Assembly: GCA_022450565.1 (NCBI GenBank) | Contig: JAKUOP010000008.1 | Location: 25,575 to 89,574 of the forward strand | Direction of reading: 5' to 3' | Length of the DNA stretch: 64,000 bases | From: Candidatus Nitrosopelagicus sp. | Lineage (GTDB): Archaea; Thermoproteota; Nitrososphaeria; Nitrososphaerales; Nitrosopumilaceae | Shown: positions 1 through 64,000 of the stretch, one piece after another | How positions within the stretch are numbered: the first letter of the stretch is position 1 | How the letters are laid out: every line of letters starts with the position of its first letter | Notes under the pieces: generated by a model | Database searches by the model: none | Told to the model about the DNA's origin: nothing | The model's input: only the letters and a program-made list of their open reading frames with translations | Program-made: the position numbers and the translations under genes

Positions 1-561
1 TTCACTACTTGGTTTTCTACTTGCTTTAGGCTTGGTTCTTTTTGTTTTAATGAATTTTGTCTTCATAAAATCAAAAAATTCAGCAGAATATTCCCCATCA
101 AAAACTTTGAACAAAGCATTGCCTTTTTTATCTAAAACTTGTTCCATAATTTTTACCGCACTGTAATTTAGAGAAATCTGAGTTGCATGATCTACAGACC
201 AATTTCCAGATACCTGTGGTGATAAATCACAAATTAATGAATCAATCTTCTTTCCAAAATACGACATAATGTCATCTACAACATCAAGATTTTCAATATC
301 AGCTTGAATTATGTTGGTATCTGGAATCTCTTCTACAAATGAAAGATCAATTCCCATTACTTTACCCTGATTACCACTAAGTTTTTGAGCTACTTGTAAC
401 CATCCGCCAGGTGCGCATCCAAGATCCAAGACATACGATCCAGGACCAATTATTCTATATGATTTGTTTAGTTCTTTCAATTTGTAGGATGAACGACTTC
501 GAAAACCTTGTTCATGTGCTAATCTACGATACTGATCTTTTTTTGCATCAATTAGTTTCAT
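1..561 (-). CDS. rlmE: RlmE/FtsJ-family rRNA 2'-O-methyltransferase, C-terminus cut by window edge
   Basis: Reverse strand reads MKLIDAKKDQYRRLAHEQGFRSRSSYKLKELN...GPGSYVLDLGCAPGGWLQVAQ...ICDLSPQVSG, the FtsJ SAM-binding motif; not in ORF track because it runs off the edge. Confidence 0.9.
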   Translation of the reverse strand, partial: MKLIDAKKDQYRRLAHEQGFRSRSSYKLKELNKSYRIIGPGSYVLDLGCAPGGWLQVAQKLSGNQGKVMGIDLSFVEEIPDTNIIQADIENLDVVDDIMSYFGKKIDSLICDLSPQVSGNWSVDHATQISLNYSAVKIMEQVLDKKGNALFKVFDGEYSAEFFDFMKTKFIKTKRTKPKASRKPSSE

Positions 562-1211
562 TTTTTCTTCTTAGATTCTATAATTACCCATTCTTCAATT
601 AATTCACAGTGTTTTGGGCTTGGTTCAGGATATACATTATCAACATTACATTTTTGTTCTACTGGGCAAGTTAAGCATGGTGCATTCTGAATGGATTCTA
701 AACTTATAGGCATCTGTTCAATGATTAACCTGTAAGTCCATCTGCCATTTTGTAATATCTTTTCACGCGTTATCATTCCTCTTCTTTCAAGACGCAGTGA
801 TAAGCGTGAACCATCACGATTAGTAAGTTTTAATCTTTTCCAAACATCACTTTGTAGCATCCCATCTTCTGCATGTTCAGCAAGTATTTCACAAACTCTA
901 TTTGTGAGTTGTTCCATGTCCTTTTTCTCAATTCTGAAATTCCTTAATTCTTCATCACTATATTGATCCTCTAATTCTTCCTCCATTGTTTTTGGAATTT
1001 CTGGTTCAGGTTCTACTTTTTTGATTGCCTTTGCTTTTGATTTGGCTTCCTTCTTTGCTGCTTTTGGTTTGGCTTCCTTCTTTGCTGCTTTTGGTTTGGC
1101 TTCCTTCTTTGCTGCTTTTGGTTTTGGTTTAGATTGACTTTCTAATTGAGCACGCAATTCTGCTAATTCTTTTTTAATTTCATCTGATTCTTTAATTGGT
1201 TTTTTTTTCAT
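558..1211 (-). CDS. RPC34/RPC39-like winged-helix protein with C-terminal Fe-S cysteine cluster and Lys/Ala-rich repeat N-terminus
   Basis: Winged-helix-like middle (GMLQSDVWKRLKLTNRDGSRLSLRLERRGMITREKI) plus CLTCPVEQKCNVDNVYPEPSPKHCELIEEW; 4-nt overlap with rlmE. Confidence 0.75.
   Translation of the reverse strand: MKKKPIKESDEIKKELAELRAQLESQSKPKPKAAKKEAKPKAAKKEAKPKAAKKEAKSKAKAIKKVEPEPEIPKTMEEELEDQYSDEELRNFRIEKKDMEQLTNRVCEILAEHAEDGMLQSDVWKRLKLTNRDGSRLSLRLERRGMITREKILQNGRWTYRLIIEQMPISLESIQNAPCLTCPVEQKCNVDNVYPEPSPKHCELIEEWVIIESKKKK
1044..1124. repeat. 3 copies of a 27-bp tandem repeat encoding (KPKAAKKEA)n
   Basis: ggcttccttctttgctgcttttggttt repeated at 1044, 1071 and 1098. Confidence 0.95.
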
Positions 1212-1232
1212 TAATTTTCACTATCCATATTT

Positions 1233-1709
1233 TTAATTGACTACCAAATTTGCAACAAGTGAACTTGTTTGTTTGTAGGTTTTGTCATATATTTCAACTA
1301 GAAGTTGATAATTTCCAGCCTCATTTAATATTTCGGAGTAATTTTCATCAATTGGTAGATAATTATTATTGGTTCCATAACATTGATTTAAGAATCCACT
1401 TTGTGTTATTACATCTTTTGTGGAATCGGATATTTTGTATATTGTAATATAAAGATCTCCACAAACAAATGTATCATCACCATGAATCTTAATTTGAAAT
1501 TCTATTGGTTCAGATACATCATACTGTGATTCAAGTCCAATAATTTGGATTCTGTCAGTTGTGACTTTATCCGCATATTCAGAACCCGTAAATTGCCACA
1601 TATTTAATGAACGATCAGGCTCATTGAGGGCCTCAGCCATAACCAAAGCTCCTAATCCTACTGAAAGTATTACTGGTAATACATATACTACAAATGGTGT
1701 TTTACCCAA
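1233..1709 (-). CDS. hypothetical secreted/membrane-anchored protein
   Basis: ORF with N-terminal hydrophobic segment (FVVYVLPVILSVGLGALVMAEAL), beta-rich remainder. Confidence 0.65.
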   Translation of the reverse strand: MGKTPFVVYVLPVILSVGLGALVMAEALNEPDRSLNMWQFTGSEYADKVTTDRIQIIGLESQYDVSEPIEFQIKIHGDDTFVCGDLYITIYKISDSTKDVITQSGFLNQCYGTNNNYLPIDENYSEILNEAGNYQLLVEIYDKTYKQTSSLVANLVVN

Positions 1710-1886
1710 TTCGTCTAAACTCTGTTACGCACTTATATCAATTTAGTCATGTAAAAAAACAAGTTTTGAATTGAGAATATTCAAAAATGAGGCTTGAAAA
1801 TAGAAAATAGACAAAAAGGATTCGTTTAAAGCTCTAAGATAATTTGTTCAAACGAGTTAAATCCATGATCTAGTCATCTTTCCCAG

Positions 1887-3974
1887 ATGAGGTTAAGAAA
1901 ATTTAGAGTTAGAGCATATCGTTGCATTCATGATTCTGGTGATATTAGAGTAGGAGATTTGGCTGCATTTGTAGGACGAAATGAAAGTGGAAAAACAACT
2001 ATTCTTCAGGCTTTAACACTACTCAACAGGGAGCATCAATTATCAGAACTTGATCTGTGTGACGAGATGGTTGAAGAGTTAAAAAATGAGGTTAATTTGG
2101 CAGAAGGTGAATTTGACTTAAACCATAATGAGACAAAAATTATCAAAGATTCATTTCCTAATATCCCAGAGATAAAAAAATTACGAATTTTTCGAACTAA
2201 TAAAAATCCAATTGCACAATATGATTTTGGTGATGTAGATATTAGCGAAGCCGAAAATAGTGGATTAAATTCTTGGGAAAATTTTATAGAAAAAATATCA
2301 AACTTTTTAGATACAATTCCAAATCACATAAGAATAAAACTTAACGTTCAATTTTTTGAAGGTCAACCACCAGTATCAGAAGAAATTTTTACAAATCAAA
2401 TGGCAGAGTTTGGAAATAATTTACACGTACTGGCCGTTGATGAACCACAGATAACAGAAGAATGGGAAAAAATTTCTGAAGATCCTAATACAAGTTTTCA
2501 AAATCTTCTGATTGGAACAACAGAGAAAATTGCATTAGAGAATTTCATTGAGACAAATTTACATCCTAGATTTGTTTATTTTTCTGACTACAAAAAAATA
2601 ATTGGAAACATAAATCTTAATGAATATGACCGAGACAAGAATGTACCTAGTATTGAATTTTCTGAAGATGAGTTTGATAAAGCTGAAACTGTAGATAATT
2701 TATTCTATTTAGCAGAACTTGATGTGAATGAATTAAATGAAGCCAAAAATAGTCCATCCCAACTGATAAAACTTTTGAACACATGTAGCAAAAGATTAAC
2801 AGAAAAATTGAATCCTGCATGGAAAGGTGATCCAATACATGTAGAATTGAGACTTAATCCTAATAATATCATGAGTGTAGTTATTTCCGATGTTCATAAA
2901 GATGGAACAGTAACAAATACAGGTCTATTAAATAGAAGAGCAGAGGGATTCAAATGGACATTCTCCTTTATCGTAAATTTTGCTGCCGAGACACAAAGAG
3001 CCGAATTAAAAGAAGCAATATTATTACTTGATGAACCTGCAAGAAATCTACATCCTACTCAACAACGTGGAATCTCTGATTTACTAAAAAACCTGGCAGG
3101 TTCAAACCAAGTGCTTTATGCAACGCACTCACCATACATGATTTTTGATTATGCACCTGGAAATTTATTGGTGGTAGAATTAGATAAGAAAAAACATCTA
3201 AGTAGAATTTATTATGATTATTGGAATGCAGATGATTCTACACTAACTCCTATACTGTACGGTCTTTCAAGAGGTCTAGTAGAATCAATTGTTGATAGAG
3301 AAATTGGTTATAATTCTAGACCTGTTATAATTGTCGAAACTATTGCAGACACGATGTATCTAAATGCTTTTGATAAGTTTTTGGAGGATCCAAATATTTC
3401 AATGAATCCATTAAATATAGTTGCAGCATACAACAAAAACTCAGTATTACCACTTGCAATATTTTATAGAAATCATGGCTACAATACTTTTGTTTTACTA
3501 GACAATACCAAAGAATCTAGAGATATCTCAACACAATTAGTTGCAAATGAATTTTCAAAAATTCAAACAATTTTCTTTGAACATGATGGAAAAGCATTAC
3601 AATCAATAGAAGATTATATGCTAGTTGACGACTATTTACATGCTGTAAATCAGACATATGCAATAAAATTAAGAAAAGAAGGATATGTGAATCTGACAAA
3701 TGAAATAATTAAATCTAAAAGTAAAATTGGCGTTTTAGAAGGACTGGAATCTATCTGGGAAGAGCATAAAGAAGACGGATGGGAAAATTTCGATAATGAA
3801 GAGGTTTGTCGCTATATCTGTGAAAAAATTGCAATAAGTGAGGGTGACTTTTTAACAGATAAAACAAAAGACCGTATTAGATCACTCTACAGACTTATAG
3901 CAGAAAGAATTCGTCAACAACAAAATCTGCTTTCAAGTCAAACTTCTGATAGAAAACGGAAAATGAGCGTTTAA
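1887..3974 (+). CDS. OLD-family ABC-type ATPase with C-terminal TOPRIM-like region
   Basis: Walker A GRNESGKTT, Walker B/D-loop ILLLDEPARNLHPTQQ, H-loop ATHSP, then VIIVETIADTMYLNAF and FVLLDNTKES. Confidence 0.75.
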   Translation: MRLRKFRVRAYRCIHDSGDIRVGDLAAFVGRNESGKTTILQALTLLNREHQLSELDLCDEMVEELKNEVNLAEGEFDLNHNETKIIKDSFPNIPEIKKLRIFRTNKNPIAQYDFGDVDISEAENSGLNSWENFIEKISNFLDTIPNHIRIKLNVQFFEGQPPVSEEIFTNQMAEFGNNLHVLAVDEPQITEEWEKISEDPNTSFQNLLIGTTEKIALENFIETNLHPRFVYFSDYKKIIGNINLNEYDRDKNVPSIEFSEDEFDKAETVDNLFYLAELDVNELNEAKNSPSQLIKLLNTCSKRLTEKLNPAWKGDPIHVELRLNPNNIMSVVISDVHKDGTVTNTGLLNRRAEGFKWTFSFIVNFAAETQRAELKEAILLLDEPARNLHPTQQRGISDLLKNLAGSNQVLYATHSPYMIFDYAPGNLLVVELDKKKHLSRIYYDYWNADDSTLTPILYGLSRGLVESIVDREIGYNSRPVIIVETIADTMYLNAFDKFLEDPNISMNPLNIVAAYNKNSVLPLAIFYRNHGYNTFVLLDNTKESRDISTQLVANEFSKIQTIFFEHDGKALQSIEDYMLVDDYLHAVNQTYAIKLRKEGYVNLTNEIIKSKSKIGVLEGLESIWEEHKEDGWENFDNEEVCRYICEKIAISEGDFLTDKTKDRIRSLYRLIAERIRQQQNLLSSQTSDRKRKMSV

Positions 3975-3975
3975 A

Positions 3976-4422
3976 CTAAAAATTATCATCAAGATAATTC
4001 TTCCTTGGTTTTTTTGGTTTTGTCTTTAACAATCTTGAACCAATAAAAATTATAGGAATTGAAACTATCATAAATAATATTGGAGTTATTTCAACCGAAT
4101 CATCAATCAGCTCCTCTTGTATGTTTTCAATCATTGTATATGCATAACCCATTCCAATTAACACTATTATTCCGCCAATAACAATCATTGAACCATTAAA
4201 TCTTGAACCATATCGCTTAGATAAAACAAATGAAACCCCAAACACGATTGCAGCAGGTGCAATACTCATTGATACAAATTGAAATATCTTTGGCTTTGCT
4301 TCAAACAAAAATGTTTCATCACTTAATGGGTTAGACATGAAATTAAAAATTGTAATTATCTCAGCTACAAAAAAAATACAAAGTGCTAGACCAGCGATAG
4401 CCAAATACTTTTCAATTGCCAT
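3976..4422 (-). CDS. hypothetical multi-pass membrane protein
   Basis: Four hydrophobic segments in the ORF. Confidence 0.6.
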   Translation of the reverse strand: MAIEKYLAIAGLALCIFFVAEIITIFNFMSNPLSDETFLFEAKPKIFQFVSMSIAPAAIVFGVSFVLSKRYGSRFNGSMIVIGGIIVLIGMGYAYTMIENIQEELIDDSVEITPILFMIVSIPIIFIGSRLLKTKPKKPRKNYLDDNF

Positions 4423-4462
4423 ATTACAACATTTTCTTTCTCAAGTAATAAATCATGAGTAA

Positions 4463-5473
4463 TTAGTCTAGTATGCCCACAAGAAGTGATAACTCCTTTC
4501 TGCAAGAAACACCTAATTCTTCAGCTGCTTTTTCAGGAGATAGCATATTATGATACATGCCAAATCCAATTTCAAGACCAGATGAAGGAGCTATTTTAGG
4601 ATAAACTTCAACATGCCAGTGAATTTGTTTGCTATTTTTCTTTTCTGGTGATAAATGAAATGCCAAACTATAAGATACATTTTTGATTTTTTTAGAAAGA
4701 CCACCAAGAGTGGCACGTAAAATTAAAGCCAAATCGTTAATTTCCTTCTGTGAAATCTTTGAAAAATTTGTAGAATGTTTCTTTGGACAAATCCAAAATT
4801 CATATGGAAAAGATGGAGCCCATGGTGATATTGCAATAAATCCTTCAGTTTGAAGTATTTGTCTTGGACCGCCAACCTCAGCATTTACTAATTGACTCAT
4901 TGGATAAACACCTTTTTCATTAAGAATTCTATGTGATGAATTTGCTTCATCGTCTATAGTAGGTGGTATAGTTGAGAATGCAAGCATGTTAAGATGAGGA
5001 TGATCTACTGTAGTTCCAGATTCTTTACCATGATCACCATAAATTGCAACATATGCAACTCCCTTTTGTGTATATAACCATCTTAACCTGTCTTGTAGAA
5101 CAACAAGAACGTTTGACCATTGTTCCACACTAATTGTTGAAAGTGTTTCTTTTTCATCTGGTGATGCCACTATAACATAATGATAGCCATATGCGGGTTC
5201 ACTGTATAATGGGTGTTCAGAATATGAATTATTTGTTTCAGTACTAACTATAGGGTTTTTTGCAGGGAAAACTCTAACAGACCAATCCTTAACAAAATAG
5301 TCATCTGCATCCTGAAGTCTTTGTAGCATTCCATCTTTGAAAACCAATGATAATACAGATGGATTTGTCATAGATTCATTGCCAGGCTTATATGGATTCT
5401 TTTTTGATTCTTTGATTTTTCCATTTTCTGGGTTTACAATAACAAATCTTTCACATACATGATCTTTCCGCAT
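4463..5473 (-). CDS. galT: galactose-1-phosphate uridylyltransferase-like HIT-fold protein (probable start MRKDHV)
   Basis: GalT-like ...YGYHYVIVASPDE..., DHPHLNMLAFSTIPP, ...QIHWHVEVYP. Confidence 0.75.
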   Translation of the reverse strand: MRKDHVCERFVIVNPENGKIKESKKNPYKPGNESMTNPSVLSLVFKDGMLQRLQDADDYFVKDWSVRVFPAKNPIVSTETNNSYSEHPLYSEPAYGYHYVIVASPDEKETLSTISVEQWSNVLVVLQDRLRWLYTQKGVAYVAIYGDHGKESGTTVDHPHLNMLAFSTIPPTIDDEANSSHRILNEKGVYPMSQLVNAEVGGPRQILQTEGFIAISPWAPSFPYEFWICPKKHSTNFSKISQKEINDLALILRATLGGLSKKIKNVSYSLAFHLSPEKKNSKQIHWHVEVYPKIAPSSGLEIGFGMYHNMLSPEKAAEELGVSCRKELSLLVGILD

Positions 5474-5576
5474 ATTTCCCAAGATATAATATAAAAAATA
5501 ATTGGGTAAAAAAGTGTTAAACGATCTAAACAGTGGTTGCAACGTTTAAAGTGTTGGAAAATATCTGAGAAATTAA

Positions 5577-6866
5577 TTGAGTATTAACAATTCAGAAATC
5601 AAGATTGTTTATGTACTGCTGGACGGCGTAGGGGATCTACCACATCCAGATATAGAAAATAAAACTCCTTTAGAGAATGCAAATACACCAAATTTAGATC
5701 GACTGGCAACAAATGGTAAAATGGGACAGGTAATATCAGTGGGAAAAGGAATTGCACCAGAATCAGATATTGCAGTATTCAATATGTTAGGATACAAATT
5801 TCATCATGCAGATTATGCTGGTAGAGGAGTTATTGAGGCAATTGGAATAGGGATTGATTTTAAGAATGGTGATCTGGCACTACGTGGAAATTTTGCAACA
5901 TTAGATGAAAAAAGTGTGATAATAGATAGAAGAGCTGGAAGGAATATTGAAAAAGACGATGCAACTGGCATTGCTAAAGAAATTGAAGAGAAAATAACAT
6001 TCTCTAGTCCATTAATATCAGTAGTAGTTGCACCAACAATTGGTCATAGAGTAGTGATTAGAATTAGGGATGAACATCCTCTGTCTGCAAATATCTCAAA
6101 TACTGATCCAGCATATGCAAGAGTGGATGGAATGGGAATTGCCAAAGCAGTAGGCGATTTTTTGAAAATTGAGAGATGTCTGCCACTAGATGACACTGAT
6201 TCATCATTGCTCACATCTGATTTGGTAAATGAGTTCACAGAACAATCACTAAAAATAATGAAAGACAGTGAAATTAATAAAAATAGGAATATACAAAAGA
6301 AAAAACTACTTAATAGTATTTTACTTCGTGATGCAGGAAATAAAATTCCTAATGTCCAATACATTAATGAAAAATATTCAATGAATTTTTCATGTATAGT
6401 AGATATGCCAGTAGAAATAGGTATATCAAATATTTTAAAAATGAAAGCATTTAGTGCAGGTGGATTGACAGATTATGAAGAAAAAGCAATTGTTGCTGCA
6501 AAAGCAATGGACACTGAAAATGCAATTTATGTACATTTGAAAGGACCAGACGAATTTGGACATGATGGTGATGCAGTTGGTAAGATGAAAAATATTGAAG
6601 AAATAGATAAAAGATTCTTTGGGACACTTTTGGAAAATATTGATATGGAAAATGTGATGGTAGTAATTTCTGCTGATCATTCAACACCATGTATCAACAA
6701 AGGACATAGTGATGATCCAGTTCCACTATTAGTATCTGGAAATAAAATTAAAAGTGATGAGACAGAAAGATTTACTGAAAATGAATCAAAAAAGGGTGAG
6801 ATTGGAATGCTTGAAGGTGCACAAGTACTTGATACTGTGTTAAATATAATTAAATCAAAAAACTAA
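5577..6866 (+). CDS. apgM: 2,3-bisphosphoglycerate-independent phosphoglycerate mutase, archaeal type
   Basis: VYVLLDGVGDLPHP...TPLENANTPNLDRLA...HLKGPDEFGHDGD...SADHSTPC. Confidence 0.92.
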   Translation: MSINNSEIKIVYVLLDGVGDLPHPDIENKTPLENANTPNLDRLATNGKMGQVISVGKGIAPESDIAVFNMLGYKFHHADYAGRGVIEAIGIGIDFKNGDLALRGNFATLDEKSVIIDRRAGRNIEKDDATGIAKEIEEKITFSSPLISVVVAPTIGHRVVIRIRDEHPLSANISNTDPAYARVDGMGIAKAVGDFLKIERCLPLDDTDSSLLTSDLVNEFTEQSLKIMKDSEINKNRNIQKKKLLNSILLRDAGNKIPNVQYINEKYSMNFSCIVDMPVEIGISNILKMKAFSAGGLTDYEEKAIVAAKAMDTENAIYVHLKGPDEFGHDGDAVGKMKNIEEIDKRFFGTLLENIDMENVMVVISADHSTPCINKGHSDDPVPLLVSGNKIKSDETERFTENESKKGEIGMLEGAQVLDTVLNIIKSKN

Positions 6867-7413
6867 AAATTTCTTTACTATTGATCATTTCAATAACAAG
6901 TTTTTTAACTCTATCAATGTCAATATTGTAGTATTTTCCTTTAGCATTTTCAAGCTTTTCAAGTGCTCTCTTAAAAATTGAAATACATACGTCATCTTCA
7001 TCTTTCTGATAGTGAACCAAACCTGCTGCAACTAATATTAATCCATTAACTAGTTTCTTTTCATCACCATCAATGGTCTTCCAAACACCCTCTAGTACTT
7101 CATGACATTCCCAAAATCTTTCATCATTGAAATAGGATATACCTTGTGATACTGCATCATCTTTTTCAAACGTCTCTTCTATGACATGTTTTGCATGATC
7201 TAATTTGCCTATACTAGATAATTTTTGGATTAGATCATCCAGATGATTTTCTGGAATTGAGGTATCAAGTTCAATGTATCGCTTTGAAACCCTACAATCT
7301 CTTAGTATGAGATTCATTCCATATGATAAATCTCGCGAGTCTCTCAATATGGTTTTTGCATTTTTTCTAGAAAATTTAGAATCATTTGTGAGGTGAAGCA
7401 TGTATCGGTTCAT
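6850..7413 (-). CDS. DUF309-domain protein
   Basis: DERFWECHEVLEGVWKTIDGDEKKLVNGLILVAAGLVHYQKDED. Confidence 0.8.
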   Translation of the reverse strand: MNRYMLHLTNDSKFSRKNAKTILRDSRDLSYGMNLILRDCRVSKRYIELDTSIPENHLDDLIQKLSSIGKLDHAKHVIEETFEKDDAVSQGISYFNDERFWECHEVLEGVWKTIDGDEKKLVNGLILVAAGLVHYQKDEDDVCISIFKRALEKLENAKGKYYNIDIDRVKKLVIEMINSKEIFSFLI

Positions 7414-7462
7414 ATTATTTATGACACAAATTTTCTTAAATTTGTTCGCAATTTCATTGAAG

Positions 7463-7470
7463 ATTTATAA
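7463..7470 (+). promoter_or_regulatory. putative archaeal TATA box upstream of rps24e
   Basis: tttataa-type element about 24 nt upstream of the ATG at 7494, consistent with a leaderless transcript. Confidence 0.45.
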
Positions 7471-7493
7471 GAACAACTCAGAGGATTTGTTAC

Positions 7494-7919
7494 ATGTCAA
7501 TGATTGAAATCACAAATGATAAGACAAATTCATTTTTAGAACGAAGAGAAATCACATGTAATTTCAAAGCTTTAGGAGGAAAATTAAAGCAAAATGAGGC
7601 TGTAGATATGATTACAAAAGAATGTAAACTTGATGGTAAAACTGTTTTAGCAATAAATATGAAACCACAAACAGGAAGACCAAACATTTCCGCTACATTC
7701 TATGTTTATGACGATGAAAAATTAGCTAGAAAACAAGTAAACCCAGTAATTTTTGAGAGGTTAGATAGAAAAAAGGCTAAAGCTGAAGAAGCTAAAGCTG
7801 AAGCACCAGCTGAAGAAGCTAAAGCTGAAGCACCAGCTGAAGAAGCTAAAGCTGAAGCACCAGCTGAAGAAGCTAAAGCTGAAGCACCAGCTGAAGAAGC
7901 TAAAGCTGAGGAGAAATAA
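7494..7919 (+). CDS. rps24e: ribosomal protein S24e with Ala/Glu/Lys repeat C-terminal tail
   Basis: EITNDKTNSFLERREITCNFKALGGK... S24e core followed by (AEEAKAEAP)n. Confidence 0.93.
   Translation: MSMIEITNDKTNSFLERREITCNFKALGGKLKQNEAVDMITKECKLDGKTVLAINMKPQTGRPNISATFYVYDDEKLARKQVNPVIFERLDRKKAKAEEAKAEAPAEEAKAEAPAEEAKAEAPAEEAKAEAPAEEAKAEEK
7782..7909. repeat. 27-bp tandem repeat, about 4.7 copies
   Basis: gctgaagaagctaaagctgaagcacca at 7782, 7809, 7836, 7863 plus a partial copy. Confidence 0.95.
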
Positions 7920-8101
7920 TGCCTGTAGAAAAGAAAGGTAACAAGGGTTCTAGTCCAAAAATTTATCAATATTTCAAAGTTGATGGTGATAAAGTTTCCA
8001 GAATTAAAAAAAGCTGTTCACGATGTGGAAAGGGTGTATACATGTCAGAACACAAAGATCGACGTACCTGTGGTAGATGTAACAATACAGAATTTATCTA
8101 G
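7919..8101 (+). CDS. rps27ae: ribosomal protein S27ae
   Basis: CSRCGKGVYMSEHKDRRTCGRCNNTEF zinc ribbon, adjacent to S24e. Confidence 0.93.
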   Translation: MPVEKKGNKGSSPKIYQYFKVDGDKVSRIKKSCSRCGKGVYMSEHKDRRTCGRCNNTEFI

Positions 8102-8805
8102 TATAGTTTTTTCTTTCTTAATTTTGAATTTTTTGCTTGAATTATTTCTAACTTCTGTAACAATACTTCATTAAATTTTACACTCGATAATAATTTTGGA
8201 TTAAGTTTTACATTATTAGTGTCTAAAGAAATTTTTGATACCGGTAATTTTTCATTAATCCAAAATTTCATGACCTTATCTTCTAATTTGTAATCCCTAA
8301 ATCCTGAAGGAAACCGTTTTGTAATATGTGATATTAAAGTTGTATCGTTGTTAAAAACACTTCTTGGTTCTAATAAGCGAGTGTTATCAGAATAAACATT
8401 TTCAAATAGATTACTTGAAATTTCATCAGAAATTATTTCCATTTTTGACAGTCTAGTAACTAATTCGAGATAATGAAGGAATTCGTGTGCTAAAACTGCA
8501 TGAATTGTTCCTTTAAGACCATATGCCACGAGAGGAGCAGATATCTGAATAACAACTTGAACTGAATTTTTCAATGTAACTGGAATTGTTCTGGCAAATA
8601 GAATTCCTATATCAACTGAATTATAATTGTCAGCAATTATTATTGATGGATCAACATAAGCAATTGGATAATTAATTTGAGATGCTTTTTCTATACGTTC
8701 AATTCCAGATATAATTAATGAAAAACGTTTTTCAATTAAATCAGAAACTTTTGGTGGTAATATCCCCATATTTTTGGCTTCATTAATTCTTTTTAATGGA
8801 TCCAC
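8098..8805 (-). CDS. putative HExxH zinc metallopeptidase-like protein
   Basis: HAVLAHEFLHYLELV contains HEFLH. Confidence 0.55.
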   Translation of the reverse strand: MDPLKRINEAKNMGILPPKVSDLIEKRFSLIISGIERIEKASQINYPIAYVDPSIIIADNYNSVDIGILFARTIPVTLKNSVQVVIQISAPLVAYGLKGTIHAVLAHEFLHYLELVTRLSKMEIISDEISSNLFENVYSDNTRLLEPRSVFNNDTTLISHITKRFPSGFRDYKLEDKVMKFWINEKLPVSKISLDTNNVKLNPKLLSSVKFNEVLLQKLEIIQAKNSKLRKKKLY

Positions 8806-8836
8806 ATAATATCTAAGAAAATTAGTATAAAAGACA

Positions 8837-10024
8837 TTAATTTTTCCAATTACTACTCATTACATCAATTTGTTTAAAATCAAATTGAACACATGTACAT
8901 CTATTCTGGAGCATATCACTAATGTTAGGTTTAACCCTAGAATTTTCAATAAATGATTTTATTGGTACGCCACCATCAATTAACATAAAAATTTTCAGAG
9001 ATGTTGAATCAGATTTTTTATATTTTATATCATAGATTGATTTTTTAATAATTTTTTCACCGCGATTATGAATTTCCAAAGGAATGTTCTTGATTAATGA
9101 TAATTTTTTTAGTAGGTCATCTTCTAACGGTAGCTCTGACTTTACTAGAATGATTACTTTGGATCTGAATGGTACAGAGTCTTTTGGTTGACTTTTAATC
9201 TGTCGTAAATCATGTAATTTTATTCCGTCTAGATAGTCTTGTTTTTTAATTCTTACATTTCTAATATGCGGTTCAGAAATTTTTAGAAAAAATGGTCTCC
9301 CATTTCCTGAAATTAAACTTGCTTTATCTTCTCCACCAATCCAGTTAATTTTAACTTGTTTCGATTTGAATTTTTTGATAACAAATTGTGCTATTTGGCC
9401 TTCAACACTGTTGAAATTTTCTAATCCATGATAATCACATGAAACACAGCCTTTACCTTGACAATTTTTACATGTATCCTGTTTCTGAGGTAAATTTCGT
9501 CGTACCTTTGTATATCTACCATACAAAAATAAAGATCTTGAATGTATTTTGCATGAATTATCTTTAAAATTTACTTTTAGTGTAAGTTCTGGATCCATTC
9601 CATCAAGTTTTGACTTTGTTCTTCTTCCAAATTTCTTCCCAATTTCATGATTAAGGTGTGTCTTAACATTCATGACTCCTTTTATCTTAAATTTTGATCT
9701 AACCGTATCATCATTATCAGAAATTGATGGTTTTATGATTGACCCTATAAGAAAAGTTGAAAATTGATATGATGATGAATTTTCAATCATATGGGCTACA
9801 ACTTCATCAAGTTTTTCAAAAATGTCTTTACAGATAAAACATTTCTTCAATTCAGATTTTTCTGCCTTAGAATTAAATTTTTTACCTAGATTGCTACTTG
9901 GTTTCAAGCCTAATTCTTTAGATACTAATCTTCCAATACAAAAATTGCATAATGAATAATTTCTTAAAATATTATTTACTAAATGCTGTGTTGAGTTAAT
10001 TTTTTTCATACCAATACTTACCAT
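8837..10024 (-). CDS. pus10: tRNA pseudouridine(54/55) synthase Pus10
   Basis: N-terminal CNFCIGR/CFIC zinc cysteines, KFGRRTKSKLDGMDPELTL, SRSLFLYGRYTKVRRNLPQ, NWIGGEDKASLISGNGRPFF. Confidence 0.92.
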   Translation of the reverse strand: MVSIGMKKINSTQHLVNNILRNYSLCNFCIGRLVSKELGLKPSSNLGKKFNSKAEKSELKKCFICKDIFEKLDEVVAHMIENSSSYQFSTFLIGSIIKPSISDNDDTVRSKFKIKGVMNVKTHLNHEIGKKFGRRTKSKLDGMDPELTLKVNFKDNSCKIHSRSLFLYGRYTKVRRNLPQKQDTCKNCQGKGCVSCDYHGLENFNSVEGQIAQFVIKKFKSKQVKINWIGGEDKASLISGNGRPFFLKISEPHIRNVRIKKQDYLDGIKLHDLRQIKSQPKDSVPFRSKVIILVKSELPLEDDLLKKLSLIKNIPLEIHNRGEKIIKKSIYDIKYKKSDSTSLKIFMLIDGGVPIKSFIENSRVKPNISDMLQNRCTCVQFDFKQIDVMSSNWKN

Positions 10025-10058
10025 ATTGTTATTCTAATGAATATTATTTAGGAGGTAT

Positions 10059-11384
10059 TTAGCCAAGACCTAATTTTCGCATCATTCCTTGCATTTGACG
10101 TCCTTTTGATGCCTTCATCATATTCTTTGAATTCTTGTAATTTTTCAATAATTCTTTTACTTCGTGCTCAGGCCAACCTGAACCTCTAGCAATTCTTTTG
10201 ATTCTTGATGCATTAAGTAGATCAGGATCAGCTTTTTCTTTTTTGTTCATGCTTTGTATAATGTATCTCCATTTATCAATACGGTCTTCCATTTGTTCAA
10301 GCTGATCTTCTTTAACCATTCCTGAAAGTCCAGGCATTGTTTCCATCAAACTTTGTAGTGAGCCAACTTTTGTTACTTCCTCTAATTGATAGAAGAAATC
10401 TTCCATGTTCATTTTTCCACTAGATATTCTTTTCATTCGTACATCATCAGCCTCATTTTCAAGGCGTTTTGCTAAATCAAGTACGGCCTGCACATCACCC
10501 ATTCCAAGTAATCTACCAACAAATCTAGTTGGTGAAAATTGTTCTAAATCATCAATTCTTTCTCCAGTACCAACATACATGACTTGAGCGCCTGTAGCTG
10601 CAGATGCAGCCAATGCACCACCGCCTTTTGCTGAACTATCAAGTTTGGTGATTACAATACCACCAACAGGTACAGTCTTATGAAACGCCTGAGCTTGAGA
10701 AAAACACTGTTGACCAATTGTTCCATCTATTACAAGTAATCCTAGATCAGGTTCTGCTACTTTGCTAATATCGACCATCTCATCCAAAAGGTCTTTTTCT
10801 TCTTTATGTCTGCCAGCAGTATCAATTAAAATTATATCTAGATTTGAATTTTCAAAATGTTTTAAACCATTCTTCACGATTTCAGCTGAATCAGTATTAT
10901 TTTCTTCTCCATATACCTCAACACCTGACTTCTCACACATTGTTCGGAGTTGAACTAATGCGCCTGGTCTAAATGTATCAGCACCTACTACGCCAATACG
11001 ATAGCCTTGCTTAGTAAGAAATTTAGCTAATTTTGAAGAAACTGTTGTTTTTCCACTGCCTTGAATTCCTAACATCAGAACTTTGTTTATTTTACCTGAT
11101 TTGAAATGAAATTCTGTATCATTTCCTAAGAGTTTTGCAAGTTCATCGTACAGTATTTTTACAATGTGATCTTTTCTGGACAAGCCTGGTGGTGGAGTTT
11201 CATTTAAAGATCTTTCTTCAAGATTTTTAGTAATTTCTAGAACTAGTTTAACATTTACATCTGATTGCAATAAAGAGCGTTGAACATCCTTAGCAAGCTC
11301 TTTAATTAATTCTTCATCAATACCAGATGAGCTAACAATTTTTTTTATTGCTGAACGAAGTCCGTTTTTGAGATTATCAAGCAT
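10059..11384 (-). CDS. srp54: signal recognition particle 54 kDa protein
   Basis: [37 protein letters not shown], methionine-rich M domain. Confidence 0.97.
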
Positions 11385-12066
11385 TATTATCTAATTCAGC
11401 ATCCACTATTTCAAATCTTCCTCTATATCCATCCCAGATTTTTTGGGATTTTATGATTTTAACTGATTTCTGAAACATGGGACAGTCTATGACGAAAGTT
11501 TCTGCTTCTCCACCTTCAAAGTTTAGATTAAAGTGAAATTTCTTTGAAAGATTTTCTAAATTTTGTAGATTATCATAAGTAATTTGCTTCCCCAACCAAT
11601 CATTATCCAGTCCCTCAGTAGTTGTACTGCAAATTATGATTTTGAAATTATCATCTAGTAGGTCTTTCATATATTCTGATGCATTAGTTTTCCATAAAGG
11701 TGAAATTAAATTTAATTTCAAATCATTACATAGTGATTCAAATTTTGATTTTTGAAATTCACTTATTATTCCACCATGAACAATTCCTTCAATTTGAAAA
11801 TCATTTTTAGCATTTTTAATTAATTTGTAGAAAAGTGATACTTCGTCACTAGTTTTAGTAGAGTCTGAAATACCAATTATTTGAGGTATTCTCATAGATT
11901 CAGATTGTAATTTTGTTTGTAAAATGTTATGATAATGAAGAAGATGACTTTCATCTGACTGTGGGATAATTGTAATTAATGCTTCAATGGAATGACCATG
12001 TTTCATAGCCTTGTAAATTGCATAACAACTATCCTTGCCTCCTGAGAAAAAAGATGCTAACTTCAT
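11377..12066 (-). CDS. dph6: diphthine--ammonia ligase-like (Dph6/MJ0570 family) ATP pyrophosphatase
   Basis: MKLASFFSGGKDSCYAIYKAMKHGH (PP-loop); ...NFEGGEAETFVIDCPMF. Confidence 0.85.
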   Translation of the reverse strand: MKLASFFSGGKDSCYAIYKAMKHGHSIEALITIIPQSDESHLLHYHNILQTKLQSESMRIPQIIGISDSTKTSDEVSLFYKLIKNAKNDFQIEGIVHGGIISEFQKSKFESLCNDLKLNLISPLWKTNASEYMKDLLDDNFKIIICSTTTEGLDNDWLGKQITYDNLQNLENLSKKFHFNLNFEGGEAETFVIDCPMFQKSVKIIKSQKIWDGYRGRFEIVDAELDNNA

Positions 12067-12083
12067 TTTAATCAAAAAATGGT

Positions 12084-12148
12084 GGATGCCTCAAAACTCA
12101 TAATCCTCATCAAAAATCAGATGGCTTTTCCAATCATCATTAGCATCC
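12084..12148 (-). ncRNA. box C/D sRNA, D guide predicted to target C34 of elongator tRNA-Met
   Basis: Minus strand GGATGC-TA-ATGATGA(C)-TTGGAAAAGCCAT-CTGA(D')-TTT-TTGATGA(C')-GGATTATGAGTT-TTGA(D)-G-GCATCC; 6-bp terminal stem GGATGC/GCATCC, 13-nt and 12-nt guides. Confidence 0.8.
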
Positions 12149-12151
12149 AAC

Positions 12152-12571
12152 TTAGGATGTCTTTATTCGCATTATTTTTGTTCTTCCCATTACATCCCAA
12201 TACTCAATATCTTGACCTTGCTCAAGTTTTCCTTCTACCTCTTCATCAATCAATTCAACATCAATCGTTTCAAAACTTTCAGAATCCATTACTTGGATGT
12301 CTGATCCAGTGATTGAAATGATTTGTCCGGTTTTTTTATTGATTAATGGAACATGAATTTGCATGCTAACAGGACCTACATGAGGTCGTTTTTGACCATC
12401 AAAAATTCCAACACCCACAATTCTAGCCTTTGCTGCTCCGTGTTTTCCTGGCTTACTTGTGTCATACTCAACTATTTTACAAGGATCACCAGTTGGTTGA
12501 TCACTAACAGGCAATAAAATGTAAGAACCAATCTTCAAAGAACCTAATTCAGATGGTTTGCTCATACTCAA
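12152..12571 (-). CDS. eif5a: translation initiation factor 5A
   Basis: GSYILLPVSDQPTGDPCKIVEYDTSKPGKHGAAKARIVGVGIFDGQKR. Confidence 0.95.
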   Translation of the reverse strand: MSMSKPSELGSLKIGSYILLPVSDQPTGDPCKIVEYDTSKPGKHGAAKARIVGVGIFDGQKRPHVGPVSMQIHVPLINKKTGQIISITGSDIQVMDSESFETIDVELIDEEVEGKLEQGQDIEYWDVMGRTKIMRIKTS

Positions 12572-12599
12572 TCAGATTTTGAGGGATATTTACATTTTT

Positions 12600-13214
12600 T
12601 TATTTCAGTTTTTCTAGAATGGAAAAACTAACAAGATTGTTCATCACAACACCTTTTCTACAGATCTCAAGTCTTGTTTGTTCACAGTATTTGTTATCAC
12701 TTTGATGACTTTTGTCACTTGAAACTTCCATTATCACAATATTATCACTATATGGAAATGTAAATTTTGGAGCAACACTAGAAAAGAGTTCCATATGACC
12801 AAATCCAGAATATCCTACTTTATCACGTCTGGCAACATGAGTTGCTACATAAGTAAGGTCATCATGCGAATCACCATATTCTAGATAATATATTGATATG
12901 AAATTTGGTTTGCCAGTAGTTTGTCTTTCAAACAAAATGTTATCCATTTTAAATATAAACGAAGGATTATCCAGTAAATTCTTAGAAATATCAGTTACAA
13001 TTTTTTTATGGTTTTTGAACTGTGCTAGGATGTAATGATTTGTTGCGTATGAAAAATAAGGTTGGCTATTATCTGAGAATGTGGCTGTAACAAAATACAT
13101 TTCTCCTATATTTTTTGACTTTACCCATAGATCCTTTTGTTCAATTGAATTATGATCATGCAAATATGGGGAACAGATATACCCATTAAACTTGTGTCTT
13201 TGTGTCATAGTCAA
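12600..13214 (-). CDS. hypothetical protein
   Basis: Long ORF with no family I recognise. Confidence 0.55.
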   Translation of the reverse strand: MTMTQRHKFNGYICSPYLHDHNSIEQKDLWVKSKNIGEMYFVTATFSDNSQPYFSYATNHYILAQFKNHKKIVTDISKNLLDNPSFIFKMDNILFERQTTGKPNFISIYYLEYGDSHDDLTYVATHVARRDKVGYSGFGHMELFSSVAPKFTFPYSDNIVIMEVSSDKSHQSDNKYCEQTRLEICRKGVVMNNLVSFSILEKLK

Positions 13215-13298
13215 AAGCTGAATGAAACATATTTAATTTTTGTTTTGTAGGGTTCAAAAACTAAAGTTAATAATACAAAAAAACCTCAAAACTATAGT

Positions 13299-13421
13299 CC
13301 CCACTTAGCTCAGCCTGGTAGAGCTTCCGGCTGTAGTTGTCGGCTTAGGGCTGAAAAACAGCAGTCTATCAGGCATACAGAAACCGGGTTGTCGAAGGCT
13401 CAAATCCTTCAGTGGGGACCA
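13299..13421 (+). tRNA. tRNA-Tyr(GTA) with 46-nt intron (13337-13382) after position 37; CCA encoded
   Basis: Acceptor CCCCACT/AGTGGGG, anticodon stem TCCGG/CCGGG, loop CTGTAG[intron]A, T stem GAAGG/CCTTC. Confidence 0.92.
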
Positions 13422-13435
13422 TTTTTTAATATCTT

Positions 13436-14485
13436 TTATGGATTGATTACAGCTCTTCCTATGATTTTTCGATTTTTTAGATCTTCTAAAGCTTGATTTG
13501 CATCATCTAAAGAATAATGCTTTGAAACAATAGGATTAATCACACCGTCTTGTGCAAGTTTAATTAATTCCACCATATCACTATAATTTCCTGTATATGC
13601 ACCTTGAATTTTAATTGCCTTTAAAGGAATAGACACTAATGGTATCTCAACTGCACCTCCAAATAATCCAACAAGAATGATATTTCCACGTTTTCTAATT
13701 AATGAAAGATTCATCTTGACTGTAGGTGGTGCATTTACAAAATCTATAATACTATCAACGCCCTTTTCATTGCATATTGTCATTATTTGTTTAACAGCAT
13801 CAGGTTGTTTAGTATTTACAATATGAGTAGCACCTAATTCTTTGGCAGAGTTTAATTTTTGATCATCAAGGTCTGCACATATAATATTAGATTTTGTTAA
13901 TGCTTTAGCAATTTGGACACCCATTAATCCAAGACCTCCAGCTCCAACAATGAGAATGTTTTCTGGTTCATTGACTAATGCTTTCTTTATTGCAGTGTAT
14001 GCTGTAAGACCAGAACATGCTAATGATGCGGCGGCGTCAGGATCTAAATTGTTAATTTTTGCTGTAAATTTGTAATCAGGAACTAAAACACTTTCTGCAT
14101 AACCTCCATTCTGGAATACACCTAACGATTGTGGTGCTTCACAAAGATTTGTATCACCTTTTTTACATGTAGGGCATATTCCACATCCCATCCAAGGATA
14201 AACTAACACATTATCACCAACATCTACCCCTACAACTGAATCACCACATTCTTCAACTGTTCCTACAATTTCATGACCTGGAATAACTGGGAATTTCACG
14301 CCCCTGTCTGTTACTTTCATAAATCCATCACCAGTATCGTATCCACCTTCCCAAAGATGGAGGTCGCTATGGCACACTCCAGTTGATTTTACCCTCACTA
14401 AGACTTGATTTCCGTTTGGTTTTGGTTTTTCAACATCACTAATCGTTAACGGTTCATTAGGTTCAATTATCCTAGCGGCTTTCAA
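13436..14485 (-). CDS. zinc-dependent MDR-family alcohol dehydrogenase
   Basis: GVCHSDLHLWEG, PGHEIVGTV, GCGICPTCKKGDTNLC, GAGGLGLMG Rossmann motif. Confidence 0.9.
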   Translation of the reverse strand: MKAARIIEPNEPLTISDVEKPKPNGNQVLVRVKSTGVCHSDLHLWEGGYDTGDGFMKVTDRGVKFPVIPGHEIVGTVEECGDSVVGVDVGDNVLVYPWMGCGICPTCKKGDTNLCEAPQSLGVFQNGGYAESVLVPDYKFTAKINNLDPDAAASLACSGLTAYTAIKKALVNEPENILIVGAGGLGLMGVQIAKALTKSNIICADLDDQKLNSAKELGATHIVNTKQPDAVKQIMTICNEKGVDSIIDFVNAPPTVKMNLSLIRKRGNIILVGLFGGAVEIPLVSIPLKAIKIQGAYTGNYSDMVELIKLAQDGVINPIVSKHYSLDDANQALEDLKNRKIIGRAVINP

Positions 14486-14518
14486 TGAGTTCTAATTTTT
14501 TAGTTAACAATATAAGAG

Positions 14519-15247
14519 TTGACTGATAACAAGAAAAAATTAGAGCCTTTAGATATTATGGAATATGAACACAATGATTTTGTGAGTGAAACAGATACAA
14601 AAACCCAAATTTCAAAAATACCAATAAATGTTTTATTTGATCCTGAAGGAATAAAAAAGAAAAACGTATGGGATATTGATTTAGTTCAGATCCTTTCTTT
14701 GTTACTTGAGATTCTGGAAAAAGCCGATAAAAAGGATCTTAGAGTTGCAGGGATGGCAGCATTATCATCATCATTAATTTATAGATTAAAAGTGGAAAGT
14801 ATCTTTGCACTTCAAAAAGCTGCTATGGAGAAAAAACCACTAAGACAAAGAAGTGACATAGATATCGAAATGTTGGATATACCATATAGACACGAATCAA
14901 CATATCCTGTATCACTAACTGAACTTTTAGACCTGTTAGAAAATCTAATTGGAACTATCGCAAATCCAAGAGAAAGACGTGGAAGTCAATTAAAATTTGA
15001 GCCAGTAGAGGCTCCAGATTTTAAGAAGTATTTTAATTCACTTGAAAATATAATTGGTCAATATCAAGATCTTGTATTAAATAAACTACAATCTACTCAA
15101 TCATTACTGCTAAAAACTATTACACAAGATTTGGATACAACTGATTCAATTAGATGTTTCTTTGCCACATTATTTTTAGCTAGAGACGAAAAAGTTGATT
15201 TGATGCAAGAAAATGAGGATATTAGGGTCACATTAATCAAAGAATAA
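14519..15247 (+). CDS. scpA: segregation and condensation protein ScpA (start uncertain, TTG)
   Basis: VWDIDLVQILSLLLEILEKADKKDLRVAGMAALSSSLIYRLKVES, followed by ScpB. Confidence 0.82.
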   Translation: MTDNKKKLEPLDIMEYEHNDFVSETDTKTQISKIPINVLFDPEGIKKKNVWDIDLVQILSLLLEILEKADKKDLRVAGMAALSSSLIYRLKVESIFALQKAAMEKKPLRQRSDIDIEMLDIPYRHESTYPVSLTELLDLLENLIGTIANPRERRGSQLKFEPVEAPDFKKYFNSLENIIGQYQDLVLNKLQSTQSLLLKTITQDLDTTDSIRCFFATLFLARDEKVDLMQENEDIRVTLIKE

Positions 15248-15309
15248 TCACAAATAGATCAAGGATATGTAAAGGATGGTTTTAAGTCAATTCTGAAAGG
15301 TTTGAAAAT

Positions 15310-15891
15310 ATGGTTAAAATTGACAATGAGAATGAATCCATGGCACGCCTAGAGGCTGCATTATATTCAGCAGGAAGACCAATGAGTGTTGAAGAATTAA
15401 TTCGAGCGTCAGGAACAGAATCAAGAGTAAAAACTCTCAATTTGCTTACAAAATTAATTCAAAAGGCAAAAGGTGCCTTTAAGGCAATAGAGATTGTAAT
15501 ACTACCAGATGACTCTTATGTTTTTCAATTAAAACCAGAATATAGTTCAACAATAGGAAGAAGGTATGCATCAAAACCAATCTTACCTAAAGCAACTCAA
15601 AAGACATTATCATACATTGCATATGAACAACCAATTTCAAGTAAACAACTTGTGGAAGTAAGAGGTACTGGAGTCTATTCACATCTAAAAGAATTATCTC
15701 AACTAGATTTCATTGAACACCAAAATGTTGGTCGAATTAAAATTTATAATACAACTGAAAAATTTAGAAAATACTTTGGCATACAAGGTGATGCCGATAC
15801 ATTAAGACAAAAATTATTTAAAAAAGTAAGAACAAGAAATACAAAAGGAAAATCATCAATTACGCCAGAAATACCTGTTAACACACAATAA
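15310..15891 (+). CDS. scpB: segregation and condensation protein ScpB
   Basis: ARLEAALYSAGRPMSVEELIRA...KATQKTLSYIAYEQPISSKQLVEVRGTGVYSHLKELSQLDFIE. Confidence 0.9.
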   Translation: MVKIDNENESMARLEAALYSAGRPMSVEELIRASGTESRVKTLNLLTKLIQKAKGAFKAIEIVILPDDSYVFQLKPEYSSTIGRRYASKPILPKATQKTLSYIAYEQPISSKQLVEVRGTGVYSHLKELSQLDFIEHQNVGRIKIYNTTEKFRKYFGIQGDADTLRQKLFKKVRTRNTKGKSSITPEIPVNTQ

Positions 15892-15942
15892 ATTTTCCAG
15901 AATTTGCGATTTGTATAAATTAGAGTAAAATACAAAAATTTT

Positions 15943-16323
15943 ATGAGAAAATCAGTTGAGAATTTAAAAACAAGTAAAATAACTGGGGGAATTAGACACC
16001 CACTAAAATCAAGAAGAAAATTTCAAATGGATAGATATCCAAATGAAGCGTTAATGGGAGAACAGCTTACGGTTACAAGAAAAACTAGAGGAAACAATAG
16101 AAAGACTGCTATAAAAACTGCAAATGTTGTAAATGTAATTTTGGCAGATGGAAAAATAAAAAGTTCCAAGATTGTAAGAGTTTTAGAAAATCAAACAAAC
16201 AATGACTATCAGCGACGTGGTGTAATTACAAAAGGTGCAATTGTTGAAACAGAAGATGGAAAATGTAAAATTCTTTCTAGACCAGGTCAAGATGGAACAT
16301 TAAACGGAACTTTACTAAAGTGA
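15943..16323 (+). CDS. rps8e: ribosomal protein S8e
   Basis: LKTSKITGGIRHPLKSRRKFQMDRYPNEALMGE...GVITKGAIVETEDGKCKILSRPGQDGTLNG. Confidence 0.95.
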   Translation: MRKSVENLKTSKITGGIRHPLKSRRKFQMDRYPNEALMGEQLTVTRKTRGNNRKTAIKTANVVNVILADGKIKSSKIVRVLENQTNNDYQRRGVITKGAIVETEDGKCKILSRPGQDGTLNGTLLK

Positions 16324-16327
16324 TAAA

Positions 16328-16630
16328 ATGAAAGATTACGAACATGTCGTAATCTGGCTGGATTATTTTAACAAAACACTGCCAAGAAACAAAGGAAGGA
16401 AGCTTCCAAAAGAAAAATGTATTTTTGATCCATCACTAAAAGAATTGATAGAAGCATCAAAGGCAGCTGGTTTGGAACCAAAAGAAACAGAAGAACAAGT
16501 CAGATTTCCAAAAAGACCTTATGTTAGATCTGGATATATAGTTCTTGAAAAAAATGCAACAAAGATTAACATCATGAACAAAATTTCAAATAAATTAGTT
16601 TCAAAAAGAGCAAAACAATCAAAAAACTAA
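16328..16630 (+). CDS. srp19: signal recognition particle 19 kDa protein
   Basis: HVVIWLDYFNKTLPRNKGRKLPKE...FPKRPYVRSGYI. Confidence 0.92.
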   Translation: MKDYEHVVIWLDYFNKTLPRNKGRKLPKEKCIFDPSLKELIEASKAAGLEPKETEEQVRFPKRPYVRSGYIVLEKNATKINIMNKISNKLVSKRAKQSKN

Positions 16631-16721
16631 TCAAAATAGCTTCAAGCTAAAGTTTTGTTGACAGAAGATAATGAAAGTGAATAGATTATAAAAAGTATAA
16701 TTGCAGGAGGTAGGTGAAATT

Positions 16722-16967
16722 ATGCACTTAGCCAACAGTGGTCGAGTCATAATTAAATTAAGCAAAGGGATCACTGAAGGTCAATTACTCTGTAACGAAA
16801 GTAGTCAAAAGATTGCAAAGGTTACAGAATTAATAGGACCCGTTAAAGATCCATATGCTTCAGCCATTCCGTTGACAAATAATTTAAAGAAAATCAGTGG
16901 AATGAAAGTTTTTGCTTTTGAACAAACTTCTCCTGCAAAAAGAAAAAACAGGAGAAGACATAGATGA
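16722..16967 (+). CDS. gar1: H/ACA RNP protein Gar1 (ATG at 16722 preferred over TTG at 16701; ggaggt motif upstream)
   Basis: GRVIIKLSKGITEGQLLCNESSQKIAKVTELIGPVKDPYASA. Confidence 0.85.
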   Translation: MHLANSGRVIIKLSKGITEGQLLCNESSQKIAKVTELIGPVKDPYASAIPLTNNLKKISGMKVFAFEQTSPAKRKNRRRHR

Positions 16968-17923
16968 ACACATTAGAAATCGAAATTTGCTGTCCTGAAT
17001 GTAAATCTGCAATCATAGATGACATTCATAATGGCGAAAGAATTTGTTCAACATGCGGCATTGTCGTAGAAGAACAAATGGCTGACTTTGGTCCTGAAAC
17101 AAAAGGTGCTAATCTTGAAGATAAGATGAGATTGGCACGAGCAACTGGACAAACAACACTCTCACAACACGATATGGGAATTGCAACTGAAATTTCAGTT
17201 GCAAGTACTGACTATAGTGGAAAGAAAATTAGTAGCGTTACGACCAATCAAATGCAACGATTGGGAAAGTGGCAAAAACGAGTGAGAGTAACATCTCCTA
17301 GGGAAAGAAGACTTACAAATGTACTAGGAAAAATATCTGAGACCTGTGAAAACTGCAATCTTCCAAAAAATGTTGTAGAAACTGCTTCAATGATCTATCG
17401 CAGTTTAGATGGAAAAAATATTGAAGTTAAAGGCAAATCTGTAGTAAGTATTACAGTTGCTGTCATCTATATGGCTTGTAAACAATGTCATATAGTGAGA
17501 TCCTTAGATGATATATGCAAAACTGTATGTGAACCAAAGGATGTAAAAGCGAAAACAAAACTTGCTGCAAAGTATTATCGAAACCTGGTTTTGGACATGG
17601 GTACAATTACAACCCCAATTGTAACTATGGACAAATACATCTCAAAGATTGCAAATCTCACAAAAACAGATGTTCGAGTAGAGAGGCTCGCTTTAGAAAT
17701 AGCTGACAAAACAAAAGACCAAGACATGGCTAATGGTAAAGCACCAAATGGTATTGCATCAGCATATCTTTATGTTGCCTCAATTTTGACAGGTCAAAAT
17801 ATTCTACAGAGAGATGTTTCATCAATTTCTGGAGTGACAGAAGTTACTATCAGAAACAGAGTAAAGGAGATCCTTACTACAAATAAGATAACCTTAACTC
17901 TAAGACCAATATTGGCTAAATAA
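16964..17923 (+). CDS. tfb: transcription initiation factor B (TFIIB-like)
   Basis: CPECKSAIIDDIHNGERICSTCGIVVEEQ zinc ribbon plus two cyclin-like repeats. Confidence 0.96.
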   Translation: MNTLEIEICCPECKSAIIDDIHNGERICSTCGIVVEEQMADFGPETKGANLEDKMRLARATGQTTLSQHDMGIATEISVASTDYSGKKISSVTTNQMQRLGKWQKRVRVTSPRERRLTNVLGKISETCENCNLPKNVVETASMIYRSLDGKNIEVKGKSVVSITVAVIYMACKQCHIVRSLDDICKTVCEPKDVKAKTKLAAKYYRNLVLDMGTITTPIVTMDKYISKIANLTKTDVRVERLALEIADKTKDQDMANGKAPNGIASAYLYVASILTGQNILQRDVSSISGVTEVTIRNRVKEILTTNKITLTLRPILAK

Positions 17924-17925
17924 TC

Positions 17926-17948
17926 CCCCCCTTTTTCTTATTTTTTGA
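17926..17948 (+). terminator. pyrimidine-rich/oligo-T putative archaeal terminator after tfb
   Basis: ccccccctttttcttattttttg directly after the tfb stop. Confidence 0.4.
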
Positions 17949-18002
17949 TTAGGAATAGCTAAAATTCGTCGAAATTATATATTAAAACTAAAGTGCTTAT
18001 TC

Positions 18003-18773
18003 ATGGCAGTTCTTGAAATAAAAGACCTAGTTGTAAAACGTGAAGGAAAAGAAATTCTAAAAGGTGTTAATCTTAAGACAGGACCTGGTGAGGTTCATGC
18101 AATAATGGGTCCTAACGGTTCAGGAAAAAGTACACTGGCCTATACATTACTTGCACACCCAAAATACGAAGTAGTTAGTGGAGATATTCTATTGGATGGA
18201 GAAAGTATACTAGAATTAACAGCTGATGAACGTGCAAAAAAAGGACTGTTTTTGGGATTTCAATATCCTACAGAAGTTTCTGGTGTTGGTTTTTCACATT
18301 TTCTTAGAACATCATACAATGCACTTAGCAAAGCAATGCAAGGTGATGACAGAGAAGTATTCATCACTGTAAGAGAATTTCAAAATTATCTTAAAAAAAA
18401 TATTAATGCAGTAGGTCTGAAAGATGAATTTCTTTCAAGATATCTAAATGAAGGTTTCTCAGGTGGAGAGAAAAAACGTTCTGAAGTTTTACAAATGGCT
18501 GTTTTGAAACCTAAGATTTCAATTCTAGATGAACCTGATTCGGGATTAGATATTGATGCAGTGCAAGCAGTAGCAAAAGCAATTAGCGAAGTTTCAGATA
18601 AAGATTCTACAACAATTGTAATTACACATTATGCACGTATCTTAAATTTCTTGGATAAGTTAGACCATGTTCATGTATTTGCAAAAGGTAAGATTCTAAA
18701 AAGTGGAAATGCAGATCTTGCTCAAGAATTAGAAAAACGTGGATATGACTGGATTACTGAAGGTACAGATTAA
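18003..18773 (+). CDS. sufC: Fe-S cluster assembly ATPase SufC
   Basis: GPNGSGKSTLAYTLLAHPKYEV, LGFQYPTEVSGV, NEGFSGGEKKRSEVLQM, LDEPDSGLDIDA. Confidence 0.96.
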   Translation: MAVLEIKDLVVKREGKEILKGVNLKTGPGEVHAIMGPNGSGKSTLAYTLLAHPKYEVVSGDILLDGESILELTADERAKKGLFLGFQYPTEVSGVGFSHFLRTSYNALSKAMQGDDREVFITVREFQNYLKKNINAVGLKDEFLSRYLNEGFSGGEKKRSEVLQMAVLKPKISILDEPDSGLDIDAVQAVAKAISEVSDKDSTTIVITHYARILNFLDKLDHVHVFAKGKILKSGNADLAQELEKRGYDWITEGTD

Positions 18774-18806
18774 AGAAAACTCTAAGAAATAAAAAAAAGA
18801 AGTGAA

Positions 18807-19427
18807 CTACTTTGCTTTTGAAAGTCGATCATCTACTTCATCCCAATTAACAACATTCCACCATGCTGCAATGTAGTCAGGACGTTTGTTTTGATATTTG
18901 AGATAGTATGCATGTTCCCAGACATCTAGACCCAATAATGGTACAAGACCTTCAGTTCTAGGACTAGTCTGGTTTGGCATTGCCTTGTATTCAACTTTGC
19001 CTGATGATGGATTATAAACTAGCCAACCCCAGCCGCTGCCCTGTATTGGAGCAGTTTTACTTGAGAATTGTTCTTTAAAATCAGCAAAACTTCCAAATGA
19101 GGAATTTATTGCATCGGCTAATTCTCCGCCTGGTTCTCCACCGCCATCTGGTTTCATATTATTCCAGAATAATCTGTGGTTGTCGTATCCACCACCATTG
19201 AAATTAATTGCGCCTCTAACATCTTCAGGTACATCATTGATATTTGATAAAATTTCAATGATATCCTTGCTCTGTAACTCTGGACTAAGCTTCTCCAAAG
19301 CACCATTCATCGTGTCAGTGTATTTCTGATGATGTTTGGTATGATGGATCTCCATTGTTTGAGCATCAATATGAGGTTCTAATGCATCATATGCATAAGG
19401 CATCTCAGGAAGTGTGTATTTTCCCAT
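18807..19427 (-). CDS. sod: Fe/Mn superoxide dismutase
   Basis: [33 protein letters not shown]...[10 protein letters not shown]...[18 protein letters not shown]. Confidence 0.97.
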
Positions 19428-19487
19428 ATGATGTCAAACACAGAATACAATTTATTGTTTTACAAGTAAGGCATTTTAGATATTAAA

Positions 19488-21530
19488 TTGATTAAAAAAA
19501 TGTGGAAAAATAGTATCATTTTTTCAGGTATTACTCTAATGCTACTTGTATTTTCCATTAATTCACTCAATAATGATGTGAGCCTTGAATTGCTATTAGA
19601 AAATAGCAGACCACATATTGGTGCAGTTTATCCATCAGAAATTGGTATTGGTGGTGAAACAATAAAAATTGCGGTTATAGATACTGGCGTTAATTTTGAG
19701 CATCCAGACCTTTTAGGGATAGGTGAAAATGGGAAAATTGTTGGAGGGTATGATTTTATAGAAAATGATAACTTTCCTCAAGATACTAATGGGCATGGTA
19801 CGCAAGTAGCAGGAATAATTGCTGCAGATGGTGAAACAACTGGTATAGCTCCAAAATCAAAAATTTTAGCTTATAGGGTTTCAGAAGATGGAGAAGCTGT
19901 ATCTTCGGATCTAATAATTAAAGCAATAAAACAAGCTATGGCGGATGAGGCTGACATTATCAATATCAGTTTAGGAGTGGATATTATTCATGATGAAATT
20001 GATTATGCTGTAAATGAGGCTGTAAAGAATGGAATTGTGGTTGTTGCTGCTGCAGGAAATAGTGGACCTGACAATGAAACTATAGGTAGTCCTGGTGCAA
20101 ACCCAAATGCAATTACAGTAGGTGCAACATATAATGACATTGATTCAAGTATTGTTTCAACATTACAGATAGGTGAAGAACAATTTCAGGTTTTACCCAT
20201 GTTAGGAACTGAGATAATTTCTGAAAAAATAATAGAAGAAATTGAATTTGGAGGCTTTGGTAGGGAGCAAGATCTGGAATACCTTGATGTTAAAAATAAG
20301 ATTCTTCTTGTTGAAAGAGGCGGTGAAGTTGAAGACGAGGTAGTATTTTTTTCAGAAAAGGAGTATGTAGCGGCAAATAGTGGTGCAAAGGCAATTATTG
20401 TTTTTAATAATGAACCGGGTATATTTTATGGTGAGCTAATGCATGAATTTATTCCAGAAAACTATGTTCCTTCAATACCAGCAGTATCTATAACTCAAGA
20501 CGATGGTTTGAAAATAAAAAAAATGCTAAATACAAAAACTATAGGAACAATTGATGTATTTAATCATCCAGATTTTGTTGCAATGTTTAGTTCAAGAGGT
20601 CCAGTGTCACCATTCTACGGAAAACCAGATTTGGTTGCACCTGGAGTTTTTGTAAAAACAACATCGTTAGGCGAGAAATACAACATTACTAGTGGAACAA
20701 GCTATGCAGCCCCACATATTGCTGGTGCAGTGGCATTGTTGTTGGAGAAGAATCCTGAATTCACTCCTCACGAAATTAAATCAAAATTAATTACAACGTC
20801 AAATTTGGTAACAGATCCTTTTGGAAATGAATTTCCAATGAATATAGGAGGTGCAGGTAGGGTTAATGTTACAGATGCCTTTAATTCAGAATTATTAATT
20901 TTACCATCTAATTTGAGATTTGATTTATCTACAGAAAAAAATTCACAGACAAAAAATTTACATCTAAATTTAGACAAATTAGACAATCAATTAGAAATAA
21001 AATTTTCAGATTTTGTTAATGTAAATTTTGATTATAATTTGGAAGATAACTTCATACAAGTTACTTCACAATTAGTCTCAAACGAAACAGGTGAATTTGA
21101 AGGTAGGCTATTCATTTTACATAATGGAATTACACACCAAATTCCTATTCATGTAAGAGTTTCAGATGCTACAGTTAACATTATAGAAGAAAATGACGAG
21201 TTATTTTTTGAAATCTTAAAACCATTAGAATGGACATATGCAAAAATATCAGCAGTTAATAAAGAAACATTAGAAAAAGATTCAATCTCATTTTCTTCAA
21301 AGAGTAATTCACCATTAAAGATTTACAAATCTGGAGATTACTGGATTGAAGCAAAAATTAGTACGGATGAAAATACATTTGATGTTTATGATTCAATTAA
21401 AATTAATCTATTATCTGAAAATGAAAAATCTGTATTTTACTATTTAGAAGAAATTGAACGACCTGTTCTTATATTATCTATAATTACAGTTTTAGTAGGT
21501 ATATTTGGTGTTAGAATGTTAAGAAATTAA
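19488..21530 (+). CDS. secreted, C-terminally anchored subtilisin-like (S8) serine protease with PA-like insert
   Basis: AVIDTGVNFEHPDL, NGHGTQVAGIIA, GTSYAAPHIAGAVALL; N-terminal signal-like and C-terminal hydrophobic helices. Confidence 0.9.
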   Translation: MIKKMWKNSIIFSGITLMLLVFSINSLNNDVSLELLLENSRPHIGAVYPSEIGIGGETIKIAVIDTGVNFEHPDLLGIGENGKIVGGYDFIENDNFPQDTNGHGTQVAGIIAADGETTGIAPKSKILAYRVSEDGEAVSSDLIIKAIKQAMADEADIINISLGVDIIHDEIDYAVNEAVKNGIVVVAAAGNSGPDNETIGSPGANPNAITVGATYNDIDSSIVSTLQIGEEQFQVLPMLGTEIISEKIIEEIEFGGFGREQDLEYLDVKNKILLVERGGEVEDEVVFFSEKEYVAANSGAKAIIVFNNEPGIFYGELMHEFIPENYVPSIPAVSITQDDGLKIKKMLNTKTIGTIDVFNHPDFVAMFSSRGPVSPFYGKPDLVAPGVFVKTTSLGEKYNITSGTSYAAPHIAGAVALLLEKNPEFTPHEIKSKLITTSNLVTDPFGNEFPMNIGGAGRVNVTDAFNSELLILPSNLRFDLSTEKNSQTKNLHLNLDKLDNQLEIKFSDFVNVNFDYNLEDNFIQVTSQLVSNETGEFEGRLFILHNGITHQIPIHVRVSDATVNIIEENDELFFEILKPLEWTYAKISAVNKETLEKDSISFSSKSNSPLKIYKSGDYWIEAKISTDENTFDVYDSIKINLLSENEKSVFYYLEEIERPVLILSIITVLVGIFGVRMLRN

Positions 21531-23131
21531 GGTGTGATTGGTCCTGCCGTACGAATGTTATCTGTGACATTCTTGAACTTAGAAAAGTTTTCTACAAACA
21601 TTTGTGCTAATTTCTTTGCTGAAAGATCATAGGAATCTTTATCGATCCATGTATTTTTAGGATCTAGTATGTCAGAAGGAACGTTAGGACATTCTAAAGG
21701 TACATCTAGGTTAAAGAGATCATCATGTCTAAATTTCACTATATCAAGTGCACCAGTCAGAGCAGCGGTAACCATTGCTCTACTATACTTTATACTGATT
21801 CGTTTCCCAACCCCGTATGGACCGCCTGACCAACCAGTATTAATTAGATAAACTGATGCATTATGTTTTGAAATTTTTTCACCTAGCATTTTTGCATAAA
21901 CTGATGCAGGTCTTGGCATGAATGGTGAACCAAAACATTCTGAAAATGTTGCTTTTGGTTCTTTAATTCCTCGTTCAGTTCCAGCTAGTTTACTTGTATA
22001 ACCAGACATAAAATGAAACATAGCACCATCCTTAGTTAATTTAGACACTGGTGGTAAAACACCCAGTGCATCAGCAGTCAAGAAGATAATTACTTTAGGA
22101 CTTTCACCTACACTTGGAATTATTGCACCTGGAATGTAATCAAGTGGATATGCTGCTCTAGTATTTTCAGTAAGGCTACCATCATCAAAATCAGGTTTTA
22201 GTGATTCTTTGTTAACTACTACATTTTCAAGCACAGTGCCTGATTTTATAGCATTCCAAATCTGTGGTTCAGATTCTTGATTTAGATTGATACATTTAGC
22301 ATAACATCCACCTTCAAAATTAAAAATTCCATCATCAGACCAACCATGTTCATCGTCTCCAATTAACATTCTTTCTGGATCAGCAGATAAACTAGTCTTA
22401 CCAGTACCTGATAATCCAAAAAATAATGCTGTACTTCCATCTTGACCAACATTTGATGAACAATGCATTGGGAATACGCCACGAGATGGCATAAGATAAT
22501 TCATTACGGAGAATAACGATTTTTTCATTTCTCCTGCATAATTTGTTGCACCAATGATTACAATTCTCTTTGATAAATTGATTAGTATGAATGCATTTGT
22601 TCTTGTGCCATCGATTTCAGGTATTGCTTCAAAATCATTTAAGCATAGCACCGTAAATTCAGGAACATGTGTATCTAGTTCTGCTGCAGATAGTCTAACA
22701 AATAATTGTCTACAGAAAAGACTTTGCCATGCATGATCATTCAAAACTCGTATTGGTAATCTATTTTTTCTATCAGCACCAACAAATCCGTCAAAAACAT
22801 AAAGATCTTTACCCTCGGCATGCTTTTTCATCTTTTCAAAAATCTGATTAAATTTTTCCGATGGGAATTGGTGATTAACGTTTCCCCAGTCAACTGTTTC
22901 ATGTGTCTCTTCATCATAAATTATGTATCTGTCCTGAGGAGAACGACCAGTATATTTTCCTGTTTTCACAGATAATGAACCAGAAGATGTTAAAACACCT
23001 TCATTTTTTTCTGTAGAATGTTTTATCAATTCTTCTACTGATAGATTTCTATGAATTTTTTGAGTATTAATTCCAAATTCATTAAGTTGAGAAATAATTC
23101 TAGAATTAAGTGATGATTTAGACAATATCAT
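21527..23131 (-). CDS. pckA: phosphoenolpyruvate carboxykinase (ATP)
   Basis: GLSGTGKTSLSADPERMLIGDDEHGW, NTGWSGGPYGVGKRISIKYSRAMV. Confidence 0.96.
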   Translation of the reverse strand: MILSKSSLNSRIISQLNEFGINTQKIHRNLSVEELIKHSTEKNEGVLTSSGSLSVKTGKYTGRSPQDRYIIYDEETHETVDWGNVNHQFPSEKFNQIFEKMKKHAEGKDLYVFDGFVGADRKNRLPIRVLNDHAWQSLFCRQLFVRLSAAELDTHVPEFTVLCLNDFEAIPEIDGTRTNAFILINLSKRIVIIGATNYAGEMKKSLFSVMNYLMPSRGVFPMHCSSNVGQDGSTALFFGLSGTGKTSLSADPERMLIGDDEHGWSDDGIFNFEGGCYAKCINLNQESEPQIWNAIKSGTVLENVVVNKESLKPDFDDGSLTENTRAAYPLDYIPGAIIPSVGESPKVIIFLTADALGVLPPVSKLTKDGAMFHFMSGYTSKLAGTERGIKEPKATFSECFGSPFMPRPASVYAKMLGEKISKHNASVYLINTGWSGGPYGVGKRISIKYSRAMVTAALTGALDIVKFRHDDLFNLDVPLECPNVPSDILDPKNTWIDKDSYDLSAKKLAQMFVENFSKFKNVTDNIRTAGPITP

Positions 23132-23259
23132 AATCCCCCAAATGCAAAATTTTTGTTTTAATCAAGATTTTTAAAAAAAATCAATTCACTTTTATCTCTT
23201 TCTAGATTTTCCTGAACAAGTTAGATACGTATTTATGTTAAATTTCAAGTCTTAATTCC

Positions 23260-23658
23260 ATGCCAATTAACAAGGATAAACTAGAAGCAAGGAGACAAGT
23301 TTCGGAGCACAGACCTAAATTTATCCGCCCAGAAAGTTGGAGGTACAAGAGATTAGAGACAAATTGGAGAAAACCAAAAGGAGTTGATAACCATCAACGG
23401 AAGCAAAAAAGTCGAGGTCGTCCGGGACTAGTTAAAATTGGATATGCAACACCAAAAATTGCAAGAGGTTTACACCCATCAGGTTATACAGATAATTTAG
23501 TACACAACCTTAATGATTTAGAAAAGCTTGATCCAAAACAAGATGGAGTTAGATTTGGTCATAGTGTTGGTACTCAAAAAAGAAATGAACTGATGAAAGT
23601 TGTTTTAGAAAAAAAATTCAAAGTATTTAATGCAAGGGTGAGTCAAAATGCCAGTTAA
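23260..23658 (+). CDS. rpl32e: ribosomal protein L32e
   Basis: RPESWRYKRLETNWRKPKGVDNHQRKQKSRGRPGLVKIGYATPK. Confidence 0.95.
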   Translation: MPINKDKLEARRQVSEHRPKFIRPESWRYKRLETNWRKPKGVDNHQRKQKSRGRPGLVKIGYATPKIARGLHPSGYTDNLVHNLNDLEKLDPKQDGVRFGHSVGTQKRNELMKVVLEKKFKVFNARVSQNAS

Positions 23659-24103
23659 TCTTCATGCAAAAAAACAACTTGTATCCAGAATTGTTGGTGT
23701 TGGAGTAAACAGAGTAAGATTTGATTCGGATCATCTTGATGATGTTGCTGATGCAATTACAAGAGATGACATAAGAAGTTTAATTACTGCTAACACAATT
23801 ACGATAAAACCATTTAAAGGAACATCTAGAGGTAGGGCAAAAACAAAAAAAATTCAAAAATCAAAACGAGGAGCGACACAGGGTTCTAAGAAAGGAAGAA
23901 AAGGTGCTAGGGTTGGTAAGAAAACCGTCTATGTGAATAAAGTTAGAGCCTTAAGATATATTCTAAAAATTGCCAAAGACAGAAAGGAAATAACAAACGA
24001 TGTTTTTAAAACGATTTATAAAAAAATAAATGGTAACACAGTTAGAAACAAGGCACATCTACGTTCTATAATTGCAGAAACCAAAAGTAACCAGAAATCT
24101 TAG
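23648..24103 (+). CDS. rpl19e: ribosomal protein L19e
   Basis: NLHAKKQLVSRIVGVGVNRVRFDSDHLDDVADAITRDDIRSLI...KKGRKGARVGKK. Confidence 0.95.
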   Translation: MPVNLHAKKQLVSRIVGVGVNRVRFDSDHLDDVADAITRDDIRSLITANTITIKPFKGTSRGRAKTKKIQKSKRGATQGSKKGRKGARVGKKTVYVNKVRALRYILKIAKDRKEITNDVFKTIYKKINGNTVRNKAHLRSIIAETKSNQKS

Positions 24104-24399
24104 AATCGGAATTTTTTTTTCTCAAAATTTATTATCTTATTTCTATGAGTTTCAACGCCTTCATTTAACAGCATGTTTTTTTTAATATTTTCACCGAATG
24201 CATACCCACCTATGCTACCATCTGATTTAACAACTCTATGACAAGGTACTATAACAGGAAATGGATTTTTTTTCATTATTTGGCCGACCAAACGTTGTCC
24301 ATTGTGCAATCCAACAGCTCTTGACAATTCTCCATACGTAACAACACATCCCGTAGGAACTTGTAAGAGTTTTTTGTAAACACGTTGTTCAATATTCAA
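24100..24399 (-). CDS. ogt: methylated-DNA--protein-cysteine methyltransferase, catalytic-domain-only form
   Basis: VPTGCVVTYGELSRAVG...NPFPVIVPCHRVVKSDGSIGGYAFG with PCHR. Confidence 0.9.
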   Translation of the reverse strand: MNIEQRVYKKLLQVPTGCVVTYGELSRAVGLHNGQRLVGQIMKKNPFPVIVPCHRVVKSDGSIGGYAFGENIKKNMLLNEGVETHRNKIINFEKKKFRF

Positions 24400-25193
24400 A
24401 GCTTGATTACCTCAAGTTCAGTTGTACTTAAAAGATCTAGAACTTTTTGTTTATTTTTTCCTAGACCATTATAATCTAGTAATGCAGCCTCAACTCCAAT
24501 ATTTCTCTCGAGTATATGTGAAAATAATGATTCATTTAAGAAATCTAAACTATGCTTAGGTATGACAGTTCCTAACGCAAATTTCCCATTAATTAATTCA
24601 TTAGAAAATTTTTCCGAATAATGAGTTCCTCCGAAACACATTGCAAAAGGATAATTTGGAATTTCGTTTTCAATAGTTGTTAAAACAACACCTGATACAA
24701 GATTACACAGATCAGTGTCATTCCATTGTTTTGGTGTTGTTCCAATTTCTATGAATATAACTGGTTTTCCAAGTGCAGTAGGACCATGATGAGTAGCTTC
24801 AATTGTAATTTGAAAGTCAGGAAATAGTTCATGACTGCTTGAAAGGTTTTTCATGTATGTCTTTTGAATATTTGGGTGTGGTATTGCTACTTGTTTAGGA
24901 TTGCCACCAAAGTTTGCAATATCAAAATTTCCAGTGCTATGACATGTTAGAGCTAGTGTTCCAGACTCGGCGGCATGTTTTGAAAGAAAAATAAATCCAT
25001 CATAATGAAACTTGTCTTCAAGCCAATCAGCAGATATTGTAGGAGTAGGGATTATTACAAGATCAAAGTTTTTTCCATGAAAAATACCATTTTCCTCTTC
25101 TAAATTTTGAGTGATAAATTTGGCCATATTATAGCCTGCAGGGTCATCCCTGTATGCAACCATTAATTCCATCAATAAAAGATATATGTTCAC
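24396..25193 (-). CDS. dtdA: D-aminoacyl-tRNA deacylase (archaeal DtdA/GEK1 type)
   Basis: DDPAGYNMAKFI, HAAESGTLALTCHSTGNF, TIEATHHGPTALGKPVIFIEIGTTPKQW. Confidence 0.9.
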   Translation of the reverse strand: MNIYLLLMELMVAYRDDPAGYNMAKFITQNLEEENGIFHGKNFDLVIIPTPTISADWLEDKFHYDGFIFLSKHAAESGTLALTCHSTGNFDIANFGGNPKQVAIPHPNIQKTYMKNLSSSHELFPDFQITIEATHHGPTALGKPVIFIEIGTTPKQWNDTDLCNLVSGVVLTTIENEIPNYPFAMCFGGTHYSEKFSNELINGKFALGTVIPKHSLDFLNESLFSHILERNIGVEAALLDYNGLGKNKQKVLDLLSTTELEVIKL

Positions 25194-25214
25194 ATTATTA
25201 ATTTTCTTTATAAT

Positions 25215-25391
25215 TTGAACCCAAGACTCACACTAAGGAATATGATAAACACAATAAAACTTACCAAGAAATCAGATGCAGACGTCTATAAGCAACATCT
25301 CCGACTAGTCTTATTTGGAATTGCTGCTATAGGTGGATTAGCATTTGTTATTCAATTTACTTTCTCTGTATTCACTATTGGTAGGTCATAA
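25215..25391 (+). CDS. secE: protein translocase subunit SecE/Sec61-gamma (58 aa from TTG; ATG at 25242 possible); absent from ORF track
   Basis: (M)NPRLTLRNMINTIKLTKKSDADVYKQHLRLVLFGIAAIGGLAFVIQFTFSVFTIGRS*, abutting Spt5. Confidence 0.85.
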   Translation: MNPRLTLRNMINTIKLTKKSDADVYKQHLRLVLFGIAAIGGLAFVIQFTFSVFTIGRS

Positions 25392-25934
25392 TTGTCAGAA
25401 GCAGAAACACCAGTAACAGAAACTGAGCCAGTAACAGAAACTGAGCCAGTAACAGAAACTGAGCAAAGTTTTGATAATACACAAGTTAATACAAATTCTC
25501 ATTTATTTGCAGTTAGAACAACAGGTGGTCAGGAGAAAGTTGTATTAAGATTACTTGAGGCGAAAATGAGAACTGAGAGTATTAATGTTCAATCAATCTT
25601 GTTAGTTGATAATCTAAAAGGCTATGTGGTTATTGAGGCACAAGATCCTCAGATTATGTTTAATGCAATACAAGGAATAAGACATGTAAAGGGACAACTA
25701 AGAGGAGAGCTGCAGTTCAGCGAAATAGAAAATTATTTGGTTAAAAAATCAACTGTTTCAGAGCTAGCGGTAGATGGAACTGTAGAAGTCATTGGTGGAC
25801 CATTCAAAGGTATGAAAGCAACAATTACCAGAATAGATCATGAAAAAGAGGAAGCAACTGTAATTTTACTTGATGCACCATATCAATTGCCAGTTACAGT
25901 TGATGCAAACTATCTCAAACTATCTACATCATAG
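25392..25934 (+). CDS. spt5: transcription elongation factor Spt5 (NusG/KOW) with TETEPV repeat N-terminus
   Basis: LFAVRTTGGQEKVVLRLLE (NGN) and VEVIGGPFKGMKATITRIDHEKEEATVIL (KOW). Confidence 0.93.
   Translation: MSEAETPVTETEPVTETEPVTETEQSFDNTQVNTNSHLFAVRTTGGQEKVVLRLLEAKMRTESINVQSILLVDNLKGYVVIEAQDPQIMFNAIQGIRHVKGQLRGELQFSEIENYLVKKSTVSELAVDGTVEVIGGPFKGMKATITRIDHEKEEATVILLDAPYQLPVTVDANYLKLSTS
25410..25463. repeat. 3 x 18-bp tandem repeat in spt5 (PVTETE)
   Basis: ccagtaacagaaactgag at 25410, 25428 and 25446. Confidence 0.95.
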
Positions 25935-25969
25935 CAAGGAATAAATCACATAGATGAAGGTTTTATTTT

Positions 25970-26452
25970 ATGGGAGATAAACAAACAATTTCATCATTAG
26001 TAACAGGTGGAGAAGCATCAGCTGGTCCACCATTAGGACCTGCATTAGGACCAATGGGTGTAAACATTATGGAGGTAATTAGTGCTATCAATGAAAAGAC
26101 TGGTGATTTTAAGGGAATGAAAGTTCCTGTTACAGTTAGTGTTGACAGTGATACTAAAAAATGGGAAATTGAAATTGGGATTCCATCTGCATCTGCATTA
26201 ATTTTAAAGGAAGCAAATCTCCAAAAAGGGACTGGTACAGCAGGCACTGAATGGGTAGCAGATATTGGAATGGATGCAATTGTCAAAGTTGCTAATGTGA
26301 AATTAGAATCATCATACGCCTCCAAATTAAAATCAGTTGTGAAGCAAATAATTGGTACCTGCAATTGCCTAGGAATAAAAATTGAAGGTAAAACTCCAAA
26401 AGAAATTACTTTGGAGATAAATGAAGGTAAATGGGATTCTAAGATAGAATAA
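25970..26452 (+). CDS. rpl11: ribosomal protein L11
   Basis: SSLVTGGEASAGPPLGPALGPMGVNIMEVISAINEKT. Confidence 0.97.
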   Translation: MGDKQTISSLVTGGEASAGPPLGPALGPMGVNIMEVISAINEKTGDFKGMKVPVTVSVDSDTKKWEIEIGIPSASALILKEANLQKGTGTAGTEWVADIGMDAIVKVANVKLESSYASKLKSVVKQIIGTCNCLGIKIEGKTPKEITLEINEGKWDSKIE

Positions 26453-26453
26453 A

Positions 26454-26912
26454 CTATTTTTTTGATAAATAAATTGGGGCTTTGTCTGTCTTCTCAAGTT
26501 CAACGAATGTTTCTGTGTTTTGAATACCATCAATTTTTCCAATCTTATCAATAATTATTGTATGTAATTGCTCAAGGTCTTCTGCAAGTACCTTAATTAT
26601 GATATCAAATCTTCCAGTAATTTCGCAGATTTCAGCAACCTCGGGCGTACTTAATAGACTTTGTTGAATTTGTTCTTTAAATTTTGGATCACGGTTTATG
26701 CCAACAGATGCTTTTACTTCAAAACCTAATTGCGCATCATCAATTTCAATTGTATATTTTTTTATGAGTTTCTTTTTGATTAGTCTTTTAATCCTGCTAT
26801 AAATTACTGATGAATTAGTTCCTAGTTTTTTTGATAATATTGGAACCGAAATACTACTGTCTTTTTTTAATTCTGATAATAACTGAAGATCCAAATCATC
26901 AAAATGATGCAT
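26454..26912 (-). CDS. Lrp/AsnC-family transcriptional regulator
   Basis: HTH ILSELKKDSSISVPILSKKLGTNSSVIYSRIKRLIKKKLIK-type plus RAM-like domain. Confidence 0.92.
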   Translation of the reverse strand: MHHFDDLDLQLLSELKKDSSISVPILSKKLGTNSSVIYSRIKRLIKKKLIKKYTIEIDDAQLGFEVKASVGINRDPKFKEQIQQSLLSTPEVAEICEITGRFDIIIKVLAEDLEQLHTIIIDKIGKIDGIQNTETFVELEKTDKAPIYLSKK

Positions 26913-27070
26913 TTATCATAATACAATTTTTGAGGTATTAAATGTAAGTTTCTTCATTTTTGGTATTATGAATGTAAAAAATTGTAATATGGATATAGAT
27001 TTTGGAAAATTTATGCAATTAACAATTTCATGCTATAAACGATTTTAAGTAGGCTCTGAAAAAAAAGTCC

Positions 27071-27727
27071 ATGGTAAATGAATCAGAATTGGTTTCACTA
27101 ATTCAAGAAGCAAAAAAATCAGAAAAGGAAAGAAAGTTTAAGCAATCACTAGAACTCTATCTTACCTTCAAAGATATTGATGTAAAGAAAGGATTCGCAT
27201 TAAATGAAATAATCCAACTACCAAAACAAATGAGCCAGCCTGCTGGTGTGTGTGTTATGGCTACGGGTGATATGGGCATCAAGGCAAAAAAGGCAAATGC
27301 AGACCAAGTTTTAGATGGTGATGAATTAAACAAATTAGCAGAAAATAAGCGGGAAACACGAAAATTAATTAACAAATATGATTTCTTTTTGGCTGATACA
27401 AAATTAATGGCAAATGTTGGTAAATCATTAGGACAGTTATTAGGTCCTAGAGGAAAAATGCCAACACCGGTCCCATTTAATGCACCTATTGAAACATTTT
27501 TGAATAGATTCAGGTCATCAATTAGAGTTAGAGTAAAAAATTCACTAGCACTATCATGTAAAATTGGTGATGTTGAAATGGATGAAAAAGATGTTGCATC
27601 AAATGCATTAGCAATTATATCCGCAATTGAGAAAAAACTTCCTAATGGTGACAAAAACTTGAGGAAAATAATGATAAAAACTACAATGGGTAAACCAATA
27701 AAATTAGAAATGAAGGTTAGAAAATAA
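27071..27727 (+). CDS. rpl1: ribosomal protein L1
   Basis: FLADTKLMANVGKSLGQLLGPRGKMPTPVPFNA. Confidence 0.97.
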   Translation: MVNESELVSLIQEAKKSEKERKFKQSLELYLTFKDIDVKKGFALNEIIQLPKQMSQPAGVCVMATGDMGIKAKKANADQVLDGDELNKLAENKRETRKLINKYDFFLADTKLMANVGKSLGQLLGPRGKMPTPVPFNAPIETFLNRFRSSIRVRVKNSLALSCKIGDVEMDEKDVASNALAIISAIEKKLPNGDKNLRKIMIKTTMGKPIKLEMKVRK

Positions 27728-27728
27728 T

Positions 27729-28595
27729 ATGTACGAGAATAGAACTGTATATCCAAAAAAGAAAACAGAAATGCATCAATTATTACAAGAGATGCCTAAA
27801 AAATACAAAGTACTTGCATTAGTAAGAATGGAAAAAGTCAGGGCATCACAGTTACTACCACTAAGAAAAAAACTTCAAGATGAAGTAGAAATTTTTAGTA
27901 TTAAAGATAAAATTGCAAAAATTGCATTAAAGGCACTAGATATTCCAGGTTTGGAAAAATTTGCTGAAAATTTGAAAGGTCAATGTCTTTTCATGTTTAC
28001 AAACATGTCACCATTCAAACTTAATGTTCTATTAGGAAAAAATAAAGTAATGCTATTCGCAAGAGGTGGAGATACTGCAAGTATGGATATTGTTATTCCA
28101 CCAAAAAATACTGGAATTGCACCTGGACCAATGTTAACTGACTTTAAGGAAAATAATATTCCAACAAAGATTGATCAAGGTACAATCTGGATAATGAGAG
28201 AGACCATCCCAGTAAAGAAAGGTGAACCTATATCTGAAAAACTTGCTGGACTTTTAACCAAACTAGACATCAAAGCAATTGAGGCAGGAATTGTCTTGAA
28301 TTCAGCATTAGAAGATGGATTAGTTTACGAACAAGAAGAGATGATCATCGACCTTGAGAAATTCAGGAATGATCTGGCTCAAGCACATCAACAAGCAATT
28401 TCTCTTTCAATTGAAGCAGCATATATCACTGCAGATAACATCGAACAAATTTTAGCCAAAGCAGCACAATCAGCACGTTCTGTTTCAACAGAGGCAGGAT
28501 ACCTAACTGACGAAACTAAAGAGCAAGTATTACAAAAAGCACATGGTCAAGCACAAGGCGTAGCCTCTAAAGCAAAAAACTACAAACCGGCCTAA
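27729..28595 (+). CDS. rpl10: ribosomal protein L10 (P0)
   Basis: KVLALVRMEKVRASQLLPLRKKL...MSPFKLN...IAPGPMLTDFKENNIPTKIDQGTIWI. Confidence 0.95.
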   Translation: MYENRTVYPKKKTEMHQLLQEMPKKYKVLALVRMEKVRASQLLPLRKKLQDEVEIFSIKDKIAKIALKALDIPGLEKFAENLKGQCLFMFTNMSPFKLNVLLGKNKVMLFARGGDTASMDIVIPPKNTGIAPGPMLTDFKENNIPTKIDQGTIWIMRETIPVKKGEPISEKLAGLLTKLDIKAIEAGIVLNSALEDGLVYEQEEMIIDLEKFRNDLAQAHQQAISLSIEAAYITADNIEQILAKAAQSARSVSTEAGYLTDETKEQVLQKAHGQAQGVASKAKNYKPA

Positions 28596-29233
28596 TCATA
28601 TCTACTTTTTACTTTTGGAAGATTCCAATTATACTTCATAGCTACTAGTCTTAAACCAGTTGTAAGTGCAATACCTATTATTGTCCCAGCATAAATTTCC
28701 CCAGTAATCATTAATGTAAAATAAAACGATATTGCACCTATGAAACTTGCCGAAGCATATAATTCCTTTACAAATACTATGGGTGTCTGATTAACAAAAA
28801 CATCACGTAATATACCTCCTCCAATTCCTGTTAACATTCCAGATAAAACAATAACAAGAAAATTCATACCAAATAGATTATAAGCAAAGGTTGCACCAAT
28901 TACGGTGAAAACTCCTAGACCTATTGCATCAAACTTAAGAAATAGATTCCAATGTTTTCGCATTCTTGAATATAACAAAAATAATACCACTGCAGTTGAT
29001 ATAGTGATTATCACATAACTTGGGTCAATTAACGAATTTGGTAGTTCATTACCAAATATTATATCTCTAATGGTACCACCAGCAACACCTGTAATTGTTG
29101 CCAAAATAATTATGCCAACGATATCTGCTTTATGCTCTATTGCCTTGAATGCTCCTGTTACTGCAAAAGCCATGGTTCCAAATAGATCTAAAATGTAAAT
29201 GAATAATTCAATGGTGGAAGAAGAATCTACCAA
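28592..29233 (-). CDS. UPF0126/TRIC-type membrane protein
   Basis: LFGTMAFAVTGAFKAIEHKADIVGIIILATITGVAGGTIRDIIFG repeated as GMLTGIGGGILRDVFVN. Confidence 0.88.
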   Translation of the reverse strand: MVDSSSTIELFIYILDLFGTMAFAVTGAFKAIEHKADIVGIIILATITGVAGGTIRDIIFGNELPNSLIDPSYVIITISTAVVLFLLYSRMRKHWNLFLKFDAIGLGVFTVIGATFAYNLFGMNFLVIVLSGMLTGIGGGILRDVFVNQTPIVFVKELYASASFIGAISFYFTLMITGEIYAGTIIGIALTTGLRLVAMKYNWNLPKVKSRYD

Positions 29234-29286
29234 TTCAAAACTTATAGGAATATTTACTAATTAACAATATTCATAGACGGTTTCAA

Positions 29287-29595
29287 CTAACCAAAGAGTG
29301 ACGACAAACCTTCCATTGCTGCTTCCTCTTGTTTCTCACTAGGAGGCTCAGCTTTTGCCTCTTTCTTTTCTTCTCCTGCAGCTGGTGCTTCTCCTGCAGG
29401 TGCTGCAGCGGCTACTGCTACTGGGGCTGCTTTTATTGCGTCGTCAATGTTTACATCAGCCAAAGATGCTACAAGTGCTTTAACTTGAGCCTCATTAACT
29501 TCAGCACCGCTTGCTTTTACAATATTTGTAACATTTTCTTCAGTTACCTCTTTCTGCAATTTATGCAGCATTAGTGCAGCGTAAACATATTCCAT
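29287..29595 (-). CDS. rpl12: ribosomal protein L12 (P1)
   Basis: MEYVYAALMLHKLQKEVTEENVTNIVKASGAEVNEAQVKALVASL...EAAMEGLSSLFG. Confidence 0.95.
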   Translation of the reverse strand: MEYVYAALMLHKLQKEVTEENVTNIVKASGAEVNEAQVKALVASLADVNIDDAIKAAPVAVAAAAPAGEAPAAGEEKKEAKAEPPSEKQEEAAMEGLSSLFG

Positions 29596-29639
29596 TTAGA
29601 AAAATTCTTCAATGGCATAATATAAAACTATCAGAAAAA

Positions 29640-30158
29640 TTATGAATTTGTTAAGATCTTCAAACTTCGACAAACGGAATAAAGATGGGATTTGAGATTT
29701 TTATCATATAGATTTTCCATTCGTTGTTGGAGAATTCTTTTTGCATGATCCTTCTCAGAGCCATCTGGTAGCGATAGAACATTATTGATTAATTCAGACA
29801 GTGACTCCCTAATCCAACCATCAAGAATTGAAAATATTCTTTTTGAAATAATCTCAATCTTATCAGATTTTAAATCTAAAACCTCTGTAAAGTTTTCATA
29901 TTCAATTCTATAGATTAATGCAAATATGCAATTTTCAGAAGTTGGCTCTTTGAGTATTTCAAGGGATCTGCTTCCAGCCTTTCCTTGTGATACTTTATTT
30001 TTGAGACCCACTGGATTAATAATAAATCCATTAACTCCTATCCTATTTCCATCAATTCCTGTCACTGTTCCAAAAATGATATTAGTGAAATCTCCATCAG
30101 GTCTTGAAGTAAAGATATAATCATCAAGTTTCAATTGCCTCTCTTTTTTCCCGAACAT
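29640..30158 (-). CDS. hypothetical protein
   Basis: Isolated ORF with no family recognised. Confidence 0.55.
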   Translation of the reverse strand: MFGKKERQLKLDDYIFTSRPDGDFTNIIFGTVTGIDGNRIGVNGFIINPVGLKNKVSQGKAGSRSLEILKEPTSENCIFALIYRIEYENFTEVLDLKSDKIEIISKRIFSILDGWIRESLSELINNVLSLPDGSEKDHAKRILQQRMENLYDKNLKSHLYSVCRSLKILTNS

Positions 30159-30235
30159 AGTAAATAGCGGTTTTTTATCTATTTAATTTCTTGTAATCGA
30201 CAATTCTTAATATCGGTTAAAAGCCAAAAGCACTT

Positions 30236-32929
30236 ATGGAAAAAAAAGAAATTCTCTCAAAATTTTCTTCTGAACCTGAAAGATACTATAAAGTAGGTTT
30301 ATTTCAAGAGCAGGGCTTTACTCGTAAATCCTGTACTATCTGCAAACGATTTTTTTGGACATTAGATGAAAATAGAATAAACTGCCCTGATCATTCCGAT
30401 GACACATATTCATTTATTGGAAATCCCCCAACCAACAAGAGATTTGATTACACACAGGCTTGGAAAGAAGTCGAATCATTTTTTACAAAAAATGGTCATA
30501 CATCAGTGAATAGATATCCTGTAGTTTGTAGATGGCGTGATGACTTGTATTTTACAATTGCATCAGTTGTTGATTTTCAAAGAGTGATGGGAAGTAAAGT
30601 TGTATTTGAATTTCCTGCTAATCCATTAATAGTTCCACAAACTTGTCTACGCTTCAAAGATTTAGAAAACGTTGGTGTGACAGGAAGACATTTCTCTAGT
30701 TTTTGTATGATTGGTCAACACAGTATTCCAAACGAACAAGGATATTGGAAAGATGAATGTGTTAATCTTGATTATAATTTACTAACAGAACAATTTGGTA
30801 TTGATAAAAAAGAAATTGTTTTTGTAGAGGATGTATGGGAAGGTGGAGGTTCGTTTGGTTCTTCTCTAGAATATTTTGTTAGAGGTTTGGAGCTTGGTAA
30901 TGCAGTGTTTACCGAATTCCAAGGAAATCTTTCAAGTTACAAAACACTTGATCAACGTATAATTGATATGGGTGCTGGATTAGAAAGATTTGCTTGGATA
31001 ACAATGGGTACTCCAACAGCATATGATTGCTGTTTTGGACCAATAACTAAAAATCTAATTCAACAGGCAGGAATTGAAACAAATTCTGAAATTTTAGTTC
31101 GATATTTTACTGAAATTGCAAAGAACTTAGAAATTCATGAAGAACTGGCTCAAGTCAGAAAAAATGCAATAAAAAATACAGGTTTGTCAGAAAAACAAAT
31201 TAACAAGATTGTAACTCCACTGGAGGGAATTTACCTGATTATTGACCACATTAGGACATTAATCTTTGCTATATCTGATGGAGCACTTCCAAGTAATGTT
31301 GGTGGGGGATACAATCTAAGAATAATGCTTCGAAGAATCATCTCTACTATGAACCGACTTAAATTACAATTCGACATAAATGAAATTATTGATAAACAAA
31401 TTGATTATTTAAAAAACACATATCCAGAGTTGGAAGATACACGTGAGGATGTTAAGGAGATTATTCAAATTGAGATAGAAAGATATGGTGCATCAAAGCA
31501 AAGAATGGAAAAAATTGTAACTAATCTAAATAAGGAACCAACAGTTGATGATTTAATTAGACTCTATGAATCTGATGGAGTCACTCCTGATTACCTAAAA
31601 GAAATGAATGTCATATCAGAAATTCCATCTAAATTCTATAGTAAACTTTCAGAGTTACATCAAGGTAAAAAACAGAAAGAGCAAATAAGTTTTCCATTAG
31701 AAAATATTCCTGACACAGAACTTTTGTTTTATTCCGATGACCCAAAAGAATTTGATGCTAAAGTCTTGAAATCATTTGAAAAATATGTTGTTCTAGATAG
31801 AACATCATTTTATGCTAGAGGTGGTGGTCAAGAGCCAGATCATGGAAAAATTGGCAACTATGAAGTTGTGGACGTGACAAAACATGGTAACATTATAGTT
31901 CATGAATTAAAAGATGGAACCCCAAAACAAGGTGAAACAGTCTCTTGTGTATTAGATGCAACTAGAAGAGATGGAATAACGAAAAATCATACCAGCACTC
32001 ATATAATTAATACATCAGCACGAAGTGTATTAGGCTCATGGGTATGGCAACACTCCGCCTTTAAAGAAGAAGATCATGCAAGATTGGATGTAACACATCA
32101 TTCTGCACTTACTGAAAAAGAAGTAACAGAGATAGAACAAGCTGCAAATTCAATTGTTGAAAAAAACATACCGGTAAAAATAGAAAATTTTGACCGAGGA
32201 ACTGCAGAACAGAAATATGGTTTTAGAATTTATCAGGGAGGTGTAGTACCAGTAAAATCAGTTCGTATAGTTTCAATTGGGGATTTAGATATAGAGGCTT
32301 GTGGAGGAACCCATGTAAAAGAAACATCAGTCATTGAGCAGATAAAAATTATAAAAACAAAAAGAATCCAAGATGGGGTTGTACGAATTGAATTTGTTTC
32401 AGGAGATGGGGCAAAAGAATTTGTGAAAAAAAGACAACTAAATTCAGAGAATAAAGAGATGGTACAGAAATTAAAAGAGCAAGTAAAGGAGAAAAGAATC
32501 GAAAAAAGACAACTAGTTAAGGAAAAAATTCCAATTTTAGTAAAATCATTGTCTGAATGTAAAGAAGGAATGTCTACAATTGAAGATATTACTATGGAAA
32601 TAACAGAATCTGATAAAGCAAACTTTTGTTATTCGGTCAGCAATGATTATGATGATGTTTTTCATATTGGTCTGGGAGAAATCTTATGTGAAAAGGATCC
32701 TAGATTGATATATTGTGGATTGTTTGAAGATGGAGAGAAAATTCGCGTTATAGTATATGCAGGAGCCGAAATTTCAAAACAAAAGAGTGCAGGAGAAATC
32801 GTGAAGAGTATTTCACAGATTTTAGGTGGAGCAGGAGGTGGTAGTCCTAAATTTGCTCAAGGCGGTGGAACTGACAAATCAAAGAAAGAGGATGCAATTA
32901 AAAATGCGAGGACCATAATCTTCGAATAG
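30236..32929 (+). CDS. alaS: alanyl-tRNA synthetase (archaeal)
   Basis: VCRWRDDLYFTIASVVDFQRVMG, NHTSTHIINTSARSVLG, IEACGGTHVKETS. Confidence 0.97.
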   Translation: MEKKEILSKFSSEPERYYKVGLFQEQGFTRKSCTICKRFFWTLDENRINCPDHSDDTYSFIGNPPTNKRFDYTQAWKEVESFFTKNGHTSVNRYPVVCRWRDDLYFTIASVVDFQRVMGSKVVFEFPANPLIVPQTCLRFKDLENVGVTGRHFSSFCMIGQHSIPNEQGYWKDECVNLDYNLLTEQFGIDKKEIVFVEDVWEGGGSFGSSLEYFVRGLELGNAVFTEFQGNLSSYKTLDQRIIDMGAGLERFAWITMGTPTAYDCCFGPITKNLIQQAGIETNSEILVRYFTEIAKNLEIHEELAQVRKNAIKNTGLSEKQINKIVTPLEGIYLIIDHIRTLIFAISDGALPSNVGGGYNLRIMLRRIISTMNRLKLQFDINEIIDKQIDYLKNTYPELEDTREDVKEIIQIEIERYGASKQRMEKIVTNLNKEPTVDDLIRLYESDGVTPDYLKEMNVISEIPSKFYSKLSELHQGKKQKEQISFPLENIPDTELLFYSDDPKEFDAKVLKSFEKYVVLDRTSFYARGGGQEPDHGKIGNYEVVDVTKHGNIIVHELKDGTPKQGETVSCVLDATRRDGITKNHTSTHIINTSARSVLGSWVWQHSAFKEEDHARLDVTHHSALTEKEVTEIEQAANSIVEKNIPVKIENFDRGTAEQKYGFRIYQGGVVPVKSVRIVSIGDLDIEACGGTHVKETSVIEQIKIIKTKRIQDGVVRIEFVSGDGAKEFVKKRQLNSENKEMVQKLKEQVKEKRIEKRQLVKEKIPILVKSLSECKEGMSTIEDITMEITESDKANFCYSVSNDYDDVFHIGLGEILCEKDPRLIYCGLFEDGEKIRVIVYAGAEISKQKSAGEIVKSISQILGGAGGGSPKFAQGGGTDKSKKEDAIKNARTIIFE

Positions 32930-32937
32930 GTAGTAAG

Positions 32938-35823
32938 ATGGAATTAAACTGGAATCAAATAGACGACAAATGGAGAAGTAAATGGTATGACTCCAAAGAC
33001 TTTGAAACAGATCCTAATGACAAGCCAAAAAAATTCATAACAGTTGCATATCCATATCCAAATTCACCACAACACATTGGTCATGGAAGAACTTACACCT
33101 TAGCAGACGTTCATTCTCGCTACTATAGAATGAAAGGATACAATGTGTTATTCCCAATGGGATTTCATTATACAGGAACACCAATTCTTGGAATGTCAAA
33201 AAGAGTTCAGGCTAACGATGTTGAATTAATTGAAGCCTTCAAAACACTGTATAATGTTCCTGAAGATAAAATCAAAGAATTTGTAGATCCTGTAAAAATT
33301 GCTGACTACTTCCATGAAGAGATAAAATCTGGAATGATTGAGATGGGATATTCCATAGATTGGAGAAGAGAGTTTACAACAATCATACCTGCATATCAGA
33401 GATTTATTGAATGGCAATTTCGAAATCTAAAAGAGAAAAATTTAATCGTGCAAGGAAATCACCCTGTAGGTTGGTGCCCAAATGATCAAAACCCTGTTTC
33501 ACAACATGACACGCTAGGTGATGTTGAACCAGACTTCACTGAATATATTATAATAAAATTCAACATAGAGGATGCAATTATTCCTGTTGCAACACTACGA
33601 CCTGAAACATTATTTGGTGTAACAAATCTTTGGATAAATCCAGAAATTGTATATAAAAAAGTGAAGGTTGATGGTGAAACTTGGATAATTAGTGCAGAGT
33701 GTGCATACAAGCTAGAGTTTCTTAATAAAAAAATTGAGATTATAGAGGATGTTTTAGGCTCACAATTAATTGGAAAGAAAGCCCATAGTCCAACAAATGA
33801 TGATGAATTTCTGATTCTTCCTGCATCTTTTGTCACAGCAACTATTGGAACAGGTATTGTAATGTCTGTGCCTGCACATGCACCATATGATTTTCAAGCA
33901 TTAGAAGATATCAAAAATGGAAATCAGGAAAACATTGATGATTCTTTACGGAATGAAGTTAGGAACATTCAAGCAATTACAATTATCACCACAGAAGGAT
34001 TTGGAGATATTCCATCACTAGATGTGATCAAAAGAATGAAAATTACAAGTCAAAATGATCCAAAATTAGAAGATGCAACAAAGGAGATATACTCAAAAGA
34101 ATTCTACGAAGGTAAGCTAAATTCCAATACTGGTGAATTTGCAGGTAAAAAAATTACATTTGTCAAAGAAGAAGTGAAAGAATGGATATCTAAAACAGGC
34201 AAATCAGATATTATGCTTGAACTAACAAATGAATCGGTAAAGTGCAGGTGTGGAACAGAATGTGTTGTAAAGCTACTCAACAATCAATGGTTTTTGGATT
34301 ATGCAAATAAGGAATGGAAAGAAAAAGCACATAACTGCTTTGAGTCAATGGACATATTACCAAACGATATCAGAACAGAATTTTTCAATGTACTTGATTG
34401 GTTACGGGAAAGAGCATGTGCAAGACAACATGGATTAGGAACAAAAGTTCCATGGGATAATGATTGGTTGGTTGAAAGTTTAGCAGACTCGGTTATCTAT
34501 ATGTCATTTTACATTATGGCAAAATTTGTCAATTCAGGAGAAATATTGGCAGAGAACATGTCTGACGAATTTTTCAATTATATATTCTATGGAACCGGAG
34601 ATTCTGAAATAATTGCAAAGAGTGCAAAAATTACAATAGAAAAACTAGAAGAGATTAGAAATGAATTTTTGTATTTCTATCCAGTTGATTCTAGGCATTC
34701 AGGTAGAGATTTAGTTCCAAACCACTTAACATTTTTTGTTCTAAATCATGTTGCAATATTTCCTAAAGAACACTGGCCAAAAGAAATTGTTGTGAATGGC
34801 TCCGTCTTGATGGATGGAAAAAAGATGTCAAAATCAATGGGCAACATTATCCCATTACGTGATGCAGTTAGAAAATATGGTGCAGACCCAATTAGATTAT
34901 CAATACTAATCTCAGCCGAACTTTTGCAAGATGCTGATTTTAATCTAGAAACAATCTCAAGTATCAAAAATAGATTGGAATCAATGCATGAAGAATGCAT
35001 AAAACTCAGAAATCCTGGAAAGATAGGAACCGAACCTGAAGATGTCTGGATAGAAAGTAGACTGTCAAAATTAATTACTGAAGTAACTGATTCCATGGAA
35101 AAAATGCGTCTTCGTGAATCATTACATCATATTTTGTATGGATTTGACTCTGATCTTCAATGGTATATGAAAAGGGCAAGTGCAAAAAATAGAGATGACG
35201 TTTCAGGAGTTCTGAATAAAGTTCTTGCAACACGTATTTCTATGCTCTCACCATTTGCACCTCATATAGCCGAAGAAATGTGGGAAAAATTAGGAAATTC
35301 TGAAATGGTTTCAAAATCAGCATGGCCAAAAGAAGAAGAACAAACAGATGATAAGGCAGTACAAAATGAGAGTTTACTTAGTTCGGTAATGAATGATATT
35401 TCAAATATTACCAAAGTGACAAAGATTATACCAAAAAAAATTATAATCTATACAGCAGATAGTTGGAAATCAAAAGCATACCATAAAATTCTAAGCGGTG
35501 TTAATTCAGGAGAGACAAATGTTGGGGCATTTATCAAAGAGTTAATTTCAAAAAAAGAGACAGAAAATGTCAAAAAAGATCCTGACTTTGTAAAGAAAAC
35601 ACTCAAAGATATCTTATCGGAACCAACAGAACTAAGAAAAACAAAGATGAATGCAGGAGAAATTGATGAAAGTAAAATTATTTCTAATGAGCTTTCGTCA
35701 CTAGTAGAAACTGATTATGGAATAAAATTACAAGTATTCTCTGAGAATGATACTGAAAAATATGATCCAAAAAATAAAGCAAGAATGGCAAGACCTTACA
35801 AACCAGCAATATTAATCGAATAA
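32938..35823 (+). CDS. leuS: leucyl-tRNA synthetase (archaeal)
   Basis: PYPNSPQHIGHGRTYTLADVHSRYYRMKGYNVLFPMGFHYTGTP; KMSKSMGN. Confidence 0.97.
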   Translation: MELNWNQIDDKWRSKWYDSKDFETDPNDKPKKFITVAYPYPNSPQHIGHGRTYTLADVHSRYYRMKGYNVLFPMGFHYTGTPILGMSKRVQANDVELIEAFKTLYNVPEDKIKEFVDPVKIADYFHEEIKSGMIEMGYSIDWRREFTTIIPAYQRFIEWQFRNLKEKNLIVQGNHPVGWCPNDQNPVSQHDTLGDVEPDFTEYIIIKFNIEDAIIPVATLRPETLFGVTNLWINPEIVYKKVKVDGETWIISAECAYKLEFLNKKIEIIEDVLGSQLIGKKAHSPTNDDEFLILPASFVTATIGTGIVMSVPAHAPYDFQALEDIKNGNQENIDDSLRNEVRNIQAITIITTEGFGDIPSLDVIKRMKITSQNDPKLEDATKEIYSKEFYEGKLNSNTGEFAGKKITFVKEEVKEWISKTGKSDIMLELTNESVKCRCGTECVVKLLNNQWFLDYANKEWKEKAHNCFESMDILPNDIRTEFFNVLDWLRERACARQHGLGTKVPWDNDWLVESLADSVIYMSFYIMAKFVNSGEILAENMSDEFFNYIFYGTGDSEIIAKSAKITIEKLEEIRNEFLYFYPVDSRHSGRDLVPNHLTFFVLNHVAIFPKEHWPKEIVVNGSVLMDGKKMSKSMGNIIPLRDAVRKYGADPIRLSILISAELLQDADFNLETISSIKNRLESMHEECIKLRNPGKIGTEPEDVWIESRLSKLITEVTDSMEKMRLRESLHHILYGFDSDLQWYMKRASAKNRDDVSGVLNKVLATRISMLSPFAPHIAEEMWEKLGNSEMVSKSAWPKEEEQTDDKAVQNESLLSSVMNDISNITKVTKIIPKKIIIYTADSWKSKAYHKILSGVNSGETNVGAFIKELISKKETENVKKDPDFVKKTLKDILSEPTELRKTKMNAGEIDESKIISNELSSLVETDYGIKLQVFSENDTEKYDPKNKARMARPYKPAILIE

Positions 35824-35867
35824 AACTCTAGAATTGTATTTATTGGGTACTAACAAATCTACGATAG

Positions 35868-36881
35868 ATGAAAATTGCTGTAATGGGAATGGGTGTAGCT
35901 GGAAGTTATCTCATGGCAAGACTCAAAGATTCGGAACATGAAGTAGTAGGTTACGAAAGAATGATTCAAGAAAAACATGATTCGATTTGTGCATGGGGAA
36001 CAATAAAAGAAGAATTGGTGAATTTTTGTAAAAAGACAGATAGGAATTTTGATGATTTTCTAATTCACGATGGTAAAAACATGCATGTCAAGATGAATAA
36101 TAATGTTAAATTTGATATTGGTTTGAAGGGACTCTGTACCTATAACAAATTAGGATTGATTCAAGATTTCATAAAAGATTCTAACGTGATTTATGGTGAA
36201 GCCCCACCATTAGCAGAACTCGAAAAAGAATATGATATGATTGTAGATTGCACCGGATTTCATAGAGTGTATCTGCCAAAGATGGAGCAGGATTTCTTCT
36301 TACCAACGTATGAGTATAAGGTTGAATATGAAAATGGAGTGCCTTATGATGATTTTTACATTGAGCCTTTCCCAGGAATGTCAGGATATTTTTGGTATTT
36401 CCCACTGGGAGAGAAATTTGCGCATATCGGTGCAGGGGATTACAACAAAAATCATGTTAAAGCAACAGATGACTTTCTAAAAAAACATGGAGGAAAAATA
36501 GTTGCAACCAAAGGACGTCCCATTAGATTGGCTACTCCAGATAGATGCAAGCCATATTATTCTGGAAAAGTTGTTGGTGTAGGAGAATCGATTGGGACAG
36601 TATACGCACTGTTGGGTGAAGGTATTATCCCATCAATGCAATGTGTTGATATTTTCTTAGAGAACATGCACGACTTCAAAGCATATGAAAAGGCAGTTGA
36701 GAAACACTACAAAGTTTATGCTAAAGTGTTCAATTTTGTCAGAGCAAAAATTCATCACAATTTCAGTTTCTTGAAAGCATTACCAGACTTTATTGCAATA
36801 TTTAGATACATGAAAAAGCATGAAGACCGATTTGGAATGCATATTAAAATGGGCGATTTGCTTAAAGTTGCAAAAGCCTAA
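35868..36881 (+). CDS. geranylgeranyl reductase-like FAD-dependent oxidoreductase
   Basis: MKIAVMGMGVAGSYLMARL dinucleotide-binding motif; YWYFPLGEKFAHIGAGDYN; VVGVGESIGTVYALLGEGI. Confidence 0.82.
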   Translation: MKIAVMGMGVAGSYLMARLKDSEHEVVGYERMIQEKHDSICAWGTIKEELVNFCKKTDRNFDDFLIHDGKNMHVKMNNNVKFDIGLKGLCTYNKLGLIQDFIKDSNVIYGEAPPLAELEKEYDMIVDCTGFHRVYLPKMEQDFFLPTYEYKVEYENGVPYDDFYIEPFPGMSGYFWYFPLGEKFAHIGAGDYNKNHVKATDDFLKKHGGKIVATKGRPIRLATPDRCKPYYSGKVVGVGESIGTVYALLGEGIIPSMQCVDIFLENMHDFKAYEKAVEKHYKVYAKVFNFVRAKIHHNFSFLKALPDFIAIFRYMKKHEDRFGMHIKMGDLLKVAKA

Positions 36882-37582
36882 GTCATAGTTAAAGAACCAA
36901 AACCATCCTTTAGTGTTCTACTTGACTTGATATTATAATCATAAATTGTTGTAGAATATTCATCAAAAATTTCTTTCATAGAATCTAGGGATTCATCAAG
37001 ATAAAACCCTGGGCAATCACCTGTGAATTGAAATGTGGCATGAACTCTTGCTCTACCTTGATCATATTGTGACCAGGTAGAGAATGGATAGAGATAACAT
37101 ACACCTGGACGTTCTGGATGAATTCCACATGAACCTTCCTTATCTAAAAATCTACATGAAATATGAGTCCCATCATCTGCTTCAGTTTCATCATCCTTTC
37201 TTTTCAAATTAATGTTAGTCATTACAGACAATCCACCTGATGGAGTTGGTTCATCATGTGTGGCAATCAATGTCTCTTTACTAATAAAATCGGAAGTTTT
37301 TTGATATTTTAGACCTGCACCTATTTGGATTAGGTCTTCTGATGTTAAAGGTAGTCTACCTTGTCTATCACAGCAATTATGACAATCAGGCCAATAACAT
37401 TTCCATAGAATGTATTTCTTTTCTTTTGGTAAATAAGGAATATGAAATATTACATCTTTTACTTTCAGAGTAAAATCAGACACATTAGTGTATTTTCCAA
37501 GTATAAACTCACGAATGAGTGGATCAATGTCCCAATCCTTTTCAAGTAGAGTGAGGGAATCTAGAATTTCATTAGTCGACAA
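36878..37582 (-). CDS. YkgJ-type cysteine-cluster protein
   Basis: CYWPDCHNCCDRQGRLPLTSEDL...CRFLDKEGSCGIHPERPGVCYLYPF. Confidence 0.82.
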   Translation of the reverse strand: MSTNEILDSLTLLEKDWDIDPLIREFILGKYTNVSDFTLKVKDVIFHIPYLPKEKKYILWKCYWPDCHNCCDRQGRLPLTSEDLIQIGAGLKYQKTSDFISKETLIATHDEPTPSGGLSVMTNINLKRKDDETEADDGTHISCRFLDKEGSCGIHPERPGVCYLYPFSTWSQYDQGRARVHATFQFTGDCPGFYLDESLDSMKEIFDEYSTTIYDYNIKSSRTLKDGFGSLTMT

Positions 37583-37604
37583 TGAGTTATAACCATATTC
37601 TTAG

Positions 37605-37934
37605 ATGTTATTAATGTTGAGAGAAAAGGGAAAATATGCCGCTGCAACAGAGAATAGAAGATTTGTTTGGAAAGAAATTGTTTGGCCATTAGTATTAGAA
37701 GTTAATGATGTATCATTTACGTTAAAACAATATCAACAAAAACGAGACGAAATTTGCAAAAAAATCAATGTAACAGTTTCAAGTACATCTAGGGGATTAG
37801 CATCACTTATCCAAAAGACAATGCTGTTTAAAGAATATGACGTTTATTCCATTCATTATAGACTAATTCCATATATGAGATTAAAAGCAGATTGTGATTA
37901 TGCAACAGCATTACATGAAACTAAGATAAGATAA
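37605..37934 (+). CDS. hypothetical protein
   Basis: 109-aa ORF immediately upstream of tRNA-Gln. Confidence 0.5.
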   Translation: MLLMLREKGKYAAATENRRFVWKEIVWPLVLEVNDVSFTLKQYQQKRDEICKKINVTVSSTSRGLASLIQKTMLFKEYDVYSIHYRLIPYMRLKADCDYATALHETKIR

Positions 37935-37980
37935 TCAAAAACCAAATTATTATATCCTATTTTTTGTAAAATTCCATATC

Positions 37981-38052
37981 AGCCCGGTAGTGTAGCGGCA
38001 AGCATAGGGGCCCCTGGAGCCTTTGACCTCGGTTCGAGTCCGGGCCGGGCTA
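37981..38052 (+). tRNA. tRNA-Gln(CTG), C at position 33
   Basis: Acceptor AGCCCGG/CCGGGCT, anticodon stem GGGGC/GCCTT, loop CCCTGGA, T arm CTCGG TTCGAGT CCGGG. Confidence 0.87.
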
Positions 38053-38062
38053 TTCTAATTTA

Positions 38063-38659
38063 TTATCTTGAGGCTTGTGCGACTCGTTCTAGTTCGTTCT
38101 TTTTCTTTATTGAAGGTGAAGTTGTATCATTATTTGCAGACAGAATAAGATGTTCTGCTAGATATTCCTCTATAGGTTTAGGATTTGAAAATGTGGCTTC
38201 TTTAACGCCATCAGCAATAAATCTCAAAGCAAGATCAACTCTACGTATAGGAGCTACGTCAACAGAGACATGATATACTGTTCCACCATAAACAATTCTA
38301 GTAGTATCCTCATTTGGAGCTGAATTTTCAACTGCTCTAACTAAAATTTCAACAGGATTTTTGCCCGTTTTTAAATTAATTATCTCAAATGCAGTTTTGA
38401 CTACATTTAGCGAATGAGTTTTTTTACCTCCCATTCTACCAGTATTTTTTGCATATTTTTTTCCAAAGTGCATTAATTTATTGGCAAGTCTTTCAACAAT
38501 ATTGACTTCAGCCTTATTGAATCGTTTCAATGCAGAACGACCAAAATCTAGGGGAATTATAATTTGTTTAAGAGAGATTGCTGTCTTTAAGCCAATGTCA
38601 TTAATGACAATATCAGTGGTATCCCATTTTCTAAATAAGAGTAGTTTTTGTTCAGTCAT
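38063..38659 (-). CDS. rps7: ribosomal protein S7
   Basis: KHSLNVVKTAFEIINLKTGKNPVEILVRAVENSAPNEDTTRIVYGGTVY. Confidence 0.96.
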   Translation of the reverse strand: MTEQKLLLFRKWDTTDIVINDIGLKTAISLKQIIIPLDFGRSALKRFNKAEVNIVERLANKLMHFGKKYAKNTGRMGGKKTHSLNVVKTAFEIINLKTGKNPVEILVRAVENSAPNEDTTRIVYGGTVYHVSVDVAPIRRVDLALRFIADGVKEATFSNPKPIEEYLAEHLILSANNDTTSPSIKKKNELERVAQASR

Positions 38660-38661
38660 TT

Positions 38662-39108
38662 CTATCTCCTTGGTTTTTCTTTCTTACCTAAAACTAATTC
38701 ACGTAAGGAAGTATCATTAACTTTAAAGATTTTAAAACGAACTCCTGGAATATCTCCCATTGCTCCTCCTTGTGTTGCACCCATTCCTTCAACATGTACT
38801 TCATCGTGTTCATCAATGAAATTCATTGCACCGTCACGGGGAAGAAATGCTGTTATAGATTTACCATTTTTAATTAATTGTACTCTGCAACATTTTCTAA
38901 CAGCAGAATTAGGTTGTTTTGCTTCAACACCAACTTTCTCTAAAACAATTCCTCTAGCTTGTGGAGAACCAGCAAAAGGATTGGATTTCTTATCAAGGCC
39001 TAATTTTCTGCGCTTGTATGTAGATATTGCCCAACGTTGTTTTTTTCTTTTTTCTTTTAAATCTCGGCCTGCAAATAATCCTAAAGGTGATTTTGCCATA
39101 ATTACCAC
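38662..39108 (-). CDS. rps12: ribosomal protein S12
   Basis: [43 protein letters not shown]. Confidence 0.97.
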
Positions 39109-39563
39109 TCGAGTGATATCTCCTCACTATTAATTAATACACTTGTAATATCAAAATATCTTCTTGCAAGTAACCTTGCCTTTTCCGCATTACGACCTTC
39201 TCTGCCAACAACAACACCTTTCTTAGAATTATCAACAATAACAATAGCTTGTTGAGAACCATCAAGTCTTTCAGACATTTTAATTTCTAGGATATATTTT
39301 TCGTTTAAAATATTTTTTAAGAATTTTACAGGATCGTCTGAATATTCAACCAGTTCGACATTCCTATCAATTTTATTTTGGAGTTGTTTGATATGTGAAC
39401 CACCTTTACCGATAGCTAATCCCATTTTTCCTTCATTTACTACAAAGATGATTCTATTCTGTTTTTCATCTTCAACACAGTCTCTAGCTGTTGCTTTTGT
39501 AATATTTTGAAATAAAGACATCAATCTCATCTGATCAGTTGTTAGCTTTATTTCTTGTGTCAT
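39102..39563 (-). CDS. nusA: NusA-like KH-domain transcription factor
   Basis: [45 protein letters not shown]. Confidence 0.94.
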
Positions 39564-39648
39564 TATTTCTCGTAAGTGATCCTAAAAATTTTGGAAGTCT
39601 CATTTAAACTTTGATTGCAAATTTTTATTGGAAAGGTATTTAACAACA

Positions 39649-39975
39649 TCATTTAGTTTCAGTTTCTTTTAGTAATGATTTGATATCAGATTCAGAAATT
39701 TTTGGTAGTGATACTGCAGATATTCTAAACTGTAGTCCGCATAACTTACCAAGATTTACTGATGTGTCATCAAATTTTAGAGTGGTAATTTTTGATTTCT
39801 TTGCGTCTGTTTCAATCTTCTTATACATCTCTTCAGGAACAGATTTGGACAAAATAACAAGTTTGGATTTTGATATGGAATTCAATACTTGTTTTGTTCC
39901 TATCGTACATTCATTAGCCTTTAAGGCATCTTTCAAAGTTTTTTCAAGTAGTTTTTGCATTGTTGTACCTTTCAA
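39649..39975 (-). CDS. rpl30e: ribosomal protein L30e (ATG at 39960 also possible)
   Basis: LKDALKANECTIGTKQVLNSISKSKLVILSKSVPEE...LGKLCGLQFRIS; upstream of nusA-rps12-rps7. Confidence 0.9.
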   Translation of the reverse strand: MKGTTMQKLLEKTLKDALKANECTIGTKQVLNSISKSKLVILSKSVPEEMYKKIETDAKKSKITTLKFDDTSVNLGKLCGLQFRISAVSLPKISESDIKSLLKETETK

Positions 39976-40012
39976 AATTCAATTTAGGCGACTTATAGAT
40001 TTATTGGAATTG

Positions 40013-40141
40013 TTAATATCCACGACTATTTCTATCAGGTTTGTCAATGTTTGGATTTCTAAATCCGTGTTTTTCCATCATATGATTCAAAAATCTAATG
40101 TCATTTTCAAATTTTTCTCCACATACAGAACAAACTGACAT
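40013..40141 (-). CDS. 42-aa C2H2 zinc-finger protein, absent from ORF track
   Basis: MSVCSVCGEKFENDIRFLNHMMEKHGFRNPNIDKPDRNSRGY*; C-x2-C-x12-H-x4-H. Confidence 0.78.
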   Translation of the reverse strand: MSVCSVCGEKFENDIRFLNHMMEKHGFRNPNIDKPDRNSRGY

Positions 40142-40161
40142 ATGATTTTTCTAAAAATCAT
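40142..40161. repeat. perfect 9-bp inverted repeat, 2-nt loop
   Basis: ATGATTTTT ct AAAAATCAT. Confidence 0.85.
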
Positions 40162-40188
40162 GTAATTTTAGCGTATTTGAAGATAAAA

Positions 40189-40305
40189 GATGCCAGTACC
40201 ACTGCTTCCCAACGGCTCTCGCATGTTAGTAACACAGCAGCGACATTGGGTTTGACTTCCAGGTTCGGAAAGGGACTGGGTCGCACCCCAACGCTATGAC
40301 CGGCT
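40189..40305 (-). rRNA. rrf: 5S ribosomal RNA (ends approximate)
   Basis: Minus strand GCCGGTCATAGCG...CCCAGTCCCTTTCCGAACCTGGAAGTCAAACCC...CATGCGAGAGCCGTTGGGAAGCAGTGGTACTGGC; ends pair GCCGGT/ACTGGC. Confidence 0.93.
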
Positions 40306-40424
40306 TATATTTTCTCATTATCTCTTCTCTATTAAGGTAACGAAATTACATTGATTGTTAATAGAAAATCTAGGAATTGTTTATCTTCAAAGAGGATAAA
40401 TTAAACCCATAAAGGAATATCGAT

Positions 40425-42209
40425 ATGACACATCGTGTAGCAGTATTAGATAAGGAACTATGCCAACCAAAGAAATGTGGTTTGGAATGCATAAAATATT
40501 GTCCTGTAAACAAATCAGGTGCAGATTGTATCATATTAAATGAAGAAACAAAAAAAGCACAGATTGACGAAAATATTTGTAATGGTTGTGGTATTTGCGT
40601 AAAAGTTTGCCCATTTGATGCAATCACTATTGTTAATTTAGCAAGTGAATTATCAACAGACAAAGTACATCAATATGGAATAAATTCATTCAGACTATAC
40701 AAACTTCCTACTCCAAAAAAAGGTGAGGTTGTTGGATTGTTAGGACGTAATGGAATGGGGAAAAGTACAGTTGTGAATATTTTATCTGGAAATCTTAAGC
40801 CAAACTTAGGAAATTATTCAGACCCACCGGAATGGGATGATATACTAAAATTCTATAGTGGGACTGAATTGAAATCACATTTTGAAAAAATAAAAAATGA
40901 GCAAATTAAGGCATCAATAAAACCTCAACAAGTTCACAATATTGCAAATGTATTCGATGGTACCGCTAAAGAATTATTAGACAAATATGATGAAAGAGGG
41001 GAAACAAATAAACTAATTAAGAAACTGGGTTTGGAAAACTCTCTTGAACAAAGATTAAATGAACTTAGTGGAGGTGAATTACAGAGAATAGCAGTTGCAG
41101 TTACTGCATCAAAAGAATCAGACTTCTATTTCTTTGATGAACCTTCTTCCTATAATGATGTTTTCCAGAGGACTGGTGTAGCAAGAGTAATACATAGTTT
41201 GGCTAATATTGGAAAAAGTGTTATGGTAGTAGAACACGATTTAACACTGTTGGATTTTTTGAGTGATTATATTGAAGTTCTATATGGTGTTCCAGCTGCA
41301 TATGGAATTGTTTCAAGTGTATTATCTACTAAAGTAGGCATCAATGTGTTTCTTGATGGATATTTGCCAACAGAGAATGTACGATTTAGAGACAAAAAAT
41401 TCACGTTTGATGCATCAACTTCTTCAGATGACACCCATCAAGGTGATGAAATAATCTCTTATCCTAAACTTGAAAAAAAATATTCATCGTTTTCAGTATC
41501 AATAGAACCCGGCACAGTACGAAAAGGTGAATTACTAGGTATAATGGGAGCAAACGCACTTGGAAAAACAACATTTATGAAAATGATTGCAGGTGTAGAA
41601 AAACCAGATTCTGGATCAATTAACAAGAAGATCAAGATTGCTTACAAGCCACAATACCTAACCAATGATATAGATGTTGAAGTAATTTCAGTTTTAGAAA
41701 AGTCAAATGGTACTACAATTGAAGGAAGTGTAGAAGAAGAACAAATTATTGAACCATTAAAAATTAAAAAATTGTACAACAAATCTATAAAAAATTTATC
41801 TGGAGGTGAACTACAAAAAGTTGCAGTGACATCATGCCTTTTGCAAAAAGTTGACTTGTACGCATTGGACGAACCATCCGCATTTTTAGATGTAGAAGAT
41901 AGAATTGCAGTAGGAAAATTTCTACAGAAATTTGTTCGATCTTTTGGAAAGTCAGCTATAATCATAGACCATGATCTACAGTTAATGGATTTAGTTTCTG
42001 ATTCAATGGTTATTTTTGAGGGAACGTCAGGAATAGAGGGTAAAGCTACAAAACCAATGCCAAAACAGACTGCAATGAATCAATTCCTAAGATCTCTTGA
42101 TATTACATTTCGTCGTGATGAGAAAAGTAGTAGACCTAGGGTAAATAAAGACGGAAGTAGATTAGATAAGACACAAAAGGATTCATCAAATTATTATTAC
42201 AAACTATGA
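40425..42209 (+). CDS. abce1: ribosome recycling ATPase ABCE1/Rli1
   Basis: N-terminal ferredoxin-like CNGCGICVKVCPFDAI and two ABC domains (GRNGMGKST, GANALGKTT; LSGGELQ twice). Confidence 0.97.
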   Translation: MTHRVAVLDKELCQPKKCGLECIKYCPVNKSGADCIILNEETKKAQIDENICNGCGICVKVCPFDAITIVNLASELSTDKVHQYGINSFRLYKLPTPKKGEVVGLLGRNGMGKSTVVNILSGNLKPNLGNYSDPPEWDDILKFYSGTELKSHFEKIKNEQIKASIKPQQVHNIANVFDGTAKELLDKYDERGETNKLIKKLGLENSLEQRLNELSGGELQRIAVAVTASKESDFYFFDEPSSYNDVFQRTGVARVIHSLANIGKSVMVVEHDLTLLDFLSDYIEVLYGVPAAYGIVSSVLSTKVGINVFLDGYLPTENVRFRDKKFTFDASTSSDDTHQGDEIISYPKLEKKYSSFSVSIEPGTVRKGELLGIMGANALGKTTFMKMIAGVEKPDSGSINKKIKIAYKPQYLTNDIDVEVISVLEKSNGTTIEGSVEEEQIIEPLKIKKLYNKSIKNLSGGELQKVAVTSCLLQKVDLYALDEPSAFLDVEDRIAVGKFLQKFVRSFGKSAIIIDHDLQLMDLVSDSMVIFEGTSGIEGKATKPMPKQTAMNQFLRSLDITFRRDEKSSRPRVNKDGSRLDKTQKDSSNYYYKL

Positions 42210-43045
42210 CTAAGATGCTAAAAAAAGCATTGGCTAATATCTTAACTGAAAAAGAGATTAGTGAATTAATCTCAGCATTTGATCAAATTGGAAGTATAAT
42301 CATAGTTAGAATTCCTGATTCACTAATTTCCAAAAAAAAAATTATAGGTGAAACACTACTGGAACAAGTAAAAACTACAAAATCTGTATATTACCAATCA
42401 TCACCTGTTGAAGGAGATTTTCGTACAAGAAATCTTGAGATACTTGCTGGTGATGATAAAACAGAGACGGAATACAAGGAAAGTGGTTGTAGATTCATAG
42501 TTGATGTAGAAAAGGCATTTTTTTCACCAAGATTATCTACTGAACGAGAAAGAATTTCAAATTTAATCAAAGATGATGAAATTGTGATTAACATGTTTGG
42601 AGGGATCGGTATGTTTTCAATATTAGCTGCAAAAAAAACACCATGCACAGTTTACAACTTGGATATTAATCCCAATGCATCAAAATTGTGTGAAGAAAAT
42701 ATCAGATTAAACAAATTGAAAGGAAGTGTTATATCACTAAATGGTGATTCTGGAGAAATTATTAAAAATGAATTACAAAACTGTGCAGATAGAATACTAA
42801 TGTTACTTCCAGAACGTTCTGATGAATTTTTAGATTCAGCAATTTTATCTTTGAAAACAAATGCAATGCTTCATTATTATTCCCATGTACATGCTGATAA
42901 AAAACAGGATGCACCAAAATTATCTGAGACACATTTTCTAAAAACTATTAAAATGAATTCTACAATAGTGAATTCAAGGATTGTTAGACCTGTTGGTCCA
43001 AGATTTTATCAAACAGTAGTAGATGTCAACATCAAAAAAAACTAA
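42206..43045 (+). CDS. trm5: tRNA (guanine37-N1)-methyltransferase Trm5-like
   Basis: VEKAFFSPRLSTERERISNLIKDDEIVINMFGGIGMFSILAAKKT...LDINPNASKLCEENIRLN. Confidence 0.88.
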   Translation: MTKMLKKALANILTEKEISELISAFDQIGSIIIVRIPDSLISKKKIIGETLLEQVKTTKSVYYQSSPVEGDFRTRNLEILAGDDKTETEYKESGCRFIVDVEKAFFSPRLSTERERISNLIKDDEIVINMFGGIGMFSILAAKKTPCTVYNLDINPNASKLCEENIRLNKLKGSVISLNGDSGEIIKNELQNCADRILMLLPERSDEFLDSAILSLKTNAMLHYYSHVHADKKQDAPKLSETHFLKTIKMNSTIVNSRIVRPVGPRFYQTVVDVNIKKN

Positions 43046-43263
43046 TCATCATCTGTAATTGTAGATGATGGTTTTGCAGATGTAGTAGCCATCATATAAC
43101 CAATCCAAGATACTATTCCAAGAACACCACCAACGACCATCAAAATTGTAAGTTGTAGTACAATTGGACTCCATTCAGATAACATAAGAAGATATGCATA
43201 AACGAAAAATGAGCCAATAGACAATATGAAAATCATAATACCTATTCCACGTCTTTTTGACAT
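43042..43263 (-). CDS. small two-TM hypothetical membrane protein
   Basis: 73-aa ORF with two hydrophobic segments. Confidence 0.55.
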   Translation of the reverse strand: MSKRRGIGIMIFILSIGSFFVYAYLLMLSEWSPIVLQLTILMVVGGVLGIVSWIGYMMATTSAKPSSTITDDD

Positions 43264-43297
43264 GAGCTACATCGAGAATACAGTTATTTAATTGAAG

Positions 43298-43792
43298 CTA
43301 GAATTCTATTGCCATCATGTAAGCATCTTCACCGTCACGATAATATGCTCTTAATCTTTGTTTTATTATGAAACCTAGTCTCTCGTAAAGTTTTACCGCT
43401 TCATTGTTACTACAACGAACCTCAAGGTAAAATTCATCACATTGTTTAGTTTGAATTCCTTTAATTGATTCCTCGACAAGTGCTGAACCAACTCCATTAT
43501 TACGAAATTCTTCTAAAACAGCTACAGACACAAGATGACCCTTTTTTACAAACCCTAGTTTTTTGAAATTAGAAAATCCAAATTCAGATTTGCACATGAT
43601 ATAGCCTATGTATGTTGAACCTTTTTGTGCAACAAGAAAAGCCTCTGGTAATTCAGCCAACAGACTCTCATAGAAATAATCAGAATAATGCTCAGGCAAT
43701 GTTTTCATATTAATTTCCATAATAGAAATCAGATCACTGGAATCTACTCGTCTTATGATAGAGTCGCCAATCTGCCTTAGAATTACCTGCAT
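43298..43792 (-). CDS. rimI: GNAT N-acetyltransferase (RimI-like)
   Basis: HLVSVAVLEEFRNNGVGSALVEES...FYLEVRCSNNEAVKLYERLGF. Confidence 0.9.
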   Translation of the reverse strand: MQVILRQIGDSIIRRVDSSDLISIMEINMKTLPEHYSDYFYESLLAELPEAFLVAQKGSTYIGYIMCKSEFGFSNFKKLGFVKKGHLVSVAVLEEFRNNGVGSALVEESIKGIQTKQCDEFYLEVRCSNNEAVKLYERLGFIIKQRLRAYYRDGEDAYMMAIEF

Positions 43793-43857
43793 AGAACCAG
43801 TATTATTATCAAATATTTAATTCTAGGTAAGAAAGGCAATTATGGAAATAAATTCGA

Positions 43858-44955
43858 GTGATATTATTGATTGAATATACCCAAGAAGATATCAAAAAAC
43901 TTGTTTCATCAGTTTTTAATGTTAGTGAGGTTGAAATTTCACTTTCAAAAATGAGATTTTATATTAGTGATGAGGATTTCAAAACAAAATTTATTCAAAT
44001 TTCTCAAGAATTTGAAGGGAGAAACTTTGTTTGTACACTAAAGAAAAAATCTGGTAGTATAGTATTAGATATCTCTAAACTTCCACCAGCAAAAAAAAAG
44101 AAGTGGCTATCAAAAACATGGATACCTAGAATACTTTTTGTTATAACAGTATGTTTCGTGTTAATAGATGGATTCTATAGAACGATTGGAGTGAATAGAT
44201 TAGCAGAGATTGGTGATCCGTTTGCTGTTGCTGTACTTTATGCATGGGCACTAATAGGAATTTTAGGTGTTCATGAGGCAGGTCATTTAATTGCAGCTAA
44301 ATGGCACAAAATTAAAACAACATGGCCATACTTTATTCCAGGTGTTCCAGTTTATGGAATACCAACATTTGGTGCATTTATACAATCCAGAGGATTAACT
44401 GTCAACCGAGATATCTTATTTGATGTAGCAATTGCAGGGCCAATAGCAGGGCTGGTTATAGCAGTAATAGTTGCAGTATTTGGAGTATATACGTCACCAA
44501 TCATTGATAATGAATTAGCAGAACAGCTTTTTGGTACATCACAACTAATGGAAATGAATGAAAATATCATAATGAAAGTACTAATAATTTTGTTTGAAAA
44601 AGATGGTGACGATGTACAGCTTGTTATGTCGCCAATAATGTTTGCTGCATGGCTTGGATTTTTAATTACATTTCTGAATCTACTGCCAGCATGGCAATTA
44701 GATGGTGGTCATTTAGCAAGAGTACTACTAGGAAGAAAATGGCATAAAATTGCAACATATGCAAGTATGGGAGTTCTTGTCTTGTTAAATTATTGGATGA
44801 TGGCAATTTTAATTTTAATCCTTAGTTCAAGAAGTAAGGATACACAACCACTTGATGATGTATCACCACTATCATTTAATAGAAAAATTATCTATATTGG
44901 TGTGATTGTGTTAGCAGTTTTGTGTGCACCATTACCAAGTTCAATTCTATCTTAA
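43858..44955 (+). CDS. site-2 protease-type M50 metalloprotease
   Basis: GVHEAGHLIAAKWHKIK (HExxH) and NLLPAWQLDGGHLAR in a multi-TM protein. Confidence 0.92.
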   Translation: MILLIEYTQEDIKKLVSSVFNVSEVEISLSKMRFYISDEDFKTKFIQISQEFEGRNFVCTLKKKSGSIVLDISKLPPAKKKKWLSKTWIPRILFVITVCFVLIDGFYRTIGVNRLAEIGDPFAVAVLYAWALIGILGVHEAGHLIAAKWHKIKTTWPYFIPGVPVYGIPTFGAFIQSRGLTVNRDILFDVAIAGPIAGLVIAVIVAVFGVYTSPIIDNELAEQLFGTSQLMEMNENIIMKVLIILFEKDGDDVQLVMSPIMFAAWLGFLITFLNLLPAWQLDGGHLARVLLGRKWHKIATYASMGVLVLLNYWMMAILILILSSRSKDTQPLDDVSPLSFNRKIIYIGVIVLAVLCAPLPSSILS

Positions 44956-46029
44956 GAGAACCCGTGCACCATCTTCAATAATTTGAACTTTCTGGCGTAT
45001 ACCTTGATTCTTTAAAATATAATCCATACCTTTCTTTACACCGTCAAATGGAATCATGTTAAATTTTTTGGTATATGTTTCAGGTAAAATTGATACAAGA
45101 CCAACCTGCATTTTTTTTTGTATTTCGTTCAGATAAAGTAAATTTTCCATTCCATCAATGTATTTTGATGCATTTTTTATTTTTTCAACACTAAGTCTTC
45201 CATCCACAAACTGTTGAAATGATTCTGAACCTAAGCCATTAAGACATTGTGCTAAAAGAATTACTAACCCTTGATTTTTTACAACTGTATTACAATTCCA
45301 TATAGAAGATACTGATTTTGATAGTGTTTGGTTGCTGGCATCTTTCCCAGTACTTAGAATGAATGTTTTATGTGGTTCTAAGGATTGAGAGCATGATTTA
45401 GCAAATAGATTTGATAATGACATGGTAGATTTTGGATGACCTACAGAAAAATCAATCATCCCATTTGAATTAGAGATAATTTCGATTGATGATATGTCAA
45501 ACGAGTCTACAAAATTATTTGCAACTTGAATAGTAGCCAGATTCTGACCAGGGTTTGGAGTATCATTATTTCGTTTTTTAAATGCTTCAAGCATTTCAGA
45601 TTTCCCAAAACGTTTTGTTAATCTAGTTGAATTTGTTTCAAATCCAAATAGTCCGTCAAATTCCATTTCGCTAATAAAAACAAGATTAGAATTTGTTATC
45701 TCATCTTGTTCAAATTCTATAATTGATGTATCTTCGGGATTTTTTGATTTTACTAGAGGTAAAATTCTTTTATCGACTAAAAGTTTAGGTTTTGAAATTG
45801 ATTTATTTTCACATTTTTCAAAAATTTTTGTGAGTATAGTTTGAACAGAATTTGTATAATTTAGTAAAGCAATCTCTACTGATTTTGAAAGATCTATACT
45901 TTCTAATTTTTCATTAATTTCAGATTCGTCCATAGTTTTACTATCTAAAGCGGGTTTTTCATCGAGGTTCTCCGCAAGAATGTCTAAAACAACGTCATTA
46001 TTTCCATAATTTAACCAAATTTCAGGCAT
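44947..46029 (-). CDS. divergent LarA/DUF2088-like protein
   Basis: N-terminal IWLNYGNNDVVLDI and C-terminal TVVKNQGLVILLAQCLNGLGSESFQQFVDGR resemble LarA family. Confidence 0.45.
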   Translation of the reverse strand: MPEIWLNYGNNDVVLDILAENLDEKPALDSKTMDESEINEKLESIDLSKSVEIALLNYTNSVQTILTKIFEKCENKSISKPKLLVDKRILPLVKSKNPEDTSIIEFEQDEITNSNLVFISEMEFDGLFGFETNSTRLTKRFGKSEMLEAFKKRNNDTPNPGQNLATIQVANNFVDSFDISSIEIISNSNGMIDFSVGHPKSTMSLSNLFAKSCSQSLEPHKTFILSTGKDASNQTLSKSVSSIWNCNTVVKNQGLVILLAQCLNGLGSESFQQFVDGRLSVEKIKNASKYIDGMENLLYLNEIQKKMQVGLVSILPETYTKKFNMIPFDGVKKGMDYILKNQGIRQKVQIIEDGARVLLR

Positions 46030-46080
46030 GATAGATAGAATAATACAAACCAAAATAAATACAGTTAACTAAATTTTGGT

Positions 46081-46683
46081 ATGGGTTTTGTGAAAGAGTT
46101 TGCAACATTTCTTTATGAAAAAAAGATCATTAGATTTGGGGATTTCACGCTGGCAAGTGGAAAAAAGAGCCCGTACTACATTGATCTTAGATTAGTTCCA
46201 AGTTTTCCACATGAATATCGGAAAATGATCAAAAGATTACAAAACTTGATTGCAGAAGATATAGGATTTGAAAATTTCCATTCACTGGTATCAGTTCCAA
46301 CAGGAGGGTTGGTAGTTGCAGCATCACTTGCAACTGAAATTGTTAAGCCACTCATCTATGTTAGAAAACAAGCAAAAGAACATGGAACAAGCAAAGCAGT
46401 TGAAGGTGTAACTTGTCATGATATGAAATTATTAATGATTGAAGATGTTGTAACAAGCGGTGGTTCGGTTATCAACGCAATCAAATCAATTAAGGAAGAA
46501 AAGATGATTATAAAAGATGCATATGCAATAGTTGACAGAATGGAAGGAGCAACACATGCATTACAAGCTGAAGATGTCAAACTCCATAGTCTTTTAACAA
46601 TTAATGATATTACACAAATTTTATTTGAACAGAAATTAATTTCGGAAGATATACTGAAGCAGGTTCAAGACAGAATAAATTAA
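46081..46683 (+). CDS. pyrE: orotate phosphoribosyltransferase
   Basis: FGDFTLASGKKSPYYIDLRLVPSFP; LMIEDVVTSGGSV. Confidence 0.95.
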   Translation: MGFVKEFATFLYEKKIIRFGDFTLASGKKSPYYIDLRLVPSFPHEYRKMIKRLQNLIAEDIGFENFHSLVSVPTGGLVVAASLATEIVKPLIYVRKQAKEHGTSKAVEGVTCHDMKLLMIEDVVTSGGSVINAIKSIKEEKMIIKDAYAIVDRMEGATHALQAEDVKLHSLLTINDITQILFEQKLISEDILKQVQDRIN

Positions 46684-46684
46684 A

Positions 46685-46749
46685 GGCAGCTCAGACAAAT
46701 GCCTTCACATCATTTTTCAGATATAACTCTGATTCTTCATTGCAGCCAA
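46685..46749 (-). ncRNA. candidate box C/D sRNA
   Basis: Minus strand GGCTGC-A-ATGAAGA(C)-ATCAGAGTTATAT-CTGA(D')-AAA-ATGATGT(C')-GAAGGCATTTGT-CTGA(D)-GCTGCC; 13/12-nt guides; terminal stem with one U-U mismatch. Confidence 0.55.
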
Positions 46750-46793
46750 ATATAATGAGAAAAACTCACTATAAAACTAACTGAATGAATTAG

Positions 46794-46867
46794 TGGGCCC
46801 GAAGGGCTTCGCTCCCTTGGCTCCTCGGTTATGAGCCGAGTACTCTACTAGGCTGAGTTACGGGCCC
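46794..46867 (-). tRNA. elongator tRNA-Met(CAT) with atypical T loop
   Basis: Acceptor GGGCCCG/CGGGCCC, anticodon stem CTCGG/CCGAG, loop CTCATAA, T arm AAGGG AGCGAAG CCCTT. Confidence 0.93.
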
Positions 46868-46909
46868 TATGCAAACAGATTTTTTGTCAGTAAAAAGTGT
46901 TGTAGAATT

Positions 46910-47545
46910 TTAGCAGTATGCCTCATAACAACTATCGAGTAAGAGGTTTTGTGCATCTACCGATTTTTTTGCAATTTTTAATAATTTGTCATGATTTTTT
47001 GAAGATGAATTAATAATTTTTTTCCAAGATGCTGCATGGCGTATATCTGCACTCATATGTTCTTCAAAATATTCAGTTGCATCTTTACTATCCAGTCCAT
47101 AGAAATTTTTTAAACCTTCCATCTTGGTTTTGCTTATTTTAGGTATTTCTTTCTCGAATGCATACATCGCACAGGCGCCTTCATCATAGGATTCCATTAG
47201 TGAAGCAAGATTGTTTACAGCCTCGTTTGTCTTTTTTAATCCCTGATATGATGTTAAATCATCCTTGGTAATTCCCATGGAGAATGCAAAATTTTCCCAT
47301 AATCTAATATGCTCTGTTTCTTCGTTCATATTTGATATTAATTCTGATCTTGCATCACTAGGGGCCATATCAACAATAGGCTCCATAAATTTTGGAACCT
47401 GTTTAGCTAGTTGATAGTATTCCTTAGAATAACCAACTAATGACTGAAATTCGAGTTTTCCTTCCGACCACATTTCATAGAAAGGATGATTCAGTAAACT
47501 TTTATCCTCAATTATTTGATCGATTTTTTTTATTAACTGACTCAT
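46910..47545 (-). CDS. heme-oxygenase-fold TenA/PqqC/CADD-like protein
   Basis: FYEMWSEGKLEFQSLVGYSKEYY...NEETEHIRLWENFA...EYFEEHMSADIRHAASWKKII. Confidence 0.78.
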   Translation of the reverse strand: MSQLIKKIDQIIEDKSLLNHPFYEMWSEGKLEFQSLVGYSKEYYQLAKQVPKFMEPIVDMAPSDARSELISNMNEETEHIRLWENFAFSMGITKDDLTSYQGLKKTNEAVNNLASLMESYDEGACAMYAFEKEIPKISKTKMEGLKNFYGLDSKDATEYFEEHMSADIRHAASWKKIINSSSKNHDKLLKIAKKSVDAQNLLLDSCYEAYC

Positions 47546-47623
47546 GCAATTAACCCTAAATTATAATAAAAAAACCTTTGTAGCTTCCAAAAAGTTTTAT
47601 GGATTATAACTGGAGTTCATTTA

Positions 47624-47698
47624 GCTCCTGTAGTGTAGACAGGTCAAGCATTTAGGCCTTTCACGCCTGAGACTCGGGTTCAAATCCCGACGGGAGCA
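47624..47698 (+). tRNA. tRNA-Glu(TTC)
   Basis: Acceptor GCTCCTG/CGGGAGC, loop CTTTCAC, T arm TCGGG TTCAAAT CCCGA. Confidence 0.94.
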
Positions 47699-47763
47699 TA
47701 CAATATTTTTTGAAAATCAACAAAGTTTAATATTCTAATGACAAAGATGTTGAGTAGATATTT

Positions 47764-48615
47764 TTGAATCGAAAAAATATAGAAACTAATCCTCTACTTG
47801 AAACTTACAAAGAGTATATTGAAAAAATTGACAATGCATTGAATGATGAACTTGAATTGTATTTAGAATCTGAATTCACAGAGCCACTAAAATATGCAAT
47901 TGATGGTGGAAAAAGAATTCGACCAATAATTTTACTACTAGCCGCAGAATGTGTAGGTAAAGTGGATGAAAATACTCTATCTGCAGCTTGTGCAATAGAA
48001 TTTCTTCATACCGAATCTGTGATTCATGATGATATCATTGACAATGAGACAAAACGTAGACAAAAAGATCCATTCCATATAAAATTTGGTTATAATACTA
48101 GTGTCTTAACTGGCGACTTTGTTTTAGGTTTGATTCTAAATATATCATCAAGACTAGATAATCCACGTATTACTAAGGACCTAGCTACTGCTGCAATGTT
48201 AATGAGCGAAGGCGAAGCAATAGAGGGCTTGCTGGAAGAAAGTGAAGATGTTACTTTTGATGATTATGTTAAGGTAATTGAATACAAAACAGCAACAGCC
48301 TTTGAAATGGCTGCAAAATTAGGCGCTATAATTGGGAAAGGCGCTGAGGAAGAAATTCAGGCGTTAGCTGAATATGGAAAAAATATAGGAATCGCATATC
48401 AAATTAGAGATGATTTGTTAGATTGGAAGAATGAGGATAAATTATTTAATTTATTAATTAAAAAGAGCTCTGACCCTAGAGATGTTTTTAATAAAATGGA
48501 TGAAATGTTAAAAACATTTTCTCATCTTGCAGAATCAAGTCTAAGAAAAATTAAAGAAAGTTCAGCAAAAAATAATTTAGAAAATTTAATTAAATTCACA
48601 GAGTTTAAGGCATAA
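47764..48615 (+). CDS. polyprenyl (geranylgeranyl) diphosphate synthase
   Basis: DGGKRIRPIILLLAAE, ESVIHDDIIDNETKRR, QIRDDLLDW. Confidence 0.94.
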   Translation: MNRKNIETNPLLETYKEYIEKIDNALNDELELYLESEFTEPLKYAIDGGKRIRPIILLLAAECVGKVDENTLSAACAIEFLHTESVIHDDIIDNETKRRQKDPFHIKFGYNTSVLTGDFVLGLILNISSRLDNPRITKDLATAAMLMSEGEAIEGLLEESEDVTFDDYVKVIEYKTATAFEMAAKLGAIIGKGAEEEIQALAEYGKNIGIAYQIRDDLLDWKNEDKLFNLLIKKSSDPRDVFNKMDEMLKTFSHLAESSLRKIKESSAKNNLENLIKFTEFKA

Positions 48616-50089
48616 TAGCACCAGTTAATGTTGGGGAAGCCATTTCTGCAAATTTGATTATTGGTTCTGGATAAACACCAATAGTTACCATAAATATTAT
48701 TGAGAAAACCATTACAGCTATAATTGATGCAGGTTCTTTGATTCGTTTTTCAGTTTCTCCTTCAAAGTACATCTTTCTAATAATCCAACCATAGTAAGCT
48801 AATGACAATGCACTGTTTAACACACCAGCTACTGCAAGCCATGGAGCCCACCATAAACTACTGCCAGCATCAATTGCAGCTCCAAACAACATCAACTTAC
48901 TCCAAAATCCATTAAGTGGAGGAACACCAGCCAGAGCTAGTAGAGATATTACTAAACCGAGTGCAGTAATTGGCATTTTTCGTCCAAGTCCTTTAAGTTT
49001 GTCAAGGTGAGTTACTGCTAATGCTGTAACGATTCCGGCTACTGCAATAAATGCAGCACCTTTCATTACTGCATGATTTAGAATATGGAATAATGAAGCC
49101 TGTAATCCAAGTCCGGAAAATGGAGCTATTGAAATACCAATCAAAATGTAACCAGCATGACCAATACTAGAATATGCCAGCATTCTAGCAAGATTCTTCT
49201 GCATTATTGCTGCAATGTTCCCAACTGTCATTGTCATGATGGCAATTACTCCAAGAGCCAATGTCCAATCTAGATTTAATGCAACTGTACCCAGAATAAT
49301 TATTCTCAGAGCAGCAGCAAATCCTGCTTTTTTTGTTCCTGCAGCTAGTAATGCAGTAATAGGTGGCGGTGAACCTTCGTATGTGTCTGGTAGCCACATA
49401 TGGAATGGTACAAGACCCATTTTGAAACCAAAACCTGCAATTAACATACCTACTGCTAGTAATCCAATTGGTAGCATATCTGCATCAAGTGTAGCAAATC
49501 CTTGAATGACATCGCCAATGTTTGTAGAACCTGTTATTCCATATGCAAGTGATATACCATAAATAATAATTGCAGATGATAATGCACCAAACAGGAAATA
49601 CTTTATTGCTGCTTCGTTCGAGATTGGATTCTTTTTATTAAATCCTGCCAGAATGTATGTGGGGATGCTCATTAATTCCCAGCCAACAAATAACATTACC
49701 AAGTCTGTTGAGAATGCAATTAGAACCATACCAATTGTTGAAAGTAGAATTAAAGAGAAGTAAATTCCAGGATTTGCCCTGTTTCTCATATAATTAAAAG
49801 AACCAACAACTGTGATTATCGATACAATTAACATTGCTATTGCAAAGAATGAGCCAAATGAATCATCTACTAAAACATCAGCCGAGAAAATTGCAGCTGG
49901 TGCAATTGACTCACTATAAAATTGGTACATAACAAATCCAATTGAAATAATTAATGCTGCAAATGCAATTGCACCATAAAATGTAGAACTGCCTCTTTCT
50001 TTTCTTATAACATTTATCACAGGAATAGCCATTCCTGCAACACCAAGAATAACCATCAGCATGATTGGAGTGGATGTTAATTCAATCAT
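48605..50089 (-). CDS. nuoN: complex I subunit N
   Basis: Proton_antipo_M-type protein: GWELMSIPTYILAGF, MAYSSIGHAGYILIG; first gene at the nuo 3' end. Confidence 0.93.
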   Translation of the reverse strand: MIELTSTPIMLMVILGVAGMAIPVINVIRKERGSSTFYGAIAFAALIISIGFVMYQFYSESIAPAAIFSADVLVDDSFGSFFAIAMLIVSIITVVGSFNYMRNRANPGIYFSLILLSTIGMVLIAFSTDLVMLFVGWELMSIPTYILAGFNKKNPISNEAAIKYFLFGALSSAIIIYGISLAYGITGSTNIGDVIQGFATLDADMLPIGLLAVGMLIAGFGFKMGLVPFHMWLPDTYEGSPPPITALLAAGTKKAGFAAALRIIILGTVALNLDWTLALGVIAIMTMTVGNIAAIMQKNLARMLAYSSIGHAGYILIGISIAPFSGLGLQASLFHILNHAVMKGAAFIAVAGIVTALAVTHLDKLKGLGRKMPITALGLVISLLALAGVPPLNGFWSKLMLFGAAIDAGSSLWWAPWLAVAGVLNSALSLAYYGWIIRKMYFEGETEKRIKEPASIIAVMVFSIIFMVTIGVYPEPIIKFAEMASPTLTGAIMP

Positions 50090-50098
50090 TCATATCAC

Positions 50099-52171
50099 CT
50101 AGATTAACAATATCAGGACTACAAACAGTATTCCTGCTCCAAATACGTAAAGATAAGATTGTGCCACACCAGTTTGTGAACCTTGTACAACTTTTGCACC
50201 CCAACCTACTGCTCGTTCTAATCCAACATTCATTCCCTTATCAATGGCGGTTTGCTCAAAGTATCTCCACAAAGCTCTTGCTGCCCAGAGTGGTGCTGTG
50301 ACAAATCCCCAATAGACAAATGCGTTGAGATACCATCTATTGAGGATTAATTTGTGTAAAGCGTAAAAGAAAATGTTAGATTTGATGAATTTTTCAGGAT
50401 CAACCCATCTACCAATATAGAAGATGTATCCCAATCCAAATCCTGTAGCAAATGCAATCAATGATGAGCCTAATGCTATTGGGTTAAGTCCAGATAGGAA
50501 TCCGGGTAAGACAGAGACCTCACCGCTATAGTGTTCTGAGTGAATTCCAAATGAGTGCTCTAGATATTCACCAAACAAATGATGTATTCCTTCCTCTGCT
50601 GATAGACCAACTATACCAATTCCAATAGTTAGTACTGCAAGAATTCCATATGGTATCCACATTGATTTTGGTGCTTCATGTATATGGTGACCTTCGCTTT
50701 CCATCTTTTCAACATGTTTGCTGTTCTTTCCAAAGAATACCATACCCATCATTCGAGTTGTATAGAATGCCGTGATAACAGCAGTTAAAATTGCAATGAT
50801 AAAGATTGGTAATGCCCATTCACTTCCAGATTCATAAACTGCTGCAAAGATTGCATCCTTACTCCAGAAACCTGTAGTGATAAATGGGGCTCCCATCAGT
50901 GCTAGTCCAGCAGCCCACATGAACGCATACGTCTTTCTCATCTTTTTGCGGAGACCGCCCATATCTGTCATGAACCGAGATCCAACCACATGTAACAGCG
51001 AGCCAGCTGCCATGAAGAGTGATGCTTTGAACATTGCATGCGAAATGAGATGGAAAAATCCTGCTGTATAGCCATCTACATATTGTGATGATAGTCCTGC
51101 AACACCTAATGCCATCATCATGTAACCAATTTGTGAACCAGTTGAATATGCTAAAACTTTCTTAATTTCTGGATTAACCATTCCTTGGGTAGCAAGTAAC
51201 AGTGCAGTTATTGCCCCAACCCATGCAACTATTTCAAAGAACTGCTCTGCAAGAATTCCTGCAGCTGCTAATGCAAATACTATTGGTCCAATTCTTGCAA
51301 CCAAAAATACACCTGCTTTAACCATTGTTGCTGCATGAATCAATGCAGAAACTGCAGTTGGACCAGTCATTGCCTCTAAAAGCCATTCGTTAAGTGGGAA
51401 TTGTGCTGATTTTCCTATAGCACCACCAAATAATAACACGAAAGCTGGAACAAGCAATCCTTCTGCAGACATACTTACAGCCCAACTTGTTTCATTCACC
51501 AATTCTCTTAGTCCAAATGTACCTGCATATGCAAAAATCAGGAACATTCCTGCTAACATCATCACATCTCCAACTTTAGTCATGATGAAAGCCTTCATTC
51601 CAGCATGAGTTGGTGAAAAGTATTCCATTACACCTAATGCAGACCGACCCTCCTGACCCACATGATCTTTCTTTTTATCACGATACCAGAAACTGATTAA
51701 AGCATAAGATGCAAGTCCCACACCTTCCCAACCAAAGAATATCTGTAGAAGGTTATCAGATAACACAATCAATTGCATTGAACCAATAAAGAACATCATC
51801 CAGAACCAGAATCTCATTATGTCCTTATCTCCTTTCATGTAACCAGTACTGTAACACATGATTAGGAATGAAATCCAACCAACAACATTAGCCATTATAA
51901 TTGAAAGAGGATCTGCAAGAACACCCGCTTTAATTCCAATCGCGTCAATCCACATTATCTGATGATGAATCTCATGTGCTTCTAGCGCCATCGGTAATAA
52001 TGTTGCAGCAGATATTGCACTCATGGCAGCAAAAGCAACAGCAACTCTACCTGTTGAAATCTTTGAAAACTTGGCAACAGCTGGAATAATTAATGCTGCT
52101 GCAAATGGTAAAATCCAGATAAGCCAGACGTTTATTTCACTTACAGGTATACCAAAGAAATCATATGCCAT
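50099..52171 (-). CDS. nuoL: complex I subunit L
   Basis: FFGWEGVGLASYALISFWYRDK, ALIHAATMVKAGVFLVAR. Confidence 0.95.
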   Translation of the reverse strand: MAYDFFGIPVSEINVWLIWILPFAAALIIPAVAKFSKISTGRVAVAFAAMSAISAATLLPMALEAHEIHHQIMWIDAIGIKAGVLADPLSIIMANVVGWISFLIMCYSTGYMKGDKDIMRFWFWMMFFIGSMQLIVLSDNLLQIFFGWEGVGLASYALISFWYRDKKKDHVGQEGRSALGVMEYFSPTHAGMKAFIMTKVGDVMMLAGMFLIFAYAGTFGLRELVNETSWAVSMSAEGLLVPAFVLLFGGAIGKSAQFPLNEWLLEAMTGPTAVSALIHAATMVKAGVFLVARIGPIVFALAAAGILAEQFFEIVAWVGAITALLLATQGMVNPEIKKVLAYSTGSQIGYMMMALGVAGLSSQYVDGYTAGFFHLISHAMFKASLFMAAGSLLHVVGSRFMTDMGGLRKKMRKTYAFMWAAGLALMGAPFITTGFWSKDAIFAAVYESGSEWALPIFIIAILTAVITAFYTTRMMGMVFFGKNSKHVEKMESEGHHIHEAPKSMWIPYGILAVLTIGIGIVGLSAEEGIHHLFGEYLEHSFGIHSEHYSGEVSVLPGFLSGLNPIALGSSLIAFATGFGLGYIFYIGRWVDPEKFIKSNIFFYALHKLILNRWYLNAFVYWGFVTAPLWAARALWRYFEQTAIDKGMNVGLERAVGWGAKVVQGSQTGVAQSYLYVFGAGILFVVLILLI

Positions 52172-52174
52172 TGA

Positions 52175-53731
52175 CTATACCCCCAATACTCCCTGCATGT
52201 ATGGCATTATTTGACTCAAGAAAATATCTGGATAAATTCCCACAACTATTGTAAATCCTGCAAGAACCATCATTGGTGCAAGCATATACCAATTACCATC
52301 CTTTACATTTGACAAATTTTCAGGAAGCTTTCCAAAGAATACACGTTTTAGCATCCAAAGCAAGTATGACATTGTAAGTGCGGTAGCAACTAATCCTAAT
52401 GCAAACATGATACTACGTAAATCATTTCCTTCTTCTAATGCAGTTTCTAGTGCACCGTAAAATAACATCCATTCTCCCATAAAACCACTTGTTGGTGGAA
52501 CGCCCATGATTGTTAATGCTCCAATAACAGCACAAACTGCAGTTATCGGCATCTTTCCTGCAAGACCACCAAGTTTGGCTATACTTCGTGTTCCAACATT
52601 TACGATTAACACTCCTGCAGTCATGAAAAGAAGACCTTTTCCGAGTGCATGTGAAACATACATCATTTCAGCTCCTGCAAGACCATATACTGACAATGAA
52701 CCTAATCCAAACAGAAGATATCCCATTTGACTGATGCTGGAATATGCAAGTAAACGTTTGAAGTCATCCTGCATAAGTGCCATTGCTCCTCCGTAGAACA
52801 TCGTTGCAACTCCCCAGATGGTAAGTACTATAGATAGATCAGAATAGGTTTGCGGCAGAAATTCTATAATTAATCGAAATATTCCGTATGCACCAATACC
52901 GATCATTGCTGGAGAAAGTAATGCGCTAATAGGAGTTGGTGCAGCGCCGTGGGCATACGGTAACCAAACATGGAATATGAATGCAGCAAGTTTTACTCCT
53001 AAACCAAGAATTATTGCAACTGCTGATATTACAACAATGTCTTCAGGAATTTCTGACTCTGTAATATCTGCAAAATCAAAACTGCCGACACTTAATCCAA
53101 TTGCTAAAAATCCTAATAATAATACAACCGCACCAACATGTGTCCAGAAAAAGAACATTAATGCAATTCTTCGTCTTGCTCCATCTCCGTACCATGCAAT
53201 TAGGAAGAAAGATGGAATCAACATGACTTCAAAGAAGATATAAAATTCAATGAGATTGGTTGATAGGACAGTTCCAAGCATTCCCATTGCAAAAACCAGG
53301 AACATTGCAAAGTAGAGACCTGACTGATTGTTGATGTATGTCTTTAGTGCTGATGATTCAATTATTGCTGTGCTTTGTCCTTCTGAAGTAGTATTTTGTT
53401 GATAGTGTTCTTTGAACAAGTGTTCAAACTTGTGTATCATGTAAGGTTTTGAATAGATAACTAGTATTGTACATAAGACGTAAATGATTATTGCAAATGG
53501 TGCTGCTAATCCATCTAATAAGAATCCGAATTCGCCAAACAAAGTAGTCCATTCATAGTGTTCCTCGTAGGTTCCACCAATTGATGCTTCAATTAGTATG
53601 ACGGTGCAATATAGCAAAAGTCCAAATGTAAACCACATTGCAGCGTTTGTTCCAACTTTTCTACCTAAGATGTATGCCAAAGGTGACAGTAACAGTGGTA
53701 AAAATACCGCCTGTAGTAGAACATAATCCAT
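52175..53731 (-). CDS. nuoM: complex I subunit M
   Basis: FYIFFEVMLIPSFFLIAWYGDGARR, HVWLPYAHGAAPTPISALLSPAMIGIGAYG. Confidence 0.95.
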   Translation of the reverse strand: MDYVLLQAVFLPLLLSPLAYILGRKVGTNAAMWFTFGLLLYCTVILIEASIGGTYEEHYEWTTLFGEFGFLLDGLAAPFAIIIYVLCTILVIYSKPYMIHKFEHLFKEHYQQNTTSEGQSTAIIESSALKTYINNQSGLYFAMFLVFAMGMLGTVLSTNLIEFYIFFEVMLIPSFFLIAWYGDGARRRIALMFFFWTHVGAVVLLLGFLAIGLSVGSFDFADITESEIPEDIVVISAVAIILGLGVKLAAFIFHVWLPYAHGAAPTPISALLSPAMIGIGAYGIFRLIIEFLPQTYSDLSIVLTIWGVATMFYGGAMALMQDDFKRLLAYSSISQMGYLLFGLGSLSVYGLAGAEMMYVSHALGKGLLFMTAGVLIVNVGTRSIAKLGGLAGKMPITAVCAVIGALTIMGVPPTSGFMGEWMLFYGALETALEEGNDLRSIMFALGLVATALTMSYLLWMLKRVFFGKLPENLSNVKDGNWYMLAPMMVLAGFTIVVGIYPDIFLSQIMPYMQGVLGV

Positions 53732-54042
53732 TATCCTTTCAAACTCCTAAAGTCTGCAATATCGATATTTTTGTATAATCGATAAGCGACAATTACCAAG
53801 GAAAGTCCAACTGCAACTTCAGCCGCTGCTATGGCAATTGAAAACAAAGCAAGTGTTTGACCACCGCTATGCGCCTCCGGCATAAATCTAGCAAATGCAA
53901 TTAAGTTAAGATTTGCAGCGTTAACTATTATTTCCACTGCAAAAAGCATTCGTATTGCGTTTCTTTTAACAGATAATCCATAGATTCCAATGCCCAAAAG
54001 GGCAACTGAGACAAGAACAAATTCAATCAGTTCGTTGGCCAT
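53731..54042 (-). CDS. nuoK: complex I subunit K
   Basis: IRMLFAVEIIVNAANLNLIAFARF...AIAAAEVAVGLSLVIVAYR. Confidence 0.95.
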   Translation of the reverse strand: MANELIEFVLVSVALLGIGIYGLSVKRNAIRMLFAVEIIVNAANLNLIAFARFMPEAHSGGQTLALFSIAIAAAEVAVGLSLVIVAYRLYKNIDIADFRSLKG

Positions 54043-54556
54043 TTTCCACTGTATCCTCCCTTCTAGCTAAAACTAATGCACCGATAACAGAACCTGCCAA
54101 TATCAGAGCCATTGCAATCAATGCTGGCCAATAATAAGTAAGAAAGTCCTCACCTATTTCCCTAAAGTCGACAGGTGCAGAATCTGTTGTTATAGTTTTT
54201 ACTCCTGAATCAAGAATGATTGCACCTACTGCAACCATTATAATTAGCATTAAACCAATACCTGCAAGTTTTCTCTTCGGGTCTTCAATTTTTTTGAAAA
54301 TTAATTCTCTTTTTACAAGCATTACCGTAAACAGAATTAATACTGCAATTGATCCGACATAAACTGCAATTTGAAACATTGCAACAAATGGTGAATCTAG
54401 TAAAATGAAAAATCCAGCAATACCTCCAAGTGTTCCCATTAATGCAATTGAACCATAAATTAATGAGCGAAGCTCTAATGCAGCAATTGCAGCACCAATT
54501 GTTAGAACTGACAAAGCAAGAAATAAAACATCAGCCATGTGTTGCACCTCTATCAT
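54023..54556 (-). CDS. nuoJ: complex I subunit J
   Basis: FFILLDSPFVAMFQIAVYVGSIAVLILFTVML. Confidence 0.94.
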   Translation of the reverse strand: MIEVQHMADVLFLALSVLTIGAAIAALELRSLIYGSIALMGTLGGIAGFFILLDSPFVAMFQIAVYVGSIAVLILFTVMLVKRELIFKKIEDPKRKLAGIGLMLIIMVAVGAIILDSGVKTITTDSAPVDFREIGEDFLTYYWPALIAMALILAGSVIGALVLARREDTVENGQRTD

Positions 54557-55028
54557 CTATCTGAATTTCTGCGTCTTGTTGAACATTTGGTTTTACTTGA
54601 AGTTGTTGTGGTGTGTAAATCAAACCTTCTTTTGTAAAAGAAGATAATTCGTAATCATTTGACATGTAAAGTGCATAGAAAGGACATGCATCAACACAAA
54701 GACCACAGAATACACATTTACCATAATCAATTTGTGGCATTATTGCTTTTTTATTATGTTTCCAAGTGTTTGGAACTTTTACCATGCCAATTGCTTCTGC
54801 AACACCCTCACACGCAATTGAGCATAGGTTACAGCCTGTACAATGATCATGAAATAGCATATGTCTACCTTTGTAACCTGCAATACCTACACCTGTAGCT
54901 GGGTCAAATTGGTAGCCATCACCTACGAGTTTTAGTTTTTGTTCTGGATATCTTAGGGTAAAACGTTTTACTGCAAGATGTTTCACTCCAGAATTTAATG
55001 CTTTGATAATTCCAGTTGCTGTTCCCAT
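54531..55028 (-). CDS. nuoI: complex I subunit I, two 4Fe-4S motifs
   Basis: CTGCNLCSIAC and CVFCGLCVDACPFYALYMSNDYEL. Confidence 0.95.
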   Translation of the reverse strand: MGTATGIIKALNSGVKHLAVKRFTLRYPEQKLKLVGDGYQFDPATGVGIAGYKGRHMLFHDHCTGCNLCSIACEGVAEAIGMVKVPNTWKHNKKAIMPQIDYGKCVFCGLCVDACPFYALYMSNDYELSSFTKEGLIYTPQQLQVKPNVQQDAEIQIDDRGATHG

Positions 55029-56404
55029 TAGAATACACCCTCCGGTCCTAAAATTCCTGAATACAACAATCCTAATGCGATAAAGATGTTAACAAATGAC
55101 AAGCCAATTAATTTGTACCAGCCTATGTGAAGTAACATATCAATCCTAATTCTTGGAAAAACACCACGTGGTAATAGTATAAAGAAGATTACAGCTATCG
55201 TTTTGAGAACAAACCAAACTACACCACTAATCAGAAGTTGGCCAGTTGTATACTGCAGCTCCCCCTGTTTTTGCAGAATCCATTCGTTTGGATCTGCATC
55301 AAATAGTGGTAAACCTGGAGTTGAAACGGTAAGGAAAGGATCACCAGTATAGCTTGAAATCTCTAAACCAGTTGTAATTATTTGTTCATCTAAAGGAGGC
55401 CAAAATACAGGACCAGTCCATCCACCTAAGAAGATTACTACAAACAGTGCAGCAAACGCGTATAATTTTACATATGAACCAAGTTGGACTAATCCATACA
55501 TCATGCCTGAAAATTCTGTGAGCCATCCTGCAACAATTTCACTTTCAGCCTCAGGCAAATCAAACGGAATTCGTTCTAACTCAGCTAACATTGCAGTGAA
55601 AAATACAATTGCTCCAATTGGCATGAAAATAATCCATGGAAAATTATGCTGAGACTCGACAATCTCACTTAGATTCAGTGTACCTGTAAGAATTACAACA
55701 CCAAGCAATGATAGAATTAAAGGAATTTCAAAAGATACCATTTGGTGAAGTGCTCTTATGCCTCCAATGAATGGATACTTGCTATTTGCAGACCATGCAG
55801 AAAGAACTGTAATTATTGGAAAGAACCCAATTACTGCAAAGACTGCAAGTAATCCTACATCCAAGTCCGCAACAACCCACCCACCTGGAGCAACTGGAAT
55901 TAACGAAACAAATGCAGCTGCAGTTGCCACGAATAGAACTGGTGCTGCCCAGAAAATTGGTTTGTCAGCTTTTGCAGGTATGATAATCTCTTTTGAAATT
56001 AATTTTAAACCATCACCTGCGAGTTGTAGTATTCCTTCTATTTTTCCACAATAAAATGGACCAACTCTTAATTGTAATTTTGCAAGCATTTTTCTTTCTA
56101 CAAAAATTGTACCTGCTGCAATTAATGCGGCAAAACCAAATCCTGGAAATGCTGCAATTCTAAACAAGTCACTATAAATCAATGATTTGACTAGAGGTAA
56201 AGCCATTGCTGGATTGAATAACCATGTAAATGCTAGAAATGCAGTAAGTAGTTCCCCTTCTATTACGGGTAGATCTCCATAAAATAATCCAATTTGTATT
56301 GCAGGGATTCCAATTAATGTAACTAAAATTATTGCCCAAAAGATATTATCAATTATTGATTTGAGAAAGTACGCTAAACGAAACTTTGGTGCAATAACTG
56401 ACAT
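55028..56404 (-). CDS. nuoH: complex I subunit H
   Basis: ERKMLAKLQLRVGPFYCGKIEGILQLAGDGLKLISKE; PFDLPEAESEIVAGWLTEFSGM. Confidence 0.96.
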   Translation of the reverse strand: MSVIAPKFRLAYFLKSIIDNIFWAIILVTLIGIPAIQIGLFYGDLPVIEGELLTAFLAFTWLFNPAMALPLVKSLIYSDLFRIAAFPGFGFAALIAAGTIFVERKMLAKLQLRVGPFYCGKIEGILQLAGDGLKLISKEIIIPAKADKPIFWAAPVLFVATAAAFVSLIPVAPGGWVVADLDVGLLAVFAVIGFFPIITVLSAWSANSKYPFIGGIRALHQMVSFEIPLILSLLGVVILTGTLNLSEIVESQHNFPWIIFMPIGAIVFFTAMLAELERIPFDLPEAESEIVAGWLTEFSGMMYGLVQLGSYVKLYAFAALFVVIFLGGWTGPVFWPPLDEQIITTGLEISSYTGDPFLTVSTPGLPLFDADPNEWILQKQGELQYTTGQLLISGVVWFVLKTIAVIFFILLPRGVFPRIRIDMLLHIGWYKLIGLSFVNIFIALGLLYSGILGPEGVF

Positions 56405-57565
56405 TTATCTATCCGCCTCCACTGGCCAATAATTAAGACTCCAGTATACTGCTGGCATGTTACCTAACTTTTCACCTTTTAACAAATATGGCAGAGCAAT
56501 TAGATTCCTAAATGAACCAGGACTTATCTTGACTCTGTATGGTTCAGGTTTTCCGTTAGAAATAATATGCATTCCTGCCGCGCCTCTTCCAGACTCAACT
56601 CTCCTATACACTTCATCGTTTCCAACACCTTTTGGATTTGGTTTTAGTTTTGTCCTGACAGAACCTGACTTTGGCATTTTTTCAAGTGCCTGTCTAATAA
56701 TATTACAGCTTTCTAGCATATCAAGCCAAGGAATTTTTGAACGGGCATAGGAATCACCGTCCTTGAGGACGTTTGTGTGAACATCTAATTCTTCATAGAC
56801 ATCATATGGTTCCTTAACTCTTACATCATAATCAATTCCACTGGCGCGGAGAACAGAACCAGTTGTACCAAGTCTAATTGCATCTTGTGATGAAAGAACT
56901 CCTGTATCTTCTGTTCTTGCTTTAAGGATTGGATTGTCATAAAAAATATCTGCATATTCCTTTATTCGTTTTTCAAAATAGTTTACTTGTCTTAAACATA
57001 CATCTTCAAAATTAGCTGGGATGTCATTTCGTACACCACCAGGAATAAAGTATGAATGTGTTACTCTAGCACCTGTCATTTTTTCTAAAAGATCAATCAT
57101 AAGCTCTCTGTCCCCTGCAGGCCACATGAACATTGTTGAATGTCCAAGAAATATTCCATAAATTGCAAGCCAATATTGAGTGTAAACACATCTGTTCAAT
57201 TCGGCTGCAATAACTCTGACATACTTGGCACGCTCTGGGACTTCTATGCCAACTAGATCTTCAACTCCTAAAACATACGGATAGAGAATATTACATGAAT
57301 CGTGAATAACAGGGCGTTCTAAGTGAGGAATATTTAGTAGGTAGTTTCTAACTTCTGCCATCTTTTCCTCGCCACGATGTACGTAACCCGGATCAGGATC
57401 AGCATCAACTATGTAATCACCGTCGATTCTTACTATTATTCTCATATGTCCAGAGCCTGGATGCTGTGGACCAACGTTAAGTGTCATAATTCGGTCATCA
57501 ACTTTTTCAAGTTGAAGTCCAGGTGGAAGTTCCTTTGTCTGATCAGTTGGTATTTGTTCGGTCAT
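56405..57565 (-). CDS. nuoD: complex I subunit D
   Basis: LNVGPQHPGSGHMRIIVRIDGDYIVDADPDPGYVHRGEEKMAE. Confidence 0.96.
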   Translation of the reverse strand: MTEQIPTDQTKELPPGLQLEKVDDRIMTLNVGPQHPGSGHMRIIVRIDGDYIVDADPDPGYVHRGEEKMAEVRNYLLNIPHLERPVIHDSCNILYPYVLGVEDLVGIEVPERAKYVRVIAAELNRCVYTQYWLAIYGIFLGHSTMFMWPAGDRELMIDLLEKMTGARVTHSYFIPGGVRNDIPANFEDVCLRQVNYFEKRIKEYADIFYDNPILKARTEDTGVLSSQDAIRLGTTGSVLRASGIDYDVRVKEPYDVYEELDVHTNVLKDGDSYARSKIPWLDMLESCNIIRQALEKMPKSGSVRTKLKPNPKGVGNDEVYRRVESGRGAAGMHIISNGKPEPYRVKISPGSFRNLIALPYLLKGEKLGNMPAVYWSLNYWPVEADR

Positions 57566-57567
57566 GT

Positions 57568-58191
57568 CTATCTACCCTTATTCTTAAAGTCCTTTCGAAG
57601 TGGTGGAAGATCTGCCCAATCTTCAGGAAGTAAAAGTCTACGATTATCTGGATGACCCTCAAAGTGAACACCAAGCATTTCAAAGCATTCTCTTTCATGA
57701 AATTCAACGCTATAGAAAACATCTCTTAAACTTGGTAGTTTGGTAGAATCATTTCCAGGATTAGGAACATCTTCTCTTGGAGCTCTTGTTGATAAAGCCA
57801 AAACTTGTTTCGAGTATCGGTTGTCAGTGTAAGAACCCAAGTGATAAACTACTTCAATTTCATTGTCTTCTGGAAAATCAACTCCAGATACAGATTCTGC
57901 GTGATCAAATGGTGTTTGATCTTTAATAAATTTTGCAACGTCAAGAATTTTTTCTTTTTTAACATTTATTCGTGTTCTATTTTCTTTAACGTAACCAACT
58001 TCTGCATCACCAGAAAATTGATTTACGATTCTATCAGTTAGTTCTTTTTCAAAAGCGGGAAGTGTTTCTTCTGGTTTTGGTGGTGCTGGTTTTTCAGCAG
58101 CTGGTTTTGGTGGTGCTGGTTTTTCAGCAGCTGGTTTTGGTGGTGCTGGTTTTTCTTTAGATGTATCACTCTTTGAATCAGTGGAACTCAT
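57568..58191 (-). CDS. nuoC: complex I subunit C with Pro/Ala/Lys repeat N-terminus
   Basis: FYSVEFHERECFEMLGVHFEGHPDNRRLLLPEDWADLPPLRKDF. Confidence 0.93.
   Translation of the reverse strand: MSSTDSKSDTSKEKPAPPKPAAEKPAPPKPAAEKPAPPKPEETLPAFEKELTDRIVNQFSGDAEVGYVKENRTRINVKKEKILDVAKFIKDQTPFDHAESVSGVDFPEDNEIEVVYHLGSYTDNRYSKQVLALSTRAPREDVPNPGNDSTKLPSLRDVFYSVEFHERECFEMLGVHFEGHPDNRRLLLPEDWADLPPLRKDFKNKGR
58071..58155. repeat. 30-bp tandem repeat, about 2.8 copies, encoding (EKPAPPKPAA)n
   Basis: tggtgctggtttttcagcagctggttttgg at 58081 and 58111 plus partial copies. Confidence 0.93.
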
Positions 58192-58201
58192 TTTTGTTAA
58201 C

Positions 58202-58813
58202 CTATCTAGCCTTCATCCTTTTGATTTTTTCTTGCAGTAACATGCATCCTTGTATCAAGGTTTCAGGTCTAGGAGGACAACCAGGAACATATACGTCGAC
58301 AGGTAAAATTCCATCAATACCTGGTAGTACATTGTATGAATCAAAATACAATCCGCCAGTTATTGCACATGCACCCATTGCAATGACATATTTTGGATCT
58401 GGCATTTGGTCATAAACCAGTCTAAGTCTTGGTGCCATTTTTCTTGTGATAGTTCCTTGGACAACGACTAGATCACATTGACGAAGTGATCCAAAAGCTT
58501 CGATAATACCGAATCTTTCAACGTCGTATCGTGGACCAGAAGCTGCTCCAAACTCAACACTACAACATGCAGTTTCAATATGTACTGGCCATAATGACCA
58601 CATTCTTCCCCAATCAATTGCCATTCCTAATGGTTTGTCAATTGCTTTGTAAAGAATGTCTCCAAGTTTTCCAACAAAGACATTTGCATTCTGTGGTGTA
58701 ACAAGTTCTTTTAACAACTTTGTTCCTCTCCTTGTATGTTTGTTTGAGTAGTATTTAGAATTACCATATGTTTTTCCTCTTTGATTGATATAATGCGAAT
58801 GCCATTGCGGCAA
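58202..58813 (-). CDS. nuoB: complex I subunit B (start uncertain)
   Basis: SLWPVHIETACCSVEFGAASGPRYDVERFG; VVQGTITRKMAPRLRLVYDQMPDPKYVIAMGACAITGG. Confidence 0.96.
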   Translation of the reverse strand: MPQWHSHYINQRGKTYGNSKYYSNKHTRRGTKLLKELVTPQNANVFVGKLGDILYKAIDKPLGMAIDWGRMWSLWPVHIETACCSVEFGAASGPRYDVERFGIIEAFGSLRQCDLVVVQGTITRKMAPRLRLVYDQMPDPKYVIAMGACAITGGLYFDSYNVLPGIDGILPVDVYVPGCPPRPETLIQGCMLLQEKIKRMKAR

Positions 58814-59141
58814 ACATAATTCCTAAAAATGCAATAATTGGTAAAGTTGCTGTACGTGGCATATTCAAAATAGTACTTCCCCATGCATAGAGGAAAATTG
58901 CCATAACATCAAAAATTACAAACATCAAAACGTAAGCATAATACTGCATCATGAAATGTGTTCGACCTGCACCTGATGGGACTTGACCACATTCCATAGG
59001 AAGCCCTTTTACTGGGTTTGGTCTTTTCTTATTTTCTGGCGAGATCATCCTAGAAATGAGCAATGCTGGTGCTATTGCAACTATTGCAAAACCAAACATC
59101 AGTAACACATTACTGTAAGATGCTACACTTTCGCCAACCAA
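58761..59141 (-). CDS. nuoA: complex I subunit A (TTG start near 59141 proposed)
   Basis: PKGLPMECGQVPSGAGRTHFMMQYYAYVLMFVIFDVMAIFLYAW-type NuoA core; the ORF-track extension to 59480 overlaps the opposite-strand peroxiredoxin. Confidence 0.88.
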   Translation of the reverse strand: MVGESVASYSNVLLMFGFAIVAIAPALLISRMISPENKKRPNPVKGLPMECGQVPSGAGRTHFMMQYYAYVLMFVIFDVMAIFLYAWGSTILNMPRTATLPIIAFLGIMFAAMAFALYQSKRKNIW

Positions 59142-59235
59142 GTTAGCACGATTCCATACGTAGAAAATATAAAGGTATGTTGATTTTTTTCGATCAGATT
59201 TTTTCAAAGTAGCAATAATTGATATATGACAAAAA

Positions 59236-59718
59236 TTGCGAATACTCATGGTACTGAATATTGGTGACAAAGCACCAGACTTTGAACTAGTAGATACTGA
59301 ATTAAAATTTAGAAAACTTGATGAATTTGAAGGGAAAAAAGTAGTTATCTCATTTTTTGTGGCAGCCAGTTCTCCAGTATGTGAAGTTGAATTATGTACA
59401 TTCAGGGATAGATGGAATGAAATATCAGAACTTGGTGCGCAGGTGATTGCAATTAGTAATGATGGTCCATTTGCAAACAAGGCATTTGCCGAAAAAAATA
59501 ACTATAATTTTCCAGTCTTGGGTGACTATGAAAGTAAAACCATACGAGACTATGATGTGCTCTTACCAGATTTACTGCATGTAAAAAATTACAACGCTGC
59601 AAAACGTTCAGTGTTCATCTTAGATAGCGACCACAAAATAATTTGGAAGTGGATTGTTGATGACCCATTAAAGGAACCAAATTATGATGAAATTATTCAG
59701 GTTCTAAAATCAAACTAA
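59236..59718 (+). CDS. peroxiredoxin (AhpC/TSA, BCP-like); true start probably the internal ATG giving MVLNIGDKAPDF
   Basis: GDKAPDFELVDTE...FFVAASSPVCEVELCTFRDRW. Confidence 0.9.
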   Translation: MRILMVLNIGDKAPDFELVDTELKFRKLDEFEGKKVVISFFVAASSPVCEVELCTFRDRWNEISELGAQVIAISNDGPFANKAFAEKNNYNFPVLGDYESKTIRDYDVLLPDLLHVKNYNAAKRSVFILDSDHKIIWKWIVDDPLKEPNYDEIIQVLKSN

Positions 59719-60231
59719 CTATTCAATTTCTGCTATAACGTCATTTTTGTTTACAGAATTTCCTTCTTTAATTTTTAAACTCTTAATCTTGCCATCTTTA
59801 TGTGATTTAATTGAAACCTGCATCTTCATTGATTCAAGAACACAAATTATATCGTCCTGCTTAACATCACTACCTTCCTCAACGTTAATCGATACAACTT
59901 TACCGGGAATTTGGCTTCTCAAGTTTAATTGTGCATTTCCAGTCTCTGCACCGCCAGAATTCTTATAGACAATATCATCAAGATGTGTATGCATATTAAT
60001 TGTAATTGATGTACCATCAAGTACAATTTTCATTTCAGCAGTTTGATTTTCAATATATCTTACACTATGAAATTGATTATCTAACACAAACTCCATTTTA
60101 TTAGAATTAATATTTAGAATCTGAAGTTGATGCTCTTTATCTTGAATTTTAATTAGATATTCATCGTTTGAAATTTTCTTAATAACTTCTCCACTAAAGA
60201 TCTCTTCAATATTTTCTACTTTAAAGTCCAT
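59719..60231 (-). CDS. biotin carboxyl carrier protein of acyl-CoA carboxylase
   Basis: VLESMKMQVSIKSHKDGKIKSLKIKEGNSV biotinyl motif. Confidence 0.94.
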   Translation of the reverse strand: MDFKVENIEEIFSGEVIKKISNDEYLIKIQDKEHQLQILNINSNKMEFVLDNQFHSVRYIENQTAEMKIVLDGTSITINMHTHLDDIVYKNSGGAETGNAQLNLRSQIPGKVVSINVEEGSDVKQDDIICVLESMKMQVSIKSHKDGKIKSLKIKEGNSVNKNDVIAEIE

Positions 60232-60237
60232 TTCTAT

Positions 60238-61722
60238 CTATCCATTAGTTTTCCAATTGGAATTTGTTCCATTTGATGATTGCACTTTACTGTGAAAAAA
60301 TTCAGAATACATGATAGCTGCGGCAGTTGCAGGTAATTGTTTCTCCTTTATTTCGTTTTTAATATCTTCTTTTAGTCTATTTATCATATCATATCTTTTC
60401 AAAAAGTCAGTTGATAACTGACCATTTTTGTATTCATCTGTTTTCAAAATTGTTTTGTAAAGAGGAATTGATGTATCAACACCTTGAATGTAAAAGTCAT
60501 TTAAGGCGTTAAGCATTCTTAATCTTGATTCCTCAAATGTTTGCCCCCATGTACAGAGTTTTGCCATCAAAGAATCATAGAATGGAGATACAGTACATCC
60601 GGGATACAAGTATGTATCACATCTAACATTTGGTCCTGAAGGAATTGTGACGTCTGGAACAGGTCCAGTTGATGGTGCAAAATCTAAGAAAGTATCTTCT
60701 GCGTTAATTCTACATTCAATAGCATATCCATTCATCTTAAGATCACTTTGTTTGAATGGTAATGGTTCGCCATTTGCAATATCTAGTTGAAGTTTAACAA
60801 AGTCTAATCCAGACACCATTTCAGAGATTGGGTGTTCTACCTGAAGTCTAGCATTAATTTCAATGAAGTAGAATTCGCCATTATCTGCTCTTAGAAATTC
60901 TGCAGTTCCTAAGTTAGTATAATCAACAGCTTCTGCTGCTTTGACAACTAATTCGCCTATTTCCTCTCTTTTGGCTTCATCGACTACAGGAGATGGTGTT
61001 TGTTCAATTAGTTTTTGATTTCGTCTTTGAATGGAGCATTCTCTCTCAAAGAGATGTACTGCGTTACCATGATTGTCTCTACACATTTGATATTCAATGT
61101 GTCTTGTTTTTTCTAGGAATTTTTCAACTATAATTGCAGATTTTCCTACTGCTGCAATTGACTCTGCTGTAACTGTTTCATATGCATCCCGTAATTCTTG
61201 ATCAGTATTTACAATTCTAATTCCTCGTCCACCTCCACCATAAACAGACTTTAGCATTACAGGATAGCCAATATCATTTGCAATTTTTTCTGCATCATCA
61301 GCATCTTTCGTTAAATCTGGACTTCCAGGTACTGTTGGAACTTTTGCTTTGAGCATTGCTTCTTTACAACGCATCTTATCTCCGCAAAGATTCATTGAAT
61401 CTGCAGAAGGTCCGATGAAGTTGATTTTGTTCTTTTCACATAATCGTGCAAAGTCATCATTTTCTGAAAGGAAACCATAACCAGGATGTACAGCATCGGT
61501 ACCAGAAGATAACATGACATCAAGGATTTTTTCTTGGTTAAGATAGCTTTTTGCAGGGGCAGCCTCACCAATGTAGTATGATTCTGTAGCATTTTTTACA
61601 TGAAGTGAGTTTCTATCTTCGTCAGAAAATACTGCAACAGTTTTAATTCCTAATGCCTTACATGTTTTAATTACACGTAGTGCAATTTCACCTCTATTAG
61701 CAATTAGTACTTTCTCAATCAT
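60238..61722 (-). CDS. accC: biotin carboxylase subunit of acyl-CoA carboxylase
   Basis: KVLIANRGEIALRVIKTCKALGIKTVAVFSDEDR; VHPGYGFLSEN. Confidence 0.96.
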   Translation of the reverse strand: MIEKVLIANRGEIALRVIKTCKALGIKTVAVFSDEDRNSLHVKNATESYYIGEAAPAKSYLNQEKILDVMLSSGTDAVHPGYGFLSENDDFARLCEKNKINFIGPSADSMNLCGDKMRCKEAMLKAKVPTVPGSPDLTKDADDAEKIANDIGYPVMLKSVYGGGGRGIRIVNTDQELRDAYETVTAESIAAVGKSAIIVEKFLEKTRHIEYQMCRDNHGNAVHLFERECSIQRRNQKLIEQTPSPVVDEAKREEIGELVVKAAEAVDYTNLGTAEFLRADNGEFYFIEINARLQVEHPISEMVSGLDFVKLQLDIANGEPLPFKQSDLKMNGYAIECRINAEDTFLDFAPSTGPVPDVTIPSGPNVRCDTYLYPGCTVSPFYDSLMAKLCTWGQTFEESRLRMLNALNDFYIQGVDTSIPLYKTILKTDEYKNGQLSTDFLKRYDMINRLKEDIKNEIKEKQLPATAAAIMYSEFFHSKVQSSNGTNSNWKTNG

Positions 61723-61728
61723 TTTTTC

Positions 61729-63276
61729 TCACAAGTTGATGTTACCGTGTTTACGAGGCAATTGTTTGTCTCGCTTATTAGAGAGCATTTCTAAGGCTTT
61801 AATTAACATTGGGCGCGTTTCTGCAGGATCTATCACAGTATCAATAGTACCGTGTGATGCCGCAACGTATGGATTAGCAAATTTCTCAGTAAATTCGTCA
61901 ACAAGTTGTTTTTTTAGGGCTTCAGGATCATCTGAATTTGCTAATTCTTTTCTATTCATAATTTTCACAGCACCTTCAGAGCCCAAAACTGCAATCTGTG
62001 CAGTTGGCCAAGCATAGTTAATATCTGTTCTCAGATTCTTGCTTCCCATTGCAATGTATGCACCACCATAAGCTTTACCAATTACAATTGTAATTTTTGG
62101 GACAGTAGCCTCACAATAAGAATATAGTAACTTACTACCATGTCGAATTATTCCATTGTGTTCCTGATTAGTACCTGGCATGTAACCCGGTGTATCAACT
62201 AAAGTTATAATTGGAATTCCGTAACTATCACAAAAACGTATGAATCTTGCAGCTTTGTTAGATGAATCAATATCAAGTGCACCTGCAAGATACATTGGTT
62301 GATTTGCAACAATTCCAACTGTTCTTCCATTCATTCTTCCAAAACCAACAACTACATTTTGTGCAAAGAGTTCATGTATCTCAAAGAAATTATTATTATC
62401 AAGAATTGATAAAATAATTGGCTTCATGTCATAAGGTTTTAAGGAGTCTTCAGGTTTCAGATTAATCAAATTATGATCTAATCTGTTTGGATCATCATCG
62501 CTTTTGATTCTTGGAGGTTCTTCGGTACTATTTTGTGGAATGTATGAAAGTAATGTCTTGATATAATCCATGCATTCATATTCATTTTTTGCAACAAAAT
62601 GTGCTACACCACTTTTTGTACCATGAGTCATTGCACCACCTAATTCATCAAATGAAACTTCTTCGCCAAGAACCGTCTTAACAACATCAGGTCCTGTTAC
62701 AAACATTGTTGCAGCCTTGTCAACCATTATTACAAAATCAGTCATTGCAGGAGAATACACCGCACCACCAGCTGATGGACCAATACTTGCAGTAATCTGT
62801 GGTACCACACCTGATGCCAATTCGTTGTGATAGAAAATGTCTGCAAATCCATCAAGGCTCAGAATTCCTTCTTGGATTCGTGCACCACCGGAATCTGCAA
62901 TTCCAACTATAGGACAACCATTCCGTGTTGCATGATCCATTAATTTAGTAATTTTTTTTGCACCCATTTGACTTAGTGTACCGCCAAGAATTGTGAAATC
63001 ATATGCAAATACATAGACCTGACGATTATGGATAGTTCCATATCCACCAACTACACCATCATTGTAAAACTTCTTTTTCTGCATATCATATTCATGATAA
63101 TGATGAGTTGTTAATGCGTCAATTTCAACAAAACTGCCTTCATCAAGCAAAAGATTGATTCTTTCTCTTGCAGTTAATTTGCCCTTATCATGCTGAGCTT
63201 TGATTCTATCCTGACCACCACCTTGTGTGGCGGATTTCTTCTTTTCCAAAAATTCGTTAATTTTGTTAGAATGCAT
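61729..63276 (-). CDS. pccB: acetyl/propionyl-CoA carboxylase carboxyltransferase subunit
   Basis: GKLTARERINLLLDEGSFVEID; VDTPGYMPGTNQEHNGIIRHGSKLLYSY. Confidence 0.96.
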   Translation of the reverse strand: MHSNKINEFLEKKKSATQGGGQDRIKAQHDKGKLTARERINLLLDEGSFVEIDALTTHHYHEYDMQKKKFYNDGVVGGYGTIHNRQVYVFAYDFTILGGTLSQMGAKKITKLMDHATRNGCPIVGIADSGGARIQEGILSLDGFADIFYHNELASGVVPQITASIGPSAGGAVYSPAMTDFVIMVDKAATMFVTGPDVVKTVLGEEVSFDELGGAMTHGTKSGVAHFVAKNEYECMDYIKTLLSYIPQNSTEEPPRIKSDDDPNRLDHNLINLKPEDSLKPYDMKPIILSILDNNNFFEIHELFAQNVVVGFGRMNGRTVGIVANQPMYLAGALDIDSSNKAARFIRFCDSYGIPIITLVDTPGYMPGTNQEHNGIIRHGSKLLYSYCEATVPKITIVIGKAYGGAYIAMGSKNLRTDINYAWPTAQIAVLGSEGAVKIMNRKELANSDDPEALKKQLVDEFTEKFANPYVAASHGTIDTVIDPAETRPMLIKALEMLSNKRDKQLPRKHGNINL

Positions 63277-63312
63277 TCCCGCGAATTAAATTTAGTTCAA
63301 TCATATATTAAT

Positions 63313-63627
63313 TTAGGGAATGTTGAGTAGTGAAAATTTCTTTTTAACCGATTTTTGATACAGGTCAAAAGTGCCTCCTTTCTGCTCGCATTTTTTACAA
63401 ATACATAATTGAGATACTGTAGAACGATCGCAGTCTTCCTGAAACTCACATGTAGGGCAACCAGCAGATCTGCCGCATATTATGCAATCAAGTTCGTCTA
63501 TTTCAGCACATTTTTCATGTTTGACTCCTAATCCTTTAGACCACAAACCGATCTCATTTACTTTGATTTTTTCTTTACATACAATACATGTTCCATCAAA
63601 TTTCATGGAAATTTTTATCCAGCTCAT
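63313..63627 (-). CDS. Cys-rich putative zinc-ribbon protein
   Basis: CIVCKEKIKV...CIICGRSAGCPTCEFQEDCDR...CICKKC. Confidence 0.65.
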   Translation of the reverse strand: MSWIKISMKFDGTCIVCKEKIKVNEIGLWSKGLGVKHEKCAEIDELDCIICGRSAGCPTCEFQEDCDRSTVSQLCICKKCEQKGGTFDLYQKSVKKKFSLLNIP

Positions 63628-64000
63628 TCTAAAAGTTCAATCTCCTTTTCTATTAATTCGTCAAATGATTCATCAAGTTCTAAATCCAAAGAATCATTTT
63701 TCATACAAAATAATATGTATGGAAGATACAGTGTTGAAAATGTACTGGATGACACGTGCATTTTTTTTGCAAGTAATTTAGTAATTGATTTAATTTTTGA
63801 ACCATCCCAGCGCAATCTATTGAGTAATGGCCATGATAGATTATACTGAGAGTATCTAACTCCGGAATTATTGGTGTATAATCCCAAAAGTATGGAATCT
63901 AGATAACGCAATAAACGCCACTGCTGTGTTTTCATAATTCTTCCATAAAGAATGTCTGCTTCTGAAATAATTGATAAGAACTTCTCCAGATCATTTGCTG
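63624..64000 (-). CDS. rfcL: C-terminal fragment resembling replication factor C large subunit, open at window edge
   Basis: Frame stays open to the edge: ANDLEKFLSIISEADILYGRIMKTQQWRLLRYLDSILLGLYTNN; the ORF track starts at an internal Met. Confidence 0.6.
   Translation of the reverse strand, partial: ANDLEKFLSIISEADILYGRIMKTQQWRLLRYLDSILLGLYTNNSGVRYSQYNLSWPLLNRLRWDGSKIKSITKLLAKKMHVSSSTFSTLYLPYILFCMKNDSLDLELDESFDELIEKEIELLE

Follow-up and report, generated by a model that had tools for sequence, protein, structure and literature searches.

The short spacer between the eIF5A and dph6-like genes of the window, as we call the whole 64,000-nucleotide stretch of Candidatus Nitrosopelagicus sp. 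DNA analysed here, raises the question of whether it carries a guide RNA and, if so, which nucleotides such an RNA would direct to methylation. A first-pass annotation had proposed a C/D box sRNA for 2'-O-methylation of C34 in an elongator tRNA-Met encoded in the same window. Reading of the minus strand returned every element of the proposed anatomy in its place, in the order GGATGC-TA-ATGATGA-TTGGAAAAGCCAT-CTGA-TTT-TTGATGA-GGATTATGAGTT-TTGA-G-GCATCC (Table 1), that is, C, D', C' and D boxes in archaeal order, the D box being UUGA and not CUGA, and a 6-bp terminal stem closing the C/D k-turn. Both guides fall in the range of about 10–13 nt and show at least 9 target pairs spanning the fifth position upstream of D or D'. 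A strict search for C, D', C' and D boxes in this arrangement together with a stem gave 12148-12084 (-) as its sole match in the window, and found no such arrangement in 150 simulated 64-kb sequences with the window's dinucleotide make-up. A covariance model, built from 17 sequences, scored 94.8 bits at the sRNA, its sole match in the window at E<=0.01. The folding energy of the whole sRNA was unremarkable (z = -1.1), as expected for a C/D RNA. Judged from these features, 12148-12084 (-) is predicted to be a canonical archaeal C/D box sRNA.

Table 1. Window coordinates of the predicted sRNA, its elements, the flanking genes and the CAU tRNA of the window.
Feature	Position	Strand	Basis or remark
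C/D box sRNA, 65 nt, terminal stem (6 bp) included	12084..12148	-	sequence, covariance model, conservation
Terminal stem, 5' arm GGATGC	12143..12148	-	sequence; pair changes on both sides
C box ATGATGA	12134..12140	-	sequence and alignment
D' guide TTGGAAAAGCCAT, 13 nt, core GGAAAAGCC	12121..12133	-	23S pairing and guide-rRNA covariation
D' box CTGA	12117..12120	-	sequence and alignment
C' box TTGATGA	12107..12113	-	sequence and alignment
D guide GGATTATGAGTT, 12 nt, core GATTATGAG	12095..12106	-	in register for elongator tRNA-Met C34
D box TTGA, non-canonical	12091..12094	-	alignment, pattern scan
Terminal stem, 3' arm GCATCC	12084..12089	-	sequence; stem covariation
aIF5A/eIF5A gene, upstream of the sRNA	12152..12571	-	Pfam PF21485 and PF01287
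dph6-like diphthamide synthase gene, downstream of the sRNA	11377..12066	-	Pfam PF01902, 191.8 bits
CAU tRNA, elongator tRNA-Met in the first-pass annotation	46793..46867	-	most likely tRNA-Ile2(CAU); poorer guide match

The spacers downstream of eIF5A in relatives, located by protein and not by RNA, contain the same RNA in nearly all members of the genus. With the covariance model, the sRNA was found in 191 of 201 genomes of the family, covering all 22 genera, in 119 of the 121 family genomes of good quality, and in 205 of 301 genomes of the order, many other families included. A pattern scan of named genomes retrieved 116 loci, thaumarchaeotal or simply archaeal throughout among the titles listed, including Nitrosopelagicus, Nitrosopumilus, Nitrosarchaeum, Nitrosotenuis and Nitrososphaeraceae; a dph6-like motif lies downstream in 112 of these 116. 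Nearly all of them carry a UUGA or AUGA D box, and family f8 has CUGA/CCGA. In the terminal stem 99.1% of the alignment cells are paired, five of the six pairs have changed on both sides, and covariation as high was reached in none of 500 shuffles. The annotation had offered conservation across the spacer as a check of its reading, which is borne out for the boxes and also for the D' guide; the D guide itself has changed in some lineages. The D' core is present in 62 of 63 aligned copies, also in families with a changed D guide. For the D guide the core is GATTATGAG, which 55 of the 63 copies retain, including deeply split lineages (among them families f1, f7, f8 and f13).

The D' guide, for which the annotation had named no target, is thus the more conserved of the two, and its predicted target is a 23S rRNA site with which it both fits and covaries. 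Its core GGAAAAGCC forms 9 Watson-Crick pairs with 23S rRNA 5'-GGCUUUUCC, the methyl position falling on C2510 (E. coli numbering); the chance of such a 9-pair match in 16S and 23S together is about 1.5%. Since the 16S and 23S genes were not found in the window's MAG, the 23S target sequence was taken from relatives. The stretch paired by the D' core is GAUGUCGGCUUUUCC, with C2510 at the methylation position, and the other families examined have GGCUCUUCC in the rRNA and GGAAGAGCC in the guide. The U to C change in the rRNA is accompanied by an A to G change in the guide, and the two letters correspond in 30 of 31 copies (17 A/U and 13 G/C). The only disagreement comes from copy L189 of genome G054, a MAG with 5% contamination; its sequence is of Nitrosopelagicus type, and it was excluded as a probable contaminant. 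The covariation may reflect one or few evolutionary events, perhaps one substitution per side, and is thus strong but not repeated evidence. As the D' core persists also where the D guide has changed, the rRNA half is the older or more constrained function. Matches to 'YGGCTTTTCC' in the own genome were discarded, as they are not rRNA. A 5S rRNA gene is present at window 40188-40307, although the MAG has neither 16S nor 23S.

For the D guide, all tRNAs collected from the search matches were scored. The best match among them was a CAU tRNA lying about 16 kb before the window (C62:9625-9740), with a 41-nt intron at position 30/31 and the stem GCCGGGG/CCCCGGC, which on these features we take as the elongator tRNA-Met. 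The pairing counts 10 Watson-Crick pairs (positions 31-40), two G-U pairs (30 and 41) and no mismatch, with C34 at D+5. The whole guide pairs with the mature tRNA, and all of it but one end base with the precursor; the stretch it addresses is nearly invariant in the pre-tRNAs of relatives. That the D guide is in register for C34 of the elongator tRNA-Met is supported by conservation across the order.

The strongest competitor to a double role holds that the sRNA is essentially a 23S guide, in which D' directs C2510 and the fit to tRNA-Met is secondary or, in some lineages, disused. It can appeal to copies in which the D' guide is kept and the D guide differs (families f3, f4, f12 and f16; G036): an unrelated sequence takes the place of the D guide in L227 (G036), L215/L218 (f12), L222/L224 (f4) and L219 (f3). 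It can also appeal to mutated D guides, which read GATTACGAG in one subclade (G008, G012 and G024, at L067, L071 and L064) and carry a 2-nt deletion in G026. On the other hand, a D guide whose register falls exactly on C34 of just one tRNA, and whose core persists in the great majority of aligned copies across deep splits, hardly looks disused, and we regard a 23S-only RNA as unlikely. Our preferred reading, held with high confidence, is that of a dual guide predicted to address C34 of the elongator tRNA-Met through D and C2510 of 23S through D'; it rests on the anatomy, the conservation, the stem covariation, the in-register complementarity, the guide-rRNA covariation and the presence of fibrillarin and Nop5 genes. 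In the GATTACGAG subclade, retargeting or decay of the D guide is possible. The GATTACGAG guide (L064, L067 and L071) is mismatched to tRNA-Met A35 and would suit a CUCGUAA loop, such as that of tRNA-Thr(CGU).

A second competitor is the target named by the annotation, the CAU tRNA of the window, or all CAU tRNAs together. Three archaeal CAU tRNAs are present in the genome, one of them (L008) being the initiator, with A1-U72 and a GGG/CCC anticodon stem. The acceptor stem of the window tRNA, GGGCCCG/CGGGCCC, differs by one base from that of the genome's tRNA-Ile(GAU), GGGCUCG/CGGGCCC, and because of this the gene is most likely a tRNA-Ile2(CAU) and not the elongator tRNA-Met it had been called. 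The pairing proposed for it was reproduced: 7 Watson-Crick pairs, two G-U pairs, a mismatch at 39 and a pair at 40, to which a mismatch at 41 is to be added. Thus the class of target, tRNA-Met with C34 at D+5, stood, and the gene did not, the true one lying outside the window and pairing better. The seven Watson-Crick pairs across 32-38 are common to all CAU tRNAs, which is what would allow the window tRNA, or every CAU tRNA, to be addressed. However, the mismatches at 39 and 41 and the wobbles at 30-31, against no mismatch in the elongator, and an A-C opposition at position 39 in the initiator and Ile2 tRNAs alike, make this highly improbable, the more so as C34 of archaeal tRNA-Ile2 is converted to agmatidine (PMC8450103, PMC7668247). 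The T loop of the window CAU tRNA (46793-46867) is odd, AGCGAAG, lacking U54 and U55. A bacterial-type initiator tRNA-fMet (L016), on the short contig C50 of this archaeal MAG, was set aside as contamination.

The genomic setting bears on a third possibility, that the conserved stretch is a regulatory or translational element of an eIF5A-dph6 operon mRNA and not a free sRNA. The Pfam domains of both flanking genes agree with the placement in the eIF5A-dph6 spacer given by the annotation: the sRNA starts 3 nt past the eIF5A stop codon and ends 17 nt ahead of the dph6-like ATG, SRP54 coming after the dph6-like gene. Archaeal C/D sRNAs usually lie in spacers less than 25 nt from genes, and most of them are released from longer transcripts by cleavage (PMC7994747). 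The stretch fills the gap between two genes whose pairing is conserved, which would suit an mRNA element. Such an element would scarcely account for four boxes at C/D spacing and two guides in register for a tRNA and for 23S, nor for complete genomes without the sRNA beside eIF5A that carry it elsewhere, about 0.8 kb away in G033 and about 20 kb away in G036; we give it very little credence. That degenerate boxes fell into this arrangement by chance, as their shortness and the one non-canonical D box might suggest, has a negligible probability, being contradicted by the conservation, the stem covariation and the absence from simulated windows.

In archaea, the C/D and C'/D' k-turns are where the RNP proteins L7Ae, Nop5 and fibrillarin come together. 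Genes for Nop5 (PF01798) and fibrillarin (PF01269) adjoin each other in the same genome. The dual-guide sRNA, probably excised from the eIF5A-dph6 transcript, would be bound by the three proteins at its own two k-turns. The D guide would then pair with A31-C40 of the elongator tRNA-Met, fibrillarin would methylate the 2'-OH of C34, and the resulting Cm34 would sharpen the reading of AUG over AUA. The D' guide would pair with 23S GGCUUUUCC after U2506-C2507, leading to methylation of C2510 beside the peptidyl-transferase centre.

Guides of this tRNA class are already known, as the annotation had stated for Cm34 of tRNA-Met: Pyrococcus has a predicted one (sR49), and a 2008 paper gave 18 candidates together with Haloferax, whose tRNA-Met intron is also known (PMC2584109). 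As in those systems, a stand-alone C/D sRNA places at D+5 the C34 of an intron-containing elongator tRNA-Met. The published guides, on the other hand, pair partly with the intron, so that methylation must precede splicing there (PMC2584109), whereas the sRNA described here, with the intron at 30/31, fits the mature tRNA. Compared by published description and not by sequences, it differs from them also by a conserved 23S guide on the same RNA. The Rfam scan at the gathering score returned no C/D family at the sRNA site. The nearest Rfam family is sR41 (RF01126), which has UAUGAG in common with the sRNA and can be aligned to it at all four boxes; its 28.6 bits (E=4.5e-5) do not reach the gathering score of 54. 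sR41 is an orphan, possibly guiding the 23S site equivalent to G1950 and not tRNA-Met (PMC2584109). The tRNA-targeting C/D sRNAs of Pyrobaculum likewise direct one guide to a tRNA wobble base; their other guide reportedly lacks a target (PMC7994747), a statement from which a dual targeting with a covarying, conserved rRNA target would depart. The C/D RNA of the pre-tRNA-Trp intron (Cm34/Um39) is again a wobble-base methylation guide, that one being intronic and the present one intergenic. In the open-access literature on Thaumarchaeota C/D sRNAs or Cm2510, we found no paper describing this sRNA. It is a new C/D family, absent from Rfam, and the predicted dual rRNA/tRNA targeting is its distinctive feature.

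Nitrososphaeria are among the most abundant archaea of sea and soil, and they gain here a conserved guide RNA listed neither by gene annotation nor by Rfam, together with two exact predicted methylation sites in mesophiles, for which few C/D guides have, to our knowledge, been described. The eIF5A and dph6 genes serve two translation-elongation factors. It is conceivable, if rather doubtful, that a single RNP couples methylation of the peptidyl-transferase region with that of the AUG-reading tRNA, and that its placement between eIF5A and dph6 makes it part of a translation-accuracy module under joint regulation that ammonia-oxidizing archaea inherited from their ancestor; were this so, lineages would swap the tRNA guide and keep the rRNA guide fixed.

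A few minor observations concern other RNAs. Among tRNAs, the D' guide matches best at ACGGUUCUUCCAA, in the intron of pre-tRNA-Met L041 (10 Watson-Crick pairs, one G-U, two mismatches); this is probably due to chance, though the stretch resembles the 23S target. A tRNA-Tyr(GUA) with an intron at window 13299-13418 was reported by Rfam and missed by the ARAGORN default scan. Related C/D sRNAs, L234, L235, L236 and L225 (1501-1566), carry GATCTTGAG as their D guide; counted in the same way, the nucleotide it would address for methylation is C34 of tRNA-Leu(CAA) (CUCAAGAUC), for which Pyrococcus also has a guide.
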